NCBI RefSeq assembly: GCF_900109375.1
Contig: NZ_FOAB01000004.1
Span: forward strand, 1 to 64,000
DNA length: 64,000 nt
Source of the DNA: Aquimarina amphilecti
Lineage (GTDB): Bacteria > Bacteroidota > Bacteroidia > Flavobacteriales > Flavobacteriaceae
Direction: 5' to 3'
Part shown: one piece after another, positions 1-64,000 of the stretch
Layout of the letters: each line of letters starts with the position of its first letter
Position numbering within the stretch: the first letter of the stretch is position 1
Translations under genes and position numbers: made by a program
Notes under the pieces: generated by a model
Seen by the model: the letters and a program-made list of their open reading frames with translations, nothing else
Database searches by the model: none
What the model was told of the DNA's origin: nothing

Positions 1-239
1 TGTCAGCAAACTTTCTTTTATATGATAAGTTAACATTAGGAGTAGGATATAGATGGAGTGCAGCGTTTAGTGCTATGGCTGGATTCCAAGTGTCTGATTC
101 TTTAATGATAGGATTTGCATATGACAAAGAATCTACAGAATTAGGTAGAACTCAGTTCAATGATGGAAGTTACGAAGTTATGTTGCGTTTTGAGTTATTC
201 AGAAAGTACAACAGAATGTTAACACCACGTTTCTTTTAG
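1..239 (+). CDS. PorP/SprF family type IX secretion membrane protein, C-terminal part (5' end outside window)
   Basis: The frame is open from the first full codon at base 3 and ends with TAG at 237-239, giving the last 79 residues. The sequence is rich in alternating polar and hydrophobic residues (GVGYRWSAAFSAMAGFQVSD, then a strand ending MLRFELF). This is typical of the last strands of the PorP/SprF outer-membrane barrel. In Flavobacteriia these proteins sit next to long secreted adhesins and an OmpA-type partner and help them reach or attach to the surface through type IX secretion. The next gene, 80 bp downstream on the same strand, is such an OmpA-type protein, which supports the call. 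The upstream adhesin, if present, lies outside the window. Confidence 0.8.
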   Translation, partial: SANFLLYDKLTLGVGYRWSAAFSAMAGFQVSDSLMIGFAYDKESTELGRTQFNDGSYEVMLRFELFRKYNRMLTPRFF

Positions 240-319
240 AAAATATATGTGGTTTTTCTAGTTAGCTGCTAGAATTTAAATAAGTTATTTTTATATAATA
301 AAATTATAGCCAAAATAAA

Positions 320-2278
320 ATGAAGAGATTATTACACAATTTATTATTTGTTTTTATTGGGTTTTTCTTTGTAAGTACGGTATTCTCTCAAGATAGAAAA
401 CTGAAAACTGCTCAGAACCAATATGACAAATATGAATATATTAATGCGCAAGAAACGTATCTAAAAGTAGTTAAGAAAGGATACAAAAGCGCTGATCTTT
501 ATAAGAACCTAGGAAATAGCTATTATTTTAATAGTCAATTTGAAGAAGCTTCTAAATGGTATGAAGAATTGGTGAATTCTTATCCAAGTGAGGTAGAGCC
601 TGAATATTATTTTAGATATGCTCAGACTTTAAAGTCTGTAGGAAGATATGATGATGCTGATGTGTATATGAATAAGTTTGTAGAAGCTAGTTCAGATGAT
701 CAAAGAGCACAATTATTTGAAGAAGAGCCTAATTATCTTAAAAGAATAGATTTCCAGTCAGGAAGGTTCGAAATAGAGAATTCTTCTATTAATTCTTCAT
801 ACACTGATTTCGGTTCCGCTTTTTTCGGTAGGTTTATTGTTTTTAGTTCTTCTAGGGATACTCTTTTATTTAAGAAAAGTGTGCATCAATGGAATGAAGA
901 GCCATTTTTAGATCTATATAGAGCAGAATATAATCCTACTAATGGAGAACTTTCCGAAATTGAAAAATTTGATAGTAAGATAAATAGCAAGTTTCATGAG
1001 TCGACACCTATTTTTTCAAAAGATGGAAATACAGTTTACTTTACTAGAAATAACTATGATGGTAGAAAGTATGGTAGTGATAAGAAAGGAACTAATCGAT
1101 TAAAGATTTATCGTTCTTATAAGAATACTCAAGGTGGTTGGACAACTCCACAAAATTTACCTTTTAATAGTGATCAGTATTCTACAGCACATCCAACATT
1201 AAGTTTAGATGAGAAAACCTTATATTTTTCATCCGATATGCCAGGAGGAGAAGGTCAGTCAGATATTTATGAAATAGCAATTAATTCTGATGGAAGTTTT
1301 GGGGAGCCAAAGAATTTAGGAAATAGAATTAACACAGAAGGAAAAGAAACTTTCCCTTTTGTTAGCATTAACAATGATTTATACTTTGCTTCTGATGGTC
1401 ATATTGGACTAGGTGGTTTAGATGTTTATGTAACTCGATTAAACCCACAAACAGATGAAGAAAAGTTAATTGTTAATATCGGAAAGCCCGTAAATAGTCC
1501 AGATGATGACTTTGCCTTTATTGTAGATGACGAATCTAAAAGAGGGTATTTTTCTTCAAACAGAGAAGGAGGAAGAGGGAAAGATGATATTTATAGCTTC
1601 TTGCAGTTAGAAGACCTTAAAAGCTTTTGTGAGATCACTATCACAGGTGTCGTGAAAGATAAGGATACTCAAGAATTATTAGCAGGAGCAAAAGTTTCAA
1701 TATATGATAGCAGTAATAATTTATTAGAGAGTTTTACGGTTGGGGATGATGCATCATATACCCATATAGTTAAATGTAGCTCTAAATACTTCGTACGTGC
1801 AGAAAAAGAAGAGTATCTAACCTTAGAAAAGCTAGTGAGTACTCCAGGGAAGACCGAAACTTTAGATGTACCATTATTGTTAGAGAAGAAGATCAAAACA
1901 GCTAATGTTGGAGATGACTTAGCAAAAGTATTATCTCTAAATCCTATTTACTTTGATTTTGATCAACATTACATTCGTCCTGATGCTGCTATTGAGTTAG
2001 CAAAAGTAATCGAAGTAATGAATCAGTATCCTGATATGAAAATTGATGTAAGATCCCATACAGATAGTCATGGAAATGATGATTATAACCTCTGGTTATC
2101 TGATGAGAGAGCAAAATCTACAGTAAAATATATGGTTGCTAAGGGTATTTCTGCTGATAGATTGACTAGTAAAGGATACGGAGAAACACAACCAGTGAAT
2201 GAATGTGGAAATGATTCTAATTGTAAAAAATCAGAATATCAGTTAAATAGACGAAGCGAATTTATAATCGTTAAGTAA
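320..2278 (+). CDS. OmpA family protein with TPR, PD40 beta-propeller and carboxypeptidase-regulatory domains (PorE-like)
   Basis: A 652-residue exported protein. An N-terminal signal peptide (about residues 1-24, ending VFSQ) is followed by TPR-like helices (about 30-115). PD40/WD40-like repeats span about 170-430, seen as recurring motifs such as TPIFSKDGNTVYFTRN and TLYFSSDMPGG. A CarboxypepD_reg-like beta domain follows (about 440-520), and a C-terminal OmpA peptidoglycan-binding domain starts at IYFDFDQHYIRPDA with RSHTDSHG and the end motif NRRSEFIIVK. The same order of domains occurs in PorE of the type IX secretion and gliding machinery. The OmpA domain should hold the protein to peptidoglycan in the periplasm. 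It lies directly after a PorP/SprF gene, the usual pairing. A strong terminator follows. Confidence 0.88.
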   Translation: MKRLLHNLLFVFIGFFFVSTVFSQDRKLKTAQNQYDKYEYINAQETYLKVVKKGYKSADLYKNLGNSYYFNSQFEEASKWYEELVNSYPSEVEPEYYFRYAQTLKSVGRYDDADVYMNKFVEASSDDQRAQLFEEEPNYLKRIDFQSGRFEIENSSINSSYTDFGSAFFGRFIVFSSSRDTLLFKKSVHQWNEEPFLDLYRAEYNPTNGELSEIEKFDSKINSKFHESTPIFSKDGNTVYFTRNNYDGRKYGSDKKGTNRLKIYRSYKNTQGGWTTPQNLPFNSDQYSTAHPTLSLDEKTLYFSSDMPGGEGQSDIYEIAINSDGSFGEPKNLGNRINTEGKETFPFVSINNDLYFASDGHIGLGGLDVYVTRLNPQTDEEKLIVNIGKPVNSPDDDFAFIVDDESKRGYFSSNREGGRGKDDIYSFLQLEDLKSFCEITITGVVKDKDTQELLAGAKVSIYDSSNNLLESFTVGDDASYTHIVKCSSKYFVRAEKEEYLTLEKLVSTPGKTETLDVPLLLEKKIKTANVGDDLAKVLSLNPIYFDFDQHYIRPDAAIELAKVIEVMNQYPDMKIDVRSHTDSHGNDDYNLWLSDERAKSTVKYMVAKGISADRLTSKGYGETQPVNECGNDSNCKKSEYQLNRRSEFIIVK

Positions 2279-2320
2279 TATATATCATATAGATTAATAA
2301 TAAACCGTTATTATTTAAGA

Positions 2321-2356
2321 AAAAAACACCTTACTCTTGCTAAGGTGTTTTTTATT
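2321..2356 (+). terminator. Rho-independent terminator after the OmpA-type gene
   Basis: A 13-bp perfect stem (AAAAAACACCTTA at 2321-2333 and its complement at 2341-2353) with a 7-base loop and a T run. It closes the PorP/SprF-OmpA unit before idi. Confidence 0.85.
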
Positions 2357-2447
2357 GAATGGATAAACAATTCTTTATTTTATGTCAAAAAAAGCATAGA
2401 TTATGAATTGCTATTACGATTTCGTAGCTTTGAAGCAATACAAAGCA

Positions 2448-2966
2448 ATGAAAGAAGAAAAAGTCATTTTAGTAAACGAAAATGATGAGCAAATCGGGTT
2501 AATGCCTAAGCTTGAAGCACACGAAAAAGCAATATTACATAGAGCATTTTCCGTATTTATTCTTAATGATCAAAAAGAATTAATGTTGCAACAAAGAGCT
2601 CATCATAAGTATCATTCACCAGGTTTATGGACAAATACTTGTTGTAGTCATCAACGAGAAGGAGAAAGTAATATAGAAGCTGGAACGAGAAGATTAGAGG
2701 AAGAAATGGGATTTACTACGCCTCTTAAAGAAACAATATCATTCATATATAAGGCACCTTTTGATAATGGGCTAACAGAACATGAATTGGATCATGTATT
2801 AGTTGGTCAGTATGAAGAGAAACCTGTTATTAATCCTGAAGAAGTTTCGGATTGGAAATGGATGCCTATTGAGGATGTAAGAAAGGATATAATGAATAAC
2901 CCCGATCTTTATACAGCCTGGTTTAAGATTATTTTTGATAAATTTTATGAACACATCGCAATATGA
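2448..2966 (+). CDS. idi: Isopentenyl-diphosphate delta-isomerase, type I
   Basis: Interconverts isopentenyl and dimethylallyl diphosphate, the cytoplasmic step that supplies the allylic starter for menaquinone, carotenoid and undecaprenyl synthesis. The protein has the Nudix fold of type I isomerases. The catalytic Cys lies in WTNTCCSH, the Nudix-like helix is RRLEEEMGF, and the acidic metal/catalytic segment is EHELDHVL. I chose the ATG at 2448 (172 residues, start MKEEKVILVNE) because it aligns with the start of known type I enzymes. An upstream in-frame ATG at 2403 would add 15 residues of no family likeness. The stop overlaps the next start by 4 bp (ATGA), so idi is the first gene of a coupled run. 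Nothing in the neighbours is isoprenoid-specific. Confidence 0.93.
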   Translation: MKEEKVILVNENDEQIGLMPKLEAHEKAILHRAFSVFILNDQKELMLQQRAHHKYHSPGLWTNTCCSHQREGESNIEAGTRRLEEEMGFTTPLKETISFIYKAPFDNGLTEHELDHVLVGQYEEKPVINPEEVSDWKWMPIEDVRKDIMNNPDLYTAWFKIIFDKFYEHIAI

Positions 2967-3373
2967 GAATAAAAGCTTGTAGAAAAGCGCATTTTAATGC
3001 TGCGCATAGGTTGTATAGAAAAGATTGGAGTGACGAAAAAAATACTCAAATTTTTGGAAAATGTAGTAATCCAAGATATCACGGGCATAACTATGAGTTG
3101 GATGTAGCGGTTATAGGTGATGTAGATCCAGAAACAGGTTTTTTGATAGACTTAAAGATTTTGAAAGATTATATTAAGTCTGAAGTTGAAGATTATATGG
3201 ATCATAAAAACCTTAATGAAGAGGTTGAAGAATTCAAAAAATTAAATCCAACAGCGGAAAATATCGCTATTGTAATTTGGAATAGACTCCGTAAAAAGCT
3301 AGATTTAAGGTATGATATCGAAGTTACATTATTCGAAACTCCACGGAACTATGTAATATATGATGGTAAATAG
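2963..3373 (+). CDS. queD: 6-pyruvoyl-tetrahydropterin synthase / 6-carboxytetrahydropterin synthase family protein
   Basis: A 136-residue enzyme of the PTPS/QueD fold, which converts 7,8-dihydroneopterin triphosphate into 6-carboxytetrahydropterin (queuosine path) or a related pterin. The zinc ligands are visible as His15 (FNAAHRL) and His40/His42 (YHGHNYE). The catalytic Cys is Cys34 in FGKCSNPRYH and the pterin-anchoring Glu is in LFETPRNY. The cysteine before HGHN fits QueD-type rather than strictly eukaryotic PTPS use, but the sequence alone does not decide the product. No other queuosine gene is in the window. Start overlaps idi by 4 bp and the next gene begins 8 bp after the stop, so it is cotranscribed. 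Confidence 0.85.
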   Translation: MRIKACRKAHFNAAHRLYRKDWSDEKNTQIFGKCSNPRYHGHNYELDVAVIGDVDPETGFLIDLKILKDYIKSEVEDYMDHKNLNEEVEEFKKLNPTAENIAIVIWNRLRKKLDLRYDIEVTLFETPRNYVIYDGK

Positions 3374-3381
3374 AATCATTT

Positions 3382-3843
3382 ATGGCTTTAGAAATAGGCG
3401 GTAAAATTCCCCAATTCACAGCAATTAAAGATGATGGTAATGATTTTCACAGCGTTGATTATGTTGGTAAAATCCCATTGGTAATTTATTTTTATCCCAA
3501 AAATTTTACTCCAGGTTGTATAAAAGAAGCTTGTGACTTTAGAGATAGTTACGAAGATTTTAAAAAAGAAGGAGTAGAAGTTATAGGTATAAGTTCAGAT
3601 AATGTTAAATCTCACGAAAGATTTAAAAACAAGTACAGTTTGCCTTTCATTTTTTTATCAGATAGTAATGGTAGCTTAAGAAAGCTTTTTGGTGTTAAAT
3701 CTGGTTTATTTGGTGTATTACCTGGAAGAGAAACATACGTTATAGATAAAGAAGGTGTAATTAGGCTAAAATTTAATAGTGTTAATGCATCCAAACATTT
3801 AAAACAAGCCATTAAAACGGTCAAAGAAATAATGAATGAGTAG
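3382..3843 (+). CDS. bcp: Peroxiredoxin, BCP/PrxQ type
   Basis: A 153-residue thiol peroxidase expected to reduce hydrogen peroxide and organic hydroperoxides in the cytoplasm. The signature FYPKNFTPGCIKEACDFRD contains the peroxidatic Cys46 and a second Cys51 four residues on. This CxxxxC spacing marks the atypical two-Cys BCP/PrxQ group. The conserved Pro/Thr before the cysteine and the downstream Arg of the active site region are present. Length matches the family. It lies 8 bp after the queD-like gene and overlaps manA by 8 bp, so it belongs to the same transcript. The pairing with manA has no evident metabolic meaning. Confidence 0.9.
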   Translation: MALEIGGKIPQFTAIKDDGNDFHSVDYVGKIPLVIYFYPKNFTPGCIKEACDFRDSYEDFKKEGVEVIGISSDNVKSHERFKNKYSLPFIFLSDSNGSLRKLFGVKSGLFGVLPGRETYVIDKEGVIRLKFNSVNASKHLKQAIKTVKEIMNE

Positions 3844-4813
3844 TGATTCACTTTACATACTAAAGTTTCAACCTATCTTGAAAGAAAAAATATGGGGAGG
3901 CTCTAAATTAAATAATCTTCTTGGAAAAAAACCAAAAGGTTCTTTCATAGGAGAAAGTTGGGAAATAAGTGATGTAGAAGGTGATTGTTCGATTGTAGTT
4001 AATGGAGAGTTTGAAGGAAAGACATTAAAAGAACTTTTGACTAGTTATCAGCACAAATTAATAGGGAAAAAGAACTTCGATAGATTTGGTGCTAAATTTC
4101 CTTTATTAATTAAGTTTATTGATGCTAAACAGGATTTATCTGTACAATTACATCCTGGTGATGAAATAGCAAGGAAAAAACATAATTCATTAGGTAAGAC
4201 CGAAATGTGGTATATTACTCAGGCAGATAAAGATGCAAATATCATTATAGGCTTTAATCAAGAAGTAGGCCCTGAGTTATATGAAAAACATGTTGCTAAT
4301 AAGACAATCAAAGATATTTTACATTATGAATCAGTTGCAGAAGGAGATACATTTTTTGTGTATTCTGGATTGATACATGCTATAGGAAAAGGAGTTCTTT
4401 TGGCAGAAATTCAACAAACTTCTGATATCACTTACAGAGTTTATGATTGGGATCGTAAAGATTCAGAGGGTAATTATAGAGAGTTACATCAACAAGACGC
4501 TCTAGAGGCTATAGATTTTAGTGACAATTCCGATTATAAAGTTCAGTATAACTTAGAAAGAAATCAAGTAACAAACTTAGTGGAGTGTCCGCACTTTATT
4601 ACCAATTTAGTAGCGGTCGATGAAGAAGTTTCTTTGTCACATAAAAAATTAGATTCTTTTGTAATATATATGTGTGTAGAAGGAAAAGCAGAAATAATAC
4701 ACGGAGAGCAAAAGGTTAATGTTACTTATGGAGAAACAATTTTGGTTCCAGCTTCTATACAAGGCGTGAAGGCGATTTCAGCAGGTGCAAAACTTTTACA
4801 AGTATATATTTAA
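3836..4813 (+). CDS. manA: Mannose-6-phosphate isomerase, class I
   Basis: Interconverts fructose 6-phosphate and mannose 6-phosphate and so feeds GDP-mannose synthesis for surface polysaccharides. At 325 residues it has the short bacterial class I form. The zinc-site segments are VQLHPGDE (Gln/His), a Glu in LGKTEMWY, and the His in GLIHAIGKG. The C-terminal third is a cupin-like barrel (about 240-325). It is the last gene of the idi-queD-bcp-manA run, overlapping the peroxiredoxin gene by 8 bp. A fresh housekeeping promoter follows it before the next gene. Confidence 0.92.
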   Translation: MSSDSLYILKFQPILKEKIWGGSKLNNLLGKKPKGSFIGESWEISDVEGDCSIVVNGEFEGKTLKELLTSYQHKLIGKKNFDRFGAKFPLLIKFIDAKQDLSVQLHPGDEIARKKHNSLGKTEMWYITQADKDANIIIGFNQEVGPELYEKHVANKTIKDILHYESVAEGDTFFVYSGLIHAIGKGVLLAEIQQTSDITYRVYDWDRKDSEGNYRELHQQDALEAIDFSDNSDYKVQYNLERNQVTNLVECPHFITNLVAVDEEVSLSHKKLDSFVIYMCVEGKAEIIHGEQKVNVTYGETILVPASIQGVKAISAGAKLLQVYI

Positions 4814-4824
4814 AAGTAAAACCG

Positions 4825-4854
4825 TTTGATAAATGGTTTAAAAGACTAATTTTG
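4825..4854 (+). promoter_or_regulatory. Bacteroidetes housekeeping promoter
   Basis: TTTG at 4825-4828 and TAATTTTG at 4847-4854 with an 18-bp gap match the -33 TTTG / -7 TAnnTTTG consensus. The ATG of the 88-residue gene is 18 bp downstream. Confidence 0.75.
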
Positions 4855-4872
4855 CATAAAATATTTTAGAAA

Positions 4873-5139
4873 ATGGCAAATAAAAGAAATCTTAAGAAAG
4901 ATATTAACTACGTATTAGGCGATATCATCGAGGAAGTATACATCTGGGAGGAAAATAACCCAGATAAAGATAAAAAGGCAGGAGAAGTAATTATTGATGA
5001 GGCTATCAACTCTTTTGACGCTTTTATGGTAAGAGTTAGTGATCGTAATGTAGAAAATGCAGCAAAACATTTTAAGTCTATCAAAGAAGATTTAGAAAAA
5101 ACAGCAAAGTCTTTAGCTGAAAAAGTAAATTCATTATAA
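4873..5139 (+). CDS. Small acidic/basic helical protein of unknown function
   Basis: An 88-residue cytoplasmic protein without signal peptide or membrane segment. It is highly charged and probably all-helical (long runs such as KHFKSIKEDLEKTAKSLAEK). I recognise it only as a type of small protein common in Flavobacteriia; no function is known to me. It has its own well-matched promoter (4825-4854) and is followed by a tRNA gene with a separate promoter, so it is probably expressed alone and constitutively. A coding call rests on the codon use, the good start and the promoter distance. A structural or nucleoid/ribosome-associated role would be guesswork. Confidence 0.75.
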   Translation: MANKRNLKKDINYVLGDIIEEVYIWEENNPDKDKKAGEVIIDEAINSFDAFMVRVSDRNVENAAKHFKSIKEDLEKTAKSLAEKVNSL

Positions 5140-5155
5140 TTTTTTTAAAAAAGTA

Positions 5156-5186
5156 TTTGCAAATATCATTACAGAAATTATATTTG
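5156..5186 (+). promoter_or_regulatory. Promoter of tRNA-Thr
   Basis: TTTG at 5156-5159 and TATATTTG at 5179-5186, 19 bp apart, match the Bacteroidetes consensus. The tRNA begins 11 bp later. Confidence 0.75.
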
Positions 5187-5196
5187 CAACCGCTTT

Positions 5197-5270
5197 GCCG
5201 ATGTAGCTCAGCTGGCTAGAGCAGCTGATTTGTAATCAGCAGGTCGTGGGTTCGAGTCCCTCCATCGGCT
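5197..5270 (+). tRNA. tRNA-Thr (anticodon TGT)
   Basis: A 74-base cloverleaf. The acceptor arm is GCCGATG paired with CATCGGC, the D arm contains GCTCAGCTGGCTAGAGC, the anticodon stem GCTGA/TCAGC holds loop TTTGTAA with TGT, and the T arm has GGTTCGAGTCC. The discriminator is T and CCA is not encoded. It reads ACA and, by wobble, other Thr codons. It stands alone, with its own promoter and a strong terminator. Confidence 0.95.
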
Positions 5271-5282
5271 CTTAAAAGTGTA

Positions 5283-5317
5283 AAATCCTGATTTCGAAAG
5301 AAATCAGGATTTTTTTT
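5283..5317 (+). terminator. Terminator after tRNA-Thr
   Basis: A 13-bp perfect stem (AAATCCTGATTTC at 5283-5295, complement at 5300-5312) with loop GAAA and a T run. It ends 65 bp before the minus-strand peptide gene and could also stop that transcript weakly. Confidence 0.85.
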
Positions 5318-5381
5318 GATATAAATTCATGAAATGATGACTTGAATATGTCTCTTCATCAATTTTTAAAATATAAATACG

Positions 5382-5627
5382 TTAAATACAACAATTGTAA
5401 TATGGGTAACTTGGAGTATTTGGATTAGCAGGATGGAAGTAACATCCAGGGATATAAGTTGCACCACATTCAGGGTTATTAACTAAATCAGTGGTTGTAC
5501 AACAAGATAATGCTGGATTACAGCATCCACCACCTCCAGAACCAGGACGTCCTCCTCCAGAAATACCTTTTTGTTCTTTTCTATTAAGTTGTTGAGCCCC
5601 TTTTAAATTTAAAATTTTTTTTAACAT
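5382..5627 (-). CDS. Small Cys-rich secreted peptide precursor with double-glycine leader (bacteriocin-like)
   Basis: An 81-residue precursor. The leader MLKKILNLKGAQQLNRKEQ runs into KGISGGG. The same pattern (MLKxILxLxG, then basic QQK-I-x-GG) is found in two peptides at 55.7 and 58.0 kb in this window. Such leaders are known from Bacteroidetes RiPP/bacteriocin-like peptides cut after GG by C39 peptidase-ABC exporters. The core starts Gly-rich and has eight cysteines at 35, 36, 42, 43, 54, 62, 79 and 80, three of them as CC pairs. No exporter or modifying enzyme is next to it. The upstream DNA has an inverted repeat (TTAATTG at 5645-5651, CAATTAA at 5657-5663) but not the conserved box of the other peptides. 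Function unknown. Confidence 0.72.
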   Translation of the reverse strand: MLKKILNLKGAQQLNRKEQKGISGGGRPGSGGGGCCNPALSCCTTTDLVNNPECGATYIPGCYFHPANPNTPSYPYYNCCI

Positions 5628-5753
5628 AATTGAAGTTTAAAGAGTTAATTGTGAGTCAATTAAGTTAATGAAAATTGTTTTAAGTCGAATATGGGATTAC
5701 TATTAATATTATACTGATAAACTGTAGTAGTAATTGCTTTTCTAAGATTAAAT

Positions 5754-6488
5754 CTAATTATCTTTTTTTATTCTATCTGCTTCTTTAGTTTTTCGTTCTA
5801 GTAGGTAATCTGTAAGTTGTTTTCCATAAATGGATTTTTTAACTCTTGGAGATAATGATTTTACCACAGTATCTAAATATTTAATATTAGCGTCAAAAAC
5901 TTCGTTAAGAGTTATGTATGGAGCTACTTCAAGTTTTCTATTATTAATAGCAAAATTAATAGTGTACAAATACTTTTGTCTCAATAGGTTTTTATAGGCG
6001 ATATCATTTTCAGCTAATTTTTCTTCGTCATTTTGCTTTTTAGCTTCATAATCTTCCTTTATAATTCTCAGATTTCTCTCCTTGAATCTTTTGTTCATTT
6101 TGTTATACTCAATCAACTTAGTTTGGTTTTTACCTCCAGCAATTATTGCATCTTTCTCAAAACCATTTAACGAAGTATTGATCGTAATTTCTCCTGGCTC
6201 CGCAAAAAAATCAATACGATCATTAAATTGAGTTCCATCGTGTTTATCTAGAAATAAATAGTGAATTTCAGGTTCTTGAACAGTAGTTTGAAATGAAAAT
6301 AATGGATCTCCATCGATAACCAATGAATCTAAATTTATTAAAACAGTGTCTTGTATCTTTTGAAGGTACAAAGTTCCTTTTTTAAGCCCTTTTACAGTTC
6401 CATTTATAGAAACATTTCCTTCTTTCTTTGGAGTACTACAACTTAGTATTAGAATAGATAAAAATAATATGGTGAAAAATCGTTGCAT
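5754..6488 (-). CDS. DUF4369-type lipoprotein without thioredoxin domain
   Basis: A 244-residue lipoprotein. The signal ends ILILSCSTPKKE, so Cys17 should be lipidated and the protein attached to a membrane facing the periplasm. Residues about 25-120 look like the DUF4369 beta domain (NVSINGTVKGLKKGTLYLQK, then a strand-rich stretch to DRIDFFAEPGE). In many Bacteroidetes proteins DUF4369 precedes an AhpC/TSA thioredoxin domain. Here there is no CxxC motif, and the C-terminal half (about 130-244) is charged and helical. It is therefore a DUF4369-only form with unknown role. It sits 60 bp downstream of the DUF819 permease gene. Confidence 0.72.
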   Translation of the reverse strand: MQRFFTILFLSILILSCSTPKKEGNVSINGTVKGLKKGTLYLQKIQDTVLINLDSLVIDGDPLFSFQTTVQEPEIHYLFLDKHDGTQFNDRIDFFAEPGEITINTSLNGFEKDAIIAGGKNQTKLIEYNKMNKRFKERNLRIIKEDYEAKKQNDEEKLAENDIAYKNLLRQKYLYTINFAINNRKLEVAPYITLNEVFDANIKYLDTVVKSLSPRVKKSIYGKQLTDYLLERKTKEADRIKKDN

Positions 6489-6548
6489 TGATGGTTTTTT
6501 AATTTTGAAAAAATGGAGTACAAAGATGCTATAATTTAGATTGAAAAA

Positions 6549-7853
6549 CTAACTTCCCGAGGCAATTTGCATTAATATTGTACATAGAATTGCGCCATAG
6601 GTTCCTACTACATAACCAAACACAGCTAAGAGTACTCCAACGGTAGCTAAGGATGGATGAAATGCTGCTGCAACGACAGGTGCCGATGCTGCTCCACCTA
6701 CATTAGCTTGACTACCTACAGCAAGGAAAAAGTAAGGAGCCTTAATTAGTTTAGCAACACCAATTAGAAGAATTGCATGTATAGTCATCCATACAAGTCC
6801 AATTGCAATTAATCCAGGGTTTTCTAAGATCATCTTTAAATCCATCTTCATTCCAATGGTTGCGACTAGAATATAAATAAAAATGCTACCAATTTTACTA
6901 GCACCCGCTCCTTCATATTTTTTAGCTTTAGTATAGGATAATAAAATTCCAATAAAAGTAGCTATGGTGATCATCCAGAAAAATTGAGAGGTAAATGAAG
7001 ATAAGGCAGAACTTTTGTCATTAAATACTTCAAAATTGTTAGATAAAAAACTCGACATTCCATTTGCTCCCCAATGTGCCAAGCCTACTGTGGTAAAAGC
7101 AATGGAAAGCATGATGATATAATCGGTTAAGGTCGGATTTCTGTTTACACTTTCTGCATAAGCAGATACTTTTTCTTTAAGAGATTCAATCGCACTACTA
7201 TCAGCTTTTAACCATTTGTCAATTTTAGCGCTTTTTCCAATACCAATTAACAAGATAGCCATCCAAAGGTTTGCCACAACAATATCAACTAAAACCATAC
7301 CTCCATATTTATCTGGATTGTATTCATAAATTTCTAACATGGCTGCTTGATTGGCTCCACCACCAATCCAACTTCCTGCTAGTGTAGATAATCCTCTCCA
7401 AACAGCATCAAATCCTGCACCTCCAACAGTTTCAGGAGAAATTAAAGAGATTAATAAAATAGCTATTGGTCCTCCGATTATGATACCAATAGTTCCAGTA
7501 GCGAACATAATTAATGCTTTTGGCCCTAAATTAAATATTGCTTTTAAATCAATGCTAAGTGTCATTAATACCAAAGAAGCGGGTAATAAGTATCTGCTGG
7601 CTATATAATATACGCTAGAAGATTTTTCTATAATCTCTCCGTTGGTATCTAATTCTTTCCATTCTGGTGATATAATTCCTAAGGAATTAAATATTGCAGG
7701 TAGTAAATAACAAAGTAATAACGCGGGAACGAATTTATAGAACCCCTGCCAAAAACTTGTTTTGATTGATGATGTGTAAAAAACAAGACCTAAGCATAGC
7801 ATTAGAATTCCAAAAACAATAGTGTCATTGGTAAAAAAAGGAGCATTTTCCAT
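6549..7853 (-). CDS. DUF819 family integral membrane protein (putative transporter)
   Basis: A 434-residue polytopic membrane protein with about ten to twelve hydrophobic helices. It matches the DUF819/YjcL family in length and in the Gly/Ala-rich segments TLAGSWIGGGANQAAMLE and AVGSQANVGGAASAPVVAAA, which appear as two related half-repeats in the transporter-like fold. The family has no proven substrate; an anion or organic-acid transport role is only inferred from the fold. It may share a transcript with the DUF4369 lipoprotein downstream. No regulator is adjacent. Confidence 0.85.
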   Translation of the reverse strand: MENAPFFTNDTIVFGILMLCLGLVFYTSSIKTSFWQGFYKFVPALLLCYLLPAIFNSLGIISPEWKELDTNGEIIEKSSSVYYIASRYLLPASLVLMTLSIDLKAIFNLGPKALIMFATGTIGIIIGGPIAILLISLISPETVGGAGFDAVWRGLSTLAGSWIGGGANQAAMLEIYEYNPDKYGGMVLVDIVVANLWMAILLIGIGKSAKIDKWLKADSSAIESLKEKVSAYAESVNRNPTLTDYIIMLSIAFTTVGLAHWGANGMSSFLSNNFEVFNDKSSALSSFTSQFFWMITIATFIGILLSYTKAKKYEGAGASKIGSIFIYILVATIGMKMDLKMILENPGLIAIGLVWMTIHAILLIGVAKLIKAPYFFLAVGSQANVGGAASAPVVAAAFHPSLATVGVLLAVFGYVVGTYGAILCTILMQIASGS

Positions 7854-7930
7854 AGTGTGAGTTCATTATATTATGAGATGCCCTGCAAAATACAATTTTT
7901 GGATTAAAACAAAATTAACTTCTTAATGAG

Positions 7931-9826
7931 TTAGTCATTAATCCAACTCTTTAGTATTGCTATTTGTTTTTCTGTTGCATTGGGGTTTTGCTTAAGTACT
8001 ACTTTTTCCACTGCGGGAGCAATTACTTTAGATGCGAGTTTTAATATATTTTGATCACGTTCAATAATAAAAACGATATCATCACCAATGTTCCATTTAT
8101 TAGAATCACTAAAAAGATCATAAATATTTTTAATTGTATATGTCTTACTATTTATACTTAGTAAAATATCTCCTCTTTTTATACCTACTTCTTTTAGAAA
8201 ATTATTACGCTCTGCACCAGCTGTAAAGACAACCTTTTTAGTAGTTTCAGAGCCTTTGATGAAAGGTTCTTGTTCATATATAAAATATTCAGAAGGGATT
8301 TCTATAGTATTGTATATCAAACCGGCCTTTTCCAAATAATATCCATAGTCAATAGGAGTATTATTTATTACATGAGACTTTAGAAAATCCGCCACTTCCG
8401 GATATGAGACTTCTTTTATTACATTTATCAACTCCTCATCCTTAAAAGGATTTTCACTCCCAAATCTACCAGACAATCCTTTTATAAGATCAACAATACC
8501 ATAAGCTCCACTGCTTTTTTCGTGCATAATAATATCAATGCACATGGAAATAAGAGCTCCTTTTTCATATACATTACCATAATTTTCTAAATATGGTTCT
8601 TGTAGTATATTTTTGCTCATTTCTGTAAAAGAAAAACTCTGATCGAAACTTTTGGAATGATCTATTTTTTCTAAAATTCTTTCAAAAAAATCTTCTTTTC
8701 CAATAAGAGCTTGATTAATCTGAAATAATAAAGAAAAATACTCTGTAGTACCTTCATATAACCATAAATGCTTTGACATTTTTGGATTGTTGTAGTCAAA
8801 ATCATGAATTTCTTCAGAATGTATGCTTAATGGAGTTACGATATGAAAAAATTCATGCGAAACTACATCTATCAATGATTCATTTAGTTTTTGTAAAGGA
8901 ATTGATTCAGGAAGCACAACAACCGTAGAAGTGTTATGTTCTAAGGCTCCAAAACCTTTTGCATCATCACTTTTAGAAGAAGAAAGGTATAATAAAACAC
9001 TATATTTTTTGGTGGTGTTAATGTATCCTAAAAAGTTTTTTTGCGCTCTAATCATTCGCTCCATTTGGGGCATTAATTGCGCTGCACGATGAAGTTTACT
9101 AGGAGAATAAACGCTAAGCAAAACTTCAATTTCATTAATGTTAAAAGTTACTTTATCAGGAATGGAGTACATTATTGGAGAATCTGCTAAATCTGCATAT
9201 CTGTTAAAAATGAAGACATCCGTATCATATAAAGCTCCAATTTCAGGTTCTTTTGGTAAATACTCGGATAAAGAAGTCGAGGCTTCCATATCTATAGGGT
9301 GTTTAATAAATAGATTATATTTTTTTTCCTTCATGTTATCAAAATACCCTACGAAAGCATATAAATTAAGAACAAAGTTTTTGTTTTGTAAAATATTTGT
9401 TCCTGTTGGAGAAAAAACTTGATGACTCTCCTCGGTGTCAAAAGTGTCGTTAACTAAATAGGTTAGTGAACTTAATTTTCTTGCATTATTTATTTTCCAG
9501 CGATTATCACCGTGTTTTTGTACACTTAACTCATTTCCTTCAGTGTCAAAAGCTTTAAACTTTTCTATGTATTTTCCATAATTGTTGTTCTGATATGTAC
9601 CAGGAACTATTTTTGGCAGAAAATAACTGATAGTATCTGTAGTTACATTATTGAAACGTAATTCTACTTTTATTTTATCATCTATAATGTTTACTAAATC
9701 TAAAGATGCAATAATGGGAGTAGTATCTACTTTTACTGCAGATTCAGTAGACTTACAGCCTATTAAAGAATTAGATATAAAAATGTAAAGGATTAGGGTT
9801 CTAATCAGATTAATTTTTCTTAGCAC
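7931..9826 (-). CDS. M61 family (glycyl aminopeptidase-like) lipoprotein peptidase with PDZ domain
   Basis: A 631-residue zinc peptidase. The N-terminus is a lipoprotein signal (SNSLIGCKS, Cys24), so the enzyme acts in the cell envelope. The M61 N-terminal beta domain covers about 40-230. The gluzincin motif HEFFH is at 324-328 with the third ligand Glu358 in WLYEGTTEYF. A PDZ-like domain near the C-terminus (about 520-610, KEVGIKRGDILLSINSKTY) may bind substrate C-termini. Family members release N-terminal glycine or small residues from peptides. The stop of the upstream HAD gene is only 5 bp away, so the two are cotranscribed, with no obvious functional link. Confidence 0.87.
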   Translation of the reverse strand: MLRKINLIRTLILYIFISNSLIGCKSTESAVKVDTTPIIASLDLVNIIDDKIKVELRFNNVTTDTISYFLPKIVPGTYQNNNYGKYIEKFKAFDTEGNELSVQKHGDNRWKINNARKLSSLTYLVNDTFDTEESHQVFSPTGTNILQNKNFVLNLYAFVGYFDNMKEKKYNLFIKHPIDMEASTSLSEYLPKEPEIGALYDTDVFIFNRYADLADSPIMYSIPDKVTFNINEIEVLLSVYSPSKLHRAAQLMPQMERMIRAQKNFLGYINTTKKYSVLLYLSSSKSDDAKGFGALEHNTSTVVVLPESIPLQKLNESLIDVVSHEFFHIVTPLSIHSEEIHDFDYNNPKMSKHLWLYEGTTEYFSLLFQINQALIGKEDFFERILEKIDHSKSFDQSFSFTEMSKNILQEPYLENYGNVYEKGALISMCIDIIMHEKSSGAYGIVDLIKGLSGRFGSENPFKDEELINVIKEVSYPEVADFLKSHVINNTPIDYGYYLEKAGLIYNTIEIPSEYFIYEQEPFIKGSETTKKVVFTAGAERNNFLKEVGIKRGDILLSINSKTYTIKNIYDLFSDSNKWNIGDDIVFIIERDQNILKLASKVIAPAVEKVVLKQNPNATEKQIAILKSWIND

Positions 9827-9831
9827 AAGTA

Positions 9832-10638
9832 TTAGATATTGTTTTTAATATATGTAGCGACACCATCTTCTTTTCCTGGGAGGGTTACTACATCAGCAAT
9901 TTTTAAGGTTTCAGGCTTAGCATTGGCAACAGCTACTCCGGTACCAACCGCATTTATCATAGCAATATCGTTATAATTATCGCCAAAAGCTACTGCTTCT
10001 GATAGAGAAATGTTATAATGGCTATTAAGTAGTAATTCTATAGCAGTTAATTTCGAAATACTTTTATGAGCAATTTCGATATACGTAGGCTTTGATCTAT
10101 ATAAATGTAGTTTTTCGCTAAAATGTGTTTCTAAAAAATTAAAAGCTTCATCAATATGTTTTTCATCTCCCATGCACATGATCTTATGAGCTCCTTTATT
10201 TTCTGCTTTCCATTCTTCAATAACTATTTTAGCTGATTTTACTACAGGAGTAACTTTAGTGTTTTGAGATTCTCTATTTGCCCAAAAATCCATTTCTGGA
10301 ACAAACCAATCATCATTATGATATAAGCTTATATGAAATGAATTGTTAGTATTAAAGTTACTAAGTTCTTGTATAATATCTGGATGTATGAAAGTAGAAT
10401 GGATTGGTTTTTTATCGACTAATATTAGACCTCCATTATAACAGATTAATGGGAGATGTGTAATACCCAATTCTTCTTGAAGATGAACCATCGCGCTAGG
10501 CATACGCGAAGAGATTAATATAACAGGAACAGTATCTTTTATTCGTTTTATTTCTGAAATAGTGAAATCAGAAAGCTCTCTTTCCGAATTAAGTAGCGTT
10601 CCATCTATATCAGAAAATACAATACGATGTGAATTCAA
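9832..10638 (-). CDS. Cof-type HAD-IIB phosphatase
   Basis: A 268-residue soluble phosphatase of the haloacid dehalogenase superfamily. The nucleophile motif is FSDIDGTLLNSE (Asp10, Asp12). Motif II is the Ser/Thr in PVILISSR, a Lys is in SISKLTAIE, and motif IV is AFGDNYNDIAMI. The C2-type cap between motifs II and III places it in the Cof/IIB group, which hydrolyses sugar phosphates and cofactor intermediates such as flavin or pyridoxal phosphates. The substrate cannot be read from the sequence. It sits 36 bp downstream of the alpha/beta hydrolase gene and 5 bp upstream of the M61 gene, so these three likely form one operon. Confidence 0.88.
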   Translation of the reverse strand: MNSHRIVFSDIDGTLLNSERELSDFTISEIKRIKDTVPVILISSRMPSAMVHLQEELGITHLPLICYNGGLILVDKKPIHSTFIHPDIIQELSNFNTNNSFHISLYHNDDWFVPEMDFWANRESQNTKVTPVVKSAKIVIEEWKAENKGAHKIMCMGDEKHIDEAFNFLETHFSEKLHLYRSKPTYIEIAHKSISKLTAIELLLNSHYNISLSEAVAFGDNYNDIAMINAVGTGVAVANAKPETLKIADVVTLPGKEDGVATYIKNNI

Positions 10639-10674
10639 TTAAATAAGGTTAGGGTTAGTACTTCTTTTAATTAG

Positions 10675-11610
10675 TTACTTTTTTACGAAGTTAACAATAC
10701 TAGTGGTAACTTCTGGCATAATTTTAAGCCAGTATTCGTTGTAGGATTTATGATTTTCTAATCTGCTGCCTTTTATCTCTCTAAGTATATGATTCATGTT
10801 TTCTATGATTACATACTCGGCATTCGGGACAGCTTCTTTTAATTTTTCTGCTTCAGAAACTTCTACTTGCAAATCTTTATCACCTTGTAATACTAAAATA
10901 GGGATATTTAAGTCTTTTATTTCTTCAGATGGTGTGTACTTAATCCAAGATTTCATAAAAGGTTGTAGTTTATAACCAAAAATAGATTCTAACGCAGGAT
11001 CATAATTCATTGCTCTTCCTTTTTCTTTTAAATCAGCAAAAGCTACTGCAGCACTTTTATCTAATCCAGGAGCTTGTTTTTCTAATTGTTGGATTACAAT
11101 TTGATCCACTGATTGCGCATTTCCAGCTATTGATATAAACCCGTCAACATTTCCCTTGGCAGCCATAATTCCTATTAAAGAACCTTGCCCATGACCTGCT
11201 AAAACAACTTTTGTGTAGTTTCCGTTTTCCTTAAAATACGTAACTATTGATTTTGCATCTTGAATAAAATGTTCTAATAAAATTTCGTGTTCTCTAATTC
11301 CAACAGCATCAATTTTGAAGAGCCTTTTATCGTAACGATAAGAAGCTACACCTTTTTTTGCTAATTCTATCGCTAATAATTTGAAAGCATCATTTTTAGA
11401 CATTCTGTCATTACCCTCTCTATTGATAGCTCCAGAATCCATGATAAAAATAATAAGAGGAACACTGTCATCAGAGTATGGGGTAGTTAATGTACCTTCT
11501 ATAAGGCGATTAACTCTAACAGTTGCAGAATTATATTCCTTTTCTTCTTTTTCTTGAGCTAAACACAATGTTGTAAAAGCAATTAGAAAAATTGAAAATC
11601 GTATCTTCAT
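10675..11610 (-). CDS. Exported alpha/beta hydrolase-fold protein with Gly at the nucleophile position
   Basis: A 311-residue protein with a signal peptide ending TLCLAQE. The fold is seen in PLIIFIMDSGAINREGN (oxyanion region), ASYRYDKR, the nucleophile elbow, ILVLQGDKDLQV (acid Asp) and ENMNHILRE (His), as in bacterial S9-like esterases of Flavobacteriia. The elbow reads GHGQGSLIG, where the family norm is GHSxGS. The Ser of GxSxG is replaced by Gly141 (codon GGG), with Ser144 three residues later. Asp and His are kept. Either another serine acts or the protein is a non-catalytic relative. It is the first gene of the minus-strand run 11.6 to 7.9 kb. Confidence 0.78.
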   Translation of the reverse strand: MKIRFSIFLIAFTTLCLAQEKEEKEYNSATVRVNRLIEGTLTTPYSDDSVPLIIFIMDSGAINREGNDRMSKNDAFKLLAIELAKKGVASYRYDKRLFKIDAVGIREHEILLEHFIQDAKSIVTYFKENGNYTKVVLAGHGQGSLIGIMAAKGNVDGFISIAGNAQSVDQIVIQQLEKQAPGLDKSAAVAFADLKEKGRAMNYDPALESIFGYKLQPFMKSWIKYTPSEEIKDLNIPILVLQGDKDLQVEVSEAEKLKEAVPNAEYVIIENMNHILREIKGSRLENHKSYNEYWLKIMPEVTTSIVNFVKK

Positions 11611-11740
11611 ATATAATGGGGTTTATAGGGTATGTCTTTAATCAAACGATAAATATGCTGCCATATTTTTAATCTAAAATCTTTTAGTAAAATAACATTG
11701 TTAAAAATAACATTTAATGATTCACTAACATACCCTTTTT

Positions 11741-11748
11741 TATCTTTG
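11741..11748 (+). promoter_or_regulatory. -7 element of the S1/P1 nuclease promoter
   Basis: TATCTTTG matches TAnnTTTG, 17 bp before the ATG at 11766. No clear TTTG is found at -33. Confidence 0.5.
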
Positions 11749-11765
11749 CTTCAAAATTTATACTA

Positions 11766-12548
11766 ATGATTACTCGATACATTACATTTTTCTTATTACT
11801 TGTTATTTCTTTTAATGGATTTTCTTTCAATGACGACTGGGGCAAAACAGGTCATAGAGTTACAGGAGAGATAGCTGATAATTTTCTTACGGAAAAAGCT
11901 AAAAGGAATATTACAAATCTTCTAAAAGGTAAAGGGTTGGCTTTTGTTTCAATTTATGCTGATGAAATAAAAAGTGATGATCGTTATAGAGGATATAGTC
12001 CTTGGCATTATGTGAATTTTTCTTTTGATAAAAAATATGGAGAAGAAACTCCTAGTGAACGAGGAGATTTAGTTCAAGGGATTCAAAAATGTATAGAAAT
12101 TTTGAAAAGTGATGATTCATCCCAGGAAGATAAAGAGTTTCATCTTAAAATGTTAGTCCATTTTATTGGAGATCTACATCAACCATTACATGTAGGAAGA
12201 GGAGAAGATAAAGGAGGGAATGATATTCAGGTGCGTTGGTTTAGAGAAGGATCTAACTTACACAGAGTTTGGGATAGTGAGATGCTTGATTATTATGGAA
12301 TGAGTTATACCGAATTAGCTAATAATGCAGACGAATTATCTTTGTCAGAAATAGAAGCAATAGAAAAAGGAGAAGTATTGGATTGGATTTACGAATCACA
12401 AAACTTGGCAAAAAAAGTATACGCTTCTGCTAATGTAGGAGAGAAATTAGGCTATAAATATATGTATAACTATTTTCCAACTGTAAGAGCTCAATTACAA
12501 AAGGGAGGAATACGTTTAGCTAAAATATTAAATGATATTTTTGGGTAA
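11766..12548 (+). CDS. Secreted S1/P1-type nuclease
   Basis: A 260-residue zinc-dependent nuclease. A signal peptide (about 1-20) is followed by NDDWGKTGHRVTGEIA, in which the N-terminal Trp and His of the mature enzyme bind zinc. Further ligands are seen in YSPWHYVNF, LVHFIGDLHQPLHVGRGEDKGGND and NLHRVWDSEML, which together give the trinuclear zinc centre of the P1/S1 family. These enzymes cut single-stranded DNA and RNA and remove 3'-phosphates. In a marine flavobacterium a role in scavenging extracellular nucleic acid and phosphate is likely (inference). It is transcribed alone, divergent from the hydrolase operon. Confidence 0.92.
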   Translation: MITRYITFFLLLVISFNGFSFNDDWGKTGHRVTGEIADNFLTEKAKRNITNLLKGKGLAFVSIYADEIKSDDRYRGYSPWHYVNFSFDKKYGEETPSERGDLVQGIQKCIEILKSDDSSQEDKEFHLKMLVHFIGDLHQPLHVGRGEDKGGNDIQVRWFREGSNLHRVWDSEMLDYYGMSYTELANNADELSLSEIEAIEKGEVLDWIYESQNLAKKVYASANVGEKLGYKYMYNYFPTVRAQLQKGGIRLAKILNDIFG

Positions 12549-12563
12549 AATTGAATTTAGAAT

Positions 12564-13424
12564 TTACTTATTCACGGCAAGATCCTTTCGATACTGTTTA
12601 GGAGACATTGAGAAATACTTTTTAAATGTCTTAGTAAGATGACTCTCATCGGTATACCCTAATTGATAAGCAATTTCTGCGATCGTAAATTCTGTATTTT
12701 GTAATCTATATTCTACTAATTTCATTTTGTATTTAGTTACATATTGATGTATAGATTCTCCAGTTGCTTTTTTGAAATAACTACTTATTGAACTTTGAGA
12801 CATATTGAACTTATTGGCCATATAACTAATCTTGGTAAGATCATTGTCATATACATTCTGTCGTATATGGCCAAGTATCTGATCTATTCTAGAATCATTT
12901 ATGGAGACATTTCTATTATGAGAACTATATTTGTCAGAAATATTACGAACAATGATGCTTAGTATAGTACTAATTGCATTAGAAATAATTTCTTGATAAT
13001 ATATCTTTTCATTTTTAAACTCCTCCATAACAACGTTATGGATATCCCAAATAATACTTCGGTCATCTTCGTGTGAAATCACATCACCTGGAATAATATT
13101 AGGGTGATGTAGTAATTGTTCAATTCTTTGTAACCAATATTTCCTATCGGGTAAGTTGACTTTACTAGAAAATAAAAGTTCTGTGAATTTAAAGTGGGTA
13201 AAACCAGAATGTTTTTCTATTTCAAAATGATGTGTGTCTTCAGGAGCAAGTAGAAAAATATCGTTTTTTCTATAGCGAAAACGAATGCCATTAATCGTGT
13301 GATAACCACTTCCTTTTTCTACAAAAATAATCTCGAAATAATTGTGATTATGAGGTTCCGCTTCCCATTTATCAAATGAATATTGATGTACAACAAAGGT
13401 CTCGTGTAAGGTATAACGATTCAT
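12564..13424 (-). CDS. AraC family transcriptional regulator with cupin sensor domain
   Basis: A 286-residue DNA-binding regulator. The N-terminal half is a cupin-like sensor (PHNHNYFEIIFVEKGSGYH and DIFLLAPEDTHHFEI). The C-terminal 100 residues carry two helix-turn-helix motifs, the second in FTIAEIAYQLGYTDESHLTKTFKKYF with the AraC signature. I chose the ATG at 13424 (MNRYTLHE) because a TAnnTTTG-type -7 element (TATTTTTG, complement of 13454-13461) lies between it and the more upstream in-frame ATG at 13490. The upstream ATG would add 22 residues lying before the promoter. It is divergent from the small membrane protein gene at 13633, a possible target. The inducer is unknown. Confidence 0.87.
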   Translation of the reverse strand: MNRYTLHETFVVHQYSFDKWEAEPHNHNYFEIIFVEKGSGYHTINGIRFRYRKNDIFLLAPEDTHHFEIEKHSGFTHFKFTELLFSSKVNLPDRKYWLQRIEQLLHHPNIIPGDVISHEDDRSIIWDIHNVVMEEFKNEKIYYQEIISNAISTILSIIVRNISDKYSSHNRNVSINDSRIDQILGHIRQNVYDNDLTKISYMANKFNMSQSSISSYFKKATGESIHQYVTKYKMKLVEYRLQNTEFTIAEIAYQLGYTDESHLTKTFKKYFSMSPKQYRKDLAVNK

Positions 13425-13596
13425 AATCAATTTTTTCTTTTGTTTTAAAGTTACAAAAATAAAATCAAACGCAATAACTGTTTTGTACAAGTGTTTTTCG
13501 GTTTTTTTGATTGATTCGCTTGATATTTAGTTAGTTATGTTTTAAAAGTACAAGTTGTTCCTGTAATTCTACAAGTAAATAGTGGACAACATTTTA

Positions 13597-13604
13597 TAGT
13601 TTTG
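13597..13604 (+). promoter_or_regulatory. -7 element before the DoxX-like gene
   Basis: TAGTTTTG fits TAnnTTTG, 28 bp before the ATG at 13633. The -33 box is not clear, as might fit a gene needing an activator such as the divergent AraC protein (inference). Confidence 0.45.
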
Positions 13605-13632
13605 CCCCGCGAATTTTTAACACAAATCAGCA

Positions 13633-14046
13633 ATGAAATTTAGGGTTTACTTATACACAGCAGTAAGAATACTGTTTGGGGCTTTTTTAGTATTACATAG
13701 TACCTATAATGTAATTATTTATTCAGAGTTTCTGAAAGAAATTGATACGTACTTTTTGAAATCAACTGTATTCAAATATGATTTGATCGAAGCATTAGCT
13801 CCGTTAGTTCCTTTTGAAGAGTTTATTATAGGAATGTTCTTAATTCTTGGTTATTACACGAAAGAGGTATTGATAAGTGGATCTATTTTGTTCTTATTTT
13901 TATCGTTGTTTTTATTGGATGCTAATTCTACAGAGTTATCGATGATACATCTTAGTTTTTTTATACTCACTTTAATATTATGGAAAAAAGATAATTATAA
14001 TCTAAAATCTGTAGATTATGCTAGACATGTAGACTTGATCATATAA
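13633..14046 (+). CDS. Small DoxX/MauE-like integral membrane protein
   Basis: A 137-residue protein with four predicted membrane helices: ILFGAFLVLHSTYNVIIY, FEEFIIGMFLILGYYT, LISGSILFLFLSLFLL and LSMIHLSFFILTLIL. Size and the short acidic loop between helices 1 and 2 recall the DoxX/MauE membrane family (quinone- or redox-associated), but I see no decisive motif. It lies divergent to the AraC gene with 208 bp between the starts, which suggests control by that regulator. A second DoxX-like protein is encoded at 14.7 kb on the other strand. Confidence 0.6.
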   Translation: MKFRVYLYTAVRILFGAFLVLHSTYNVIIYSEFLKEIDTYFLKSTVFKYDLIEALAPLVPFEEFIIGMFLILGYYTKEVLISGSILFLFLSLFLLDANSTELSMIHLSFFILTLILWKKDNYNLKSVDYARHVDLII

Positions 14047-14077
14047 GTATCTATCTTTTGTTCTTTTACAGGAGATT

Positions 14078-14680
14078 TTAATTAATTATCCGAAAGGTAA
14101 GATTAACACGTGGATTTTTGATTTTTTTTGATTTGGGCAATTGATGTAGCCAGTTCTCTTGTGTTTTTCCGCGCATTATAAGCAAACTACCATGCTGTAA
14201 TAAAAGTTTTTGCTTTAGTTCTTTAGTTTTATGTTTAAAATGAAACCATCTTTCTTCTCCAAAGCTTACAGAAGCTATTATAGGTTCAGGACCAAGTTCT
14301 TTTTCATTATCAGAATGCCAGCCATTGCTGTCTTGACCGTCTCGATACAGATTTAGTAAACAGGTAGTAAATATCTCGGAACTTATATGATCTACTTTTT
14401 TTTTAATCTTCGATAATTCATCCGTAAATACATGAGGCTGCATTGTAATGTTAGAGTAAGTATAAGTGTTTTTATTACTGGAGTAGAGCGCTGTTAGACG
14501 AGGTTGCTTATGAACTTTTCCAAATACTTTTATATCATCTTGTTGCCACTGAATAGACTTTTTTAGTATATCAAACAATTGATCGGCCTCAGTTTTTTCA
14601 AAAAAAAAGGGAAAATAAGATACATCAGCATCTGGCATTTTTAATTGAATATTCTGGTTTTGAGAAGTAAATAGATCCAA
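14078..14680 (-). CDS. AlkB-like 2-oxoglutarate/Fe(II) dioxygenase
   Basis: A 200-residue member of the AlkB family, which removes alkyl lesions from DNA or RNA bases by oxidative demethylation. The iron triad is in NGWHSDNE (HxD) and ENWLHQLP (His), and the 2-oxoglutarate-binding RxxxxxR is seen at NPRVNLTFRIIN. The family motif SLLIMRG is also present. Size and order match short bacterial ALKBH2/3-like enzymes. It lies 12 bp downstream of the DoxX-like gene and probably shares its transcript. Confidence 0.9.
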   Translation of the reverse strand: MDLFTSQNQNIQLKMPDADVSYFPFFFEKTEADQLFDILKKSIQWQQDDIKVFGKVHKQPRLTALYSSNKNTYTYSNITMQPHVFTDELSKIKKKVDHISSEIFTTCLLNLYRDGQDSNGWHSDNEKELGPEPIIASVSFGEERWFHFKHKTKELKQKLLLQHGSLLIMRGKTQENWLHQLPKSKKIKNPRVNLTFRIIN

Positions 14681-14692
14681 TAGTGTTGTTGT

Positions 14693-15040
14693 TTAAAAGT
14701 ATAATTGTGCCCAATATATCAAACCGAATTGGAGTAATATTCTAAAAATAAGAACTGATTTAGGGAGATTTAAACTCGCTTTTTTATTAATAAGCATATG
14801 TATATGAACAGGAAAAAAGACAACCAACATACCTATAATAGCCCAAATTGAAAAAAACCTTGTCTGTACAAACAAAATACCTATACCAGCCATGATTTCA
14901 GCAATACCACTTAGGTATACTAGCTGTTTGTGATATGGAATATACAAAGGCATGATTCTGATAAATGCCTTTGGTTTGATAAGATGAAAAACACCGGCAA
15001 TTATAAAAACACCGGATAAAATATATAAATGCCAATTCAT
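14693..15040 (-). CDS. DoxX family membrane protein
   Basis: A 115-residue protein with four hydrophobic helices: LYILSGVFIIAGVFHLIKP, LVYLSGIAEIMAGIGILFV, WAIIGMLVVFFPVHIHML and LIFRILLQFGLIYW. The motifs AGVFHLIKPKAF and LSGIAEIMAGIGIL are typical of the DoxX/DoxD-like family. The start overlaps the stop of the upstream gene (TAATG), so translation is coupled. Family members are linked to redox stress responses; the exact role here is not known. Confidence 0.82.
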   Translation of the reverse strand: MNWHLYILSGVFIIAGVFHLIKPKAFIRIMPLYIPYHKQLVYLSGIAEIMAGIGILFVQTRFFSIWAIIGMLVVFFPVHIHMLINKKASLNLPKSVLIFRILLQFGLIYWAQLYF

Positions 15041-15501
15041 TAAATTCCTGTAGTTTTTTCTTTACCAGCAGTGCTAAGAGCAAACCCTTTACTTCGGGTC
15101 ATTTTTTTAATAAAACTTACTTTTCTAAAACGTAATGCACTCCAATCTTCATCAATAGCTACTTGTCTAACAGGTTCTAAATTGTAATCACCTAAAACTC
15201 CCCATCCATTATCTCTCGTGATTTCAGAGTTATACTTTTTAGAACTTTTTTTAGGGTATGCAAACCATAGAACAGCGTCACCAACCAATTTGGGATAGAT
15301 AGTTTCTATTCGGTTTTCGATTTGTTTCTTTTCCTTAACAAAAACTATTGCAAAATCGACCTCAGATACTTGTATTAAAGATTCTTTTACAAGAATATCT
15401 TTTAAACAATTTAATTCTTTACAAAATCCTTCAGGCTCATTTAATATTAGTATTTCATCAAGTGATGGCGGAAGTTGTAATTTTTTAAATAAAGAAGTCA
15501 T
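15040..15501 (-). CDS. DUF3052-like small cytoplasmic protein
   Basis: A 153-residue soluble protein of unknown function. The segment AVLWFAYPKKSSKKYNSEI followed by GWGVLGDYNLEPVRQVAID resembles proteins labelled DUF3052 or YdeI-like in Flavobacteriia. My recall of the family is not certain. The N-terminal part begins LQLPPSLDEILILNEPEGF. It leads a three-gene minus-strand unit with the DoxX-like and AlkB-like genes, coupled by TAATG overlap to the first. Confidence 0.6.
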   Translation of the reverse strand: MTSLFKKLQLPPSLDEILILNEPEGFCKELNCLKDILVKESLIQVSEVDFAIVFVKEKKQIENRIETIYPKLVGDAVLWFAYPKKSSKKYNSEITRDNGWGVLGDYNLEPVRQVAIDEDWSALRFRKVSFIKKMTRSKGFALSTAGKEKTTGI

Positions 15502-15792
15502 GAGTTAGGATTTTAGTTGGATACTCTGTGTTTACTACAAGATACAAAAAAATGAGCAAGTATATTATATTTTAATGTAATCCTTAGGGTAAGATGATTT
15601 AATCATAAGATCCTATAATAAAGTATTATAAATACTGATTTTATCAAGTCTTCGTTAGACCCGTGTAAAACGAATACTTTTTTATACCACTCGTTTTTTT
15701 ACAGTTTTATGGCACTTAGTATTTTCTGTAAAGTAAAAAGGAAAGTAATGATTAATATAGTATTGCTTTTAAAACTTACACAAACCTGTATT

Positions 15793-17013
15793 ATGAAGAA
15801 TAATTTTAAAATTCTCAAGCCTTTTTTGTTTGGGCTAATGATAAGTGTGCTATTAATATCCTGTGAATCGCAGGAGTTAGAGTCCAATAATCAACAAGAA
15901 ACATATGATGATTTTGTATTGGAACAGGCATATCCAGATGAGACTGGAGAATTATTCAGAATAACTCTAAATGGAGAGGAAATAGATGTAGAAAGTATCA
16001 ATAAATATTACATCTTAGAAGGAGATATTAAAATAGAACTATCTGATACGAATAAGGGAGTGGGAAGAACAGGAGGGAGATGGCCAAATAACATTGTGCA
16101 TTATTCTATTGAAAATGGAATGCCTAACCAATCAAGAATTACAAATGCTATAGCTCATTGGGAGTCTAAAACAGCGCTTAGATTTGAACCACGTACCAAT
16201 CAATCTAGTTATGTGTATTTCAAGAATGGATCTGGTTGTTCTTCATATGTGGGCCGTATTGGTGGTCGTCAAGATATTACTTTAGCAAATGGATGTTCAA
16301 CAGGGAATACAATTCATGAAATTGGTCATGCAATTGGTTTGTGGCATGAACAAAGTAGAAAAGATAGAGATCAGTACATAAAAGTATTATTCGAAAATAT
16401 TCAAAATGGTAAAGATTTTAATTTTAAAACTTATATAGAACAAGGTCAAGATGGAAATGAATATACTTCTAGTCTGGATCTAGGAAGTATTATGATGTAC
16501 GGATCATATGCTTTTTCTAAAAATGGACAACCTACAATAACTCGTGTTAATGGAAATACCTATAATGCGCAACGTAATGGCTTGTCTGATAGCGATGTAT
16601 TAGGTATAAATAAAATGTATCCTCCAGTTGTTTCCGATAACATAATTGAGCTGAAAGGAAATAATGATAAATATGTCAGTAGTGAAAACGGAGGTAAACC
16701 AATGAACTGTAATCGAACAACTGCACAAGGGTGGGAAAAGTTTGAAGTAATAACATTAAGTGGTGGAAAAGTAGCACTTAAAGGAAACAATGGTAAATAT
16801 GTAAGTAGTGAGAATGGTACTAGTTCTATTACTTGTAGTAGAGCTCAAATTGGCTCTTGGGAACAATTTACACTTGTGAGTAGAGGAGGAAATAAATACG
16901 CCTTAAAAGGTAATAATAATAAATATGTTAGCTCAGAAAATGGTGCTAAACCAATGACGTGCAATAGGGCATCAATAGGGAACTGGGAGGAATTCGTAAT
17001 TTCGGGATTGTAA
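15793..17013 (+). CDS. Astacin-like (M12A) metalloprotease lipoprotein with three C-terminal beta-trefoil repeats
   Basis: A 406-residue exported protease. I chose ATG 15793 because it directly starts a lipoprotein signal (FGLMISVLLISCESQ). The upstream in-frame ATG at 15709 would add 28 residues before the signal. A propeptide (about 20-95) is followed by the astacin domain. Its zinc site HEIGHAIGLWHEQSRKDRD and Met-turn SIMMYGSYAF are complete, as in flavastacin and myroilysin. After about residue 285 come three copies of a 40-residue unit (LKGNNxKYVSSENG then C-N/S-R and W-E-x-F), like fascin or ricin-type trefoil blades, probably for carbohydrate binding. A terminator follows. It is a likely secreted or surface digestive enzyme. 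Confidence 0.9.
   Translation: MKNNFKILKPFLFGLMISVLLISCESQELESNNQQETYDDFVLEQAYPDETGELFRITLNGEEIDVESINKYYILEGDIKIELSDTNKGVGRTGGRWPNNIVHYSIENGMPNQSRITNAIAHWESKTALRFEPRTNQSSYVYFKNGSGCSSYVGRIGGRQDITLANGCSTGNTIHEIGHAIGLWHEQSRKDRDQYIKVLFENIQNGKDFNFKTYIEQGQDGNEYTSSLDLGSIMMYGSYAFSKNGQPTITRVNGNTYNAQRNGLSDSDVLGINKMYPPVVSDNIIELKGNNDKYVSSENGGKPMNCNRTTAQGWEKFEVITLSGGKVALKGNNGKYVSSENGTSSITCSRAQIGSWEQFTLVSRGGNKYALKGNNNKYVSSENGAKPMTCNRASIGNWEEFVISGL
16647..17010 (+). repeat. Three tandem coding repeats (trefoil units) in the astacin gene
   Basis: Units begin near 16649, 16777 and 16900. Each encodes LKGNNxKYVSSENG and ends W-E-x-F about 33 residues on. The DNA of the copies has drifted more than the protein, so the repeats are old and kept for function. 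Confidence 0.75.
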
Positions 17014-17034
17014 ACTTTACTGAAGTTGTGAATT

Positions 17035-17066
17035 AAAAAAGACCGCTATTATAGCGGTCTTTTATT
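17035..17066 (+). terminator. Bidirectional-looking terminator between astacin and DUF6503-like genes
   Basis: Stem AAAAGACCGCTA (17037-17048) pairs with TAGCGGTCTTTT (17052-17063), with a 3-base loop and T-rich tail. It separates two convergent genes. Confidence 0.85.
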
Positions 17067-17089
17067 TTTTACTTAATTACTGAATTTTT

Positions 17090-17938
17090 TTAGTCAATAA
17101 TTTTAGAGTTTTCAGGATCATCAAATAACGCTCCTTCATTTTCTAAAAATGTAATATCACTAATAGTGGCTTCACCTAATTTATCAGTCATTCCTTTTTC
17201 TGAAGTCCAGCCATAAAACTCCCATTTCGTTGCAAAAGGAATAGAATCTACGGCAGTAAACTCTTTATAATGAATGGCGTGAGGATCTGATTCTGCTTTA
17301 GAAGTATTCCCTTCACTTCCATAAGTGACTATATAAGCAGCAGCTTGTAGTGATTTAGCAACAGGATCAGCATAAATTACATACCAATCATCAGGAGCAT
17401 CTCCTGTTCCTTCTTCAAAAGTAAGCTTGGCAGTGCTATGCAGAACATTATTAAGAGTTCTATCATCTTGCATTTCCCACTTAGTACCTGGGTCACTCAA
17501 TTTATATGGTAACCCAAAGAAATAAGTCCAAGTGAACATATCAAAACGTGCCCCTTTATCATTGGCATCAGCTGGACAGAGATATACATTTTCTCCATCA
17601 TAGATAAGTTTACTTTCATCTTTTTTATCAATTCTTATTTTCGAAGAATTAGTAAGCATGGTGACTTTACCTTCTAAATGTTCTTGTCCATTAAAAATAA
17701 TTTTTATGTAAAAACTAACAGCTTTGTGCCGTAAGAACTCTTCTTTTTTATGTGCTTTTTCTATACTCTTAATAAAATGATCAGAGATTGATAAAGCTCC
17801 ATCTCCAATTCCGCCATTTGGTTCTACAGGAATTGCATCTTTGTTCTCAGTAATTTCAGGTTTTACATTTTCATCTTTTTTATTTTGATTACAACTTAAT
17901 ATAGAGATAGTTAATAATACTACTAAAATTCTTTTCAT
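17090..17938 (-). CDS. Lipoprotein resembling DUF6503 / outer-membrane lipoprotein-sorting fold
   Basis: A 282-residue lipoprotein (LTISILSCNQNK, Cys16). The middle part is strand-rich (KVTMLTNSSKIRIDK, SKLIYDGENVYLCPADAN, FGLPYKLSDPGTKWE), like the LolA/LolB-type sheet proteins called DUF6503 in Flavobacteriia. I recall this family only roughly. There is no catalytic motif. It stands alone, convergent with the astacin gene. Role unknown; it may bind lipid or a hydrophobic ligand. Confidence 0.6.
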   Translation of the reverse strand: MKRILVVLLTISILSCNQNKKDENVKPEITENKDAIPVEPNGGIGDGALSISDHFIKSIEKAHKKEEFLRHKAVSFYIKIIFNGQEHLEGKVTMLTNSSKIRIDKKDESKLIYDGENVYLCPADANDKGARFDMFTWTYFFGLPYKLSDPGTKWEMQDDRTLNNVLHSTAKLTFEEGTGDAPDDWYVIYADPVAKSLQAAAYIVTYGSEGNTSKAESDPHAIHYKEFTAVDSIPFATKWEFYGWTSEKGMTDKLGEATISDITFLENEGALFDDPENSKIID

Positions 17939-18148
17939 AATGAGGGTTATTTGTGTTAATGAACTAAAATACTAAAAGGATAATTAGTGATATAATCTTT
18001 ATGAAAATTGTAACAGATGGAAGATTTAATTAAGCTACAATTGTGAAATCTTATTTGTTAAATGCGAGAAATATTGTAACAAAAATTGAATATCGATTAC
18101 TAATTCCATAGATATCTACATAATTTACATCAATCTAAATAAAATCAG

Positions 18149-20461
18149 ATGAAACATTTATTAAAATCATTTATGGGGGCATTCATAGTATTACTATGTT
18201 CGTCATTTACCCAAATTTATGGACAAGAAGTAATAGGTACGTGGAAAGGGAAATTATCTGTACAAGGTACAGAAATGCCTCTAATATTTCATATAGAGGG
18301 AAATGAAGGGGATTTATCTTCTAAAATGGATAGTCCAACTCAAGGCGCAACTGGAATTTCTATGGATGTTACAGTTTTTGAAAACAATCAATTAACTTTG
18401 AAATTTAAACAAGCAGGGATCAAGTATGTGGCATCTCTAGAAAATAATAAATTAACAGGAACTTTTTATCAAGGCGGAATGGAACTACCATTAGAAATGG
18501 AAAAATCAGAAAAAACAATACCAGGGAATCCAGCACTGGTTTCTTCTGATACAGAATTAGAGAAAATAGCAAGTTTGGATCAAGGTGATTATAAATATTC
18601 TGTAGAAGATTATTTTGCAAGACCAAAAGCAAGAAGTTTTCAATTTTCTCCAAACGGAAAATATCTTTCTTATAGAGAGAAAGATGAGAATAGTAAAAAC
18701 CACGTATATGTTAAGGAAATAGCAACAGATAAGGTAACTCGAGTAATAGAAGAAAAAGAAGAACTAATTCGTGGATATGGTTGGGCTAATAATGAACGAC
18801 TGGTATATGTAATGGATAAAGGAGGGAATGAAGATTACCATCTTTTTGCCGCAAATATAGACGGGACAGATCAGAAAGAACTGACTCCTTATGATGGAGT
18901 GCAAGTAAATATCTTGGAAGGTTTAAAAGAAGATGAGAATCATATGATCATCTCTATGAACAAAAACAATAAACAGATTTTTGAGCCATATAAGATTAAT
19001 ATTATTACTGGAGAAATTAAGCAATTGTTTAAAAATGAGGATGCCGCTAACCCTATCTCAGGTTATAACTTCGATAAAGATGGTAACCTTAGAGGATATG
19101 GTAAAATTAGAGATGGAGTGAATATTGACTTTTATTATGCGAAAGAAGAAGGTAAATATGAAGTAATCAAAAAAATGAATTGGAAAGACACTTTCTCAAT
19201 TTTAAATTATGATTACTCAACAGAAAACCCTCATGATGCATATGTTGTATCTAATTTGGATTCTGATAAATCACAGATTTACTTATATGATTTAAAAGCT
19301 GATAAAGTAATCAAAAAATTATTCTCTAATGATAAGTACGATGTTTCTAATTTATCATTATCAAGAAAAAGAGGATATGAATTAGATTACTTTTCATATC
19401 AAGGAGAAAAAAGGGTGATAATTCCAGTAAGTGATTATTATAAGAAACTGCATGAAAGAATTTCTAAAGAATTTCCTGATCATCAATATTCAATAGCTGG
19501 AAAAACGGATGAAGAGGATAAGTATTTGATCTTTTTTCAGAGTGATAAATTATACGGAGTGTATTACTCTTATGATGCTAAAAAAGATGAATTTAAGTTA
19601 CTGTATAATTTAATGCCGCAACTTAAGGAGAATGATATGGCAGAGATGCGCCCAATTACCTTCAAAAGTAGAGATGGATTAACGATACATGGATACATTA
19701 CTTTGCCTAAAGAAGTTAAAAAAGGTGAGAAAGTACCATTGATTGTAAACCCACATGGTGGACCACAGGGAATAAGAGATTCTTGGGGATTCAATCCGGA
19801 ATCACAACTGTTTGCTAGTAGAGGATATGCTACGCTTCAAGTAAACTTTAGAATTTCTGGAGGATACGGTCGAGAATTCTTAGAAACTGGATTCAAACAA
19901 ATTGGAAGAAAAGCAATGGATGATGTAGAAGATGGATTACAATATGTAATTGATCAAGGTTGGGTAGATAAAGATAAAGTAGCAATCTATGGTGGTAGTC
20001 ACGGTGGATATGCTGTACTGAGAGGATTAACTAAAACACCTGATCTTTATGCTTGTGGAGTTGATTATGTAGGAGTATCTAATCTATTTACTTTTATGAA
20101 AACAATTCCTCCATATTGGAAGCCTTATTTAAAAATTATAAAAGAGATATGGTATGACGAAGATGTAGCAGAAGAAAAGGCTATTATGGAAGAAGTTTCG
20201 CCGGTATATCAAATAGATAAGATTAAGAAACCATTATTTGTAGTACAAGGAGCAAATGATCCTCGTGTTAATATTGATGAGTCTGATCAAATTGTAAAAG
20301 CGCTAAGAGAAAAAGGGTTTGATGTTCCCTATATGGTAAAATATGATGAGGGTCATGGTTTTGCTAAGGAAGAAAACTCTGTAGCAATGTATAAAGCAAT
20401 GATGGGGTTCTATGCAAAACACATTGGGAAAAAGAAAACTACAAAACCTGTTAAAGGATAA
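18149..20461 (+). CDS. S9 family serine peptidase (prolyl oligopeptidase/acylaminoacyl-peptidase type)
   Basis: A 770-residue exported peptidase with a signal peptide ending QIYGQE. After a short N-terminal domain (about 25-120, GTWKGKLSVQGTEMPL, a small beta module common before S9 domains in Bacteroidetes) come beta-propeller repeats (about 160-480). The catalytic alpha/beta hydrolase domain follows. The nucleophile is in YGGSHGGYAVLRG, the Asp in QGANDPRVNIDES and the His in YDEGHGFAKEEN. These enzymes cleave short peptides after Pro or remove acylated residues. A strong terminator follows. It is transcribed alone. Confidence 0.9.
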   Translation: MKHLLKSFMGAFIVLLCSSFTQIYGQEVIGTWKGKLSVQGTEMPLIFHIEGNEGDLSSKMDSPTQGATGISMDVTVFENNQLTLKFKQAGIKYVASLENNKLTGTFYQGGMELPLEMEKSEKTIPGNPALVSSDTELEKIASLDQGDYKYSVEDYFARPKARSFQFSPNGKYLSYREKDENSKNHVYVKEIATDKVTRVIEEKEELIRGYGWANNERLVYVMDKGGNEDYHLFAANIDGTDQKELTPYDGVQVNILEGLKEDENHMIISMNKNNKQIFEPYKINIITGEIKQLFKNEDAANPISGYNFDKDGNLRGYGKIRDGVNIDFYYAKEEGKYEVIKKMNWKDTFSILNYDYSTENPHDAYVVSNLDSDKSQIYLYDLKADKVIKKLFSNDKYDVSNLSLSRKRGYELDYFSYQGEKRVIIPVSDYYKKLHERISKEFPDHQYSIAGKTDEEDKYLIFFQSDKLYGVYYSYDAKKDEFKLLYNLMPQLKENDMAEMRPITFKSRDGLTIHGYITLPKEVKKGEKVPLIVNPHGGPQGIRDSWGFNPESQLFASRGYATLQVNFRISGGYGREFLETGFKQIGRKAMDDVEDGLQYVIDQGWVDKDKVAIYGGSHGGYAVLRGLTKTPDLYACGVDYVGVSNLFTFMKTIPPYWKPYLKIIKEIWYDEDVAEEKAIMEEVSPVYQIDKIKKPLFVVQGANDPRVNIDESDQIVKALREKGFDVPYMVKYDEGHGFAKEENSVAMYKAMMGFYAKHIGKKKTTKPVKG

Positions 20462-20483
20462 TTTTAATTAGATTATGTAGTAG

Positions 20484-20518
20484 AAACCTCCTGAAAACTT
20501 GGGTCAGGAGGTTTTTTT
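20484..20518 (+). terminator. Terminator after the S9 peptidase gene
   Basis: An 11-bp perfect stem AAACCTCCTGA (20484-20494) pairs with TCAGGAGGTTT (20504-20514), followed by T residues. It lies 10 bp before the convergent DUF2723 gene and may serve both. Confidence 0.88.
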
Positions 20519-20528
20519 ACTTCATAAA

Positions 20529-23500
20529 CTATTGAACTTCTTTTTCTGATCTCAATTCTTTCAATAAATTCTCCTCATCTTTTGGCGAAGTACTAGGATT
20601 AGATCTTTCTTGTCTAGCAAAAAATCTAGGGAATAAGTTGATATATCTATTAAATGTATCTATTTCTACATCCATAAGGGTAGTATCCTGATTTTCAACT
20701 AAGGTATCGACAAGATCTCTATAATAAGTCACATTATCCATGATGCTTTCAAAATGTTCTTGCTGCCGTTCATAAGATAGGTTTGCAAAATACAATAGCT
20801 GTTCCTGGTATTTTTCTGCTAATTGTGTCCATAGAGCTCTAGCTTTTTCATCTTTATTTATTTGATAATAACTATTTATAAATGGATGTAATGGAGTATA
20901 GTATTCATAAATGTCTAAAGGCATTTTCTCTATTCCTAAATCTAAAATTTCCTCTGCCTTAGTTAGCTGCTTTTCTTTAATTAATTGATTTGCTAATCTG
21001 CTAATATTGGTTCTATAGGATATTCCGTTTCTTCTAGTCTCAATATCGTGATAGATTTCTGTACTGTCTCCATTTCCCCAATCCCACGCTTTCACGTTTT
21101 GATACATAGAATCTGTATTCACTCTTCCTAACTGATAAGGATTACTTGGATTAACTTTCGTTTTAATAGGAACAAGTTTATAAGTCATTCCATCTAGTTG
21201 TAAATAATCTTTCATCCAGATGTAATCATCATCACCAAAACTACCTCCGGTAAAATATATGGGGCGTTCCCAATTGTTATTGGCTATAATATCTAACATC
21301 ATCAATCTATGTTTAGGGATGTAATTGCCTTTTAGATGAATATCGATATATGGTACAATTTGATCAGCATCTTTTTTAGAAACAATTCCGTTTCTTAATA
21401 CAGTTTCTTTATCTACGGGTATTCGTATATTTTTAGTAGGAAAGGTGGATACTATTTTTCCGTTCATAAGCTCTCCTTTGGTTCTATCGTCATCTGATTC
21501 AATCCATCGCATCCAGTTTTTGATAAGCATCGTATCTTTGGTAACCTCTTTATAGAAAATCGCATCATTATTACCATAGGCATAAAATTTATGATCTAAT
21601 TGCGAGGGCACAGGTTTACCATCGTAAGCGGCTTTTTTCATCTGATCAACATACCAATCTGTAGCCAGTAAATTAGTAATCAGAATGCGTATATCTGTTC
21701 GATAACCTTCTATTTCTTGTGTATACCAGAGTGGAAAGCTATCATTGTCACCGATAGAAAATAAAATTGCATCTTTTTGACAAGATGATAAGTATGTTTT
21801 TGCGGAAGATTGAGCGGTATATCGATTAGATCGATCATGATCATCCCAGTTTTGAGAAATTAATAAAGAAGGTGCTGCAAGTAATGAAATCATTAAGATT
21901 ATAAAAACAGCTTTCTTAGGATTAATTTGTTGTCTTAACAGATCAAAAAGGGCGTACACACCAAATGCAATCCATATAGCAAATACGTAAAAAGATCCTA
22001 CCAACGCATAATCTCGTTCTCTAGGTTCAAAAGGTCTTTCATTGAGATAAATTTTTAATGATAATCCGGTAAATAGGAAGAATACCAATAATACCCAGAA
22101 GTTCTTTTTATCTTTTTTGAATTGAAAAACTAACCCAATTAATCCTAAAATTAATGGAAAGAAGTAATATGTATTTCTTGCTTTATTTTTTTTAGCATCT
22201 GACGGTAAATTGTCTTGCGAACCTAAATGGTACTTGTCAATAAATGATATTCCGCTAAGCCAATTTCCATGTAAGGAAGATAATTTACCCTGCACATCGT
22301 CTTGTCTTCCAACAAAATTCCACATAAAATACCTCCAGTACATATAGTTGATTTGGTATTGAAATAAATAAGATACATTATCAAAGAAGGAGGGTGGTTT
22401 TATGTCTAAAAATTGGCCGAATGACTCCAGAAATTTATGATAGTCATCATAATCTAATTTGCCAGAGGCATACTTTTTTCTAAAATCAATTACTGTGTCT
22501 ATGAGTTCTTCTTGATCCTGATATTTGGGTTTAACGGAGAATTCTAGAGGTCCACTAAATAACATATAATTACTAATGTGCTCTGTGCTCCACATTCTTG
22601 GTAATAAAGTTTTATGTGCATTATCTAAGTTTTGTCGGGCGTTTTTCCAATCATTGACAATAACATATTTTTTTGTATTTAAGTCTTTTTCATATTTAGG
22701 TTTATCATCTAGATAAGGCTCTTGTTCATCGAGATTACCATAGATTTCGGAGAATTGAGGTCCGTAAAACAGATGAGTTTTGGGGTATTGTTCTAGATTG
22801 TAATATGCTAATAACTCTCTAGCATTATTTGGATTATTTTCATTAATAACTGTTCCTGCATTTGCTCTAACCGGAATCATTAACCAGCTAGAAAACCCTA
22901 TTAAGATAAAAAGTATACAGAGTAGAGAAGTGTTGATCAATGGATATGCTTTTTTTTGGGTATATTTTAGTCCAATATAAAAGCAAATAATTAAACTTAG
23001 ACCAGCTATAATTGTTCCTGAATGAAAAGGCAAGCTCAATGAATTAACAAAGAATATTTCAGAAGCTCCAAAATACGCTAACGTATAGGGTAGTAGTAGT
23101 TTAAAAATAAATAGTAAAGTAGCAACCACAATAATATTGGCAATAATGAAATTCTTGAATGTTATTGTTTGATAATTTTTGAAATAATACAGTAATCCTA
23201 TAGCAGGAATAGATAGTAGCCCCATAAAGTGAACACCAAATGATAATCCAATGATAAATGAAATTAAAATAATCCATTTGTTTCCTTTAGGAAGGTTCAT
23301 GTCTCTTTGCCATAATATCCCTAAATAGAACATAACAGAAAGAATAAGAGTTGCTGTAGCATAAACTTCAGCCTCTACGGCGTTGAACCAAAAACTATCA
23401 GTGAAGGCAAAGGCTAATGATCCGGTAACTCCGCTTCCTAATATTGCTATGCCAGTACTTTTTGTAAAACCTGATTTGCTAATGGCTAGTTTTTTTAGAA

Positions 23501-23804
23501 GCATGGTAATCGACCAAAACATGAATAATATAGTAAATGCACTTGCGATTCCAGAAGTAATATTAAGGGTATATGCTATTTGCTCTGGGGCTGTAGCGAA
23601 AACCGAAGCAAATGCGCCGATCATCTGAAATAAGGGAGCGCCTGGTGGATGTCCAATTTGTAATTTAGAAGAAGCAGAAATATATTCTCCTACATCCCAA
23701 AAACTATTTGTAGGTTCAGCTGTTTTTATATATACTACCAATGAAATAGTAAATACGGTCCAGCCAAGTAATAAATTCCATTTTTTAAAAAGAGAAATAT
23801 TCAT
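20529..23804 (-). CDS. DUF2723 (GT117, protein O-mannosyltransferase-like) membrane protein
   Basis: A 1091-residue polytopic protein. The N-terminal half has about a dozen membrane helices with the GT-C-type first-loop motif FWDVGEYISASSKLQIGHPPGAP, which holds the acidic residues expected in this glycosyltransferase superfamily. The central part (about 540-680) has more helices, with PFEPRERDYALVGSF. The C-terminal third is soluble and ends with TPR-like helices (TKAEEILDLGIEKMP). The human relative TMEM260 is an O-mannosyltransferase. In Bacteroidetes the family is thought to glycosylate envelope proteins or lipids; the acceptor is not known. Single gene. Confidence 0.85.
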   Translation of the reverse strand: MNISLFKKWNLLLGWTVFTISLVVYIKTAEPTNSFWDVGEYISASSKLQIGHPPGAPLFQMIGAFASVFATAPEQIAYTLNITSGIASAFTILFMFWSITMLLKKLAISKSGFTKSTGIAILGSGVTGSLAFAFTDSFWFNAVEAEVYATATLILSVMFYLGILWQRDMNLPKGNKWIILISFIIGLSFGVHFMGLLSIPAIGLLYYFKNYQTITFKNFIIANIIVVATLLFIFKLLLPYTLAYFGASEIFFVNSLSLPFHSGTIIAGLSLIICFYIGLKYTQKKAYPLINTSLLCILFILIGFSSWLMIPVRANAGTVINENNPNNARELLAYYNLEQYPKTHLFYGPQFSEIYGNLDEQEPYLDDKPKYEKDLNTKKYVIVNDWKNARQNLDNAHKTLLPRMWSTEHISNYMLFSGPLEFSVKPKYQDQEELIDTVIDFRKKYASGKLDYDDYHKFLESFGQFLDIKPPSFFDNVSYLFQYQINYMYWRYFMWNFVGRQDDVQGKLSSLHGNWLSGISFIDKYHLGSQDNLPSDAKKNKARNTYYFFPLILGLIGLVFQFKKDKKNFWVLLVFFLFTGLSLKIYLNERPFEPRERDYALVGSFYVFAIWIAFGVYALFDLLRQQINPKKAVFIILMISLLAAPSLLISQNWDDHDRSNRYTAQSSAKTYLSSCQKDAILFSIGDNDSFPLWYTQEIEGYRTDIRILITNLLATDWYVDQMKKAAYDGKPVPSQLDHKFYAYGNNDAIFYKEVTKDTMLIKNWMRWIESDDDRTKGELMNGKIVSTFPTKNIRIPVDKETVLRNGIVSKKDADQIVPYIDIHLKGNYIPKHRLMMLDIIANNNWERPIYFTGGSFGDDDYIWMKDYLQLDGMTYKLVPIKTKVNPSNPYQLGRVNTDSMYQNVKAWDWGNGDSTEIYHDIETRRNGISYRTNISRLANQLIKEKQLTKAEEILDLGIEKMPLDIYEYYTPLHPFINSYYQINKDEKARALWTQLAEKYQEQLLYFANLSYERQQEHFESIMDNVTYYRDLVDTLVENQDTTLMDVEIDTFNRYINLFPRFFARQERSNPSTSPKDEENLLKELRSEKEVQ

Positions 23805-23903
23805 TCGTTTTGATTGCCTTTGTTTTAGGAATCAAAAGAAGTGTATATCTTGAAAAAAGTATGATTTTAAAAGTTGTAATAAAGTACTAGTACGGGTATG
23901 ATT

Positions 23904-24884
23904 TTACTTTTTAACCAATAATTCTTTTCTGCTAGTAATATTTAACTTGCTGTAAATGTTGGAAATATGAGTTTTTACTGTGTTAATGCTTATAAATAAT
24001 TCATTAGCAATTTCTTTGTTACTCTTTCCAGAAATAATTAACTCCTTGATAGTGTTTTCTTGATTACTTAATGAGTTATGGATAGTGTTTTTTCTTCTTT
24101 TTTGTTTTCTAACAATTAATAAGACAAGAGCTATTATAATGAACCCTGCTATTCCATTTAGAAGCATGCTTAAGGAATATTTTTTTTCAGTAATTCTTTT
24201 GTCAATTAAAGAAAGCTTGTTCTCGAGATATATAAATAAAGAAGGATCGATTTCACTAGATTTTAGTTCTTTTAATAAACTATTATAATAAGCAGTATTT
24301 TCTTTTATATCTTTTTCTAATAATTTTTTGTCATCAAGTTTTTTAATACTGATTAATTTTACCAATAGTATTTGCAAAGAGTCTTTAATATATCCTTTTG
24401 TCCTTAGTAGGTATTCTTCAGTATCAAAATTATCGTGTAAACTTTCAAATTTGGACTCGAACTTTTTTAACTGTTGCCATTCTTTATTAGCTGAGTTATT
24501 GGTTGAATAATTAGCAAATAACGAGTTTCCTTTTTCAAAATGAATAGAATCATTTTTTGATAAAATAAATAACTTGGAATTTTTAACTAATTTTTGATTT
24601 TTTGATTTTTTTATAGGGTTGAGGTGGATTTTGTATATATGATCATTAGTATTAAACCATTTTTGATCAAAGGCGAAATATCCTTTTTCAGAAATATCTG
24701 ATGATGCTATTGGAGTATATGTATAGCTGTTATTACTTTCATTTAATTGTACCTCACTTAGATGTACTTTTTGTTCCCAATCTTTTGGGTTTTCTAAATG
24801 TAAATAGCCTGACACGATTTCTTGTCCATTCGTATTAAAACCAATACAAAGTATTAATATGAAAAGATAAATTTTAGTTCTCAT
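23904..24884 (-). CDS. Membrane-bound LuxR-type transcriptional regulator
   Basis: A 326-residue sensor-regulator. The order is signal peptide (about 1-20, ending TNGQE), periplasmic region (about 21-235) with helical stretches, one membrane helix (LNGIAGFIIIALVLLIV, about 240-258), and a cytoplasmic LuxR/GerE helix-turn-helix at the C-terminus (IKELIISGKSNKEIANELFI, then NTVKTHISNIYSKL). The topology allows a periplasmic signal to reach DNA directly, without a kinase, as in several Flavobacteriia one-component proteins. Targets are unknown. The nearest genes are the DUF2723 protein downstream and htpG upstream. Confidence 0.85.
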   Translation of the reverse strand: MRTKIYLFILILCIGFNTNGQEIVSGYLHLENPKDWEQKVHLSEVQLNESNNSYTYTPIASSDISEKGYFAFDQKWFNTNDHIYKIHLNPIKKSKNQKLVKNSKLFILSKNDSIHFEKGNSLFANYSTNNSANKEWQQLKKFESKFESLHDNFDTEEYLLRTKGYIKDSLQILLVKLISIKKLDDKKLLEKDIKENTAYYNSLLKELKSSEIDPSLFIYLENKLSLIDKRITEKKYSLSMLLNGIAGFIIIALVLLIVRKQKRRKNTIHNSLSNQENTIKELIISGKSNKEIANELFISINTVKTHISNIYSKLNITSRKELLVKK

Positions 24885-24958
24885 TTTGTCTTATTATCTT
24901 AATAGAAAGAAGTGATGTTGTAAAAATAATAAAATATGTAATACATAGATCAGAAATA

Positions 24959-24994
24959 AAAACCGCTTCTACTGTTATACAGTGAAGCGGTTTT
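24959..24994 (-). terminator. Terminator of htpG
   Basis: Stem AAACCGCTTC / GAAGCGGTTT with an inner ACTG/CAGT extension; reading on the minus strand it ends in TTTT. It lies about 75 bp after the htpG stop, in front of the LuxR gene. Confidence 0.75.
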
Positions 24995-25067
24995 ATATTC
25001 TAAAAGCTTAGCTTATTGATTCCTTTAATTTTAAGATCTAAAGGAAGAAGCATGAGCATTTCCTTGA

Positions 25068-26954
25068 TTATTTGATCATATCAAAACTACGTTTGATGAA
25101 TTCGGTTAACTCTTCACCTTTTAATAAATTTTGGGATAACCTTGCCAGGTCAAGTGATTGTTTGATCAATCGTTCTTTCTTTTTATCTGTTTTGGTATCT
25201 TTTATCTCACCAATCAACTCATGATTTGTGTTTACGATAAGGTTGTACATTTCTGGCATATTACCAAACATGTTCATTCCGCCACCTCCAGTTTGTTGCA
25301 TCTCTTTCATACGACGCATAAATTCTGGTTGTGTGATCATAAATGGAGAAGCGTTACTGTCCATAGCTTCTAATTGAACTGTATATTTATCTGCAGGAAT
25401 TACTTTCTCTAAATCAACTTTTAGAGCATCTTTTTCTTCATCAGATAACTTAGAGATAGTTTCTTCATCTTTTTTGATTAAATTATCAATATGATCACCA
25501 TCTACACGCACAAAGGTGATATTCTCTTTACTAGTTTCTAATTTCTGTATTAGATGGGAAACGATAGGAGAATCTAACAATAACACTTCATATCCTTTGT
25601 CTTTTGCAGCTGATATATAGGCATGTTGCTCATCTTTATCAGAGGCGTATAAGATTACTAATTTATTGTCTTTATCTGTTTGATTTTCTTTTATCTTCTC
25701 TTGTAATTCTTCAAAAGTAAAAAAGGTGTCATCAACGGTAGGATATAATGCGAATTTATCTGCCTTTTCAAAAAACTTATCTTCAGAAAGCATTCCATAT
25801 TCAATAACTACTTTTATATCATTCCATTTCTTTTCAAAATCTTCTCTGTCGTTTTTAAATAAAGAATTTAATTTATCCGCTACCTTACGAGTGATATAAC
25901 TAGAAATCTTTTTTACCGCACCATCAGCTTGTAAATAAGACCTAGAAACGTTTAGTGGAATATCCGGAGAATCAATCACACCACGAAGCATAGTAAGAAA
26001 TTCTGGTACAATACCTTCTACATTATCAGTTACAAATACTTGATTTTGGTATAATTGAATTCTATCCTTTTGCATGCTCATGTCCTGACCAAGCTTTGGG
26101 AAGTATAGAATTCCGGTAAGATTGAACGGATAATCAACATTAAGATGGATGTTAAATAAAGGTTCTTCGAATTGCATTGGATACAATTCTCTATAAAATC
26201 CTTTATAATCTTCATCTTGCAATTCAGAAGGTTGTTTTGTCCACGCTGGGCTAGGGTTGTTGATAATATTATCAACCTCTTCAGTAGGTGCAGGATCTTC
26301 TTCTTTTGCTCCTTCAGGTTTTGGTAATGTTTCTGTCTTAGTTCCAAATTTAATTGGAACAGGCATAAACTTGTTATACTTTACTAATAGCTCACTTATT
26401 CTGTTTTCTTCAAGAAACTCAGTATCCTCTTCTCCAATATGAAGTATGATCTCGGTACCTCTTTCAGTTTTATCGTGAGCTTCTATCGTATAAGTTGGAG
26501 ACCCATCACAAGTCCAGTGTGCTGCTGGTTCATCTTTAAAAGATTTAGTAATGATTTCTACTTTTTCTGCAACCATAAATGCAGAATAGAAACCAAGTCC
26601 AAAATGTCCAATAATTCCAGAATCTTTGGCACTATCTTTATATTTCTCTAAAAACTCTTCAGCACCAGAAAAAGCAACCTGGTTGATGTATTTTTCAACT
26701 TCTTCTGCAGTCATACCGATTCCCTGATCGATAATATGTAAGCGTTTATTCTCTTTATCTACTTTAACTTCAATTCTTGGATTACCATATTCTACTTTAG
26801 CTTCTCCAATATTTGTTAAGTGCTTTAGTTTTAGTGTAGCATCTGTTGCATTAGATATTAATTCTCTTAAAAAGATCTCGTGATCTGAATACAAGAATTT
26901 TTTAATCAAAGGAAAAATGTTTTCTACTGATACATTAATACTTCCTGTTGCCAT
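25068..26954 (-). CDS. htpG: Molecular chaperone HtpG (bacterial Hsp90)
   Basis: A 628-residue ATP-dependent chaperone that helps client proteins fold in the cytoplasm. The GHKL ATPase domain starts IFPLIKKFLYSDHEIFLRELISNA (with the ATP-site Asn), then IIDQGIGMTAEEVEKYINQVAFSG and GHFGLGFYSAFMVA. The middle domain has the catalytic-loop Arg in NVSRSYLQADG, and the C-terminal dimer domain follows. A Met/Gly-rich patch (MQQTGGGGMNMFGNMPEM) near the C-terminus is usual in Bacteroidetes HtpG. It is transcribed alone and has its own terminator. A heat-shock promoter is not evident to me. Confidence 0.96.
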   Translation of the reverse strand: MATGSINVSVENIFPLIKKFLYSDHEIFLRELISNATDATLKLKHLTNIGEAKVEYGNPRIEVKVDKENKRLHIIDQGIGMTAEEVEKYINQVAFSGAEEFLEKYKDSAKDSGIIGHFGLGFYSAFMVAEKVEIITKSFKDEPAAHWTCDGSPTYTIEAHDKTERGTEIILHIGEEDTEFLEENRISELLVKYNKFMPVPIKFGTKTETLPKPEGAKEEDPAPTEEVDNIINNPSPAWTKQPSELQDEDYKGFYRELYPMQFEEPLFNIHLNVDYPFNLTGILYFPKLGQDMSMQKDRIQLYQNQVFVTDNVEGIVPEFLTMLRGVIDSPDIPLNVSRSYLQADGAVKKISSYITRKVADKLNSLFKNDREDFEKKWNDIKVVIEYGMLSEDKFFEKADKFALYPTVDDTFFTFEELQEKIKENQTDKDNKLVILYASDKDEQHAYISAAKDKGYEVLLLDSPIVSHLIQKLETSKENITFVRVDGDHIDNLIKKDEETISKLSDEEKDALKVDLEKVIPADKYTVQLEAMDSNASPFMITQPEFMRRMKEMQQTGGGGMNMFGNMPEMYNLIVNTNHELIGEIKDTKTDKKKERLIKQSLDLARLSQNLLKGEELTEFIKRSFDMIK

Positions 26955-27211
26955 TTTTTTATGTTTTAGTTTTAATTATCACTGTTGTGATTCTCTATAG
27001 TCAAAAAAAATACCAATTATATTTTGCTGACAAACTGACATTGAAATATAATTATGAATTAAAAAACGTAAGTATACTAAGACGATTTCGTCTATTAAAA
27101 ACAAGAGAAGTTAAGTTTCATTTTTTATGAAACAACTTTAACAATTTTTTTGTTTAAGTTTTTTTAATAAAAGTTAAACAATGATTATCTTTACTCTGTA
27201 AAACGAGAATT

Positions 27212-27877
27212 ATGGCAGCATCTAATAAAAAACAAATTGTAGACAGTCAATATATTATTACGAAGTATATGAACTATGTTCTTGAGCATGATGAATACCC
27301 TAAATCGGTATATAAGTTCTGCAAGGAATCAAAGATTAAGGAAGAGGACTTCTATGAACTTTTTGCCGGTTTGGATAGTGTAAATAAAGGAATTTGGAAC
27401 ACCTTTTTTAGTACAACTATTGATGCTATGAATAGTAATGAAGAATATGACACTTTATCAAGTAAAGATAAAATGCTAACTTTTTTCTTTACATTTTTTG
27501 AGTTACTCACGTTAAATAGAAGTTATGTTCTTTTAACCCTAAACTATCATGATATGCCCCTCAAAAATTTGGGGCAATTAAAAAGTTTACGAAACCATAT
27601 TAAAAGTTTTGCAAAGGAGTTAATTGAAATTGATAATGAAGATAAATTGTTTAGAATTGCGAAAAACCCTGTAACTATATATGCTGAAGGAGCATGGTTT
27701 CAATTCTTGTTTCTTTTAAAATTTTGGATGGAAGATGAATCACCAGGATTTGAAAAGACAGATGTTGCGATAGAGAAATCAGTGCATACAATTTTTGATT
27801 TATTTGATAATACACCGTTAAGTAGTGTATTGGATTTTGGAAAATTTTTGTGGAAAGAAAAATCAATGTGGAATTAG
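27212..27877 (+). CDS. TetR-like regulator linked to ABC1/UbiB kinase
   Basis: A 221-residue, probably all-helical protein. Residues about 10-60 (SQYIITKYMNYVLEHDEYPKS to EDFYELFAGL) resemble a degenerate TetR helix-turn-helix, and the rest a TetR-type ligand-binding core as in proteins named TetR C-terminal domain-containing in Flavobacteriia. It is followed 34 bp later by an ABC1/UbiB kinase gene. This pair is, from memory, common in the family, so a joint function is likely. DNA binding is not certain because the helix-turn-helix is weak. Confidence 0.7.
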   Translation: MAASNKKQIVDSQYIITKYMNYVLEHDEYPKSVYKFCKESKIKEEDFYELFAGLDSVNKGIWNTFFSTTIDAMNSNEEYDTLSSKDKMLTFFFTFFELLTLNRSYVLLTLNYHDMPLKNLGQLKSLRNHIKSFAKELIEIDNEDKLFRIAKNPVTIYAEGAWFQFLFLLKFWMEDESPGFEKTDVAIEKSVHTIFDLFDNTPLSSVLDFGKFLWKEKSMWN

Positions 27878-27911
27878 AGTTTTGAAGAAAATTAAATTAT
27901 AGGAAAGGAAT

Positions 27912-29219
27912 ATGAAGACAATAGATAAAATACCTACTAGTAAAATTGGACGCACTACTGAGCTTGTGAAAACTGGGGTAAAAGTGGGTGGTAATTATCT
28001 AAAATATTACAGTAAAAAAGCTGTGAACCCTAAAATTACTAGGGATCAATTAAATGAGAGTAATGCTGCTGACATTTATGATGGATTAAAAAATTTGAAG
28101 GGTAGTGCATTAAAAGTTGCACAAATGCTCTCGATGGAGAAAAATATTTTGCCTAGCGCATATGTGGAGAAGTTTTCGTTAGCGCAATTTAGTGTACCTC
28201 CGTTATCTGCTCCATTAGTAAGAAAGACATTTAAAAAATATCACGGAAAATATCCGGAAGATTTATATGACACGTTTGCAACTCAATCTGTTAATGCTGC
28301 CAGTATCGGACAGGTACATAAGGCATCTAAAGACGGGAAAAAACTTGCTGTGAAAATTCAATATCCTGGAGTTGCAGACAGCATAAGTTCTGATTTGGCG
28401 ATGGTAAAGCCCATCGCCATCAGAATGTTTAATTTAAAAGGAAAGGATTCTGATAAGTATTTTAAGGAGTTAGAAGGTAAGTTATTAGAAGAAACAGATT
28501 ATGTTTTAGAAGTACAACAAAGTAAAGATATCACTGGATCTTGTTCGCAAATCCCGAATTTAAGATTCCCTACTTATTATGAAAATCTATCGAGTAAACG
28601 AATCATAACCATGGATTGGATGGATGGAGTTCATTTAAGTGAATTTGCAAAAGGAAATACAGATCAAGAAAAAGCTGACAAAATAGGGCAGGCACTTTGG
28701 GATTTTTATATGTATCAGATGCACGTTTTGAAAGCAGTACATGCAGATCCTCACCCTGGGAATTTTCTTGTAGATAAAGATGATAATTTAATAGCAATCG
28801 ATTTTGGTTGCGTCAAAAAAATTCCTTTGGAGTTTTATACTCCATATTTTGAGTTAGCTGATAAAGAAAATATCGAGAACCCTGATTTTTTTGCTCTAAA
28901 GATGTTCGAGCTGGAAATACTCCGAGAAGATGATTCTTCTGAAGAAAAAACATTTTTCTCGGAGTTGTTCTATGAAATGCTTAGCCTGTTTACGAAACCA
29001 TTTAATGAAGAATTTTTTGATTTTGCTGACGAAAGTTTTTGGAATAAAATTACAGAGTTAAGTGAAAAATATTCTAAAGATACAGAGCTAAGAAAAATGA
29101 ATGGTAATAGAGGAAGTAAACATTTCTTATATATCAATAGAACGTTTTTTGGTTTGTACAATTTATTACACGATTTAAAATCAAAGATTCGTGTTAAAAA
29201 CTTTGAAAATTACCTTTAG
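27912..29219 (+). CDS. ABC1/UbiB family atypical kinase
   Basis: A 435-residue member of the AarF/UbiB/COQ8 family. The KxGQ-like helix is LKGSALKVAQMLSME. The Ala-rich nucleotide loop and Lys are in NAASIGQVHKASKDGKKLAVKIQYPG, the catalytic loop in HADPHPGNFL and the metal site in LIAIDFGCVKK. These proteins act as ATPases or kinases that support quinone synthesis or lipid metabolism at the membrane. There is no membrane helix here, unlike UbiB. Cotranscribed with the TetR-like gene and ended by a good terminator. The substrate is not known; menaquinone-related work is an inference. Confidence 0.88.
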   Translation: MKTIDKIPTSKIGRTTELVKTGVKVGGNYLKYYSKKAVNPKITRDQLNESNAADIYDGLKNLKGSALKVAQMLSMEKNILPSAYVEKFSLAQFSVPPLSAPLVRKTFKKYHGKYPEDLYDTFATQSVNAASIGQVHKASKDGKKLAVKIQYPGVADSISSDLAMVKPIAIRMFNLKGKDSDKYFKELEGKLLEETDYVLEVQQSKDITGSCSQIPNLRFPTYYENLSSKRIITMDWMDGVHLSEFAKGNTDQEKADKIGQALWDFYMYQMHVLKAVHADPHPGNFLVDKDDNLIAIDFGCVKKIPLEFYTPYFELADKENIENPDFFALKMFELEILREDDSSEEKTFFSELFYEMLSLFTKPFNEEFFDFADESFWNKITELSEKYSKDTELRKMNGNRGSKHFLYINRTFFGLYNLLHDLKSKIRVKNFENYL

Positions 29220-29267
29220 TCGGTCAATTGACTGACTATGGTTTGTTTATTTATTGGTTAGGTTGTT

Positions 29268-29305
29268 GAAAGGCATGCTGTGGTTGGCGTGCCTTTCGTT
29301 TTTTT
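29268..29305 (+). terminator. Terminator after the UbiB-like gene
   Basis: GAAAGGCATGC (29268-29278) pairs with GCGTGCCTTTC (29287-29297; one G-T pair), followed by GTTTTTTT. Confidence 0.85.
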
Positions 29306-29339
29306 ATTAGGTTAAGAGTAGCATTTAATAAAATTCTAA

Positions 29340-29594
29340 TAAAAAAAACCGGAAGCTATGGGGTTAGCTCCCGGAAAACATCTTAAAAAATTAAATTGAT
29401 GATCGTGTGTTAAGTTTAATTCAAAGATCTTTTTTTGGTTAGGGACAAATTTATATCCGGAGGGTAATTATAATTACATAAGAAACCTCCGGAAAAACGA
29501 CAATACTAAATAACCCGCTGTGCACTTTAAAACACCAAAATAGAGTATTGCGTTTGTGGTTTTGTAAAACCGGGAACTAAATAATAGTTCCCGG
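29340..29594. repeat. Three consecutive CCGG-stem hairpins
   Basis: Hairpin 1: CCGGAAGCTA (29348-29357) with TAGCTCCCGG (29364-29373), flanked by an eight-base A run. Hairpin 2: CCGGAGG (29457-29463) with CCTCCGG (29486-29492), enclosing GTAATTATAATTAC. Hairpin 3: CCGGGAACTA (29570-29579) with TAGTTCCCGG (29585-29594). All open with CCGG but the stems differ in sequence, with compensating pairs. On the minus strand hairpin 1 ends in a T run and looks like a terminator. They may belong to minus-strand RNA from the small gene at 29.8 kb or form a separate non-coding RNA. Confidence 0.6.
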
Positions 29595-29732
29595 AACCAA
29601 TTCTGTGAAATAGTGAAAATGGAGGCTGCTATCTTAACTAACAGATTTTCATGGTTTTCAAGATTGGTTTTGCTGTCTATATGATATTTTAATAAATCAT
29701 TTCATATGTTTTTAATCCTCTTCGAATTATTT

Positions 29733-29843
29733 TTACTTAAATATTTGAAGAATGATGTAAAGAATTAGTAGAACGATTATTAATGTAATTAGGAATAAAG
29801 AGGTTTTAGTTAATATGCGGTGGAATTTATCAAATCTATTCAT
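29733..29843 (-). CDS. Possible 36-residue single-span membrane peptide
   Basis: A short frame translating to a charged N-terminus (MNRFDKFHRILTKTS) and one strongly hydrophobic helix of about 20 residues (FLITLIIVLLILYIILQIF), ending with Lys and a stop. The composition is what a small membrane protein would show and is unlikely in random AT-rich DNA with such a clear polar/hydrophobic border, but length alone gives weak support. No good promoter was found upstream. Downstream on the same strand are the three CCGG hairpins. Confidence 0.4.
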   Translation of the reverse strand: MNRFDKFHRILTKTSLFLITLIIVLLILYIILQIFK

Positions 29844-30553
29844 GATACATTCTGTGACATTTAACCCGTTGACTCTTGAGTAAAAGGAAATGGAACTTGT
29901 TTAGATAAAGATGGTAAAACTTTAATATAGTTTTCATAGTTTATGTATTAGAGTTGGTTGCTCTTTTAAATTTTTACTATGATAACAGCCTCGGGTCAAA
30001 TGTAGGAATTACACTTCTAATATAAATATGGTTAAACCATATTTAAAGTATGTTTTTAGCTTAGTGTTGTGTTTTTTTAAAAATTTAAGTTGCTTTAAAT
30101 AAATAATTTAACATGTTAAATTAACGGTAATTTATGTTTAAATTAACAAAAAATATTAAGTGTCAAAACTGGTATTTTAACATTTTGTAAACTCTTTTGT
30201 CGGCAAATCGTACTATTTGGAAGGGAGTAGTTTTTGTGTTATTTGATGAGTATAGATATCATTTTGTAGTTCATTAGAAGGATTTATAATGGATATGATA
30301 ATGATTTGATCTTTAGAAGATATAATTAATTGACTTCTTTTCTTTTTTTTGGAAAATACTTAATTAGTGAGTTTCAGAAAATTCGTTTGTAGATTTTATT
30401 AGCCATTAATCGAAAAAAGTAAATTTTTCAGAAAATTTTCTCTTTACTCAAATATTTGAAATCCTTAGTTTTAATTTTAATAATAAGTAATATCTGTTTT
30501 GCCATAAAGTCATCACCGTGATTTTAAAACAAAGAAATAGGAAATAATTTGAT
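29844..30553. other. Long AT-rich stretch without recognisable gene
   Basis: About 700 bp between the small peptide and the next gene. I see no tRNA, no long frame and no strong hairpin, only AT-rich DNA. It may hold the promoter of the 93-residue gene at 30554, but no clear consensus is visible. Confidence 0.5.
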
Positions 30554-30835
30554 ATGGATATACAAACAATACTTCAAGATGATTTGAAAGAAACTTTAGC
30601 CTATACGTTTTCTGTATATCTAAACCAATCTTTAAATGCTATTTATATTGATTTAGAAACAGAAGATACTGAAGTTTCTTATACTATATATGATAAAAAG
30701 GGACAAATCATTAAATCCTGTCATAATTTGTCTAGAAGAAATAAGCTGTCACTAAATTCTTTTCCTTCAGGAGTATATAAAGTAGAAGTCATGGATGATC
30801 TACACAAAATTACTAAAGAAGTATTAAGGTTTTAA
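30554..30835 (+). CDS. Small protein resembling a type IX secretion C-terminal sorting domain without signal peptide
   Basis: A 93-residue protein. The second half (VSYTIYDKKGQIIKSCHNL, then LSLNSFPSGVYKVEVMDD and KEVLRF) follows the pattern of the type A sorting domain: a strand with x-Y-D-x-x-G, then L-x-S-G-x-Y-x-V, then K-x-x-x-x. Such domains normally end long secreted proteins that start with a signal peptide. Here there is none, and the first 30 residues (MDIQTILQDDLKETLAYTFS) are polar. It may be a detached remnant, a cytoplasmic protein with the same fold, or a regulator. It is isolated between two long intergenic stretches. Confidence 0.6.
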   Translation: MDIQTILQDDLKETLAYTFSVYLNQSLNAIYIDLETEDTEVSYTIYDKKGQIIKSCHNLSRRNKLSLNSFPSGVYKVEVMDDLHKITKEVLRF

Positions 30836-30916
30836 CTTGTGTTTTTATCATCAAACTTGGTAAGAAAACAATTTTTAATTTTTTAGGCTAGTTTTATTAA
30901 AGAATGAATAATACGG

Positions 30917-30924
30917 TAATTTTG
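30917..30924 (+). promoter_or_regulatory. -7 element upstream of the KASIII gene
   Basis: TAATTTTG fits TAnnTTTG, 132 bp before the ATG at 31057, which would give a leader of about 125 bases. No clear -33 box. Confidence 0.4.
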
Positions 30925-31056
30925 TTATGCGTGCATACAATAAGATTGCGGTTTCTTTTATCAAAAACGTAAGAATACATATCTTGCTCTGCAGTTTTTT
31001 AGCAATTATAGTAATTAGCTATTGTTGTACACAATACACACTCAATATTAAAATAT

Positions 31057-32067
31057 ATGTATACTTCAAAAGTAACAGGATTAGGGAGCTACGTTCCTGA
31101 GAATGTTGTAACTAATGACGACCTTTCTAAGATAATGGATACCAATGATGCCTGGATTCAGGAACGAACTGGAATAAAAGAAAGACGCCATATTAAAAAA
31201 GGAGATGGAAATAGCACTTCAGTAATGGGAGTGAAAGCAGCAAAAATTGCCTTAGAAAGGGCAAAATTAACAAAAGACGATATAGATCTTATCATTTTTG
31301 CTACGCTTAGTCCAGATATGTATTTTCCTGGAGGTGGTGTAAGAGTGCAGGATATGATGGATATGGGAACAGTGCCTGCACTAGATGTTCGTAATCAGTG
31401 TAGCGGGTTTGTATATGCGCTATCTGTTGCTGATCAGTTTATTAAAACAGGAATGTATAAGAATGTTTTAATCATAGGAAGTGAGAATCATAGTGGAGGA
31501 CTTGATATGACGACTAGAGGTAGAGGAGTTTCTGTGATATTTGGAGATGGAGCAGGAGCAATGGTTTTATCAAGAAATGAAAAAGAAGATGGTAGTGGAG
31601 TGTTATCTACTCATTTGCATAGTGAAGGAGCTCATGCTAAGGAACTTTCATTAGAAGGTCCTAGCACAGATCATTGGGTTCCGGAAATTATAGCGAAGAA
31701 CGATCAAGAGAATATTCCTTACTACCCTTATATGAATGGGCAGTTTGTATTTAAAAATGCTGTAGTACGTTTTTCGGAAGTTATTAATGAAGGATTACAG
31801 AAAAATAATCTTACTCCTGTAGATATTAATATGTTAATACCGCATCAGGCAAATCTCAGAATCTCTCAATTTGTTCAAAAACAATTTAGATTGTCTGATG
31901 ATCAAGTTTATAATAATATCCAACGATATGGAAATACTACAGCGGCTTCAATTCCGATTGCTTTAACAGAGGCTTGGGAAGAAGGAAAAATTAAAGACGG
32001 TGATCTTATAGTATTAGCAGCTTTTGGAAGTGGTTTTACTTGGGGAAGTGCTATTATTAAATGGTAA
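31057..32067 (+). CDS. 3-oxoacyl-ACP synthase III family protein (KASIII)
   Basis: A 336-residue thiolase-fold condensing enzyme that joins a short acyl-CoA with malonyl-ACP to start fatty-acid chains. The catalytic Cys115 is in VRNQCSGFVYAL, the His in LIPHQANLRISQ and the Asn in QRYGNTTAASIP, so the triad is complete. It is not beside plsX or other fab genes, the usual place of the housekeeping fabH, and so is probably a second KASIII with special substrate use (branched or secondary-metabolite starters are possible). Transcribed alone with a strong terminator. Confidence 0.9.
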   Translation: MYTSKVTGLGSYVPENVVTNDDLSKIMDTNDAWIQERTGIKERRHIKKGDGNSTSVMGVKAAKIALERAKLTKDDIDLIIFATLSPDMYFPGGGVRVQDMMDMGTVPALDVRNQCSGFVYALSVADQFIKTGMYKNVLIIGSENHSGGLDMTTRGRGVSVIFGDGAGAMVLSRNEKEDGSGVLSTHLHSEGAHAKELSLEGPSTDHWVPEIIAKNDQENIPYYPYMNGQFVFKNAVVRFSEVINEGLQKNNLTPVDINMLIPHQANLRISQFVQKQFRLSDDQVYNNIQRYGNTTAASIPIALTEAWEEGKIKDGDLIVLAAFGSGFTWGSAIIKW

Positions 32068-32089
32068 TAAGAAAATAGAGATAAAATAG

Positions 32090-32120
32090 AAATCGCGAAA
32101 CCTTAGTTTCGCGATTTTTT
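32090..32120 (+). terminator. Terminator after the KASIII gene
   Basis: A 12-bp perfect stem AAATCGCGAAAC (32090-32101) and GTTTCGCGATTT (32106-32117), loop CTTA, then T residues. Confidence 0.9.
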
Positions 32121-32331
32121 ATATATGTACCGGGGTTATTTTTTTTTAAAGGCTAATTCAAATAAATTATAACCAATCTGGTATTATAATAGACGTAATA
32201 AATCAGATAGTGTTACAAAAACATTGTGTTTTTTACGAATATTTAACTTAAGGCTATTTTGTTTGAATAATACTTAAATTTAACAAATAATATAAGTATA
32301 TTTTATTAAATTAACACATTAACTGTTTTTA

Positions 32332-34758
32332 TTAGAGTATTCCTCCGCCGGACTTTTCATTTTTATCTCTTCTTTTTCGTGAAACTTTTCTGTTTTTTCC
32401 ACTACCAAAACGATATGATAATCCAAGAAATACAGTCTGTGTCTCACCTTGAAATTGTCCGTTTTGTTCGAAAGGGAAATCACCAGAGAATCTAAAACGC
32501 ATAGTATTAAAAATATCGTTAAAATTTATACTTGCCGTTCCTTTACCTTGTAAGAAATTATATCTAGCTCCAGTATTAATAAAATAAAAAGGTTTTGTTT
32601 TAAATTGGATTCCTTCCTGTTCTCCTCGATAAAATCCGAATATTTGAAAAGTTAGATTTTTAGTAGCTTTGAAGTTGTTGTTCATTCTAAAGTTATAAAC
32701 AACAGCATCTACTTCACTGGAAACTTGAACTATTTCATCCATTCCGTTAACTTCAACAATGTCCTCTACAATACCTTTTTGAGTTTGAGCGTATAAATCA
32801 AAACTAGCATTAAAATTCCACCATTTAGTTGGACGGTAATTACTTGAGATTTCTACTCCGTAAGCGGAATTGTTATCAAAATTTTCAAATGTGAGTATTT
32901 GACCTTCTTCTACTGTCGGATCTGCTAGTAAGGTTTGATTAATCTCGTCATTAATTAAACGATAAAATGTACCAGCTGTAATAGATCCTCCAGTCAACTT
33001 ACGTGTGTAATTTAATTCGATCGAATTAGTGAACTGTGGATCTAATTCAGGATTACCTCTAGAAGTAATTCTTGGTGTACTCCATTCTCTAATTGGGTTT
33101 ACTTGATTAAGACCTGGTCGATCTACTCGTCTACTATAGCTTAATTGATAACTGTTTTTTTCTCCAGGTGTATAGGTTAAATACGCAGAAGGATATATCG
33201 TAAAAATATCATCTTCAAACACTTTTTGATTATTGAAAATAGCTTCTACTTGATAGCTTTCCAACCTAGCTCCCAATTGATATGACCATTTTTCATAGTT
33301 TTTACCATAAGTAGCATATAATGCGTGAATATCTCTATCATAGCGATATTTAGAATCATCAAATAATGTGGATTGATATTCATTATCCGTACGTCTTAAT
33401 CTTCCTTCATATCCCAGTTCTAACTTAGCTTTTTCTGATAAGGGGTTTACATAATCTAGGTTGATTGTTGTATTTGTTCTTTCGTTATCTAATATATCAT
33501 CATAATTAGGAGTTAACCCTCCAACAAAATTAAAGTCATCGTTACTGTCACCTTCAAAAACATTATAATCTAATTCTAATTCTATATTATGACCTTCTTT
33601 TTTAAAATCATGCTTGTAGTCAAAGTTATATGTAGATCCTAGATTATCACTCTTATTAATTAAATCCTGAAAAATATCATTTCCTGGAGTATCGAAAAAT
33701 AAAATATCTGTTGTCCCTATAGTTTTTCCATCAAATAAATTCTGATTGGTATATAATGATATGGTGTTTTTATCATTTATGTAATAATCAAAACCTACTT
33801 TAAATAAGTGAGATTTATTATTATCCCGAAAACGGAAATCCGTTCTGTAATTCTGATCACCTCTAAAAACAAAACCTTGATTTAGGTTTTTTGTAATGTT
33901 AGCGCCATAATTTCCGTATACATTTATTTTACCGCTTCTGTAGTTTAGATCAATAGAACTATTGAATCTTGCATTCTTGTCCCAGTTTACTCCAAGGTTT
34001 ATATTTCCGTTAAATCCAATATTTGCATTTTTACGCAGTACGATATTGATGATTCCACTCATACCTTCGGGATTATATTTGGCTGATGGATTCGTTATAA
34101 GTTCAACTGATTTAATTGATGTCGAAGGGATTTGTTTTAATAATTGAGTAGGTGAAATATTTGTTGGTTTGCCATCAATTAGGACTTGTACATTTGGATT
34201 ACCACGTAAAGCAATATTACCATCTTGATCTACATTAACAGAAGGGATGTTTTGCATTATTTCTGCTGCGGTACCTCCTGTCGTGGTTAGATCTTTTCCG
34301 ATATTAATTACTTTTCGGTCTATTTTTTGTTCAATCGTTGTACGTTCGGCAATAATAGTTACATCATCTAATGCTTGTGCTTCTTCCTCTAATGAAATAG
34401 TACCGACATTAATGTTTTTACTTTTCTTAGAAATTTCAAGAGGTTGACTATGGCTTTTGTATCCTATGAACTGTATTTTTAGGATATAACTTCCTTTGGG
34501 AATATCTGTAATAGAAAATGTACCATCTTCTTTAGTAATTCCTCCGCTAATTAATTTATCAGCCCAATCATTTACTATAATAGTTGCGTATGGAATTGGT
34601 TGATCGAGATTTTTGTCAATTACTTTTCCTTCGATTGTTCCTAGTATAACATTGTTACTAGGTTGAGCTATGATCATAGAAAAGGAAAATAGTAAAAAGA
34701 ATAAGATTAATTTTTGACCAGCCTGTTGACGACTACTGGGTAGATTGATTTTTTTCAT
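32332..34758 (-). CDS. TonB-dependent receptor, outer-membrane beta-barrel family with carboxypeptidase-regulatory domain
   Basis: An 808-residue outer-membrane protein. A signal peptide (about 1-32) is followed by a CarboxypepD_reg-like domain (about 38-125, GTIEGKVIDKNLDQPIPYAT). The plug domain (about 130-240) has DVTIIAERTTIEQKIDRKV and PSVNVDQDGNIALRGNPNVQ, and the long barrel ends in YRFGSGKNRK plus a basic tail. The missing SusD partner and the barrel type (OMP_b-brl_3) suggest a receptor for metal chelates or small ligands rather than a glycan SusC. The leader in front is about 300 bp long and holds a strong hairpin and an ECF-like promoter (see 34759-35181). Confidence 0.88.
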   Translation of the reverse strand: MKKINLPSSRQQAGQKLILFFLLFSFSMIIAQPSNNVILGTIEGKVIDKNLDQPIPYATIIVNDWADKLISGGITKEDGTFSITDIPKGSYILKIQFIGYKSHSQPLEISKKSKNINVGTISLEEEAQALDDVTIIAERTTIEQKIDRKVINIGKDLTTTGGTAAEIMQNIPSVNVDQDGNIALRGNPNVQVLIDGKPTNISPTQLLKQIPSTSIKSVELITNPSAKYNPEGMSGIINIVLRKNANIGFNGNINLGVNWDKNARFNSSIDLNYRSGKINVYGNYGANITKNLNQGFVFRGDQNYRTDFRFRDNNKSHLFKVGFDYYINDKNTISLYTNQNLFDGKTIGTTDILFFDTPGNDIFQDLINKSDNLGSTYNFDYKHDFKKEGHNIELELDYNVFEGDSNDDFNFVGGLTPNYDDILDNERTNTTINLDYVNPLSEKAKLELGYEGRLRRTDNEYQSTLFDDSKYRYDRDIHALYATYGKNYEKWSYQLGARLESYQVEAIFNNQKVFEDDIFTIYPSAYLTYTPGEKNSYQLSYSRRVDRPGLNQVNPIREWSTPRITSRGNPELDPQFTNSIELNYTRKLTGGSITAGTFYRLINDEINQTLLADPTVEEGQILTFENFDNNSAYGVEISSNYRPTKWWNFNASFDLYAQTQKGIVEDIVEVNGMDEIVQVSSEVDAVVYNFRMNNNFKATKNLTFQIFGFYRGEQEGIQFKTKPFYFINTGARYNFLQGKGTASINFNDIFNTMRFRFSGDFPFEQNGQFQGETQTVFLGLSYRFGSGKNRKVSRKRRDKNEKSGGGIL

Positions 34759-35181
34759 TTTGAACGATTATTTGATTGATAATTATGTTAAGCATTGTAC
34801 TTTGTATTGCATAATACAAAGACATAAATTTTTCCCGTTTTGTACACGTTGATTAATCGTGTGTTTGATATATGACGATTCAATCTAAAATCTGTTACAT
34901 CAATAGTTTCTTTTAACAATAAATTATATAATTAAAGACCGCCCCTAAATTAGGGGCGGTCTTCTTATAATAATCAAATAGTAACACTAACCATCAACTA
35001 TGAATAAAATTTGATTATTAAGTAACTAACTAACTAAATTTATGAAAAATCATATTTCTTTACCTATAAGACGTGAGTGGTAAGACTTATGTTACACCTG
35101 TTTTTTGTTTTTAACATTTTAGCCTTTATTTTTAACTTTTAATAGAGGTATTAACTTTATTTTGCAATCAAATTATAAGAT
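34759..35181. other. Divergent intergenic region between TonB receptor and CoA-binding gene
   Basis: A 423-bp region without a clear gene. It holds an isolated GC-rich hairpin (34935-34963) and, on the minus strand, an ECF-like promoter candidate (GTAACAT complement at 35089-35095, CGTCTTA complement at 35067-35073, 15 bp apart). A 13-codon frame on the plus strand (35042-35083) is seen but not supported as a gene. Confidence 0.5.
34935..34966. terminator. Strong isolated hairpin, terminator-like
   Basis: AAGACCGCCCCTA (34935-34947) pairs perfectly with TAGGGGCGGTCTT (34951-34963). The flanking T-richness is modest on both strands. No gene ends here: both neighbours start away from it. It may end a short RNA or act within the receptor's leader. 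Confidence 0.6.
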
Positions 35182-35547
35182 ATGGCATCTAAAAAAACAT
35201 TGGTATTGGGAGCTTCATTAAAATCGAATCGATATTCTAATCTGGCAATAAATAAATTGGTAAGTTTTAATCACGATGTTGTAGCCATTGGACTTCGAGA
35301 AGGTGTTGTTTCAGGAGTTAAGATTGAAACAGATGTAATAGATTTTGAATATATCGATACTGTTACTTTATATCTCAATCCAACTCGTCAAGAGCAATAT
35401 TATAAATATATAGTAAATCTCAATCCAAGAAGAGTCATTTTTAATCCTGGAACAGAGAATCCGGAATTTTACAAAATTTTAAGACAAGCGAATATAGATA
35501 TGGAAGTAGCTTGTACATTGGTGTTACTTTCTACGAATCAGTATTAA
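35182..35547 (+). CDS. CoA-binding (Rossmann-fold) protein
   Basis: A 121-residue protein of the CoA_binding family (YccU-like). The nucleotide loop is [17 protein letters not shown]. Further core motifs are [11 protein letters not shown], the segment [16 protein letters not shown] and a C-terminal VACTLVLL. Proteins of this size bind CoA but have no catalytic domain; the biological role is not settled. The last 24 bp overlap the 3' end of the convergent symporter gene, so transcripts of the two can pair at their ends. Confidence 0.85.
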
Positions 35548-36981
35548 GCCCAAAAATGTTAGTAATCCATTGAGTGGAAGTAATTCATAACCAATTTTAT
35601 AACCACCAAGGAATTCAGAAGGGATTTTCCATACTCCAATAATAATTAGAACAGATATTAACGCTACAATCCAGGTGTATTTATCTTTGATTTTATAATT
35701 AGTAAAAATTCCGAATGCGAATAAACCTAGAAGTGGGCCATAAGTAAAAGTAGCTACGGTTAGCAAATTACTGATTACATTTTCCGTTAATACATGTTTA
35801 AAAACTATAATCACAATGATCAACAAGATACTCATAGCAATATGAGTTTTTTTTCGGATCGCTACTTGATCTTGTTCTTCTTTTTTCTCAATGCCTAAAA
35901 AGTCTATACAAAAAGAAGTTGTTAGCGACGTCAGTGCGCTATCTGCACTACTATATGCCGCAGCAACTAATCCAAGTATAAATGCAATGGCTAATACGAA
36001 GCCTAACCCACCATTAATTGCTATTTCTGGAAATAGTAAATCAGTTTTTACATTTCCATCTACAACTGGAGTTGTGATATTAAATTGATCAGCATATATG
36101 AATAACAAAGCGCCTAGTAAAAGAAAAATAAAGTTGACCACGATCAATACAAAACTAAAAGAAACCATGTTTTTCTGTGCTTCTTTTAAGTTACGACAGG
36201 TTAGATTTTTTTGCATCATGTCTTGATCTAGTCCAGTCATACAGATGGCAATAAACATACCTCCGATAAATGACTTGAAAAAATGATTCTTTTCTAAAAA
36301 GCTATCGAAGAAAAATATTTTATCATAATTTTTTAATTCTTCTGAAGAGAGGAATTCTGAAAAAGACCACCCTATTTGATCGTTAATATAATAGATTGCT
36401 GTTCCTAAAGCGATTAACATAAATAATGTCTGTAACGTATCGGTCCAAACTATTGTTTTTATACCTCCTCTAAAGGTGTATATCCAGATTAATAGTATAG
36501 AAAATATAACGGTAATTTCGAAAGGTACGTTCCATTCATCAAAAATATATTGTTGTAATACAATTGCCACAAGATAGAGCCTGAAAGAAGCACCTAAAAC
36601 TCTAGATATAAAGAAAAAGAATGCTCCTGTTTTATAACTAACTATTCCAAATCTTTCTTCTAGATATTGATAAATAGAGGTGACGTTTAACTTATAGTAA
36701 ATAGGCATTAAGATATAAGCAATGACAAAATTACCAACCAGATATCCAAAAACGATCTGCATATAACTAAACTGTGCCCCTTCAACCCATCCTGGAACAG
36801 AAATAAAAGTAACTCCACTTAGGGAAGCTCCAATCATACCAAAGGCAACTATGTACCAAGGAGATTGTTTATTAGCTTTAAAAAAAGCTTCGTTTCCTGA
36901 GTTTTTTCCGGTGAGATATGATATTAAAAGAAGTATACCGAAGTAACCGGCGATTAAAAACAGAATATGTATGGGTTGCAT
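35524..36981 (-). CDS. Sodium:solute symporter family transporter
   Basis: A 485-residue membrane protein with about 13 helices. Family marks are [16 protein letters not shown] in the first helices, [20 protein letters not shown], and [16 protein letters not shown] near the sodium site. It imports a small organic solute with sodium; sialic-acid, sugar or amino-acid substrates are all possible in this superfamily and I cannot choose. Its 3' end overlaps the CoA-binding gene on the other strand by 24 bp. Confidence 0.9.
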
Positions 36982-37071
36982 ATAAAAATACGAATTAGTA
37001 AAACACCAAAATACGAATTAATTTTATTGATGAATATTTTTATAACATATCTTATAATCTAAGTTTTAGAT

Positions 37072-37341
37072 TCATATTATTTCAGCTATGTCCATTGCTA
37101 ATAGAATTGTTAAAGATATTCCTATTAATATGGCTAGGGTATTTATACTTCCTAATTGTGACTTAGGAATTTTATATGCATAACTACTAATTCTGGTAGT
37201 ATTCATTAAAAACACAAACAAAAGAGGTAGTAAAGGAATTATTAAAAATAGCATAGTATCTAATTCTATTGCGCTATTTGAAATTTCATGAATTACAGAA
37301 AAAGTACTATTAAAAAAGGAAAAGTAGAAATACGATATCAT
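37072..37341 (-). CDS. Membrane protein of unknown function; frame open far upstream of first ATG
   Basis: From the first ATG (37341) the frame gives 89 residues with two strong helices (MLFLIIPLLPLLFVFLM and LGSINTLAILIGISLTILLAM). The same frame stays open upstream for 84 more codons, up to the TAG stop of the ABC ATPase gene (37594-37596). The extra part reads like protein: a hydrophobic helix LYLIKLILLLLFITYLISG, the loop TTILDYFDPILDRSYFRP, and another helix LLIPFLGVFINDKVGWIL. The true protein is therefore probably about 165-170 residues with four helices, starting at a non-ATG codon such as ATT at 37584-37582. Cotranscription with the ABC gene is likely. Confidence 0.65.
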   Translation of the reverse strand: MISYFYFSFFNSTFSVIHEISNSAIELDTMLFLIIPLLPLLFVFLMNTTRISSYAYKIPKSQLGSINTLAILIGISLTILLAMDIAEII

Positions 37342-37593
37342 TAATATCCAACCAACTTTATCGTTTATAAAGACACCTAAAAATGGAATTAATAAAATAA
37401 TTGTAGGGCGAAAATATGATCTATCTAATATTGGATCAAAATAGTCAAGTATTGTAGTTCCGTTAAAATTATAATCTAATTTTAATTCATTAATTCCTGA
37501 AATTAAGTATGTTATGAAAAGTAATAATAATATTAATTTTATTAAATAAAGTAAATAAAACTGTTTAAATATTAGAAATGGAATACTTTGCCA

Positions 37594-38280
37594 CTATCTG
37601 TTTCTAGTATCACTCTCAATGACACCATCACGTAATCGTATTACACGATGCGCGTGAGCTGCTACTTCTTCTTCGTGTGTTACTAAAATAACAGTATTAC
37701 CAGCACCATGAATATCATCAAACAGTTGCATTATTTCTAATGAAGTTTTAGAATCTAAATTTCCAGTAGGTTCATCAGCTAAAATGATAGAAGGTTTGTT
37801 AACCAAAGCACGACCAACAGCAACTCGTTGTCTTTGCCCACCAGAAAGTTGATTTGGTTTGTGATCCATACGATCTGCCAATCCTACATCGGTTAATACT
37901 TCTTCGGCTCTTGCATTTCTGTCTTTTTTAGACGTTCCCGCATAGACCATAGGTAATGCTACATTGTCTAAAGCTGTAGTTCTAGGTAAAAGGTTAAAAG
38001 TCTGAAAAACAAAACCAATTTCTTTATTTCTAATGTCAGCTAATTCATCATCGCTCATTTTACTTACATCATTTCCATTAAGATTATAAGTGCCATCTGT
38101 AGGGGTATCTAAACAACCTAAAAGATTCATAAGAGTAGATTTTCCAGATCCAGAGGGTCCCATTATAGCAATATAATCTCCTGTTTTTATTTCTAGATCA
38201 ATGCCTTTAAGTACATAAACTGTTTCCTGACCTAATTGAAAATTTCTAATGATACCTTTAATATCGATAACGTTTTCCAT
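37594..38280 (-). CDS. ABC transporter ATP-binding protein, LolD/MacB type
   Basis: A 228-residue ATPase. Walker A is [10 protein letters not shown], the signature [15 protein letters not shown], Walker [13 protein letters not shown], and the H-loop [13 protein letters not shown]. The sequence fits the MacB/LolD/FtsE group, whose members drive lipoprotein release or efflux across the inner membrane together with a four-helix permease with a large periplasmic domain. No such permease is next to it. The next frame downstream encodes a small four-helix protein without periplasmic domain. Partner and cargo are not known. Confidence 0.9.
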
Positions 38281-38345
38281 GCGATGAATTAATTATAGCC
38301 GTAAGATACGATTTTAGCTTATATGACGCATCAATGAAGAAGTTG

Positions 38346-38918
38346 TTACACTCTAATTGTAAAATGTTCTTTTTCCTGTTCTTTTCTAAAAAAAACAAAC
38401 CCTAAATCGAATGTGTTGATGGTAACTTTAACATTGTTATTATCCTGCAGTTTATTCCAAATAGACTGGTGCTCTTTAGATGATTGTATGGCCTGTAAGA
38501 GTAAAAGAGAATCATTATGGACTTTAGAGAATAGTGTTTCTAAATACGCTGGGTTTTTTTCCAGAAAACTGATATTTAGGTATATGAGGTCATATTTCTT
38601 TTTGTCAGTTTTAGAACAAGAGATTGAAATGGAATTATCAATAGCTAAAATTTCTCCAATAGTATTTGATGATTTTTCTGGGATTAAAACGGATTTATAA
38701 TCTAGATACGGTATTAATCGGTTTAAGAGTTTAGCGTTTTTTAAATTTATATCAATTATATTTTTTTTGATAATTGATTTGATTTTTGGGTATGAATCTT
38801 TTTTTTTAGAATCATAAAAACACTTTGTGATTAGACTATAAATAAAAGGAGAATGTACTCCATGCTGGTTTGTAGACTTAATCAAAAAACGAAAATAAGA
38901 CTTGATTTTAAAAAACAT
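38346..38918 (-). CDS. SAM-dependent methyltransferase-like protein, shortened
   Basis: A 190-residue protein. The N-terminal motif NQHGVHSPFIYSLITKCFYD is typical of a Bacteroidetes class I methyltransferase group (about 230-260 residues) of O-methyltransferase type. The rest keeps the layout: YDLIYLNISFLEKNPAYLETLF, then VFFRKEQEKEHFTIRV. The Gly-rich SAM loop (E-x-G-x-G-x-G) expected near residue 70-80 is missing: the stretch there reads YLDYKSVLIPEKSSNTIGEI. The protein may be a degraded or non-catalytic relative. It lies 35 bp downstream of the ABC-F gene. Confidence 0.6.
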   Translation of the reverse strand: MFFKIKSYFRFLIKSTNQHGVHSPFIYSLITKCFYDSKKKDSYPKIKSIIKKNIIDINLKNAKLLNRLIPYLDYKSVLIPEKSSNTIGEILAIDNSISISCSKTDKKKYDLIYLNISFLEKNPAYLETLFSKVHNDSLLLLQAIQSSKEHQSIWNKLQDNNNVKVTINTFDLGFVFFRKEQEKEHFTIRV

Positions 38919-38953
38919 GAATTAGGCAATAAGTATAGTGTGCAATTATTTAT

Positions 38954-40819
38954 CTATTCCATTTTTTCTGAGAGCTCTAACCAGCGCATCTCTTTTTCTT
39001 CAATGGTGTCAATAATATCTTTTAGTTTTGCTGATTCTTCATTAATCTTATCTCCTTCTAAAGAACCACTAGTAAAAAGTTTTTCGATTTCTTTTTTCTT
39101 AATTTCTAATTTCTTTAAGTCACGTTCGATACGACTATATTCCTTCTGTTCATTATAAGACAAAGCGATCTTGTTATCTTTTTTCCAAGAAGTTTTTGTT
39201 TTTGGTTCCGTATCGATTGGTTTCGTTTTTTCAGGAGATCTACTGTTTTCATATATACGATAATCAGAATAATTACCAGGAAAATCTTCAATAACTCCAT
39301 TACCTCTAAATACAAATAGATGATCCACTATTTTATCCATAAAATAACGATCATGTGATACAACGATTAGGCAACCAGGAAAATCTAATAAGAAGTTTTC
39401 TAATACATTTAGAGTTACAATATCTAGATCATTTGTAGGTTCATCCAGGATCAAGAAATTTGGATTTTGAATTAAGACAGTACATAGGTATAATCGTTTT
39501 CGTTCTCCACCACTTAATTTTTCTACAAAGTCATATTGTTTTTTGCGATCAAATAAGAAACGTTCTAATAGTTGTTGAGCAGAAATTTGTCTTCCTTTTT
39601 TCAAAGGTATATAATCACCAAACTCCCTAATAACTTCTATTACTTTTTGTCCTTCTTTAATAGTGATACCTCTTTGGGTGTAGTATCCAAATTTTACCGT
39701 ATCACCAATTACAATTTTACCTTGATCGGGCTGAGTAGCTCCGGTAATCATATTTAAAAATGTTGATTTTCCAGTTCCATTTTTGCCAATAATCCCAACA
39801 CGTTCTCCTTTTCGGAAAACATACTCATACTTGTCTAAAAGAATAAGATTTTCATAGCTTTTAGAAACTTTATAGATTTCTAGGATTTTACTACCTAGGC
39901 GTTCCATATTTATTTCTAATTGTACTTCGTGATCATTCCTTCTTTGATGTGCTCGTTCTTTTATTTCGTAAAAATCATCAATTCTTGATTTTGATTTCGT
40001 AGTTCTAGCTTTAGGTTGTCTTCGCATCCAATCCAACTCTTTTTTATAGAGTTGTTTTGCTTTGTTGGTTTCGATTTCTTCATTAGCTATTCTAGCATCT
40101 TTATTCTGAAGATAATATGCGTAATTACCTTTGTAACTGTATAATTTGCCGTTTTCAAGTTCTACGATTTCATTACATACGTTTTCTAGAAAATAACGAT
40201 CGTGAGTTACCATAAAGAGGGTGAAATTCTCTTTTGCAAAATATTCTTCAAGCCATTCAATCATTTCTAAATCTAGATGATTTGTAGGCTCATCTAGATA
40301 CAATAGTTCAGGTTTGCTTAATAAAATATTAGCAAGTGCTAACCTTTTTTTCTGTCCACCCGAAAGTAAACTTACTTTTTGATCAAGGTTTTCTAATTTT
40401 AGTTTAAAAAGAATTTGCTTGTATTGCGTTTCGAAATCCCAAGCATTAAGAGCATCCATCTGCTCAAAAGCTTTTTGATAAGCTTCAGTATCGTCTGGAT
40501 TTTGCAATGCTTTTTCGTAAGTGTTTATTACCCTTAGTGTTTCATTTTCAGCTGCAAAAATTGTCTGTTCGATCGTAAGATTAGGATCCAGATTTGGTTC
40601 CTGAGGTAAAAAAGCTACTTTTAGATTTTTTCGGTATACTACTTGTCCATTATCCGGATCCTCATCACCAGCGACAATATTAAGTAAAGATGTTTTACCT
40701 GTTCCGTTTTTTGCAACAAAACCAATTTTTTGACCTTCATTAATTCCAAAAGAGATATTCTGAAATAGTATTCGTTCTCCAAATGATTTAGCAATATTTT
40801 CTACTGATACGTAATTCAC
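38954..40819 (-). CDS. ABC-F family ATPase (Uup/EttA group)
   Basis: A 621-residue soluble protein with two ABC domains and no membrane segment. Domain 1: Walker A KNGTGKTSLL, signature LSGGQKKRLALANILL, Walker B LLYLDEPTNHLDLE. Domain 2: GKNGTGKSTFL, LSGGERKRLYLCTVLI, FLILDEPTNDLDI. The linker (about 240-310) is the ABC-F arm. The C-terminal 70 residues form a charged coiled coil (IERDLKKLEIKKKEIEK), as in Uup, which binds branched DNA or ribosomes. Likely role: ribosome-linked translation factor. Transcribed together with the methyltransferase-like gene downstream. Confidence 0.92.
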   Translation of the reverse strand: MNYVSVENIAKSFGERILFQNISFGINEGQKIGFVAKNGTGKTSLLNIVAGDEDPDNGQVVYRKNLKVAFLPQEPNLDPNLTIEQTIFAAENETLRVINTYEKALQNPDDTEAYQKAFEQMDALNAWDFETQYKQILFKLKLENLDQKVSLLSGGQKKRLALANILLSKPELLYLDEPTNHLDLEMIEWLEEYFAKENFTLFMVTHDRYFLENVCNEIVELENGKLYSYKGNYAYYLQNKDARIANEEIETNKAKQLYKKELDWMRRQPKARTTKSKSRIDDFYEIKERAHQRRNDHEVQLEINMERLGSKILEIYKVSKSYENLILLDKYEYVFRKGERVGIIGKNGTGKSTFLNMITGATQPDQGKIVIGDTVKFGYYTQRGITIKEGQKVIEVIREFGDYIPLKKGRQISAQQLLERFLFDRKKQYDFVEKLSGGERKRLYLCTVLIQNPNFLILDEPTNDLDIVTLNVLENFLLDFPGCLIVVSHDRYFMDKIVDHLFVFRGNGVIEDFPGNYSDYRIYENSRSPEKTKPIDTEPKTKTSWKKDNKIALSYNEQKEYSRIERDLKKLEIKKKEIEKLFTSGSLEGDKINEESAKLKDIIDTIEEKEMRWLELSEKME

Positions 40820-40971
40820 TTATTAATTTTAAGAATTGACGCAAAGATAAATAGAAATAGATTCTATAAAAGGTTTTACTAGGGCTATAATATTTCTTTT
40901 AGAAATAACTAAATATTCTTTCTTGTTTTTTTTGTGTATTTTTATTTTCCCAAGTCAACTATAACTAGCCT

Positions 40972-42423
40972 ATGAAGAGAAAACTACTTATAATAATTGT
41001 GCTCCTAAATACGAATATTTTATCTGCTCAAGAAACTTATCGTGATGAATTTGGTGTTGTTTCATACGCCAATAATGATGGAACTTCTAACTGGGCTGGA
41101 AATTGGGTAGAGGTTGAGCCTTTTGATGTTAATGATAATCCCGCTGGAGGCTTTATTGCTGTTTTAGGAAACCAATTAGACTTCAATTGGATATGGTCAG
41201 AAACTATTACAAGAAGTGTTAATATTGCTGGAGCCACATTAGCAACCTTGTCTTTTAATTGGGAGACTAGAACTTTAGATGCAAATGAAGAGTTATCAAT
41301 TCAGGTGTCTGATGATGGAACTACATTTACCACACTAGCAAGTTTTGGAGGTACACAAACGGGATCTTTTAGTCAGAATATATCTCTTTACATTTCAGCT
41401 AATACCACGATAAGATTTGTAAATACTAATGCTAATTGGACAGATTCCGGTGACATTGTGATTATAGATAATGTGCAAATTGAGGCTTTGTTTCCTGATG
41501 ATCCTCCTGTGGTTATTGTTACAGGAGATAAACATTTTTGTCCTACCGCATCAAATTCTACTCCAGTAGTAGAAACAATTTCTATTACAGATCCTGATGA
41601 TATTAATTTAGAACAACTTACGATTCAGGTCTCTACAGGATATCAAAATGGGTCAGATTTATTAACATTGACAGGTATACATCCTAATATTACGGATAGT
41701 TGGGATGTTACCGAAGGAAGATTAACACTAACTGGGCCGGCTACTTTTGCAGAGTTTGAAGCTGCTGTTTTGGCTACGGTTTTTTCATCTACGCCTCCGG
41801 TTGTTGCCGTTTTGAGAGAGTTTTCTGTTGTTTTGGGATCTCCTCTGTATTTACCAGAAACAGGTCATTATTATGAGTTTATTCCGTCTTTAGGAATACG
41901 CTGGGATGATGCGAGAGATGAAGCAGAATTAAGAACTTTTTTTGGACTTCAAGGGTATATGGCTACCCTGACAAGTGCTATTGAAGCAACTTTTGCTGGA
42001 GATCAAATAACGGGTACTGGTTGGATTGGTGCAAGCGATAATTTTGGTTCGGGAGAAGGTGAGTGGAGATGGGAAACGGGACCAGAGGCTGGAACTATAT
42101 TCTGGAATGGAGATGAAACGGGAACTGTAGCACCTGGTGAATTTGCGTTTTGGAATAATAATGAACCTAATGATTATCCTGATGATGCAATACCAGGGCA
42201 AGAAAATTATGCGCATATAACAGATGATACTATTGGTATTCAGAATTCTTGGAATGATTTACCTATTACTGGTGGTGGTGGAGCTTATCAAGCTCAAGGG
42301 TATATTGTAGAGTATGGTGGACTGCCTGGTGATCCAGTACTTCAAATATCAGGAGTAACGAGATTGAGAATAAGTTGTACGGTCATTACGAATCGAAATA
42401 AAACATATAGAGTTAATTACTAA
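40972..42423 (+). CDS. Secreted protein with C-type lectin-like domain
   Basis: A 483-residue exported protein with a signal peptide ending NILSAQE. The first part (about 25-170) is a beta jelly-roll-like module (SFNWETRTLDANEELSIQVS). A cadherin-like/calx-type stretch follows (about 185-290). Then comes a C-type lectin-like domain (about 300-455): HYYEFIPSLGIRWDDARDEA, GYMATLTSAIEATF, WIGASDNFGSGEGEWRW and WNNNEPNDYP, the last being the EPN-type calcium/sugar motif. In related proteins type B sorting repeats follow, but here the protein ends at NKTYRVNY with no sorting domain. Either it is naturally short or it has lost its end. Confidence 0.82.
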   Translation: MKRKLLIIIVLLNTNILSAQETYRDEFGVVSYANNDGTSNWAGNWVEVEPFDVNDNPAGGFIAVLGNQLDFNWIWSETITRSVNIAGATLATLSFNWETRTLDANEELSIQVSDDGTTFTTLASFGGTQTGSFSQNISLYISANTTIRFVNTNANWTDSGDIVIIDNVQIEALFPDDPPVVIVTGDKHFCPTASNSTPVVETISITDPDDINLEQLTIQVSTGYQNGSDLLTLTGIHPNITDSWDVTEGRLTLTGPATFAEFEAAVLATVFSSTPPVVAVLREFSVVLGSPLYLPETGHYYEFIPSLGIRWDDARDEAELRTFFGLQGYMATLTSAIEATFAGDQITGTGWIGASDNFGSGEGEWRWETGPEAGTIFWNGDETGTVAPGEFAFWNNNEPNDYPDDAIPGQENYAHITDDTIGIQNSWNDLPITGGGGAYQAQGYIVEYGGLPGDPVLQISGVTRLRISCTVITNRNKTYRVNY

Positions 42424-42484
42424 ATGTTTTCGATAAATTACAATGCAGTTTTGTTCTATTATTTTAAAATATCAAGACAGTCTC

Positions 42485-44071
42485 TTATGCATTAATTTTT
42501 TGTCTTCGTTTTGTAACTGAAAACAAAAAAATAGAAATCATTAGAAAAATTGCAACTCGCGCCAGATAATCACCTGCTTTTACGTAAAAAGTGATTTTGT
42601 CATTAGTCTTAAGAGTTCCTTTTAGAGTTCCTTGTTCATTGTAATCAAGAGAAGATACTATGTTTCCTGTTTGACTTATAATTGCAGATATTCCTGTATT
42701 AGCACTTCGAGCGATACTTCTTCGGGTTTCTATTGCTCTTAATTTTGCGTATGCTAAATGTTGTTTGTGTCCTTGTGTGATTCCCCACCAAGCATCGTTA
42801 GTAATGATAGCAAGAAAATCAGCTTCATTTCTTACATATCCGGTAACAAATTCACCATAAACACTCTCATAACATATAATTGGACCAGCACCAAGTCCTT
42901 CTTTTGTAAAAAAAACTTCTCGATCTGGCTGCGTTGTTTTTTTTGCCACTGTACCTCCTAAATCTATCATAGCGTCACCAACTAATGGTTTGAAAACACT
43001 TTGATAAGGAAAATTTTCTACCCCAACAACTAACTTACTTTTGTTATAAAGTTCAGTTGTTCCATCCGGTCTTACTAGAAATGCAGAATTATAGTCATCA
43101 TAGAATACACCACTTTTATGTTCATTTGTTTGAGGACGAACTTTAGTTGGATTTCTAAATACATCTAATAGAGAAATTCCTGAAAGAAAATTTGCGTTAG
43201 GATAATTACCAATAATAGAGGTAGCTGTTTTTTTTGCAATAGAGTTATTGAAATTCTTTAATCTGTTATTATCCGCAAAAACAGTTTCAGGAGCAATGAT
43301 AAAGTCTGTTGTTTGGGATATCTCTTTAGTTGTAAGGGAGCTTAATAAAGCTCCAACACGATCATCAGAAGTGTTATATTTTTCGGTGTAAGGATTTATA
43401 TTGGGCTGTAGAATAATAACTTCTACATCTTTACCTTCTTCTGTATAAGTCTTTAGAATTATAAATGAAATTATTATTGGAATGATTATAACAAGTCCAT
43501 TTTTTATTGCTGATCGATATAAAATAGATTTATCCTTATGTTCAATAAAAAGTAATACGCTTTTATATATCCCGATATTTACAATCCATATCCATAAAGA
43601 ACCTCCGAATGTACCAGTATATTCATACCATTGTATCCAGGATGTGAAATTAGCAAATCCGTTCCCTAAGTTAAGCCAAGGCCATGAAAATTGCCATTGA
43701 AGATGAAGGTATTCAAAACTCATCCAAATACATATTAGGAAAACAGATGAAATTGTAAAGGATGATCTTCTGGCAATAATATGATAGGTTAGAAAAACCA
43801 ATGCCATTAATAACGTATTTACAATTTCTGCAAACCACATGCCAAAAGGCGTAGAGTTGTAAATCCACCAGGTAGTAATCATATTCCAAATAAAGAAGCT
43901 CAGAAAAGCTAAACCTAATACCTGAGTTTTATGACGTTTGCTGTTGCGTATTCTATATTCTATTATTAGTAAAGGGACAAATCCAAAAAACAAAAATAAT
44001 GGAAAACCATAAGTAGGCCATCCAATAGAAAGTAATAAACCAGATAAAATAGCAAGTAAAATATTTTTCAT
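42485..44071 (-). CDS. lnt: Apolipoprotein N-acyltransferase
   Basis: A 528-residue inner-membrane enzyme that adds the third acyl chain to the N-terminal Cys of lipoproteins. Six to eight helices occupy the N-terminal 220 residues and the last 25. The nitrilase-like periplasmic domain has the catalytic Glu in FIIAPETVFADN, Lys in YNKSKLVVGVENFPY and Cys in GPIICYESVYGEF. The many lipoproteins in this window are its expected substrates. It lies about 100 bp downstream of the PorV-like gene on the same strand. Confidence 0.93.
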   Translation of the reverse strand: MKNILLAILSGLLLSIGWPTYGFPLFLFFGFVPLLIIEYRIRNSKRHKTQVLGLAFLSFFIWNMITTWWIYNSTPFGMWFAEIVNTLLMALVFLTYHIIARRSSFTISSVFLICIWMSFEYLHLQWQFSWPWLNLGNGFANFTSWIQWYEYTGTFGGSLWIWIVNIGIYKSVLLFIEHKDKSILYRSAIKNGLVIIIPIIISFIILKTYTEEGKDVEVIILQPNINPYTEKYNTSDDRVGALLSSLTTKEISQTTDFIIAPETVFADNNRLKNFNNSIAKKTATSIIGNYPNANFLSGISLLDVFRNPTKVRPQTNEHKSGVFYDDYNSAFLVRPDGTTELYNKSKLVVGVENFPYQSVFKPLVGDAMIDLGGTVAKKTTQPDREVFFTKEGLGAGPIICYESVYGEFVTGYVRNEADFLAIITNDAWWGITQGHKQHLAYAKLRAIETRRSIARSANTGISAIISQTGNIVSSLDYNEQGTLKGTLKTNDKITFYVKAGDYLARVAIFLMISIFLFSVTKRRQKINA

Positions 44072-44170
44072 AAGGAGTGTTCTGTCTTAGTAACGAAATT
44101 AATCTTATTTCGTTACAAAACTTGAAGCTAAAGCTAAAAAAATGTTATGATTGAAAGCTGCTCGATAATG

Positions 44171-45268
44171 TTATCTAAAAATACTCCAGTCAACTTTAAT
44201 TGAAAATACATTAGAATAAATAGCAGCACTTTGATCCCCTATGTCTGTCAACGCATAATCTACTTGTATCCCTCTATATTGAAAACCAATACCAAAATTT
44301 GGCTGAAAACCAACATTGTCCGAACCGTCAAATTGTTCGATGTTTTGGAAGTTACCAACGCCTCCGCGCAAGTATACTATTTTAGCATAATCTAATTCAA
44401 AACCAAAAGCAGGAGTAATACTAATTGCAGAAGAAGAAATAATATCATTAGTTTCTGCAAAACGAACATTCATATCTAATTCAGTATTTAAACCAAACTT
44501 TTTACCTAAGTCGAATTTTCTTGCAGCCCCGAATTGTAATTTGGGAATAGTTATTTCAGTAGTTTCTGGTAATTCTTGATCTCTAATCTGAGGTATTTGA
44601 TCTTCATCAGGGATACCATCTCCATTAAGATCACCAATAGCAAAATCCTCTACGTTCCACGCGTTAAAAGTAGTAGTGATATCACGTACCATAATTCCAA
44701 ATTGCCATTTGTTCTTTTGGTATTGTAATGCTGCATCAAAACCAAATCCCCATGAAGAAGCAAAATCTCCAATGACTCTTCGTATTACTTTAGCATTTGC
44801 GCCATAACTTAATCCTTCGATAGGTAATTTTCTAGAGTACGAAAATGTAAAAGCATAATCTGCTGCAGAGAATAAATTTATCCTGGTGTAATCAATATTT
44901 CCATCAGCATCTACAAGACTAGTAGTGTCTAAAATATCATCAACTCCAAAACGAATTAAAGAAAGGGCAATAGCGCTTTTTTCATCTAAAGGCATTGCAA
45001 AAGCTAAGTAGTCATAGTTAGCAATATTTGCAAAATACGCCGCGTGCATGAATGATACTTGGTTGTCTTCTAAATGGATCAATCCTGCAGGATTCCAGTA
45101 TCCCGAATTAACATCGCCCGATGTTGCAACTACAGCATTAGCCATCCCTAAAGCACCAGCATCTACACCGATATTTAGAAATTCATTAGAATATTTTCTA
45201 GTTTGTGCCGAAGAAAACGAAACAACTAAAAATAGCAATGCAATTATAATTTTTTTCAATCCAAGCAA
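44171..45268 (-). CDS. PorV/PorQ family outer-membrane protein
   Basis: A 365-residue FadL-like barrel. A signal peptide (ends SFSSAQTR) is followed by the mature start YSNEFLNIGVDAGALGMANA and by NSGYWNPAGLIHLED, typical of the PorV/PorQ family of type IX secretion. A calcium-type loop DLNGDGIPDEDQIP appears in an extracellular loop (about residues 215-230). The last strand ends VDWSIFR with aromatic residues for barrel insertion. True PorV normally lies beside porU and is slightly longer; this is probably a paralogue. Cotranscription with lnt is possible. Confidence 0.85.
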   Translation of the reverse strand: MLGLKKIIIALLFLVVSFSSAQTRKYSNEFLNIGVDAGALGMANAVVATSGDVNSGYWNPAGLIHLEDNQVSFMHAAYFANIANYDYLAFAMPLDEKSAIALSLIRFGVDDILDTTSLVDADGNIDYTRINLFSAADYAFTFSYSRKLPIEGLSYGANAKVIRRVIGDFASSWGFGFDAALQYQKNKWQFGIMVRDITTTFNAWNVEDFAIGDLNGDGIPDEDQIPQIRDQELPETTEITIPKLQFGAARKFDLGKKFGLNTELDMNVRFAETNDIISSSAISITPAFGFELDYAKIVYLRGGVGNFQNIEQFDGSDNVGFQPNFGIGFQYRGIQVDYALTDIGDQSAAIYSNVFSIKVDWSIFR

Positions 45269-45386
45269 TTTTTGACAAATATCTCACTATTTTTCAACAT
45301 GATAAACTTTATTTGCGATTTCATATTGTGTAGTCTATGTTAATAGACGAAAATAGTTTGTTATTTTTACACAAAAAATCAATCAT

Positions 45387-46166
45387 ATGTGGCTTAAAAA
45401 GCAAATCCCTAATATTATTACATTACTTAATCTACTTTGTGGATGTATTGCAACCATCTTTGCGGTTCAGGGAGCTTTGGAATTAGCAGCACTTTTTGTG
45501 GCGTTTGGTATTGGTTTTGATTTTTTTGATGGCTTTGCTGCTAGAATTCTTAATGTTCAAAGTGAATTAGGATTGCAATTAGATTCTTTAGCAGATATGG
45601 TGACCAGCGGATTAGTGCCAGGAATAGTGATGTTCCAGATGCTTGCTAAGATTTTTGGATACCCCTATCGGGGCGTTTCTGAAGGTTCTGGTCAAGTAAT
45701 TTCTTATGATTTTATACTTAGTGATTTTGGCTTGAATTATTTGCCGCTAATAGGTTTGCTTATAACATTAGCTTCTGCATATAGATTGGCTAAATTTAAT
45801 ATAGATACACGTCAAACTACCTCATTTATTGGTTTGCCAACTCCTGCAAATGCGCTATTGATTTTAAGTTTACCATTAATCATCAAGTATCAGACGCATC
45901 ATTGGATGTCGGATATTATTTTGAATCAATGGTTTTTGATCGGCTTAACTTTGGTGAGTTGTTATTTACTAAATGCCGAAATTCGACTGTTTGCTCTTAA
46001 ATTTAAAACTTGGGGATTTGCCGAAAATAAAGTTAGGTACATTTTCTTATTGTTCTCAATCTTGTTATTTGTATTACTTCAGTTTATGGCAATACCTTGT
46101 GTAATCTTGTTGTATGTTTTGATGTCTGTAATTTTTAAAGAAAAAGATATTAGCCAGAATAATTAA
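45387..46166 (+). CDS. pssA: CDP-diacylglycerol-serine O-phosphatidyltransferase
   Basis: A 259-residue membrane enzyme making phosphatidylserine, the precursor of phosphatidylethanolamine. The CDP-alcohol phosphotransferase motif is seen in FDGFAARILNVQSELGLQLD followed by SLADMVTSG, with all Asp residues, Gly and Arg in place. About eight hydrophobic segments follow, as in the bacterial PssA type II enzyme. It is the first gene of a compact plus-strand run: the next start is 8 bp after its stop. Confidence 0.92.
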   Translation: MWLKKQIPNIITLLNLLCGCIATIFAVQGALELAALFVAFGIGFDFFDGFAARILNVQSELGLQLDSLADMVTSGLVPGIVMFQMLAKIFGYPYRGVSEGSGQVISYDFILSDFGLNYLPLIGLLITLASAYRLAKFNIDTRQTTSFIGLPTPANALLILSLPLIIKYQTHHWMSDIILNQWFLIGLTLVSCYLLNAEIRLFALKFKTWGFAENKVRYIFLLFSILLFVLLQFMAIPCVILLYVLMSVIFKEKDISQNN

Positions 46167-46174
46167 TTAAGTAA

Positions 46175-46723
46175 ATGAAAAATATTTTCAGATTACTATA
46201 TTTTATAATCGGCATATCTTTTATGTCTAACTGTTCTGGCGAAGTCAGAAATAAAACGGAAGAACAGAGTAATGGTATTTCTCTAATCAAAAAACACGAT
46301 TCACTATATCATATACAGATTAAATCAGACTCTTTGATAGATTTCTGGGAACTAAAATATCCTGTATATCAGTATATGTTAGGAGATGTTGATGCAAATG
46401 GAAAGAAAGATATATTAGTAGGAGTTATTAAAACAACTCGATTTGATTCTATAAGAAGAAAACGACTTTTCATTTTTAAAAATTATAAGGGGTATGTTCG
46501 TCCTCTATGGTTAGGGTCTAGGTTGGGTAAACCATTAGTAGATTTTAATTTAGTGAAAAATAAAGATGGGAGTCTTATTAGAAGTATTGAAAAAGAAAAG
46601 AGTGGTAAGGTATTAGTTGCAGAATATAAATGGCGTAGATTTGGGTTAGAGTTTAAAAGATATATTCGTCGAGAAATAGATAGTATAACTGCGATACGAG
46701 TACTTAAAAACGAAAACATATAA
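46175..46723 (+). CDS. Lipoprotein of unknown function
   Basis: A 182-residue lipoprotein (signal IIGISFMSNCSGEV, Cys20). The stretch YMLGDVDANGKKDILVGVIK resembles a single FG-GAP/VCBS-type calcium loop, and the C-terminus is basic (KWRRFGLEFKRYIRREIDS). I do not recognise the family. It is 8 bp after pssA and 12 bp before the DUF3160 gene, so it is certainly in the same operon and may work with those envelope proteins. Confidence 0.75.
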   Translation: MKNIFRLLYFIIGISFMSNCSGEVRNKTEEQSNGISLIKKHDSLYHIQIKSDSLIDFWELKYPVYQYMLGDVDANGKKDILVGVIKTTRFDSIRRKRLFIFKNYKGYVRPLWLGSRLGKPLVDFNLVKNKDGSLIRSIEKEKSGKVLVAEYKWRRFGLEFKRYIRREIDSITAIRVLKNENI

Positions 46724-46735
46724 ATTAAAAGAATT

Positions 46736-49207
46736 ATGAAAAGACAAATACTATTTGCTAGTTTCTTTTTGTTTCTAATAGCTTGTGGAGGAGATAAAAA
46801 AACCGAGGAAAAAGACCAACCTGTTTCTTCTCCAGACGTTGTTGAAGTAATAGAGAGCAATGATGAGGTTATTGAGGATGTAGAAAATCCTATTTTGATC
46901 GATGGCAAATTGGATATTGAGCAGTTAGGAGAAGATGTTGATCTAAAAATGAATATTTCTTCGCTTAGTCTTTATGAAATTCGAATTTTACGTAACAGTT
47001 TTGCTGCTAAACAAGGGTATTGTTTTATGAAAGGAGATCTTAGATATACTTTTGGAGCTACCAGCTGGTACAACGAAAGAATGGAAGATCGATATTGGGC
47101 AGAAGAAGGAGGGAAGGATATAGAGCCTATTTCATATTCTAATGAAGAAACAATTTTTATTGAGAAATTGAAAAAGAGAGAAGAAGAATTAAAAGCACAA
47201 AATTTAATAAAGAAAGGAGATAGACGATTAGCTAATGTAGGTAATGTTGTAAATCTTTTTCAATTAAATGAGCCAGCACCTGAATTAATGAGTATGTTAG
47301 GTAAGAATGGGTTTGCTATAGTTCCTAATAATAATATTCAGTTATTTCATCTCTATGAGCAAAATGATTATGCTGAATTCCCAAATTTTGTAACAACCGA
47401 TATGTATATGCAATTGTTTCATATGTATTTTGGTTATATACTTAGGCAGATAGAAGAAGAACAATTTATCCCAATACTATCTCAAATATGTGAGTCCATG
47501 ATAAAGGATATGGAAGAGATAGTAAATTCGGCTTCTGATGAATCTGTTAAAGAGATAGCAAAATTTAATCATACTTATTATGCAATAGCTTATACAGTTT
47601 TAACTGATAAAAAAATAGAAGTCCCATCAGGTTATGAACAACATTATAAAACTGAACTCTTGTCTATTAAGAGTGCTGAAGATAGTACTTCTAAGTTTTT
47701 AGAGTTTCAAGAAGTTAATTTTCCATATAGTTTATTTAAACCAAGAGGTCATTATACACGTACGGAAACATTAAAACGATATTTTAGTGCAATGATGTGG
47801 TTACAATCTGCACCTTTCTGTCTTAATAATGATTTACAGTTTAAAAGAGCTTTGGTTAACGCCTCTGTTTTAGGAAATAGTCCGAATTTTAGAAAAGAGA
47901 CATTACAGAAGTATAAGGCAATTATGGAGCCTATTAATTTTATAATAGGGCAACCAGATAACGTTTCCTTTTTAGATTTGGTAGGTTTGATTGATAAGGA
48001 AGAATTATCGATAGAGGAGCTTTTACAGAATACAACTGCTATTGAAAGAATGAAGGAGGAAGTGAAAAAAATGGCAGATATCAAAGATAAAATAAGATCA
48101 GGTGGTGGAAGTTGTAAAATTAAAATCAATTTTATTCCACAACGATATTTATCAGATAATGATGTTCTTCAGAATTTAGTAGACCTAAAAAGTAAAGTTT
48201 CTAAACGACCTTATCCACAAGGTTTGGATGTAATGGCTGCTTTTGGAAGTGCATCTGCAGAGAATTTATTATTGAATGAACTGAAGGAGGGAGAGAAATG
48301 GAGTGAATATCCCACATTGCTTTCCGGTATGCAGGAAGAAATGAATGGCCTGAATTGGGATGAGACTCTGTATACCAAATGGATACAAAGTTTATTGGAG
48401 TTGCAGAAACCGAATGATAGTTATCCATATTTTATGCAGACGAAAGAATGGGACAAGAAAAACTTAAATGCATCATTAGCATCTTGGGCAGAACTTAAAC
48501 ATGATTCTATTCTTTATGCAGAACAACCGATGGCAGCTGAGTGTGGATCCGGAGAAGAGGTGCCAAGTCCATATACAGTTGGTTATGTAGAACCTAATAT
48601 TGGTTATTGGAATACTGTAATCGAATTAATAGATCTTACAAAATCTGTTTTAGAAAGAAATAAACTATTGAATTCTAATATTTCTAGAATTACAACAGGG
48701 TTAAGAGAAAATGCAGAATTTTTATTATCGGCTAGTGAAAAAGAACTAGCTGGTAAGAAGTTGTCTGTACAAGAATATGGTCAGATAGAAATAATTGGAA
48801 GTACATTCGAATGGCTAACATTAGATTTAGTAAAACAAAAGGATCAATATTTGGATGGATGGCATAACGTAAAAGGAGCTGATAAATCGGTAGCTGTGGT
48901 GGCCGATATTTATACTGCTAACGGTGAAAACAATCCTGATAAAGGTATTTTACACGTAGCAACGGGTAATGTTAATGATATATATGCAGTTGTAGAAATT
49001 GAAGGTTATTTATATATAACTAAAGGAGCAGTGTTTGGGTATCATGAATTTCATTTGCCAATGGGGAATCGATTAACAGATGAGGAATGGCAGGAAATGA
49101 TAGAAAATAATGAAGCAACAGGAATACCGACTTGGATGAAAGATATTATTGTGCCGATACCTGTTCCCGAAACCAATGAAAAAATATTTTATAGTTCGGG
49201 ATGCTAA
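46736..49207 (+). CDS. YARHG-DUF3160 lipoprotein
   Basis: An 823-residue lipoprotein (SFFLFLIACGGDKK, Cys17). After an acidic linker comes a YARHG domain (about 70-140, LSLYEIRILRNSFAAKQGYC and TSWYNERME), an extracellular module of unknown ligand. The rest (about 170-815) is the large, mostly helical DUF3160 domain, with PNFVTTDMYMQLFHMYFGY near its start and the conserved HVATGNVNDIYAVVE and PIPVPETNEKIF near the end. The function of DUF3160 is unknown. Its last 7 bp overlap the CapA gene. Confidence 0.82.
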   Translation: MKRQILFASFFLFLIACGGDKKTEEKDQPVSSPDVVEVIESNDEVIEDVENPILIDGKLDIEQLGEDVDLKMNISSLSLYEIRILRNSFAAKQGYCFMKGDLRYTFGATSWYNERMEDRYWAEEGGKDIEPISYSNEETIFIEKLKKREEELKAQNLIKKGDRRLANVGNVVNLFQLNEPAPELMSMLGKNGFAIVPNNNIQLFHLYEQNDYAEFPNFVTTDMYMQLFHMYFGYILRQIEEEQFIPILSQICESMIKDMEEIVNSASDESVKEIAKFNHTYYAIAYTVLTDKKIEVPSGYEQHYKTELLSIKSAEDSTSKFLEFQEVNFPYSLFKPRGHYTRTETLKRYFSAMMWLQSAPFCLNNDLQFKRALVNASVLGNSPNFRKETLQKYKAIMEPINFIIGQPDNVSFLDLVGLIDKEELSIEELLQNTTAIERMKEEVKKMADIKDKIRSGGGSCKIKINFIPQRYLSDNDVLQNLVDLKSKVSKRPYPQGLDVMAAFGSASAENLLLNELKEGEKWSEYPTLLSGMQEEMNGLNWDETLYTKWIQSLLELQKPNDSYPYFMQTKEWDKKNLNASLASWAELKHDSILYAEQPMAAECGSGEEVPSPYTVGYVEPNIGYWNTVIELIDLTKSVLERNKLLNSNISRITTGLRENAEFLLSASEKELAGKKLSVQEYGQIEIIGSTFEWLTLDLVKQKDQYLDGWHNVKGADKSVAVVADIYTANGENNPDKGILHVATGNVNDIYAVVEIEGYLYITKGAVFGYHEFHLPMGNRLTDEEWQEMIENNEATGIPTWMKDIIVPIPVPETNEKIFYSSGC

Positions 49208-50163
49208 AAGTGTTAAGATGTTTTTTTTTATTTCGAACCAAATTGAGAATATTGTTTTTTCCAATAATGACAGTGTTATTGGTTGTATTTTCATGTGATA
49301 CTTTTGGTAGCAGAACTAATGAAACTAGCGTTGTTTTTGTTGGCGATTTGTTATTAGATAGAGGTGTTCGAAATCGTATTGAGCATCTGGGAATGAATAG
49401 CTTGTTTCATTCATCGATAAACTCAGTTTTTGAAAGTAGTGATATAGTTATAGCGAACTTAGAATGCCCTGCTACAGCAATAAAAGAACCAATCAATAAA
49501 AAATTTATTTTTAGAGCAGAGCCATCTTGGTTAATGTCCTTAAAAGATCAAGGGATTACCCATCTTAATATGGCTAATAATCATTCGATGGATCAAGGCA
49601 GAAATGGTCTTGTAGATACGAATAAGAATATAGTAAATAGTGGTTTGATTTCTTTGGGATATGGTGTGAATACAGAAAAAGCTTGTCAGCCACAATTAAT
49701 TGCTACTGCTCCTAGGAATATTTATGTGTTCTCTTCGCTTCAGGTTCCATCTGAGAATTGGACTTTTTTAGAAAACAAACCTTGTGTATGCGAAGATTCT
49801 TTTGAGACTATTTCTGATAAAATCAAGAAATTGAAGATCGAAGAACCTAATTCGGTTGTTATAATTCAGTTACATTGGGGAGCAGAACATACTATGGTTC
49901 CACTAACATATCAAAAGCAACAAGCATATCAGTTAATTGATTCTGGAGCTGATGGTATTATAGGGCATCATCCTCATACAATTCAGACAGTTGAATTATA
50001 TAAACAAAAACCGATTTATTATAGCATAGGTAATTTTATTTTTGATCAAAATAAACCTATAAACTCTAAAGGGTTATTGGTAAAATTAAAAGTTAATAAA
50101 ACAGATGTTGTTTTTGATCACTCAGAATTTACGATTGAAAAATGTACACCAAAGATTTTGTAA
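49201..50163 (+). CDS. CapA family metallophosphatase-like lipoprotein
   Basis: A 320-residue protein of the CapA/PgsA family (calcineurin-like fold). The signal TVLLVVFSCDTFGS suggests lipidation. Motifs are VVFVGDLLLDRGV, IVIANLECPATAIKEP, HLNMANNHSMDQGRNGL, VIIQLHWGAEHT and GIIGHHPHTIQTVE, all metal-site segments of the family. CapA proteins serve in poly-gamma-glutamate capsule retention, but no pgsB/C genes lie here. In this setting, with pssA and DUF3160, an envelope role is likely but unknown. An inner ATG at 49267 could be an alternative start. Confidence 0.88.
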   Translation: MLKVLRCFFLFRTKLRILFFPIMTVLLVVFSCDTFGSRTNETSVVFVGDLLLDRGVRNRIEHLGMNSLFHSSINSVFESSDIVIANLECPATAIKEPINKKFIFRAEPSWLMSLKDQGITHLNMANNHSMDQGRNGLVDTNKNIVNSGLISLGYGVNTEKACQPQLIATAPRNIYVFSSLQVPSENWTFLENKPCVCEDSFETISDKIKKLKIEEPNSVVIIQLHWGAEHTMVPLTYQKQQAYQLIDSGADGIIGHHPHTIQTVELYKQKPIYYSIGNFIFDQNKPINSKGLLVKLKVNKTDVVFDHSEFTIEKCTPKIL

Positions 50164-50182
50164 CGTTAAAATAAGATTGGAT

Positions 50183-50923
50183 TTAAAAATCTAATTTCTT
50201 TTTTCTAAGTTCAAAATTCTGACCAAGATAAACCTTACGTACCATTTCATCTTCTGCTAATTCTTCTGGAATCCCTGCTTTAAGAATACTTCCTTCGAAC
50301 ATTAAATAAGTTCTGTCGGTAATCGCAAGTGTTTCTTGTACGTTATGATCGGTTATAAGAATACCGATGTTTTTGTTTTTTAATTGTGCTACAATTCGTT
50401 GGATATCTTCTACTGCCACAGGATCTACTCCGGCAAAAGGTTCATCCAATAGAATAAAATTAGGATCGGTAGCTAATGCTCTAGCTATTTCAGTACGTCT
50501 TCTCTCACCACCGCTGAGAAGATCCCCTCGATTTTTTCTAATATGACCTAAACCAAATTCCTCTATAAGAGATTCCATTTTATGAAGTTGCTCTTTTTTA
50601 GAAAGTTTCGTCAATTGTAAAACACTTAATATATTATCTTCTATGCTTAATTTTCTAAAAACAGAAGCTTCTTGAGCCAAGTAGCCAATACCATTCTGTG
50701 CACGTTTGTACATTGGGAATTTAGTAATGTCAGCGCTATCCAAAGAGATTTTTCCACCATTAGGTTTTACTAAACCAACGATCATATAAAAAGAAGTGGT
50801 TTTACCAGCACCATTAGGCCCCAATAATCCTACAATTTCTCCTTGATTTACTTCCAGAGAAATTCCTTTTACTACTTTTCGGCCTTTGTATGACTTAATT
50901 AAATTGTCCGCTTTTAACTTCAT
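50183..50923 (-). CDS. lptB: LPS export ABC transporter ATP-binding protein
   Basis: A 246-residue ATPase that powers lipopolysaccharide extraction from the inner membrane with LptFG. Walker A is [11 protein letters not shown], the signature [16 protein letters not shown], Walker [21 protein letters not shown], the last being typical of LptB. Family motifs [18 protein letters not shown] and TDHNVQETL are present. It lies 57 bp downstream of the AhpD-like gene, in a row with kdsD, which makes a sugar phosphate for Kdo and so fits the LPS theme. Confidence 0.94.
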
Positions 50924-50980
50924 AATCAGAATGACTTCTTTAGATTTTAAGTGTTGCTAAAATGAGCTGGTAAATTTACG

Positions 50981-51352
50981 TTATTCTTTTAAACCTGAAA
51001 TTTCAGATGTGTTTGCATCTAATGCATCCCAATATTCATACGCTCTACGAAGATGAGGAATTACGATAGTTCCACCAATTAAAGTAGCGATACTTAAAGT
51101 TTCTGCCACTTCTTCCTTAGTTAAACCTTCTTTGTGACATGTTTCTAAATGGTATCGCACACAATCATCACATCTTAAAACTGCCGAAGCTACAAGACCT
51201 AGTAGCTCTTTAGTTTTTACATCCAATGCACCTTTCATAAAAGCATTAGTGTCTAGGTTAAAAATTCTTTTGATAATTTTATTATTATCCTCTAGAATAC
51301 GAGAGTTCATTCGCTCTCTATATTCATTAAATTCTTCAACTATATTACTCAT
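50981..51352 (-). CDS. Carboxymuconolactone decarboxylase (AhpD-like) family protein
   Basis: A 123-residue all-helical protein. The redox motif VLRCDDCVRYHLETC (CxxCxxxH) is that of AhpD-type alkylhydroperoxidase relatives, and the helix KEEVAETLSIATLIGGT completes the family fold. It may reduce peroxides or act on another small substrate. It overlaps tatC by 4 bp (ATGA), so translation is coupled, though no functional link to protein export is known. Confidence 0.88.
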   Translation of the reverse strand: MSNIVEEFNEYRERMNSRILEDNNKIIKRIFNLDTNAFMKGALDVKTKELLGLVASAVLRCDDCVRYHLETCHKEGLTKEEVAETLSIATLIGGTIVIPHLRRAYEYWDALDANTSEISGLKE

Positions 51353-52191
51353 CTAGTTTGTGTTGTTAACTTTTTATTTTTTTTGTTTTCTCTTCTGACA
51401 ACCATTTTGGAGATGAAAATACTTATTTCGTATAATATCAGTATTGGTATTGCAACGATCACCTGGGTAGAGATGTCTGGAGGAGTGATTACAGCTGCTA
51501 ATATGAGAACAATAACCAATGCGTATTTTCGATTACGTCTCATAAATTCTGGTGTAACTAATCCTACTTTACTTAAGAAATATATAATTATAGGTAATTC
51601 AAAAATGAATCCAGAAGCAATTACAGAAGCTCGGACTAATGATATATAAGATCCTATTTTAATTTGATTTTCTACAACTTCAGCAACAGAGAAAGTGGCT
51701 AAGAAATTTACAGAAAGCGGAGCAATAATGTAATACCCGAAAAGGACACCAATAAAAAACAAAATTGAGGATACGATAATGAAACCTCTAGAATGCTTAC
51801 GCTCCTTTTCATAAAGTGCAGGTGAGATAAATTTCCAAAATTCATGCAATATATAAGGGAAAGCTACTACAAATCCAGTAGTAATAGATGTCCATATAGC
51901 GGCACTGAATTGTCCAGCCATTTCGGTACTTATAAAATTAAAAGGCATTTCTTCAAGACAACCTTTCTCCATACCAAAGGTTTCCGAAATACCGCATAAA
52001 ACTCGGTAAGAAATAAAATTCGGATCTCTTAAGGCAAAGATGATGTTGGTAAAAATACTTTTTATAAAAACAAAGGCAAAAATAGCTACTAAAACTATCG
52101 CTAATGTTGCTCGTATTAAGTGCCATCGTAACTCTTCAAGGTGATCAAGAAACGACATGGATTGTGGATTTTTCGTTTGTTTTTTTGCCAT
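51349..52191 (-). CDS. tatC: Sec-independent (twin-arginine) translocase subunit TatC
   Basis: A 280-residue inner-membrane protein that recognises twin-arginine signals. Six helices are visible. Typical motifs are MSFLDHLEELRWHLIRA at the N-terminus, FWKFISPALYEKERK, and FELPIIIYFLSKVG near helix 5. It has a longer loop with three cysteines (LCGISETFGMEKGCLEE region) between helices 1 and 2, as in other Flavobacteriia. Start and kdsD stop overlap by one base (TAATG). TatA is not in the window. Confidence 0.94.
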   Translation of the reverse strand: MAKKQTKNPQSMSFLDHLEELRWHLIRATLAIVLVAIFAFVFIKSIFTNIIFALRDPNFISYRVLCGISETFGMEKGCLEEMPFNFISTEMAGQFSAAIWTSITTGFVVAFPYILHEFWKFISPALYEKERKHSRGFIIVSSILFFIGVLFGYYIIAPLSVNFLATFSVAEVVENQIKIGSYISLVRASVIASGFIFELPIIIYFLSKVGLVTPEFMRRNRKYALVIVLILAAVITPPDISTQVIVAIPILILYEISIFISKMVVRRENKKNKKLTTQTR

Positions 52192-53156
52192 TATAAAATA
52201 CCTTCTCTCATTAGATCATGAATATGTAAAAGACCAGCGTAATTCCCTTTTTCTTCTGCTAATAACTGTGAGATTCCATACTCTTCAAGTCTATCTAATG
52301 CATCTATCGCCATTGCACCAGCATCAATACGTTTCGGATTAGGAGACATAATATCTTTAGCCGTTAATCCCGTGAAAGAAGTATTAGTAGTTAGCATTCT
52401 TCGTAAATCTCCATCGGTAATAATTCCAATAATTTTATCATTATCAGTAACAGCTGTAGCTCCTAATCTTTTTTCGGTCATTTCTACAATCACGGTGCTA
52501 ATATCAGAATCTGGACTTACTTGAGGTTTTTCGTTTTTAGATATAATATCATGTACACGAAGATATAATTTCTTTCCTAATGCTCCACCAGGATGATATT
52601 TAGCAAAATCTCTACTAGAAAACCCTTTTAGGTTTAGTAGGGATACTGCTACAGCATCACCAATTACTAGTTGAGCTGTAGTACTTGTCGTGGGTGCCAA
52701 ATTGTTTGGGCACGCTTCTTTTTCCACAAAAGCATTTAAAACAAAATCAGCTTCTTGCCCTAAAAATGATTCTTTATTAGAGGTAATACCAATTAAAGTA
52801 TTGTTAAAGTTTTTAATTAAGGGTACCAGCACTTTAATTTCAGGGGTGTTTCCGCTTTTTGAAATACAAATTACTACATCATCTTCGAGAATATTACCCA
52901 AATCACCATGAATTGCATCTGCTGCGTGCATAAATACTGCTGGAGTACCAGTGGAATTCATAGTTGCTACTATTTTTGAAGCTATAATAGCACTTTTACC
53001 GATTCCTGTAATAATTACACGACCGTTAGAATTATGAATCGTATTCACCGCTTCTGCAAATTCTTGATCTATAAGCTGTTCCAGATTTGCAATTGCTTTG
53101 GCTTCTTCACTAATTGTTTTTTGGGCAAAAGAAATAATCGTATCGAGGGTGTTCAA
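52191..53156 (-). CDS. kdsD: Arabinose-5-phosphate isomerase (KpsF/GutQ family)
   Basis: A 321-residue enzyme making arabinose 5-phosphate, the sugar precursor of Kdo in lipopolysaccharide. The SIS domain covers about 30-175 (RVIITGIGKSAIIASKIVATM, HGDLGNILEDDVVICISKSG, TSTTAQLVIGDAVAVSLL). Two CBS motifs fill the C-terminal part (about 200-321). It heads the kdsD-tatC-ahpD-like-lptB operon. A -7 element TACCTTTG (complement of 53209-53216) lies 53 bp in front of it. Confidence 0.93.
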   Translation of the reverse strand: MNTLDTIISFAQKTISEEAKAIANLEQLIDQEFAEAVNTIHNSNGRVIITGIGKSAIIASKIVATMNSTGTPAVFMHAADAIHGDLGNILEDDVVICISKSGNTPEIKVLVPLIKNFNNTLIGITSNKESFLGQEADFVLNAFVEKEACPNNLAPTTSTTAQLVIGDAVAVSLLNLKGFSSRDFAKYHPGGALGKKLYLRVHDIISKNEKPQVSPDSDISTVIVEMTEKRLGATAVTDNDKIIGIITDGDLRRMLTTNTSFTGLTAKDIMSPNPKRIDAGAMAIDALDRLEEYGISQLLAEEKGNYAGLLHIHDLMREGIL

Positions 53157-53208
53157 AATTTATAAAATTTGCGTGTTATAAATAAAGATTTTATTATCTT
53201 TAATTATG

Positions 53209-53216
53209 CAAAGGTA
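53209..53216 (-). promoter_or_regulatory. -7 element of the kdsD operon
   Basis: Complement reads TACCTTTG, matching TAnnTTTG, about 53 bp upstream of the kdsD ATG. No clear -33 TTTG. Confidence 0.45.
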
Positions 53217-53387
53217 TGTAATACCTTATGAATTTTAAATAGTGCCAGAAAAAAGCTTACTATTTTTAGTTTTGCTTATCTTTGGTGACTTTTAAAAAAA
53301 AGAACAATCCACTAAATCTTTACTGGGGAAAAAGGTTTTAGTGATAGCGATTTTAATTTAATTGGTATATAAAAGTTAAACGATTTA

Positions 53388-55595
53388 ATGAGTTTGAACG
53401 AAACCGACTTACAAGGAGCTTTAAAAAAGTACTTTGGTTTTAGTCAATTTAGAGGATTGCAGGAGAAGGTTATAGAAAGTATTTTAGGTAAACAAAATAC
53501 TTTCGTTATTATGCCTACAGGTGGTGGAAAATCCCTTTGCTACCAGCTTCCTGCCTTAATGTGTGAAGGAACAGCTATTGTAGTTTCTCCGCTAATCGCA
53601 CTAATGAAAAATCAAGTAGATGCTATTCGAAGTATTTCTTCTGAAGAAGGAATAGCGCATGTTTTAAATTCTTCCCTTAACAAATCCGAGGTCAAAAGAG
53701 TTAAAGGCGATATTGTTAGTGGAGTAACTAAATTACTTTATGTAGCGCCAGAGTCCTTGACAAAAGAAGAATATGTAGATTTTTTAAAAGAACAAAAAAT
53801 TTCTTTTCTGGCAGTAGATGAAGCCCATTGTATAAGTGAATGGGGACATGATTTTAGGCCAGAGTATAGAAATCTCAGAAATATTATAAAACGAATAGGA
53901 GAAGATATTCCTATAATAGGATTAACAGCTACTGCAACGCCAAAAGTCCAAGAAGATATTCTTAAGAATTTGGCGATGAGTGGAGCTAATACATTTAAGG
54001 CGTCTTTTAATCGTCCTAATTTGTTTTATGAAATACGCCCGAAGACAAAAAATGTAGATGCTGATATTATTCGTTTTGTAAAACAAAATAGTGGTAAAAG
54101 CGGAATTGTTTATTGCTTAAGTAGAAAACGAGTAGAAGAACTTGCTCAGACCTTAGAGGTAAATGGTGTAAAAGCTGTTCCTTATCATGCAGGTCTAGAT
54201 GCTAAAACCAGAGCAAAGCATCAAGATATGTTCTTAATGGAAGATGCTGATGTAGTAGTTGCTACAATTGCTTTTGGAATGGGTATCGATAAACCGGATG
54301 TACGTTTTGTAATTCATCACGATATTCCTAAAAGTATAGAAAGTTATTACCAAGAAACAGGTCGTGCAGGTAGAGATGGTGGAGAAGGACACTGTTTGGC
54401 GTATTACGCTTACAAGGATATTGAGAAGTTAGAAAAATTTATGAGCGGTAAGCCTGTTGCAGAGCAGGAGATAGGACATGCTTTATTACAAGAAGTAGTA
54501 GCTTTTGCAGAAACTTCAATATCTAGACGTAAATTTATACTTCATTATTTTGGAGAAGAGTTCGATGATGTAACGGGTGATGGTGCGGATATGGATGATA
54601 ATGTTCGTAATCCAAAAAAGAAACATGAAGCTCAAGAAGAAGTGCAACTCTTATTAAAGGTTGTAAACAGAACAGGAGAGATCTATAAGTCCAAAGACTT
54701 AGTAAATACATTGATCGGAAAGAGTAATGCACTTATTATATCTCATAAAACTCATGAGCAACCGTTTTTCGGTACTGGTAAATCTAGAGAGGATAAATAC
54801 TGGATGGCGTTGATACGACAAGTACTTGTTTCTGGATATTTAAAGAAAGATATAGAAACATACGGTGTCATCAGAATAACTCCAGAAGGAAGAGAGTTTA
54901 TTGAGTCACCCGTAAGCTTTATGATGACCGAAGATCACGTGTATAATCAGGCTAAGGATGATTCTATTATTACCGCTGCTAAATCTGGAGGAAAAGCAGG
55001 TGGTACAGATGATCGATTAGTTGGTATGCTAAAAGATCTAAGAAAAAGCGTTGCTAAGAAATTGGGAGTTCCGCCATTTGTGGTGTTTCAGGATCCATCT
55101 CTAGAAGATATGGCTCTTAAATATCCGGTTAATATTGAGGAGTTGGGTAATGTGCACGGAGTTGGAGAAGGTAAAGCCAAAAAATATGGAAAAGAGTTTG
55201 TAGCATTAATATATAAATATGTTGAAGAAAATGATATTATGCGTCCAGATGATTTTGTGGTTAAGAGCACAGGAGCTAATAGTGGGCTTAAATTATATAT
55301 TATTCAGAATGTAGATAGAAAACTTCCGTTGGATGATATTGCTGCAGCGAAAGGTATGGATATGCGAGAGTTTATTAAAGAAATGGAAGCTATTGTGTAT
55401 AGTGGTACTAAACTTAATATTACATATTGGATAGATGAAATATTAGATGAAGATCAACAAGAAGAAATTCATGAATATTTTATAGAAGCTGAAAACGATA
55501 AAATAGATACAGCAATTGAAGAGTTTGATGGTGATTATGATGATGAAGAATTACGATTGTATCGTATTAAGTTTATTAGTGATGTAGCTAATTAA
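53388..55595 (+). CDS. recQ: ATP-dependent DNA helicase RecQ, form without zinc cysteines
   Basis: A 735-residue 3'-5' helicase of recombination and replication restart. Motifs: FRGLQEKVIESIL (Q motif), MPTGGGKSLCYQLPA (Walker A), AVDEAHCISEWGHDFRPEY (DEAH), IGLTATATPKV, and YYQETGRAGRDG (motif VI). An RQC region and an HRDC domain (about 545-625, LKDLRKSVAKKLGVPPFVVF) follow, then an extra C-terminal extension. In the RQC zinc-binding region the usual CRR-Q-x-LLxYFGE and CGxCDxC are replaced by SRRKFILHYFGE and DGADMDDN, so the four zinc cysteines are missing. A bidirectional terminator follows. Confidence 0.93.
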   Translation: MSLNETDLQGALKKYFGFSQFRGLQEKVIESILGKQNTFVIMPTGGGKSLCYQLPALMCEGTAIVVSPLIALMKNQVDAIRSISSEEGIAHVLNSSLNKSEVKRVKGDIVSGVTKLLYVAPESLTKEEYVDFLKEQKISFLAVDEAHCISEWGHDFRPEYRNLRNIIKRIGEDIPIIGLTATATPKVQEDILKNLAMSGANTFKASFNRPNLFYEIRPKTKNVDADIIRFVKQNSGKSGIVYCLSRKRVEELAQTLEVNGVKAVPYHAGLDAKTRAKHQDMFLMEDADVVVATIAFGMGIDKPDVRFVIHHDIPKSIESYYQETGRAGRDGGEGHCLAYYAYKDIEKLEKFMSGKPVAEQEIGHALLQEVVAFAETSISRRKFILHYFGEEFDDVTGDGADMDDNVRNPKKKHEAQEEVQLLLKVVNRTGEIYKSKDLVNTLIGKSNALIISHKTHEQPFFGTGKSREDKYWMALIRQVLVSGYLKKDIETYGVIRITPEGREFIESPVSFMMTEDHVYNQAKDDSIITAAKSGGKAGGTDDRLVGMLKDLRKSVAKKLGVPPFVVFQDPSLEDMALKYPVNIEELGNVHGVGEGKAKKYGKEFVALIYKYVEENDIMRPDDFVVKSTGANSGLKLYIIQNVDRKLPLDDIAAAKGMDMREFIKEMEAIVYSGTKLNITYWIDEILDEDQQEEIHEYFIEAENDKIDTAIEEFDGDYDDEELRLYRIKFISDVAN

Positions 55596-55613
55596 AATAG
55601 GTGTTATAGAAAT

Positions 55614-55648
55614 AAAAAAAGAGGATGTTTTTACATCCTCTTTTTTTT
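55614..55648. terminator. Bidirectional terminator between recQ and the 59-residue peptide gene
   Basis: GAGGATGT (55621-55628) and ACATCCTC (55633-55640), loop TTTT, with an A run on the left and a T run on the right. It can stop recQ on the plus strand and the peptide transcript on the minus strand. Confidence 0.9.
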
Positions 55649-55658
55649 GGAGTATTTT

Positions 55659-55838
55659 TTATTGATTTCCGTTTACGCATACCCCATTTTGAGGATACCA
55701 ACCTAAGCATAGGCATTGAGTTCCATCGATAGAAATTGCTTGAGCACAAGCAGGATTTCCGTTACCACCGTTAATGGATTTTTGTTGATTTTTTTTAATT
55801 TCCTGAACTCCGTTTTCTTTTAAAATGTTCTTTAACAT
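55659..55838 (-). CDS. 59-residue Cys-containing peptide precursor with double-glycine leader
   Basis: A short gene: leader MLKNILKENGVQEIKKNQQK then SINGG and a core of about 34 residues with cysteines at 31, 42, 44 and 54 (NPACAQAISIDGTQCLCLG, ending GVCVNGNQ). Leader and Gly-Gly site match the peptides at 5.4 and 58.0 kb. Such leaders direct export with cleavage after GG by C39-type ABC exporters in other bacteria; no exporter is here. The gene lies 10 bp before a terminator and about 30 bp after the conserved upstream box (55869-55904). Bacteriocin, signal or structural peptide are all possible. Confidence 0.78.
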   Translation of the reverse strand: MLKNILKENGVQEIKKNQQKSINGGNGNPACAQAISIDGTQCLCLGWYPQNGVCVNGNQ

Positions 55839-55868
55839 GTTATTAGTTTTAAGAATAATTTATAATGC

Positions 55869-55904
55869 CCTGAACATTTATAGACACTCAAGGTATATGT
55901 CTAT
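55869..55904 (-). promoter_or_regulatory. Conserved upstream box with dyad, copy 1
   Basis: Plus-strand CCTGAAC (55869-55875), ATTT, then ATAGACAC (55880-55887), 9 bp, and ATGTCTAT (55897-55904). Same layout as the boxes at 57.8 and 58.3 kb. It begins 31 bp upstream of the peptide start. A CGTTCT element lies farther upstream (complement near 55915-55922), but no GTAACAT at 17 bp. Confidence 0.75.
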
Positions 55905-56007
55905 TTAATATATTAAGAACGATTAATAATATAATTGTTGCTTAAAGAGATGTTAAATAAACAGGGAAAATTCAGTTTTTTTATTGGAACTATTATAATT
56001 TTAAGAT

Positions 56008-57213
56008 TTAAAATAGATTCATCGATATATACAAACTAGATGTAGTTAATTCAGAATCCGGTATGGAAGTACTCTTTGATATGTTTTTAGCTGTATATTG
56101 TCTAAAACCAATTTTAAAACGACCTGATCCCAGACCTCCACCATAAAAATAATCAGTAGTGGTGTTTTCTATTTCATTATCTGCAAAAACATTAGATTCT
56201 GTACCAACATTAAAATCAACGGTAAGACCTCCTTCTAGAAATAATTCAAACTTAGAACTTAGGTAAATATGAAATCTTGGTCCTACAGCTACATTGATAC
56301 TTTTATAATCTAATTCGAATTCGCTGTTAGAAATTGCAAAATCCCTACCGTCCATAGTAAAAGCTTTATAGGTGGATTCTAGAAAGAAACTTAAATCGAC
56401 TTTAGAGAAAGGTATAAAAGTTTCTATGAATATCCCGTATCTAGGTACAAAAACATCATCGTAACTTACATTCCCAGCACCCCCTATAATAGAATTATGA
56501 GTAAAACCACTTACATCTACAGCAGCAACAATACCTATTCTGGTTTGATTGATTTTTTTTCGAATACTATATTCTATTTCATAGCCCTTGCATTCGTTAT
56601 ATTTTTTGAAGTATCTTTTTAAGTCTCTTTGCGTATATGTCAGTTTAGATACATCTTGATTATCGCAATTCACTTTATCCTGTAATTGTTGTTGGTAAGT
56701 GTTGTTTTGCTGTGGGATAATTTTCTTTCCTGGTTTTTTACTTTCATCAGGAGTATAAAACACCTTGTATAATAGCAATTCGGGATATACTGTATTAGGA
56801 TCCGTATAAAAGAAACGATTTACACCATTTTCTGAATATTGATATAAAGTAGTTTTACTTTTTAAAATAGTTCTTAGAAATATTTTTTGATACCTAAGAT
56901 TTGGGTCTTTTGATTTGGTTGATTTGCCAACGGTATCTCCATTAAGATCAAATTGTAGGATATACCTTTTAAACCTATAATCTTCTCCTACTGCAAACTC
57001 TTTAACGTTTTCAATAGTTTCAGTTTTAGGGCTAGAGGAGATGGTTCGTTTCCATTCGAATTCTGTTGGATTACTTTTCCAGGACAGTTTTTTGATTAAG
57101 CATTCTTTTCGGTTTCCATCGTTATCGATAAAATAACCAGCTTCATAAAGGCTTTGTGCGCTGCAAGTGGCTATACAAAATAGGCCTACTGCAAAATAAA
57201 GTAAAGATTTCAT
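56008..57213 (-). CDS. Exported beta-barrel protein of unknown function
   Basis: A 401-residue protein with a signal peptide (ends ATCSAQSL). The N-terminal half (about 20-150, YFIDNDGNRKECLIKKLSWK) looks like a small periplasmic beta domain. The middle is polar, with two cysteines (VNCDNQDVS, KKYNECKGY). The last 180 residues are amphipathic strands of an outer-membrane barrel (RIGIVAAVDVSGFTHNS to SSLYISMNLF, an aromatic end). This arrangement is frequent in Flavobacteriia without known function. It lies between two peptide genes on the same strand; a role in peptide passage is only a thought. Confidence 0.72.
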   Translation of the reverse strand: MKSLLYFAVGLFCIATCSAQSLYEAGYFIDNDGNRKECLIKKLSWKSNPTEFEWKRTISSSPKTETIENVKEFAVGEDYRFKRYILQFDLNGDTVGKSTKSKDPNLRYQKIFLRTILKSKTTLYQYSENGVNRFFYTDPNTVYPELLLYKVFYTPDESKKPGKKIIPQQNNTYQQQLQDKVNCDNQDVSKLTYTQRDLKRYFKKYNECKGYEIEYSIRKKINQTRIGIVAAVDVSGFTHNSIIGGAGNVSYDDVFVPRYGIFIETFIPFSKVDLSFFLESTYKAFTMDGRDFAISNSEFELDYKSINVAVGPRFHIYLSSKFELFLEGGLTVDFNVGTESNVFADNEIENTTTDYFYGGGLGSGRFKIGFRQYTAKNISKSTSIPDSELTTSSLYISMNLF

Positions 57214-57422
57214 GTATATGACGATCTGAGTGTGTGAAGGAGCAAATATAGCTTTTTTGTTAAAAATCAGATCGTTTACTTTTGATTTATCCTTAAAAAG
57301 GAAGATTGCGTTTAAAAAATATCATAATGTTTACTACTTCATTATGGTTATCTAATTATCATATACTCATCCCAATCGTTTTCAAAATTAGATAAATAAT
57401 TTATGAAGAAAGGTTATGAACC

Positions 57423-57571
57423 CAGATAGCTTCTATCTGTAGATAAGTTTTTGTGTATTTGTAATGCTTGATTATTTTTATAAAGTTTTTTACTGTTAAT
57501 AAAACTTTATGTTCTCTGCATTCTAACAAAAAGAAAGAATAACGTTGAAAATGCTATTCTTTCTTTTTGTT
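57423..57571. repeat. Three hairpins downstream of the Cys-heptad peptide gene
   Basis: CAGATAG/CTATCTG (57423-57439), ATAAAGTTTT (57480-57489) with AAAACTTTAT (57501-57510), and a 17-bp perfect stem AACAAAAAGAAAGAATA (57525-57541) with its complement (57555-57571). The last begins 6 bp after the stop of the minus-strand peptide gene and may act as its terminator. The other two are unexplained. The rest of the 363-bp gap holds no gene. Confidence 0.6.
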
Positions 57572-57576
57572 AACTG

Positions 57577-57807
57577 TTATTCACAATTAATATGAATCGA
57601 ATGACAGTTAACTTCGGTAGGTCCGCAATCAATGGTTAGGATAGCACATCCCTCTGATATAAGTCCATCATCTGTGGGACAATAGAATTTACCTGTTGGG
57701 CAATCATCTCTAGACATTAAAGGATCTCCTCCTTTGATACGGAGACTACCAAGTCTAGAGACAATGTTTTTTTTTAAGGATAAACCATTTAATTTTTTTT
57801 TCTTCAT
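57577..57807 (-). CDS. Lanthipeptide-like Cys-rich peptide precursor with regularly spaced cysteines
   Basis: A 76-residue precursor. The leader (MKKKKLNGLSLKKNIVSRLG then SLRIKGG) differs from the other peptides and resembles leaders of Bacteroidetes class I lanthipeptide-like precursors (K-rich, LSLxKKxIxxL, GG). The core has six cysteines at 36, 43, 54, 61, 68 and 75: intervals 7, 11, 7, 7 and 7. Ser and Thr are present for possible lanthionine rings, but no LanB/LanC or LanM gene is in the window, so disulphides or metal binding are equally possible. It has its own ECF-like promoter, the conserved upstream dyad and a hairpin after the stop. Confidence 0.75.
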   Translation of the reverse strand: MKKKKLNGLSLKKNIVSRLGSLRIKGGDPLMSRDDCPTGKFYCPTDDGLISEGCAILTIDCGPTEVNCHSIHINCE

Positions 57808-57832
57808 GATTTTAATTTAAGTTGATTTGTAT

Positions 57833-57868
57833 CCTGAACATTTAGAGACACTCAGATGTTGTGTCTGT
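57833..57868 (-). promoter_or_regulatory. Conserved upstream box with dyad, copy 2
   Basis: CCTGAAC (57833-57839), ATTT, AGAGACAC (57844-57851), 9 bp, GTGTCTGT (57861-57868), the same spacing as copies 1 and 3. It lies 26 bp from the peptide start and overlaps the probable transcription start. Confidence 0.8.
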
Positions 57869-57869
57869 T

Positions 57870-57899
57870 ATATCGTTCTGGTAGTTAGGGAAATGTTAC
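57870..57899 (-). promoter_or_regulatory. ECF-type promoter candidate of the 76-residue peptide gene
   Basis: On the minus strand GTAACAT (complement of 57893-57899), 17 bp, CGATAT (complement of 57870-57875). Same -35 heptamer and spacing as two other sites in this cluster. Confidence 0.65.
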
Positions 57900-57934
57900 T
57901 ATGGTTTTTCTGTTTTTTTGAAAAAATTAACTTT

Positions 57935-57970
57935 TATAAAAAAACCAGTTAAAAATCAATTTAACTGGTT
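57935..57970 (-). terminator. Terminator of the 81-residue peptide gene
   Basis: AACCAGTTAAA (57943-57953) pairs with TTTAACTGGTT (57960-57970). On the minus strand the stem is followed by seven T residues. It makes the two adjacent peptide genes separate transcripts. Confidence 0.85.
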
Positions 57971-58015
57971 CTTATCTTTTTTATCTAACTCAGAAATTAT
58001 TTCCCAGTTATCATA

Positions 58016-58261
58016 TTAAAGATTATGAGGGCTATCAGGACCTGTATCTCCTGATCCCTGGCATATCCATATATAACAGGTAGATCCATTTCCTACTACG
58101 TCGCTATTGCCATAAGCTTTTACTCCATTTTGACATCCAAAAGGCATTTCTGGCTCACATTCTATTTGTAATCCATTATTTCTGATTCCACCTTTAATTG
58201 TTTTTTGTTGTTTTTTATTAATTGAATTAATTCCTTCCAGTTTTAAAATGTTTTTTAACAT
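58016..58261 (-). CDS. Cys-containing peptide precursor with double-glycine leader
   Basis: An 81-residue precursor with leader MLKNILKLEGINSINKKQQK then TIKGG, the same type as at 5.4 and 55.7 kb. The core (about 26-81) holds four cysteines at 35, 43, 62 and 67 (IECEPEMPFGCQNG, TCYIWICQGSG) and many Gly, Asn and Asp residues. Export with cleavage at GG is expected from known leaders of this kind; the exporter must be elsewhere. It has its own promoter (58324-58353), conserved upstream dyad (58287-58322) and terminator (57935-57970). It is the peptide gene nearest to the CHAT gene, 220 bp downstream of it. Confidence 0.75.
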   Translation of the reverse strand: MLKNILKLEGINSINKKQQKTIKGGIRNNGLQIECEPEMPFGCQNGVKAYGNSDVVGNGSTCYIWICQGSGDTGPDSPHNL

Positions 58262-58286
58262 ATATTAAAATTTAAAAATTTGATTA

Positions 58287-58322
58287 CCTGAACATTTATA
58301 GACACTCAGAGCTTGTGTCTAT
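58287..58322 (-). promoter_or_regulatory. Conserved upstream box with dyad, copy 3
   Basis: CCTGAAC (58287-58293), ATTT, ATAGACAC (58298-58305), 9 bp, GTGTCTAT (58315-58322): a perfect 8-bp dyad. An outer pair CCTGAAC/GTTCAGG (58329-58335) adds a second stem. It lies 26 bp from the start codon. Confidence 0.85.
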
Positions 58323-58323
58323 A

Positions 58324-58353
58324 AGAACGTTCAGGAAGCTTTCTACATGTTAC
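58324..58353 (-). promoter_or_regulatory. ECF-type promoter candidate of the 81-residue peptide gene
   Basis: On the minus strand GTAACAT (complement of 58347-58353), 17 bp, CGTTCT (complement of 58324-58329). The dyad sits just downstream, over the expected transcription start. Confidence 0.65.
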
Positions 58354-58420
58354 TATGTAAAATTGATTTTTTTAAGAAATAACTTTGCGAGTTTGTAAGT
58401 GATTGATTTATATGGAAAAA

Positions 58421-58457
58421 CAAAGGAGGTTGATATAAATTTGTAAACCTTCCTTTA
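58421..58457 (-). terminator. Probable terminator of the CHAT operon
   Basis: AAAGGAGGTT (58422-58431) pairs with AACCTTCCTTT (58446-58456) with one bulged base, followed on the minus strand by GTTTTTCC. Weaker than the others in the window. Confidence 0.5.
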
Positions 58458-58482
58458 GTTTTTATGTGCATATCTGTTCTTT

Positions 58483-61215
58483 CTATTTCTTTTTAATTAA
58501 ATAGAAACGATATATAATAAGAACTAATAAAATAATACCTAGACCAATCCACAAAAACAACAAGTTGTTAGATTGTGGCAACAACGTTCCGCTATCGCCT
58601 ATCAATACTAAAGAGGCCCAATAATGAGGAGATGCTTCTGCATCTGTATTGTTGTTAAGATAATTTAGTTTTGCTGTTCGTAGGGCTGCAGATTTGGTTT
58701 GTCCTTTACTTAGGTTTTTGTAAAAGTCAGAGGTAATAGTAGCCGTGGCTTTATCATTGGTGTTCCATAAAGTTGGAATCACGGTATTAGCTCCGGATTT
58801 AAAGAATCCACGAGCAAGACTGAATACACCTTCGCCTGTATTAATTTTGCCCAAGGAAGTGTTGCAGGCACTAAGAACTACTAGTTCTGATTGATTATCA
58901 ATAGTAGAAAGTTGTAGTTCAGTAAGTTTTTCTCGTTGAAAAGCGATCCAAGGGGTTAAAGAGTCGGAAGCATCAGCGTGTGTAGCTAAATGTAATATTT
59001 TATATTGGTTGGCTACTTTTTTGAAATTTTGAATAGTCGCCTTTTCGTTAAGTAATAAATCACCAGAATAATAATGTTTGGCATTAACTAATTCCTTTTT
59101 GCTATTAGGAAGTGAGGTTAAAATATTTGAAAATGTTATAGGTGCAATGCCCAAATAATCATTTTTTGGCTTACGATCAATTTTTGCATTTTCTTTAGAA
59201 AAGGATAGAGAATACGCATAATTTATTTCGGTCTGCTGTATTAAGTAACTTCCTTTTTTAGGGTTTGTTATGAGTGCTTCAAAAGGAATGTAATTTAAAA
59301 TATGATCTGGAATAAAAGTAGCTTTATTATTTACTAAATGCTTTTGCAGATTTTTAGGGATCAAAGAATTGTATATGCTGTAAGCTAACTCACTATATTC
59401 TGAAATATCTAATGATGTCGTAAATGGCTTGTTTAGTAGCTCTCTGAGTCTATAAATTTCTTTTTGTAGTCTGTTTACATTCTCGATCTTAAAAATTTCT
59501 TTTTTATTTTTTGTAATAAACATACCATAAGCTTCTGGAATTACACCAGCGATTCTTTCTGCCATGTTGTATTCAATAATTACTTCATTCGGACTTAGCT
59601 CTAGTTTAGATAAAGGTGTAATTTCGGGTATAGAAAAATGTGTAAAATACGTTGGATATATAGGAGCTAATGAATCTCTAATTTTTTTTAGTCTCGCTTG
59701 TTTAGACAATAAAACTTTTTGGATTGAATCGGAGGAATTTTGATCTGATAATCTGAGCTTTGATCTTAATCCAACTATAACGTCTTTTAATTTTTTTTCT
59801 TTTTCCAAGATACTAGGCGATAAGGCTGTTTTATCTTTTGTAATTTCTTGTAATAATAATAAAGCCTTACTTTTTTCCATGAAATAGTAAGAATCCTCAT
59901 TTTTCTTAAGCTGTAAACAAGCCTCTAAGCCCATAATGTAAATTTCCGAAGCAAGGCTTCTCCATAATAATTTAGATCTAGTAGATATATTTTCTTTTAA
60001 TAACAGATCAACCAGTTGGTCACTTGCATGTGCCGTGCGAATTGCTTCCTCAAAATACAATGAGTCGTTTTTTGTTTTCCCTAGTTCTATCCAGGCTTTT
60101 AATTTTCTTTTTAGTAATTCTAGGAAAAAAGTTTTGTTTACTACTTGCTCCAAATCATTTTTTGCAGGAAGCCAGTAGATATCTTTTATTTTTTTATCAA
60201 AATAGATTGAAAAAACTGAGCTAAAATTTTCTTGGGCGGCGATATAATTTTCATTTGATAACTCCTTAATCCCTAATCCGAAGAAAATTTTATGTTTAAA
60301 GGATGGCGCATAGGAAGCATATTCTAATGCTTTATCAAAAAAGAATTGAGAACGAATAGAATCAATTTCAATAAAAGTCAATCCTAAATTGTAATATGAT
60401 TTAGCATACTTTTCTTTAAACTTTAATTCTTTCAAAATTGTTAAAGCCTCATCATAACATTTAATACAATTGTCTATGTTTTGGGTTCCAACACCTTCAC
60501 AATACAAGTTTCCAAGATTGTTTTTTATGTTATATAGTTTTTGCTTATCCGTGGTACTGCTATCTCCTAAAAGCTTTTCTGCTTTTAGGAGGTGTTCAAT
60601 TGCCTTCTTAGAACTTTCTGCAGATCGTATTAAGCGATAACTATAGGCTAAATTGATGTTTCCATATACTAAAAAACCTTTTTGGATATCTTTTTTTGAA
60701 TAATTTTGTAAAGATTTTATTCTATAGTCAACGGATTTGTAATAGTCTCCCAGAATTTCGTAAGATTCACCAATTAACTCATATGACTTACCCCTTAAAA
60801 ATTTTGTTCCTCCTAATGCAAGTAGTTTTTCAAAGTACTCAATAGCAATAGTGTAATTTTCATGTCTACGGTTGTAGATGGCGTAATTGTAATAACTTCT
60901 TTTTAACAATTCCTTATTGAAGGGAGTAGCTTTTTCTCTTGCTTGATAAGCAATTTCAACTATTTTTATAGCCTCTTCCCACTTTTTTTCCTTATGAATC
61001 CATTTAGCTATTTGATGTGCGTCATAGCCCAACTGGGTATAGTTTTCGCTTCTTTCGTAGGTTTTTATTAAACCATAATAAAGCTCTAATTTATTAAAAT
61101 TAGAGCCAGTTAACTGATGAATAGAATCTAATTCAGGAGAAATTCCCTGCCCCTTTGTTGGTAGGGTCAGGAAAAAAGTAATATATAATATAAATACTAT
61201 CTTCTTTTTGTACAA
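58483..61215 (-). CDS. Exported, tail-anchored TPR-CHAT (caspase-like) protein
   Basis: A 910-residue protein. A signal peptide (about 1-22, FILYITFFLTLPTKGQG) is followed by tetratricopeptide repeats (about 30-440), for example YNYAIYNRRHENYTIAIEYF and SYYNLGLTFIEID. A helical linker (about 440-530) precedes the C-terminal CHAT domain (about 590-870). The Cys-His dyad is complete: His746 in ILHLATHADASD and Cys784 in LVVLSACNTSLGK. CHAT is a caspase-related protease fold. One membrane helix (about 886-902, LFLWIGLGIILLVLIIY) and a basic tail (LIKKK) end the protein, which puts TPR and CHAT in the periplasm. It lies 10 bp after the Cys-rich lipoprotein gene, in one operon. Substrates unknown. 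Confidence 0.88.
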   Translation of the reverse strand: MYKKKIVFILYITFFLTLPTKGQGISPELDSIHQLTGSNFNKLELYYGLIKTYERSENYTQLGYDAHQIAKWIHKEKKWEEAIKIVEIAYQAREKATPFNKELLKRSYYNYAIYNRRHENYTIAIEYFEKLLALGGTKFLRGKSYELIGESYEILGDYYKSVDYRIKSLQNYSKKDIQKGFLVYGNINLAYSYRLIRSAESSKKAIEHLLKAEKLLGDSSTTDKQKLYNIKNNLGNLYCEGVGTQNIDNCIKCYDEALTILKELKFKEKYAKSYYNLGLTFIEIDSIRSQFFFDKALEYASYAPSFKHKIFFGLGIKELSNENYIAAQENFSSVFSIYFDKKIKDIYWLPAKNDLEQVVNKTFFLELLKRKLKAWIELGKTKNDSLYFEEAIRTAHASDQLVDLLLKENISTRSKLLWRSLASEIYIMGLEACLQLKKNEDSYYFMEKSKALLLLQEITKDKTALSPSILEKEKKLKDVIVGLRSKLRLSDQNSSDSIQKVLLSKQARLKKIRDSLAPIYPTYFTHFSIPEITPLSKLELSPNEVIIEYNMAERIAGVIPEAYGMFITKNKKEIFKIENVNRLQKEIYRLRELLNKPFTTSLDISEYSELAYSIYNSLIPKNLQKHLVNNKATFIPDHILNYIPFEALITNPKKGSYLIQQTEINYAYSLSFSKENAKIDRKPKNDYLGIAPITFSNILTSLPNSKKELVNAKHYYSGDLLLNEKATIQNFKKVANQYKILHLATHADASDSLTPWIAFQREKLTELQLSTIDNQSELVVLSACNTSLGKINTGEGVFSLARGFFKSGANTVIPTLWNTNDKATATITSDFYKNLSKGQTKSAALRTAKLNYLNNNTDAEASPHYWASLVLIGDSGTLLPQSNNLLFLWIGLGIILLVLIIYRFYLIKKK

Positions 61216-61225
61216 TATAAATGAT

Positions 61226-61789
61226 TTATTGGTAATTTATTGATCTCCATATTTCATTACAAGACTCTGTAGATATCCAAGTATAGCGCGTTTCAGGACA
61301 TTCCGAACAAGCTGGATCTCCCTCTGTTTCTTCTAACAAGATCTTGTTTTGTTCAGCCTCATGAACAACGGCTCCATTTGTTTTAGCATTTAATGGCTCT
61401 AATTTACATTTTATAAAATCGCAATAAGATGTTGGAAGTTCATTACATGGCATATACCATTCATAGATTCCTTCGCAATAAGCAACTGTTGAAGCGAAAA
61501 TAATACTATAGGTTCCTTTTTTACCCTGTGAGAATTCTAAATAATCCATACGATCTTGCGCGGTTGAATTTTTAGGAAAAACTACATAAACCTTAGTAAA
61601 GCAGGTAGCATCTATATTTCCTGAGCCCAAAGCTTTGTTTAAAGAGTTTTGCTTGCCAAATAATTCATTAGAATTTAATGCGTTTTCAGGAATAATATCT
61701 CCTATTTGTTCTTGTTTATCATCTGTAGAGCAGCTTTGTATTCCAATCGCAAAAACTGCCGCTACCAATAGTAACGTGATTTTTTTCAT
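61226..61789 (-). CDS. Cys-rich lipoprotein of unknown function, first gene of the CHAT operon
   Basis: A 187-residue lipoprotein with signal LLLVAAVFAIGIQSCSTDD (Cys20 lipidated). The mature part has eight more cysteines (63, 105, 115, 123, 128, 161, 164, 177), with CSEC at 161-164, so disulphides are likely. I do not recognise the family. I prefer ATG 61789 over the in-frame ATG 61813: the ECF-type promoter (61822-61851) would start transcription near 61815, leaving no leader for the longer form, and the signal peptide begins at 61789. It is followed after 10 bp by the TPR-CHAT gene, so the two proteins probably act together at the periplasmic side of a membrane. Confidence 0.75.
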   Translation of the reverse strand: MKKITLLLVAAVFAIGIQSCSTDDKQEQIGDIIPENALNSNELFGKQNSLNKALGSGNIDATCFTKVYVVFPKNSTAQDRMDYLEFSQGKKGTYSIIFASTVAYCEGIYEWYMPCNELPTSYCDFIKCKLEPLNAKTNGAVVHEAEQNKILLEETEGDPACSECPETRYTWISTESCNEIWRSINYQ

Positions 61790-61821
61790 TTTTAAATAGT
61801 TTTTTGTTTTCATTATTTATT

Positions 61822-61851
61822 AGTATGTTTCCCTAACCTAACAAATGTTAC
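61822..61851 (-). promoter_or_regulatory. ECF-type promoter candidate of the lipoprotein-CHAT operon
   Basis: On the minus strand GTAACAT (complement of 61845-61851), 17 bp, CATACT (complement of 61822-61827). It sits in the divergent region to the ECF sigma gene and shares heptamer and spacing with two peptide promoters. The near-palindrome TAACAAATGTTA (61839-61850) overlaps it. Confidence 0.62.
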
Positions 61852-61892
61852 CACGCGAAAGTAAAAAAAAATAAATAGTTAAAGATATCTTA

Positions 61893-62459
61893 ATGCTAAT
61901 ACCTGAAAAAGACCTATTAGAACGGCTTGTTAATGGAGATAAGAAAGTTATTCAAGACTTGTATATAAAGGAGTTTCCAAAAATCAAAAGTTTTATACTT
62001 AATAATAATGGGAATGAGGCGGATTCAGAAGATGTTTTTCAGAAAGCGTTGATGCAGATTATTGCAAGATATAAATCGAATGCCTTTACGCTTAAAGGCT
62101 CTTTTGATGGGTTTTTGTATAGTGCCTGCAGAAATTTGTGGCGTAGAGAACTAAATAAACAAAAACGTATAGTAACAAATGATGAGGTTATTGAACATGC
62201 TAAAGAAGCGGATGATCTAACAATGGCTACTCTAGAACAAGAGAAATGGGAGCTATTTCAGGAAAAATTAGCTGAATTATCTGATAACTGTAAACAATTA
62301 TTGCAATTATTTTTCCAGAAAGTACCATATAAAGATATTGTGGTAAAACTAGGATATAATACGGATAATGTAGTGAGACAACGTATTTTTAATTGTAAGT
62401 CGCAATTGACTAAATTGATTAAAAAAGATTCGAGATATAACCAAATCAAAGAATTATGA
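61893..62459 (+). CDS. ECF-type RNA polymerase sigma factor
   Basis: A 188-residue sigma-70 family protein of the extracytoplasmic function group. Region 2 (about 10-95) has NEADSEDVFQKALMQIIARY and FLYSACRNLWRRELNK, typical of sigma-2 core binding and -10 reading. Region 4 (about 120-175) has the helix-turn-helix VPYKDIVVKLGYNTDNVVRQ and RIFNCKSQL, which reads the -35 element. The next gene overlaps it by 4 bp (ATGA) and encodes a membrane protein likely to be its anti-sigma factor. It is divergent from the lipoprotein-CHAT operon, its probable target, together with the nearby peptide genes. Confidence 0.9.
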   Translation: MLIPEKDLLERLVNGDKKVIQDLYIKEFPKIKSFILNNNGNEADSEDVFQKALMQIIARYKSNAFTLKGSFDGFLYSACRNLWRRELNKQKRIVTNDEVIEHAKEADDLTMATLEQEKWELFQEKLAELSDNCKQLLQLFFQKVPYKDIVVKLGYNTDNVVRQRIFNCKSQLTKLIKKDSRYNQIKEL

Positions 62460-63253
62460 AAGATTACCCAATAGAAATTGATGATTATCTAAGCGGTAAT
62501 ATGTCAACATCAGAAAAAGAAGCATTCGAAACTAGATTGCTTACAGATATAGAACTATCAAAAGAATTGAAGTTACAGAAGGACATGCAGAAGATTTATG
62601 AAGATCAAAAATGGTTAGAAGAAGATAAAGAAATCTTAAAAACAGAAAAAGCTGTTAAATTAAAATCGTTTTTTGAGAGTAATGAGGCTAAGAGTTTAAA
62701 ATCTACAATTGATGAGGTAATTTCAGAAAACCGAGCTACTTCTACCGATAAGACTTTTTGGTTTATGGGTATTGCCGCGTCTATTGCTGTTTTGATAACG
62801 GTCTCATTATTTGTTTTTAAGGATACTAATTATGATGAATTGTATGCTTCTTATGTTCACCTTGATGAAATACCATCATTAGTAACTAGGGGAGAGGATA
62901 CAAATAAGATGCTTGAAGACGCCCAGTTATTATTCGAAGAACAAAAATATCAAAAAGCTACAGAGTTATTTACCACCTATCATCAAAAAGAGAAATCTAT
63001 TGATCCTTTAAGTTATATTTACAATGGGATCTCATATGTAGAACTTAATAAGTTTGATGAAGCTTTATCACAGTTTCAACTTTTGGGAGATTCTAACACA
63101 CTACAAGCTAAAAAAGCCAATTGGTATAAAGCTTTGATTTATTTAAAACAGGAGGATAAAAATAAATTAAAAGAAATTTTACAAATCATTGTGTCCGATA
63201 GCGATAATTATAAATATCAAAATGCTAAAGAACTTTTAGCCAAGATTGATTAA
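62456..63253 (+). CDS. Single-span membrane TPR protein, putative anti-sigma factor
   Basis: A 265-residue protein. The N-terminal region (about 1-95) starts IEIDDYLSGNMSTSEKEAFE, the layout of zinc-free anti-sigma domains, and is acidic-basic helical. One membrane helix follows (about 100-121, FWFMGIAASIAVLITVSLFVF). The periplasmic part (about 150-265) has TPR-like repeats (DAQLLFEEQKYQKATELFTT and YIYNGISYVELNKFDEALSQ). Overlap with the sigma gene by 4 bp and the topology suggest that it holds the sigma factor at the membrane and receives an envelope signal through its TPR part, maybe by contact with the TPR-CHAT protein (inference). Confidence 0.78.
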   Translation: MKDYPIEIDDYLSGNMSTSEKEAFETRLLTDIELSKELKLQKDMQKIYEDQKWLEEDKEILKTEKAVKLKSFFESNEAKSLKSTIDEVISENRATSTDKTFWFMGIAASIAVLITVSLFVFKDTNYDELYASYVHLDEIPSLVTRGEDTNKMLEDAQLLFEEQKYQKATELFTTYHQKEKSIDPLSYIYNGISYVELNKFDEALSQFQLLGDSNTLQAKKANWYKALIYLKQEDKNKLKEILQIIVSDSDNYKYQNAKELLAKID

Positions 63254-63359
63254 TCCTGTTATGTTTTTATAAGTTTTAGTTAATATTATTTATTAACTGA
63301 ATGATCTAAAAACGGCTAAACAATCGTTGGTTTTATGTGTTAAACATTAAGCAATTACC

Positions 63360-63367
63360 TATCTTTG
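63360..63367 (+). promoter_or_regulatory. -7 element before the peptidyl-prolyl isomerase gene
   Basis: TATCTTTG matches TAnnTTTG, 35 bp before the ATG at 63403. No clear -33 box. Confidence 0.5.
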
Positions 63368-63402
63368 CAGCTTAAAATTTAACAAGCTTAAAATACGCAG
63401 TT

Positions 63403-64000
63403 ATGCAAGACGGATTATACGCAAAATTTAATACCCCAAAGGGAAGCATTTTAGTGAATCTAGAGTATCAAAAAACTCCGGGAACAGTAGGTAATTTTGT
63501 AGGTTTAGCAGAAGGGAATATGGAGAATCAAGCCATTTCTCAAGGTAAGCCTTATTACAATGGATTGAAATTTCATAGAGTAATTCCAGATTTTATGATT
63601 CAAGGTGGAGATCCTCAAGGTTCTGGTGCTGGTGGTCCAGGTTATCAATTTGATGATGAGATTCACCCTGATTTAAAACACGATGGTCCAGGAGTGTTAT
63701 CTATGGCTAATGCAGGACCTGGAACTAATGGAAGTCAATTTTTTATTACTCATGTAGAAACTGCTTGGTTAGATGGTAAGCATACTGTTTTTGGTAAAGT
63801 GGTAGAAGGATTAGATGTAGTAAATGCAGTTGCACAAGGAGATACAATTGATTCTTTAGAAATTTTAAGAGTAGGAGCGGATGCAGAGAGCTTTAATGCT
63901 GTAGAAACTTTTAGACAGTTTAATGGAGCAAAGGCAGAAAGAGAAGCTGCTGCTAAGAAAGCTTCGGAGCAGTTATTAGAAGAGTTAGCTGCAGGATTTG
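63403..64000 (+). CDS. Cyclophilin-type peptidyl-prolyl cis-trans isomerase (3' end outside window)
   Basis: The first 199 codons of a cyclophilin, starting [20 protein letters not shown]. The core motifs are [20 protein letters not shown] (catalytic Arg in FHR), [20 protein letters not shown] (with the Gln and Phe of the active site) and [15 protein letters not shown]. It has no signal peptide and so is a cytoplasmic proline isomerase. After about residue 165 a charged helical extension begins ([20 protein letters not shown]) and runs out of the window, so the protein is longer than a simple cyclophilin. It has its own promoter element. Confidence 0.93.

Follow-up and report, generated by a model that had tools for sequence, protein, structure and literature searches.

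A conserved ECF sigma factor and TPR-CHAT protease block, linked to pseudoknot-preceded GG-leader peptides, suggests a signalling and peptide-secretion system in marine flavobacteria

In systems of the RseA/DegS type, a sigma factor is released by a protease when its membrane inhibitor is cut on the periplasmic side. Craspase/CASP combines the TPR-CHAT protease Csx29, the inhibitor Csx30 and an ECF-like sigma factor (CASP-sigma); RNA recognition by Cas7-11 activates Csx29, which cuts the sigma inhibitor (PMC10028731). Here we describe a locus in a window of 64,000 nucleotides from Aquimarina amphilecti (contig NZ_FOAB01000004.1, positions 1 to 64,000). Like Craspase, the locus encodes a TPR-CHAT protease together with an ECF sigma factor and its presumed inhibitor, and Csx29 is the closest solved fold. 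Unlike in Craspase, a membrane TPR protein is the presumed anti-sigma factor, secreted peptides are encoded nearby and no cas gene recurs beside the block: no ORF of the size of Cas7-11 adjoins the block, and no such family recurs in 32 neighbourhoods. The likeness to RseA/DegS lies in the proposed logic, a periplasmic cut of a membrane inhibitor; a CHAT protein stands in place of the serine protease, and we do not claim homology. An earlier note on this DNA knew of no described system with these parts. That is too strong, given the related arrangements of Csx29–Csx30–CASP-sigma (PMC10028731) and, by fold, of DdvA. A search of the open literature, which is no proof of novelty, found no paper that describes an ECF sigma factor, a CHAT protein and GG-leader peptides together.

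In the window, genes for the ECF sigma factor and the membrane TPR protein run divergently from those for a lipoprotein and the predicted periplasmic TPR-CHAT protease, and three small GG-leader peptide genes, each preceded by a short conserved element (the box), complete the locus (Table 1). All of the genes listed in the earlier note are present as described, on the basis of ORFs and domain matches. One of them, a barrel protein gene (56008–57213), was found in just five closely syntenic loci, and we therefore regard it as a bystander outside the system. The genome contains four such blocks, all with box-bearing, Cys-containing GG-leader peptides. PADLOC models returned no relevant anti-phage defence match, and a reading as a defence system was dropped.

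Table 1. Features of the locus (window positions)
Feature	Position	Strand	Basis and remarks
GG-leader peptide 1	55659..55838	-	59 aa, 4 Cys after GG; ORF, leader HMM match, pseudoknot box ~60 nt upstream
H-type pseudoknot leader RNA, peptide 1	55865..55903	-	R1 58.8 bits, E 2e-12
GG-leader peptide 2	57577..57807	-	76 aa, 6 Cys after GG; leader motif LxLxKx5L; ORF
H-type pseudoknot leader RNA, peptide 2	57829..57867	-	R1 40.4 bits
ECF-type promoter GTAACA-N15-GAAC, peptide 2	57875..57899	-	read from sequence
GG-leader peptide 3	58016..58261	-	81 aa, 4 Cys after GG; ORF, box ~60 nt upstream
H-type pseudoknot leader RNA, peptide 3	58283..58321	-	R1 53.8 bits
ECF-type promoter GTAACA-N15-GAAC, peptide 3	58329..58353	-	read from sequence
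TPR-CHAT protease, predicted periplasmic	58483..61215	-	910 aa; His746, Cys784; PF12770
Cys-containing lipoprotein	61226..61813	-	same position in most loci
ECF-type promoter GGTAACA-N14-GAAAC, lipoprotein–CHAT operon	61827..61852	-	GGTAAC conservation in homologous regions
ECF sigma factor	61893..62459	+	matches to TIGR02937 and PF04542
Membrane TPR protein, presumed anti-sigma	62456..63253	+	4-nt overlap with ECF gene; TM-like segment; paralogues in the same genome

The protease matches the CHAT family (PF12770) at 184.4 bits against a cut-off of 24, and TPR_12 was also found. Its full Cys–His dyad, as read in the earlier note, is borne out by 92 of 92 relatives, all of which conserve His746 and Cys784. 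Unlike Csx29, it has a signal-like N-terminus and a transmembrane helix at the C-terminus, and it is predicted to be periplasmic and membrane-anchored. The best PDB match to its AF2 model (pLDDT 86.9) is Csx29 (Z 31.3, 605 residues aligned), and the stretches that contain the catalytic His and Cys align in the two proteins. The other nearest folds are separase and the transmembrane anti-sigma factor DdvA (PDB 8rot, 8rw5). The match to DdvA, compared by fold alone, takes in the CHAT-like part as well as the TPR part (Z 22.9 over 577 residues); in DdvA this fold lies within the anti-sigma chain itself, whereas the window block has separate anti-sigma and TPR-CHAT genes.

The assignment of the ECF sigma factor is supported by TIGR02937 (54.4 bits, cut-off 42.9) and PF04542 (25.9 bits, cut-off 24), and the protein is 48–53% identical to three paralogues in its genome. 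The membrane TPR protein has one transmembrane segment at about residue 105, which places the TPR part on the periplasmic side; a TM-like segment near residue 103 is found in 82 of 84 homologues. No anti-sigma domain was recognized in it with Pfam or NCBIfam, and from sequence features we presume it to be the anti-sigma factor. The lipoprotein is fast-evolving, and a PDB search with its model (pLDDT 67) gave nothing significant; one profile alignment relates it to the N-terminal, prodomain-like region of subtilase lipoproteins from sister blocks (hhalign P = 2.5e-7, compared with 0.35–0.75 for controls).

The ECF sigma factor and membrane TPR protein, divergent from the lipoprotein and TPR-CHAT protease, form a conserved unit that is nearly invariant across 80 named related loci. 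A link to Cys-rich GG-leader peptides, often extending to their exporter, is seen in one large subclade. A comparison of neighbourhoods, which the earlier note had proposed, found GG-leader peptides within 10 kb in 44 of 62 full-length loci and the box in 43, compared with none in nine control stretches, eight of which were CHAT neighbourhoods without the box. Within the genus, a box lies within 6 kb of 30 of 38 GG-type CHAT genes but of none of 28 other full-length CHAT genes, and 48 of 115 boxes are near a CHAT gene (0.8 expected). The association is not obligate, because some genomes have boxes but no detected GG-type CHAT and others the reverse (7 shared genomes of 16 and 19, among 149 genomes). 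The sigma/anti-sigma pair is the constant partner of CHAT, as subtilase-type sister blocks retain all three without any peptide.

The genes behind CHAT bear on what the protease might cut. Within the 300 nt behind CHAT, the nearest same-strand feature is a VKOR gene in 19 blocks and a box-bearing peptide in 17; peptides follow CHAT in tandem in other species, and one species (locus L191) has lipoprotein, CHAT, VKOR, C39 ABC transporter, peptide and HlyD genes in one row. This order, together with a conserved dyad and a predicted periplasmic, membrane-anchored location, would suit a maturation or quality-control protease that trims or degrades misfolded or uncleaved Cys-rich peptides after C39-ABC export, with the sigma factor answering peptide overload. 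We consider this role unlikely, as the sister blocks have no peptide to process, peptides with the same box are found where the genome yielded no GG-type CHAT, and the mature peptide parts vary strongly in sequence. The suggestion of the earlier note that the protease may cut the peptides or react to them found no support in our data. Cleavage of the peptides by CHAT is the less likely reading, and action on the anti-sigma factor is preferred.

The window peptides have their GG after about 25 residues, and 128 box-linked peptides have a median leader of 23 aa that ends in GG. Every mature part among the 128 contains Cys (an even number in 101, an odd number in 27) and no leader does. A genome can have up to 20 peptide copies, and a single block several mature peptides that are unrelated to each other. 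As in bacteriocin- or microcin-type C39-ABC export, many linked loci combine GG leaders with a C39 peptidase ABC transporter and an HlyD adaptor; unlike in such export, the exporter is joined to a C39-like/VKOR/thioredoxin protein and to the ECF–CHAT block, and the messages have a leader pseudoknot. The C39-ABC exporter is adjacent in 12 of 62 full-length loci, and the window genome has two long C39 ORFs away from the block. A leader of the LxLxKx5L type ending in GG characterizes Bacteroidetes class I lanthipeptide precursors (PMC7268733). Such a leader is shared by window peptide 2 and about 16 box-linked relatives, the remaining peptides having a different leader. Peptide 2 scores below the cut-off of 22 against NF038153 (17.6 bits), and one relative passes (28.9 bits). 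Unlike class I lanthipeptides, peptide 2 has neither LanB nor LanC beside it, and the only LanB of the genome is on another contig. We favour the reading that the peptides are a regulated, disulfide-bonded cargo.

The box, which the earlier note had recognized as common to the peptides, precedes all three in the window and has 8 matches in the genome at up to 3 mismatches, with 0 in a reversed control, a recurrence beyond chance. On the evidence of strong covariation, it is an H-type RNA pseudoknot. In the alignment, 96.2% of cells are paired, covariation is 0.354 (0.162 shuffled, at most 0.110 slid), and helix 2, which pairs the loop with a downstream stretch, changes on both sides in all six of its pairs. 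Could the box nevertheless be a DNA operator, an inverted repeat that forms no RNA structure? Stem 1 is nearly invariant (GACAC/GTGTC), as expected of an operator, and a TCGCGA element lies at a fixed distance before the box in 36 of 83 cases; a strict palindrome test of this element was weak (at least 7 of 8 self-complementary positions in 7 of 119 boxes, compared with 1.1 shuffled). Yet the pair that closes stem 1 alternates among A-U, U-A, C-G and G-C, and the distance to the start codon (ATG) is constant at about 60 nt (57–65 nt). We prefer the pseudoknot because helix 2 covaries, and regard a plain DNA inverted repeat as very improbable. Rfam 15 returned nothing at gathering score, with chance-level matches only at E up to 10, so that no known RNA family was matched. 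A search of the open literature found no paper on such a pseudoknot in flavobacteria.

Judged by its bases, the lipoprotein–CHAT operon carries a conserved ECF-type promoter: of 87 homologous regions, 72 have GGTAAC before it, compared with a mean of 3.15 after shuffling and 0 on the opposite strand, and 32 have GTAACA-N13-16-GAAC (0.05 shuffled). The promoter signature that the earlier note described as shared was found before two of the three peptides, those at 57577 and at 58016; the lipoprotein is preceded by a near form of it, and the peptide at 55659 lacks it. Its proposal that the sigma factor switches on peptides and protease together therefore holds in part: the conserved promoter of the lipoprotein–CHAT operon is common to two window peptides, but such a promoter lies directly upstream of only 9 of 83 peptide boxes (0 shuffled). 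The same data bear on whether the peptides are bacteriocin-like weapons, with the ECF–CHAT block a mere companion that serves in the response to envelope stress or in immunity. Diverse, Cys-rich cores in many copies would fit weapons, as would the similarity of leaders to the bacteriocin-like family NF047798 of NCBIfam, below its cut-off. We find this improbable: a common promoter and tandem order favour joint control over neighbourhood alone, no recurring immunity-type family was seen beside the peptides, and PADLOC gave no relevant match.

A further possibility is a quorum-type circuit, in which exported GG peptides build up and are bound by CHAT or the anti-sigma factor through the TPR part of either (or by the lipoprotein), CHAT frees the sigma factor, and production of both peptide and exporter rises. 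Peptide receptors often have TPR folds, fold matches to the TPR part include the peptide receptors Rap and NprR, and the exporter lies within the CHAT operon in many species. Rap and NprR matches are, however, generic for TPR superhelices, a single block has several unrelated mature peptides, and sequence cannot tell any receptor–peptide pair; we rate such a loop as quite unlikely.

Our preferred reading, to which we give an even chance, is that the block serves in envelope signalling and controls a system that secretes small disulfide-bonded peptides; in many species the two are physically joined. From the computed architecture, co-occurrence and RNA, we infer a mechanism in which the membrane TPR protein would keep the ECF sigma factor inactive until TPR-CHAT is activated by a signal from the outer or the periplasmic face, perhaps by way of the prodomain-like lipoprotein. 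As Csx29 does with Csx30, the protease would then cleave the anti-sigma factor, here in its periplasmic part (site-1 cleavage). Once released, the sigma factor would transcribe the lipoprotein and CHAT genes and, where operon or promoter is common, also exporter and peptide genes, giving positive feedback. The pseudoknot may act as a second gate at the level of the message (translation or stability), including for peptides encoded far from a CHAT block. The C39-ABC exporter would carry the peptides out and remove the GG leader, and the VKOR/thioredoxin protein would oxidize them.

The block, the peptides and the uncatalogued pseudoknot together suggest an undescribed signalling and peptide-secretion system in marine flavobacteria. 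More tentatively, this may be a new Gram-negative system with two gates on its secreted, disulfide-bonded GG peptides. One would be a caspase-like protease that acts across the inner membrane to free an ECF sigma factor; the other would be a small pseudoknot RNA of a new class that marks peptide genes and could be a switch responsive to a ligand or protein. The whole may even close a peptide-sensing loop. If so, a separase/Csx29-like protease would act on a membrane sigma inhibitor outside a CRISPR context, and the system would bring together three things between which no connection is known: this protease, the large and diverse set of Cys-rich peptides that marine flavobacteria secrete and that have no known function, and a compact covarying RNA absent from Rfam. 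With the conserved promoter, the sigma regulon can be tested directly, and the pseudoknot RNA provides a simple genome-wide marker of the peptide genes.

All genes that the earlier note had named in the window were recovered where it placed them. The TPR-CHAT protein (CHAT) scores 184 bits for its CHAT domain and carries the His746–Cys784 dyad; the ECF sigma factor scores above the TIGR02937 cut-off, and its gene overlaps that of the TPR membrane protein, a presumed anti-sigma factor, by 4 bases. Of 92 CHAT homologues, 77 have a hydrophobic N terminus and 90 a TM-like segment at the C terminus, with no such segment between them, so that the simplest reading is a predicted periplasmic, membrane-anchored enzyme. 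The upstream box of the GG-leader peptide genes matches 8 sites in the whole genome (reversed control, 0), and the 5 outside the window fall in three further loci (L009–L011), each also encoding an ECF, a TPR membrane protein, a lipoprotein and a CHAT. Identities to the window proteins in these paralogous blocks are 48–53% for ECFs, about 30% for CHATs and about 20–27% for lipoproteins. A covariance model found 16 boxes in this genome at E < 0.03, with 10 lying within 5 kb of the four blocks compared with 0.15 expected (clustered copies are not independent).

The divergent layout is kept in nearly all of 80 loci retrieved by an ECF profile, all from Flavobacteriaceae or close relatives. The recurrence of box-bearing GG-peptide genes beside the block, which the earlier note had proposed to count, holds across species: a small ORF headed by a box lies no more than about 10 kb away in 43 of the 62 full-length loci, and almost every such ORF encodes a GG leader; a box or an HMM-detected GG leader is present in 44. 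The same scan found neither in nine control stretches without a box (eight CHAT neighbourhoods, one neutral) and was positive in stretches retrieved for their box. VKOR-type proteins occur in 18 of these 62 loci and C39-ABC exporters in 12; on the same strand and within 300 nt directly 3′ of CHAT lies a VKOR in 19 blocks and a box peptide in 17. One locus, L191, reads lipoprotein, CHAT, VKOR, C39-ABC, box peptide, HlyD. A survey of 149 genera of the family found the box together with CHAT in 7 genomes, compared with about 2 expected (Fisher P = 0.001); they are associated, not obligate, partners. In a phylum-wide draw of 296 genomes, box matches were confined to the Flavobacteriaceae.

Side features of the blocks and of the peptide genes
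Location	Strand	Feature
Window 5382-5627	-	Fourth Cys-rich GG-leader peptide, 81 aa; distant from block, no box detected
L010:14645-15832	+	PKD_6 protein with Por secretion tail (type IX cargo), 3′ of CHAT
L011:9230-10831	-	Fusion of C39-like domain (catalytic Cys seemingly absent), VKOR and thioredoxin; family F3, recurs beside peptide exporter
L197:11515-12101	+	Box heads 175-aa lipoprotein gene, not a GG peptide; directly 3′ of CHAT
L200, own genome C4:552k		GG peptides with weaker boxes near family F11 (540–579 aa)
L201, own genome C6:214k		As L200; also near family F6 (response-regulator-like)
L204, G000 contig C8:377339-380059		Sister ECF-CHAT block; subtilase lipoprotein in lipoprotein slot, no GG peptides
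L205, G000 contig C9:186448-189192		As L204

Covariation in 65 aligned boxes indicates that the box is an RNA, which may have a role as such. Its pseudoknot comprises stem 1 (AGACAC/GUGUCU) and helix 2, formed by the loop CCUUGA with a downstream UCAAGG; 96.2% of pairs are standard, both-sided changes occur at all six pairs of helix 2, and the covariation score of 0.354 exceeds that of shuffled (0.162) and slid versions (0.110 or less). Stem 1 and the presence of a GG ORF further 3′, rather than helix 2, served as anchors of the alignment; it also demanded that the AAATGTTC stretch match loosely, which biases toward the first bases of helix 2, and the variable inner pairs (columns 12–14 with 33–35) are free of this bias. 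Rfam holds no family matching the box, which lies 57–65 nt from the start codon for roughly 90% of the 128 distinct peptides.

Upstream of the lipoprotein–CHAT operon, the promoter motif GGTAAC occurs in 72 of 87 regions (3.15 in shuffled sequence; 0 in the opposite sense), often with GAAC 13–16 nt further on. This pair is also found ahead of window peptides 2 and 3, and ahead of seven further boxes. TCGCGA takes its place at 36 of 83 boxes, 33 of them at 11 nt before stem 1. If transcripts start at stem 1, both would sit at the −10 region. The TCGCGA-centred element, roughly palindromic (ATTCTCTCGCGAAGAAT, with variants such as CTTGCAAG) and directly 5′ of the pseudoknot in L011, L036–L088 and others, could be an operator, a promoter element or an RNA hairpin.

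The mature parts of all 128 box peptides contain Cys (an even number in 101, odd in 27), and none occurs among 3,049 leader residues, a pattern fitting putative disulfide-bonded products with a VKOR/thioredoxin partner. The leader of window peptide 2 has LxLxKx5L, a motif known from class I lanthipeptides of Bacteroidetes (PMC7268733); the peptide falls under the cut-off of the NCBIfam lanthipeptide model, and no LanB gene lies beside it. The surroundings of L200 and L201 are possibly a peptide-signalling setting.

In a second block type, a subtilase lipoprotein replaces the small lipoprotein and boxes are absent. Among the matches listed for the genus, a box lies within 6 kb of at least 30 of 38 close CHATs and of none of the 28 full-length CHATs that are more distant, a group assumed as a whole to be of the subtilase type; at least 48 of 115 listed boxes are near close CHATs, compared with 0.8 expected. 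The two types fall apart in the CHAT tree. The small lipoprotein has one recognisable stretch, V.V.Y..g.t...K...R...C....E.W, which can be aligned to the N-terminal part of the subtilase-type lipoproteins (hhalign P = 2.5 × 10−7; four control families, 0.35–0.75). We read it as a putative stand-alone prodomain-like module, a reading for whose confirmation the structure model is too weak.

The CHAT structure model (pLDDT 86.9) matches, in order, Csx29 (Z 31), separase and DdvA, a transmembrane anti-sigma factor. Csx29 cleaves a protein that inhibits an ECF-like sigma factor (PMC10028731). Since the ECF and presumed anti-sigma stay with CHAT in both block types and the peptides do not, the anti-sigma is the likelier target of CHAT; cleavage would then go with a signal and, possibly, feedback, and the peptides would be regulated cargo.
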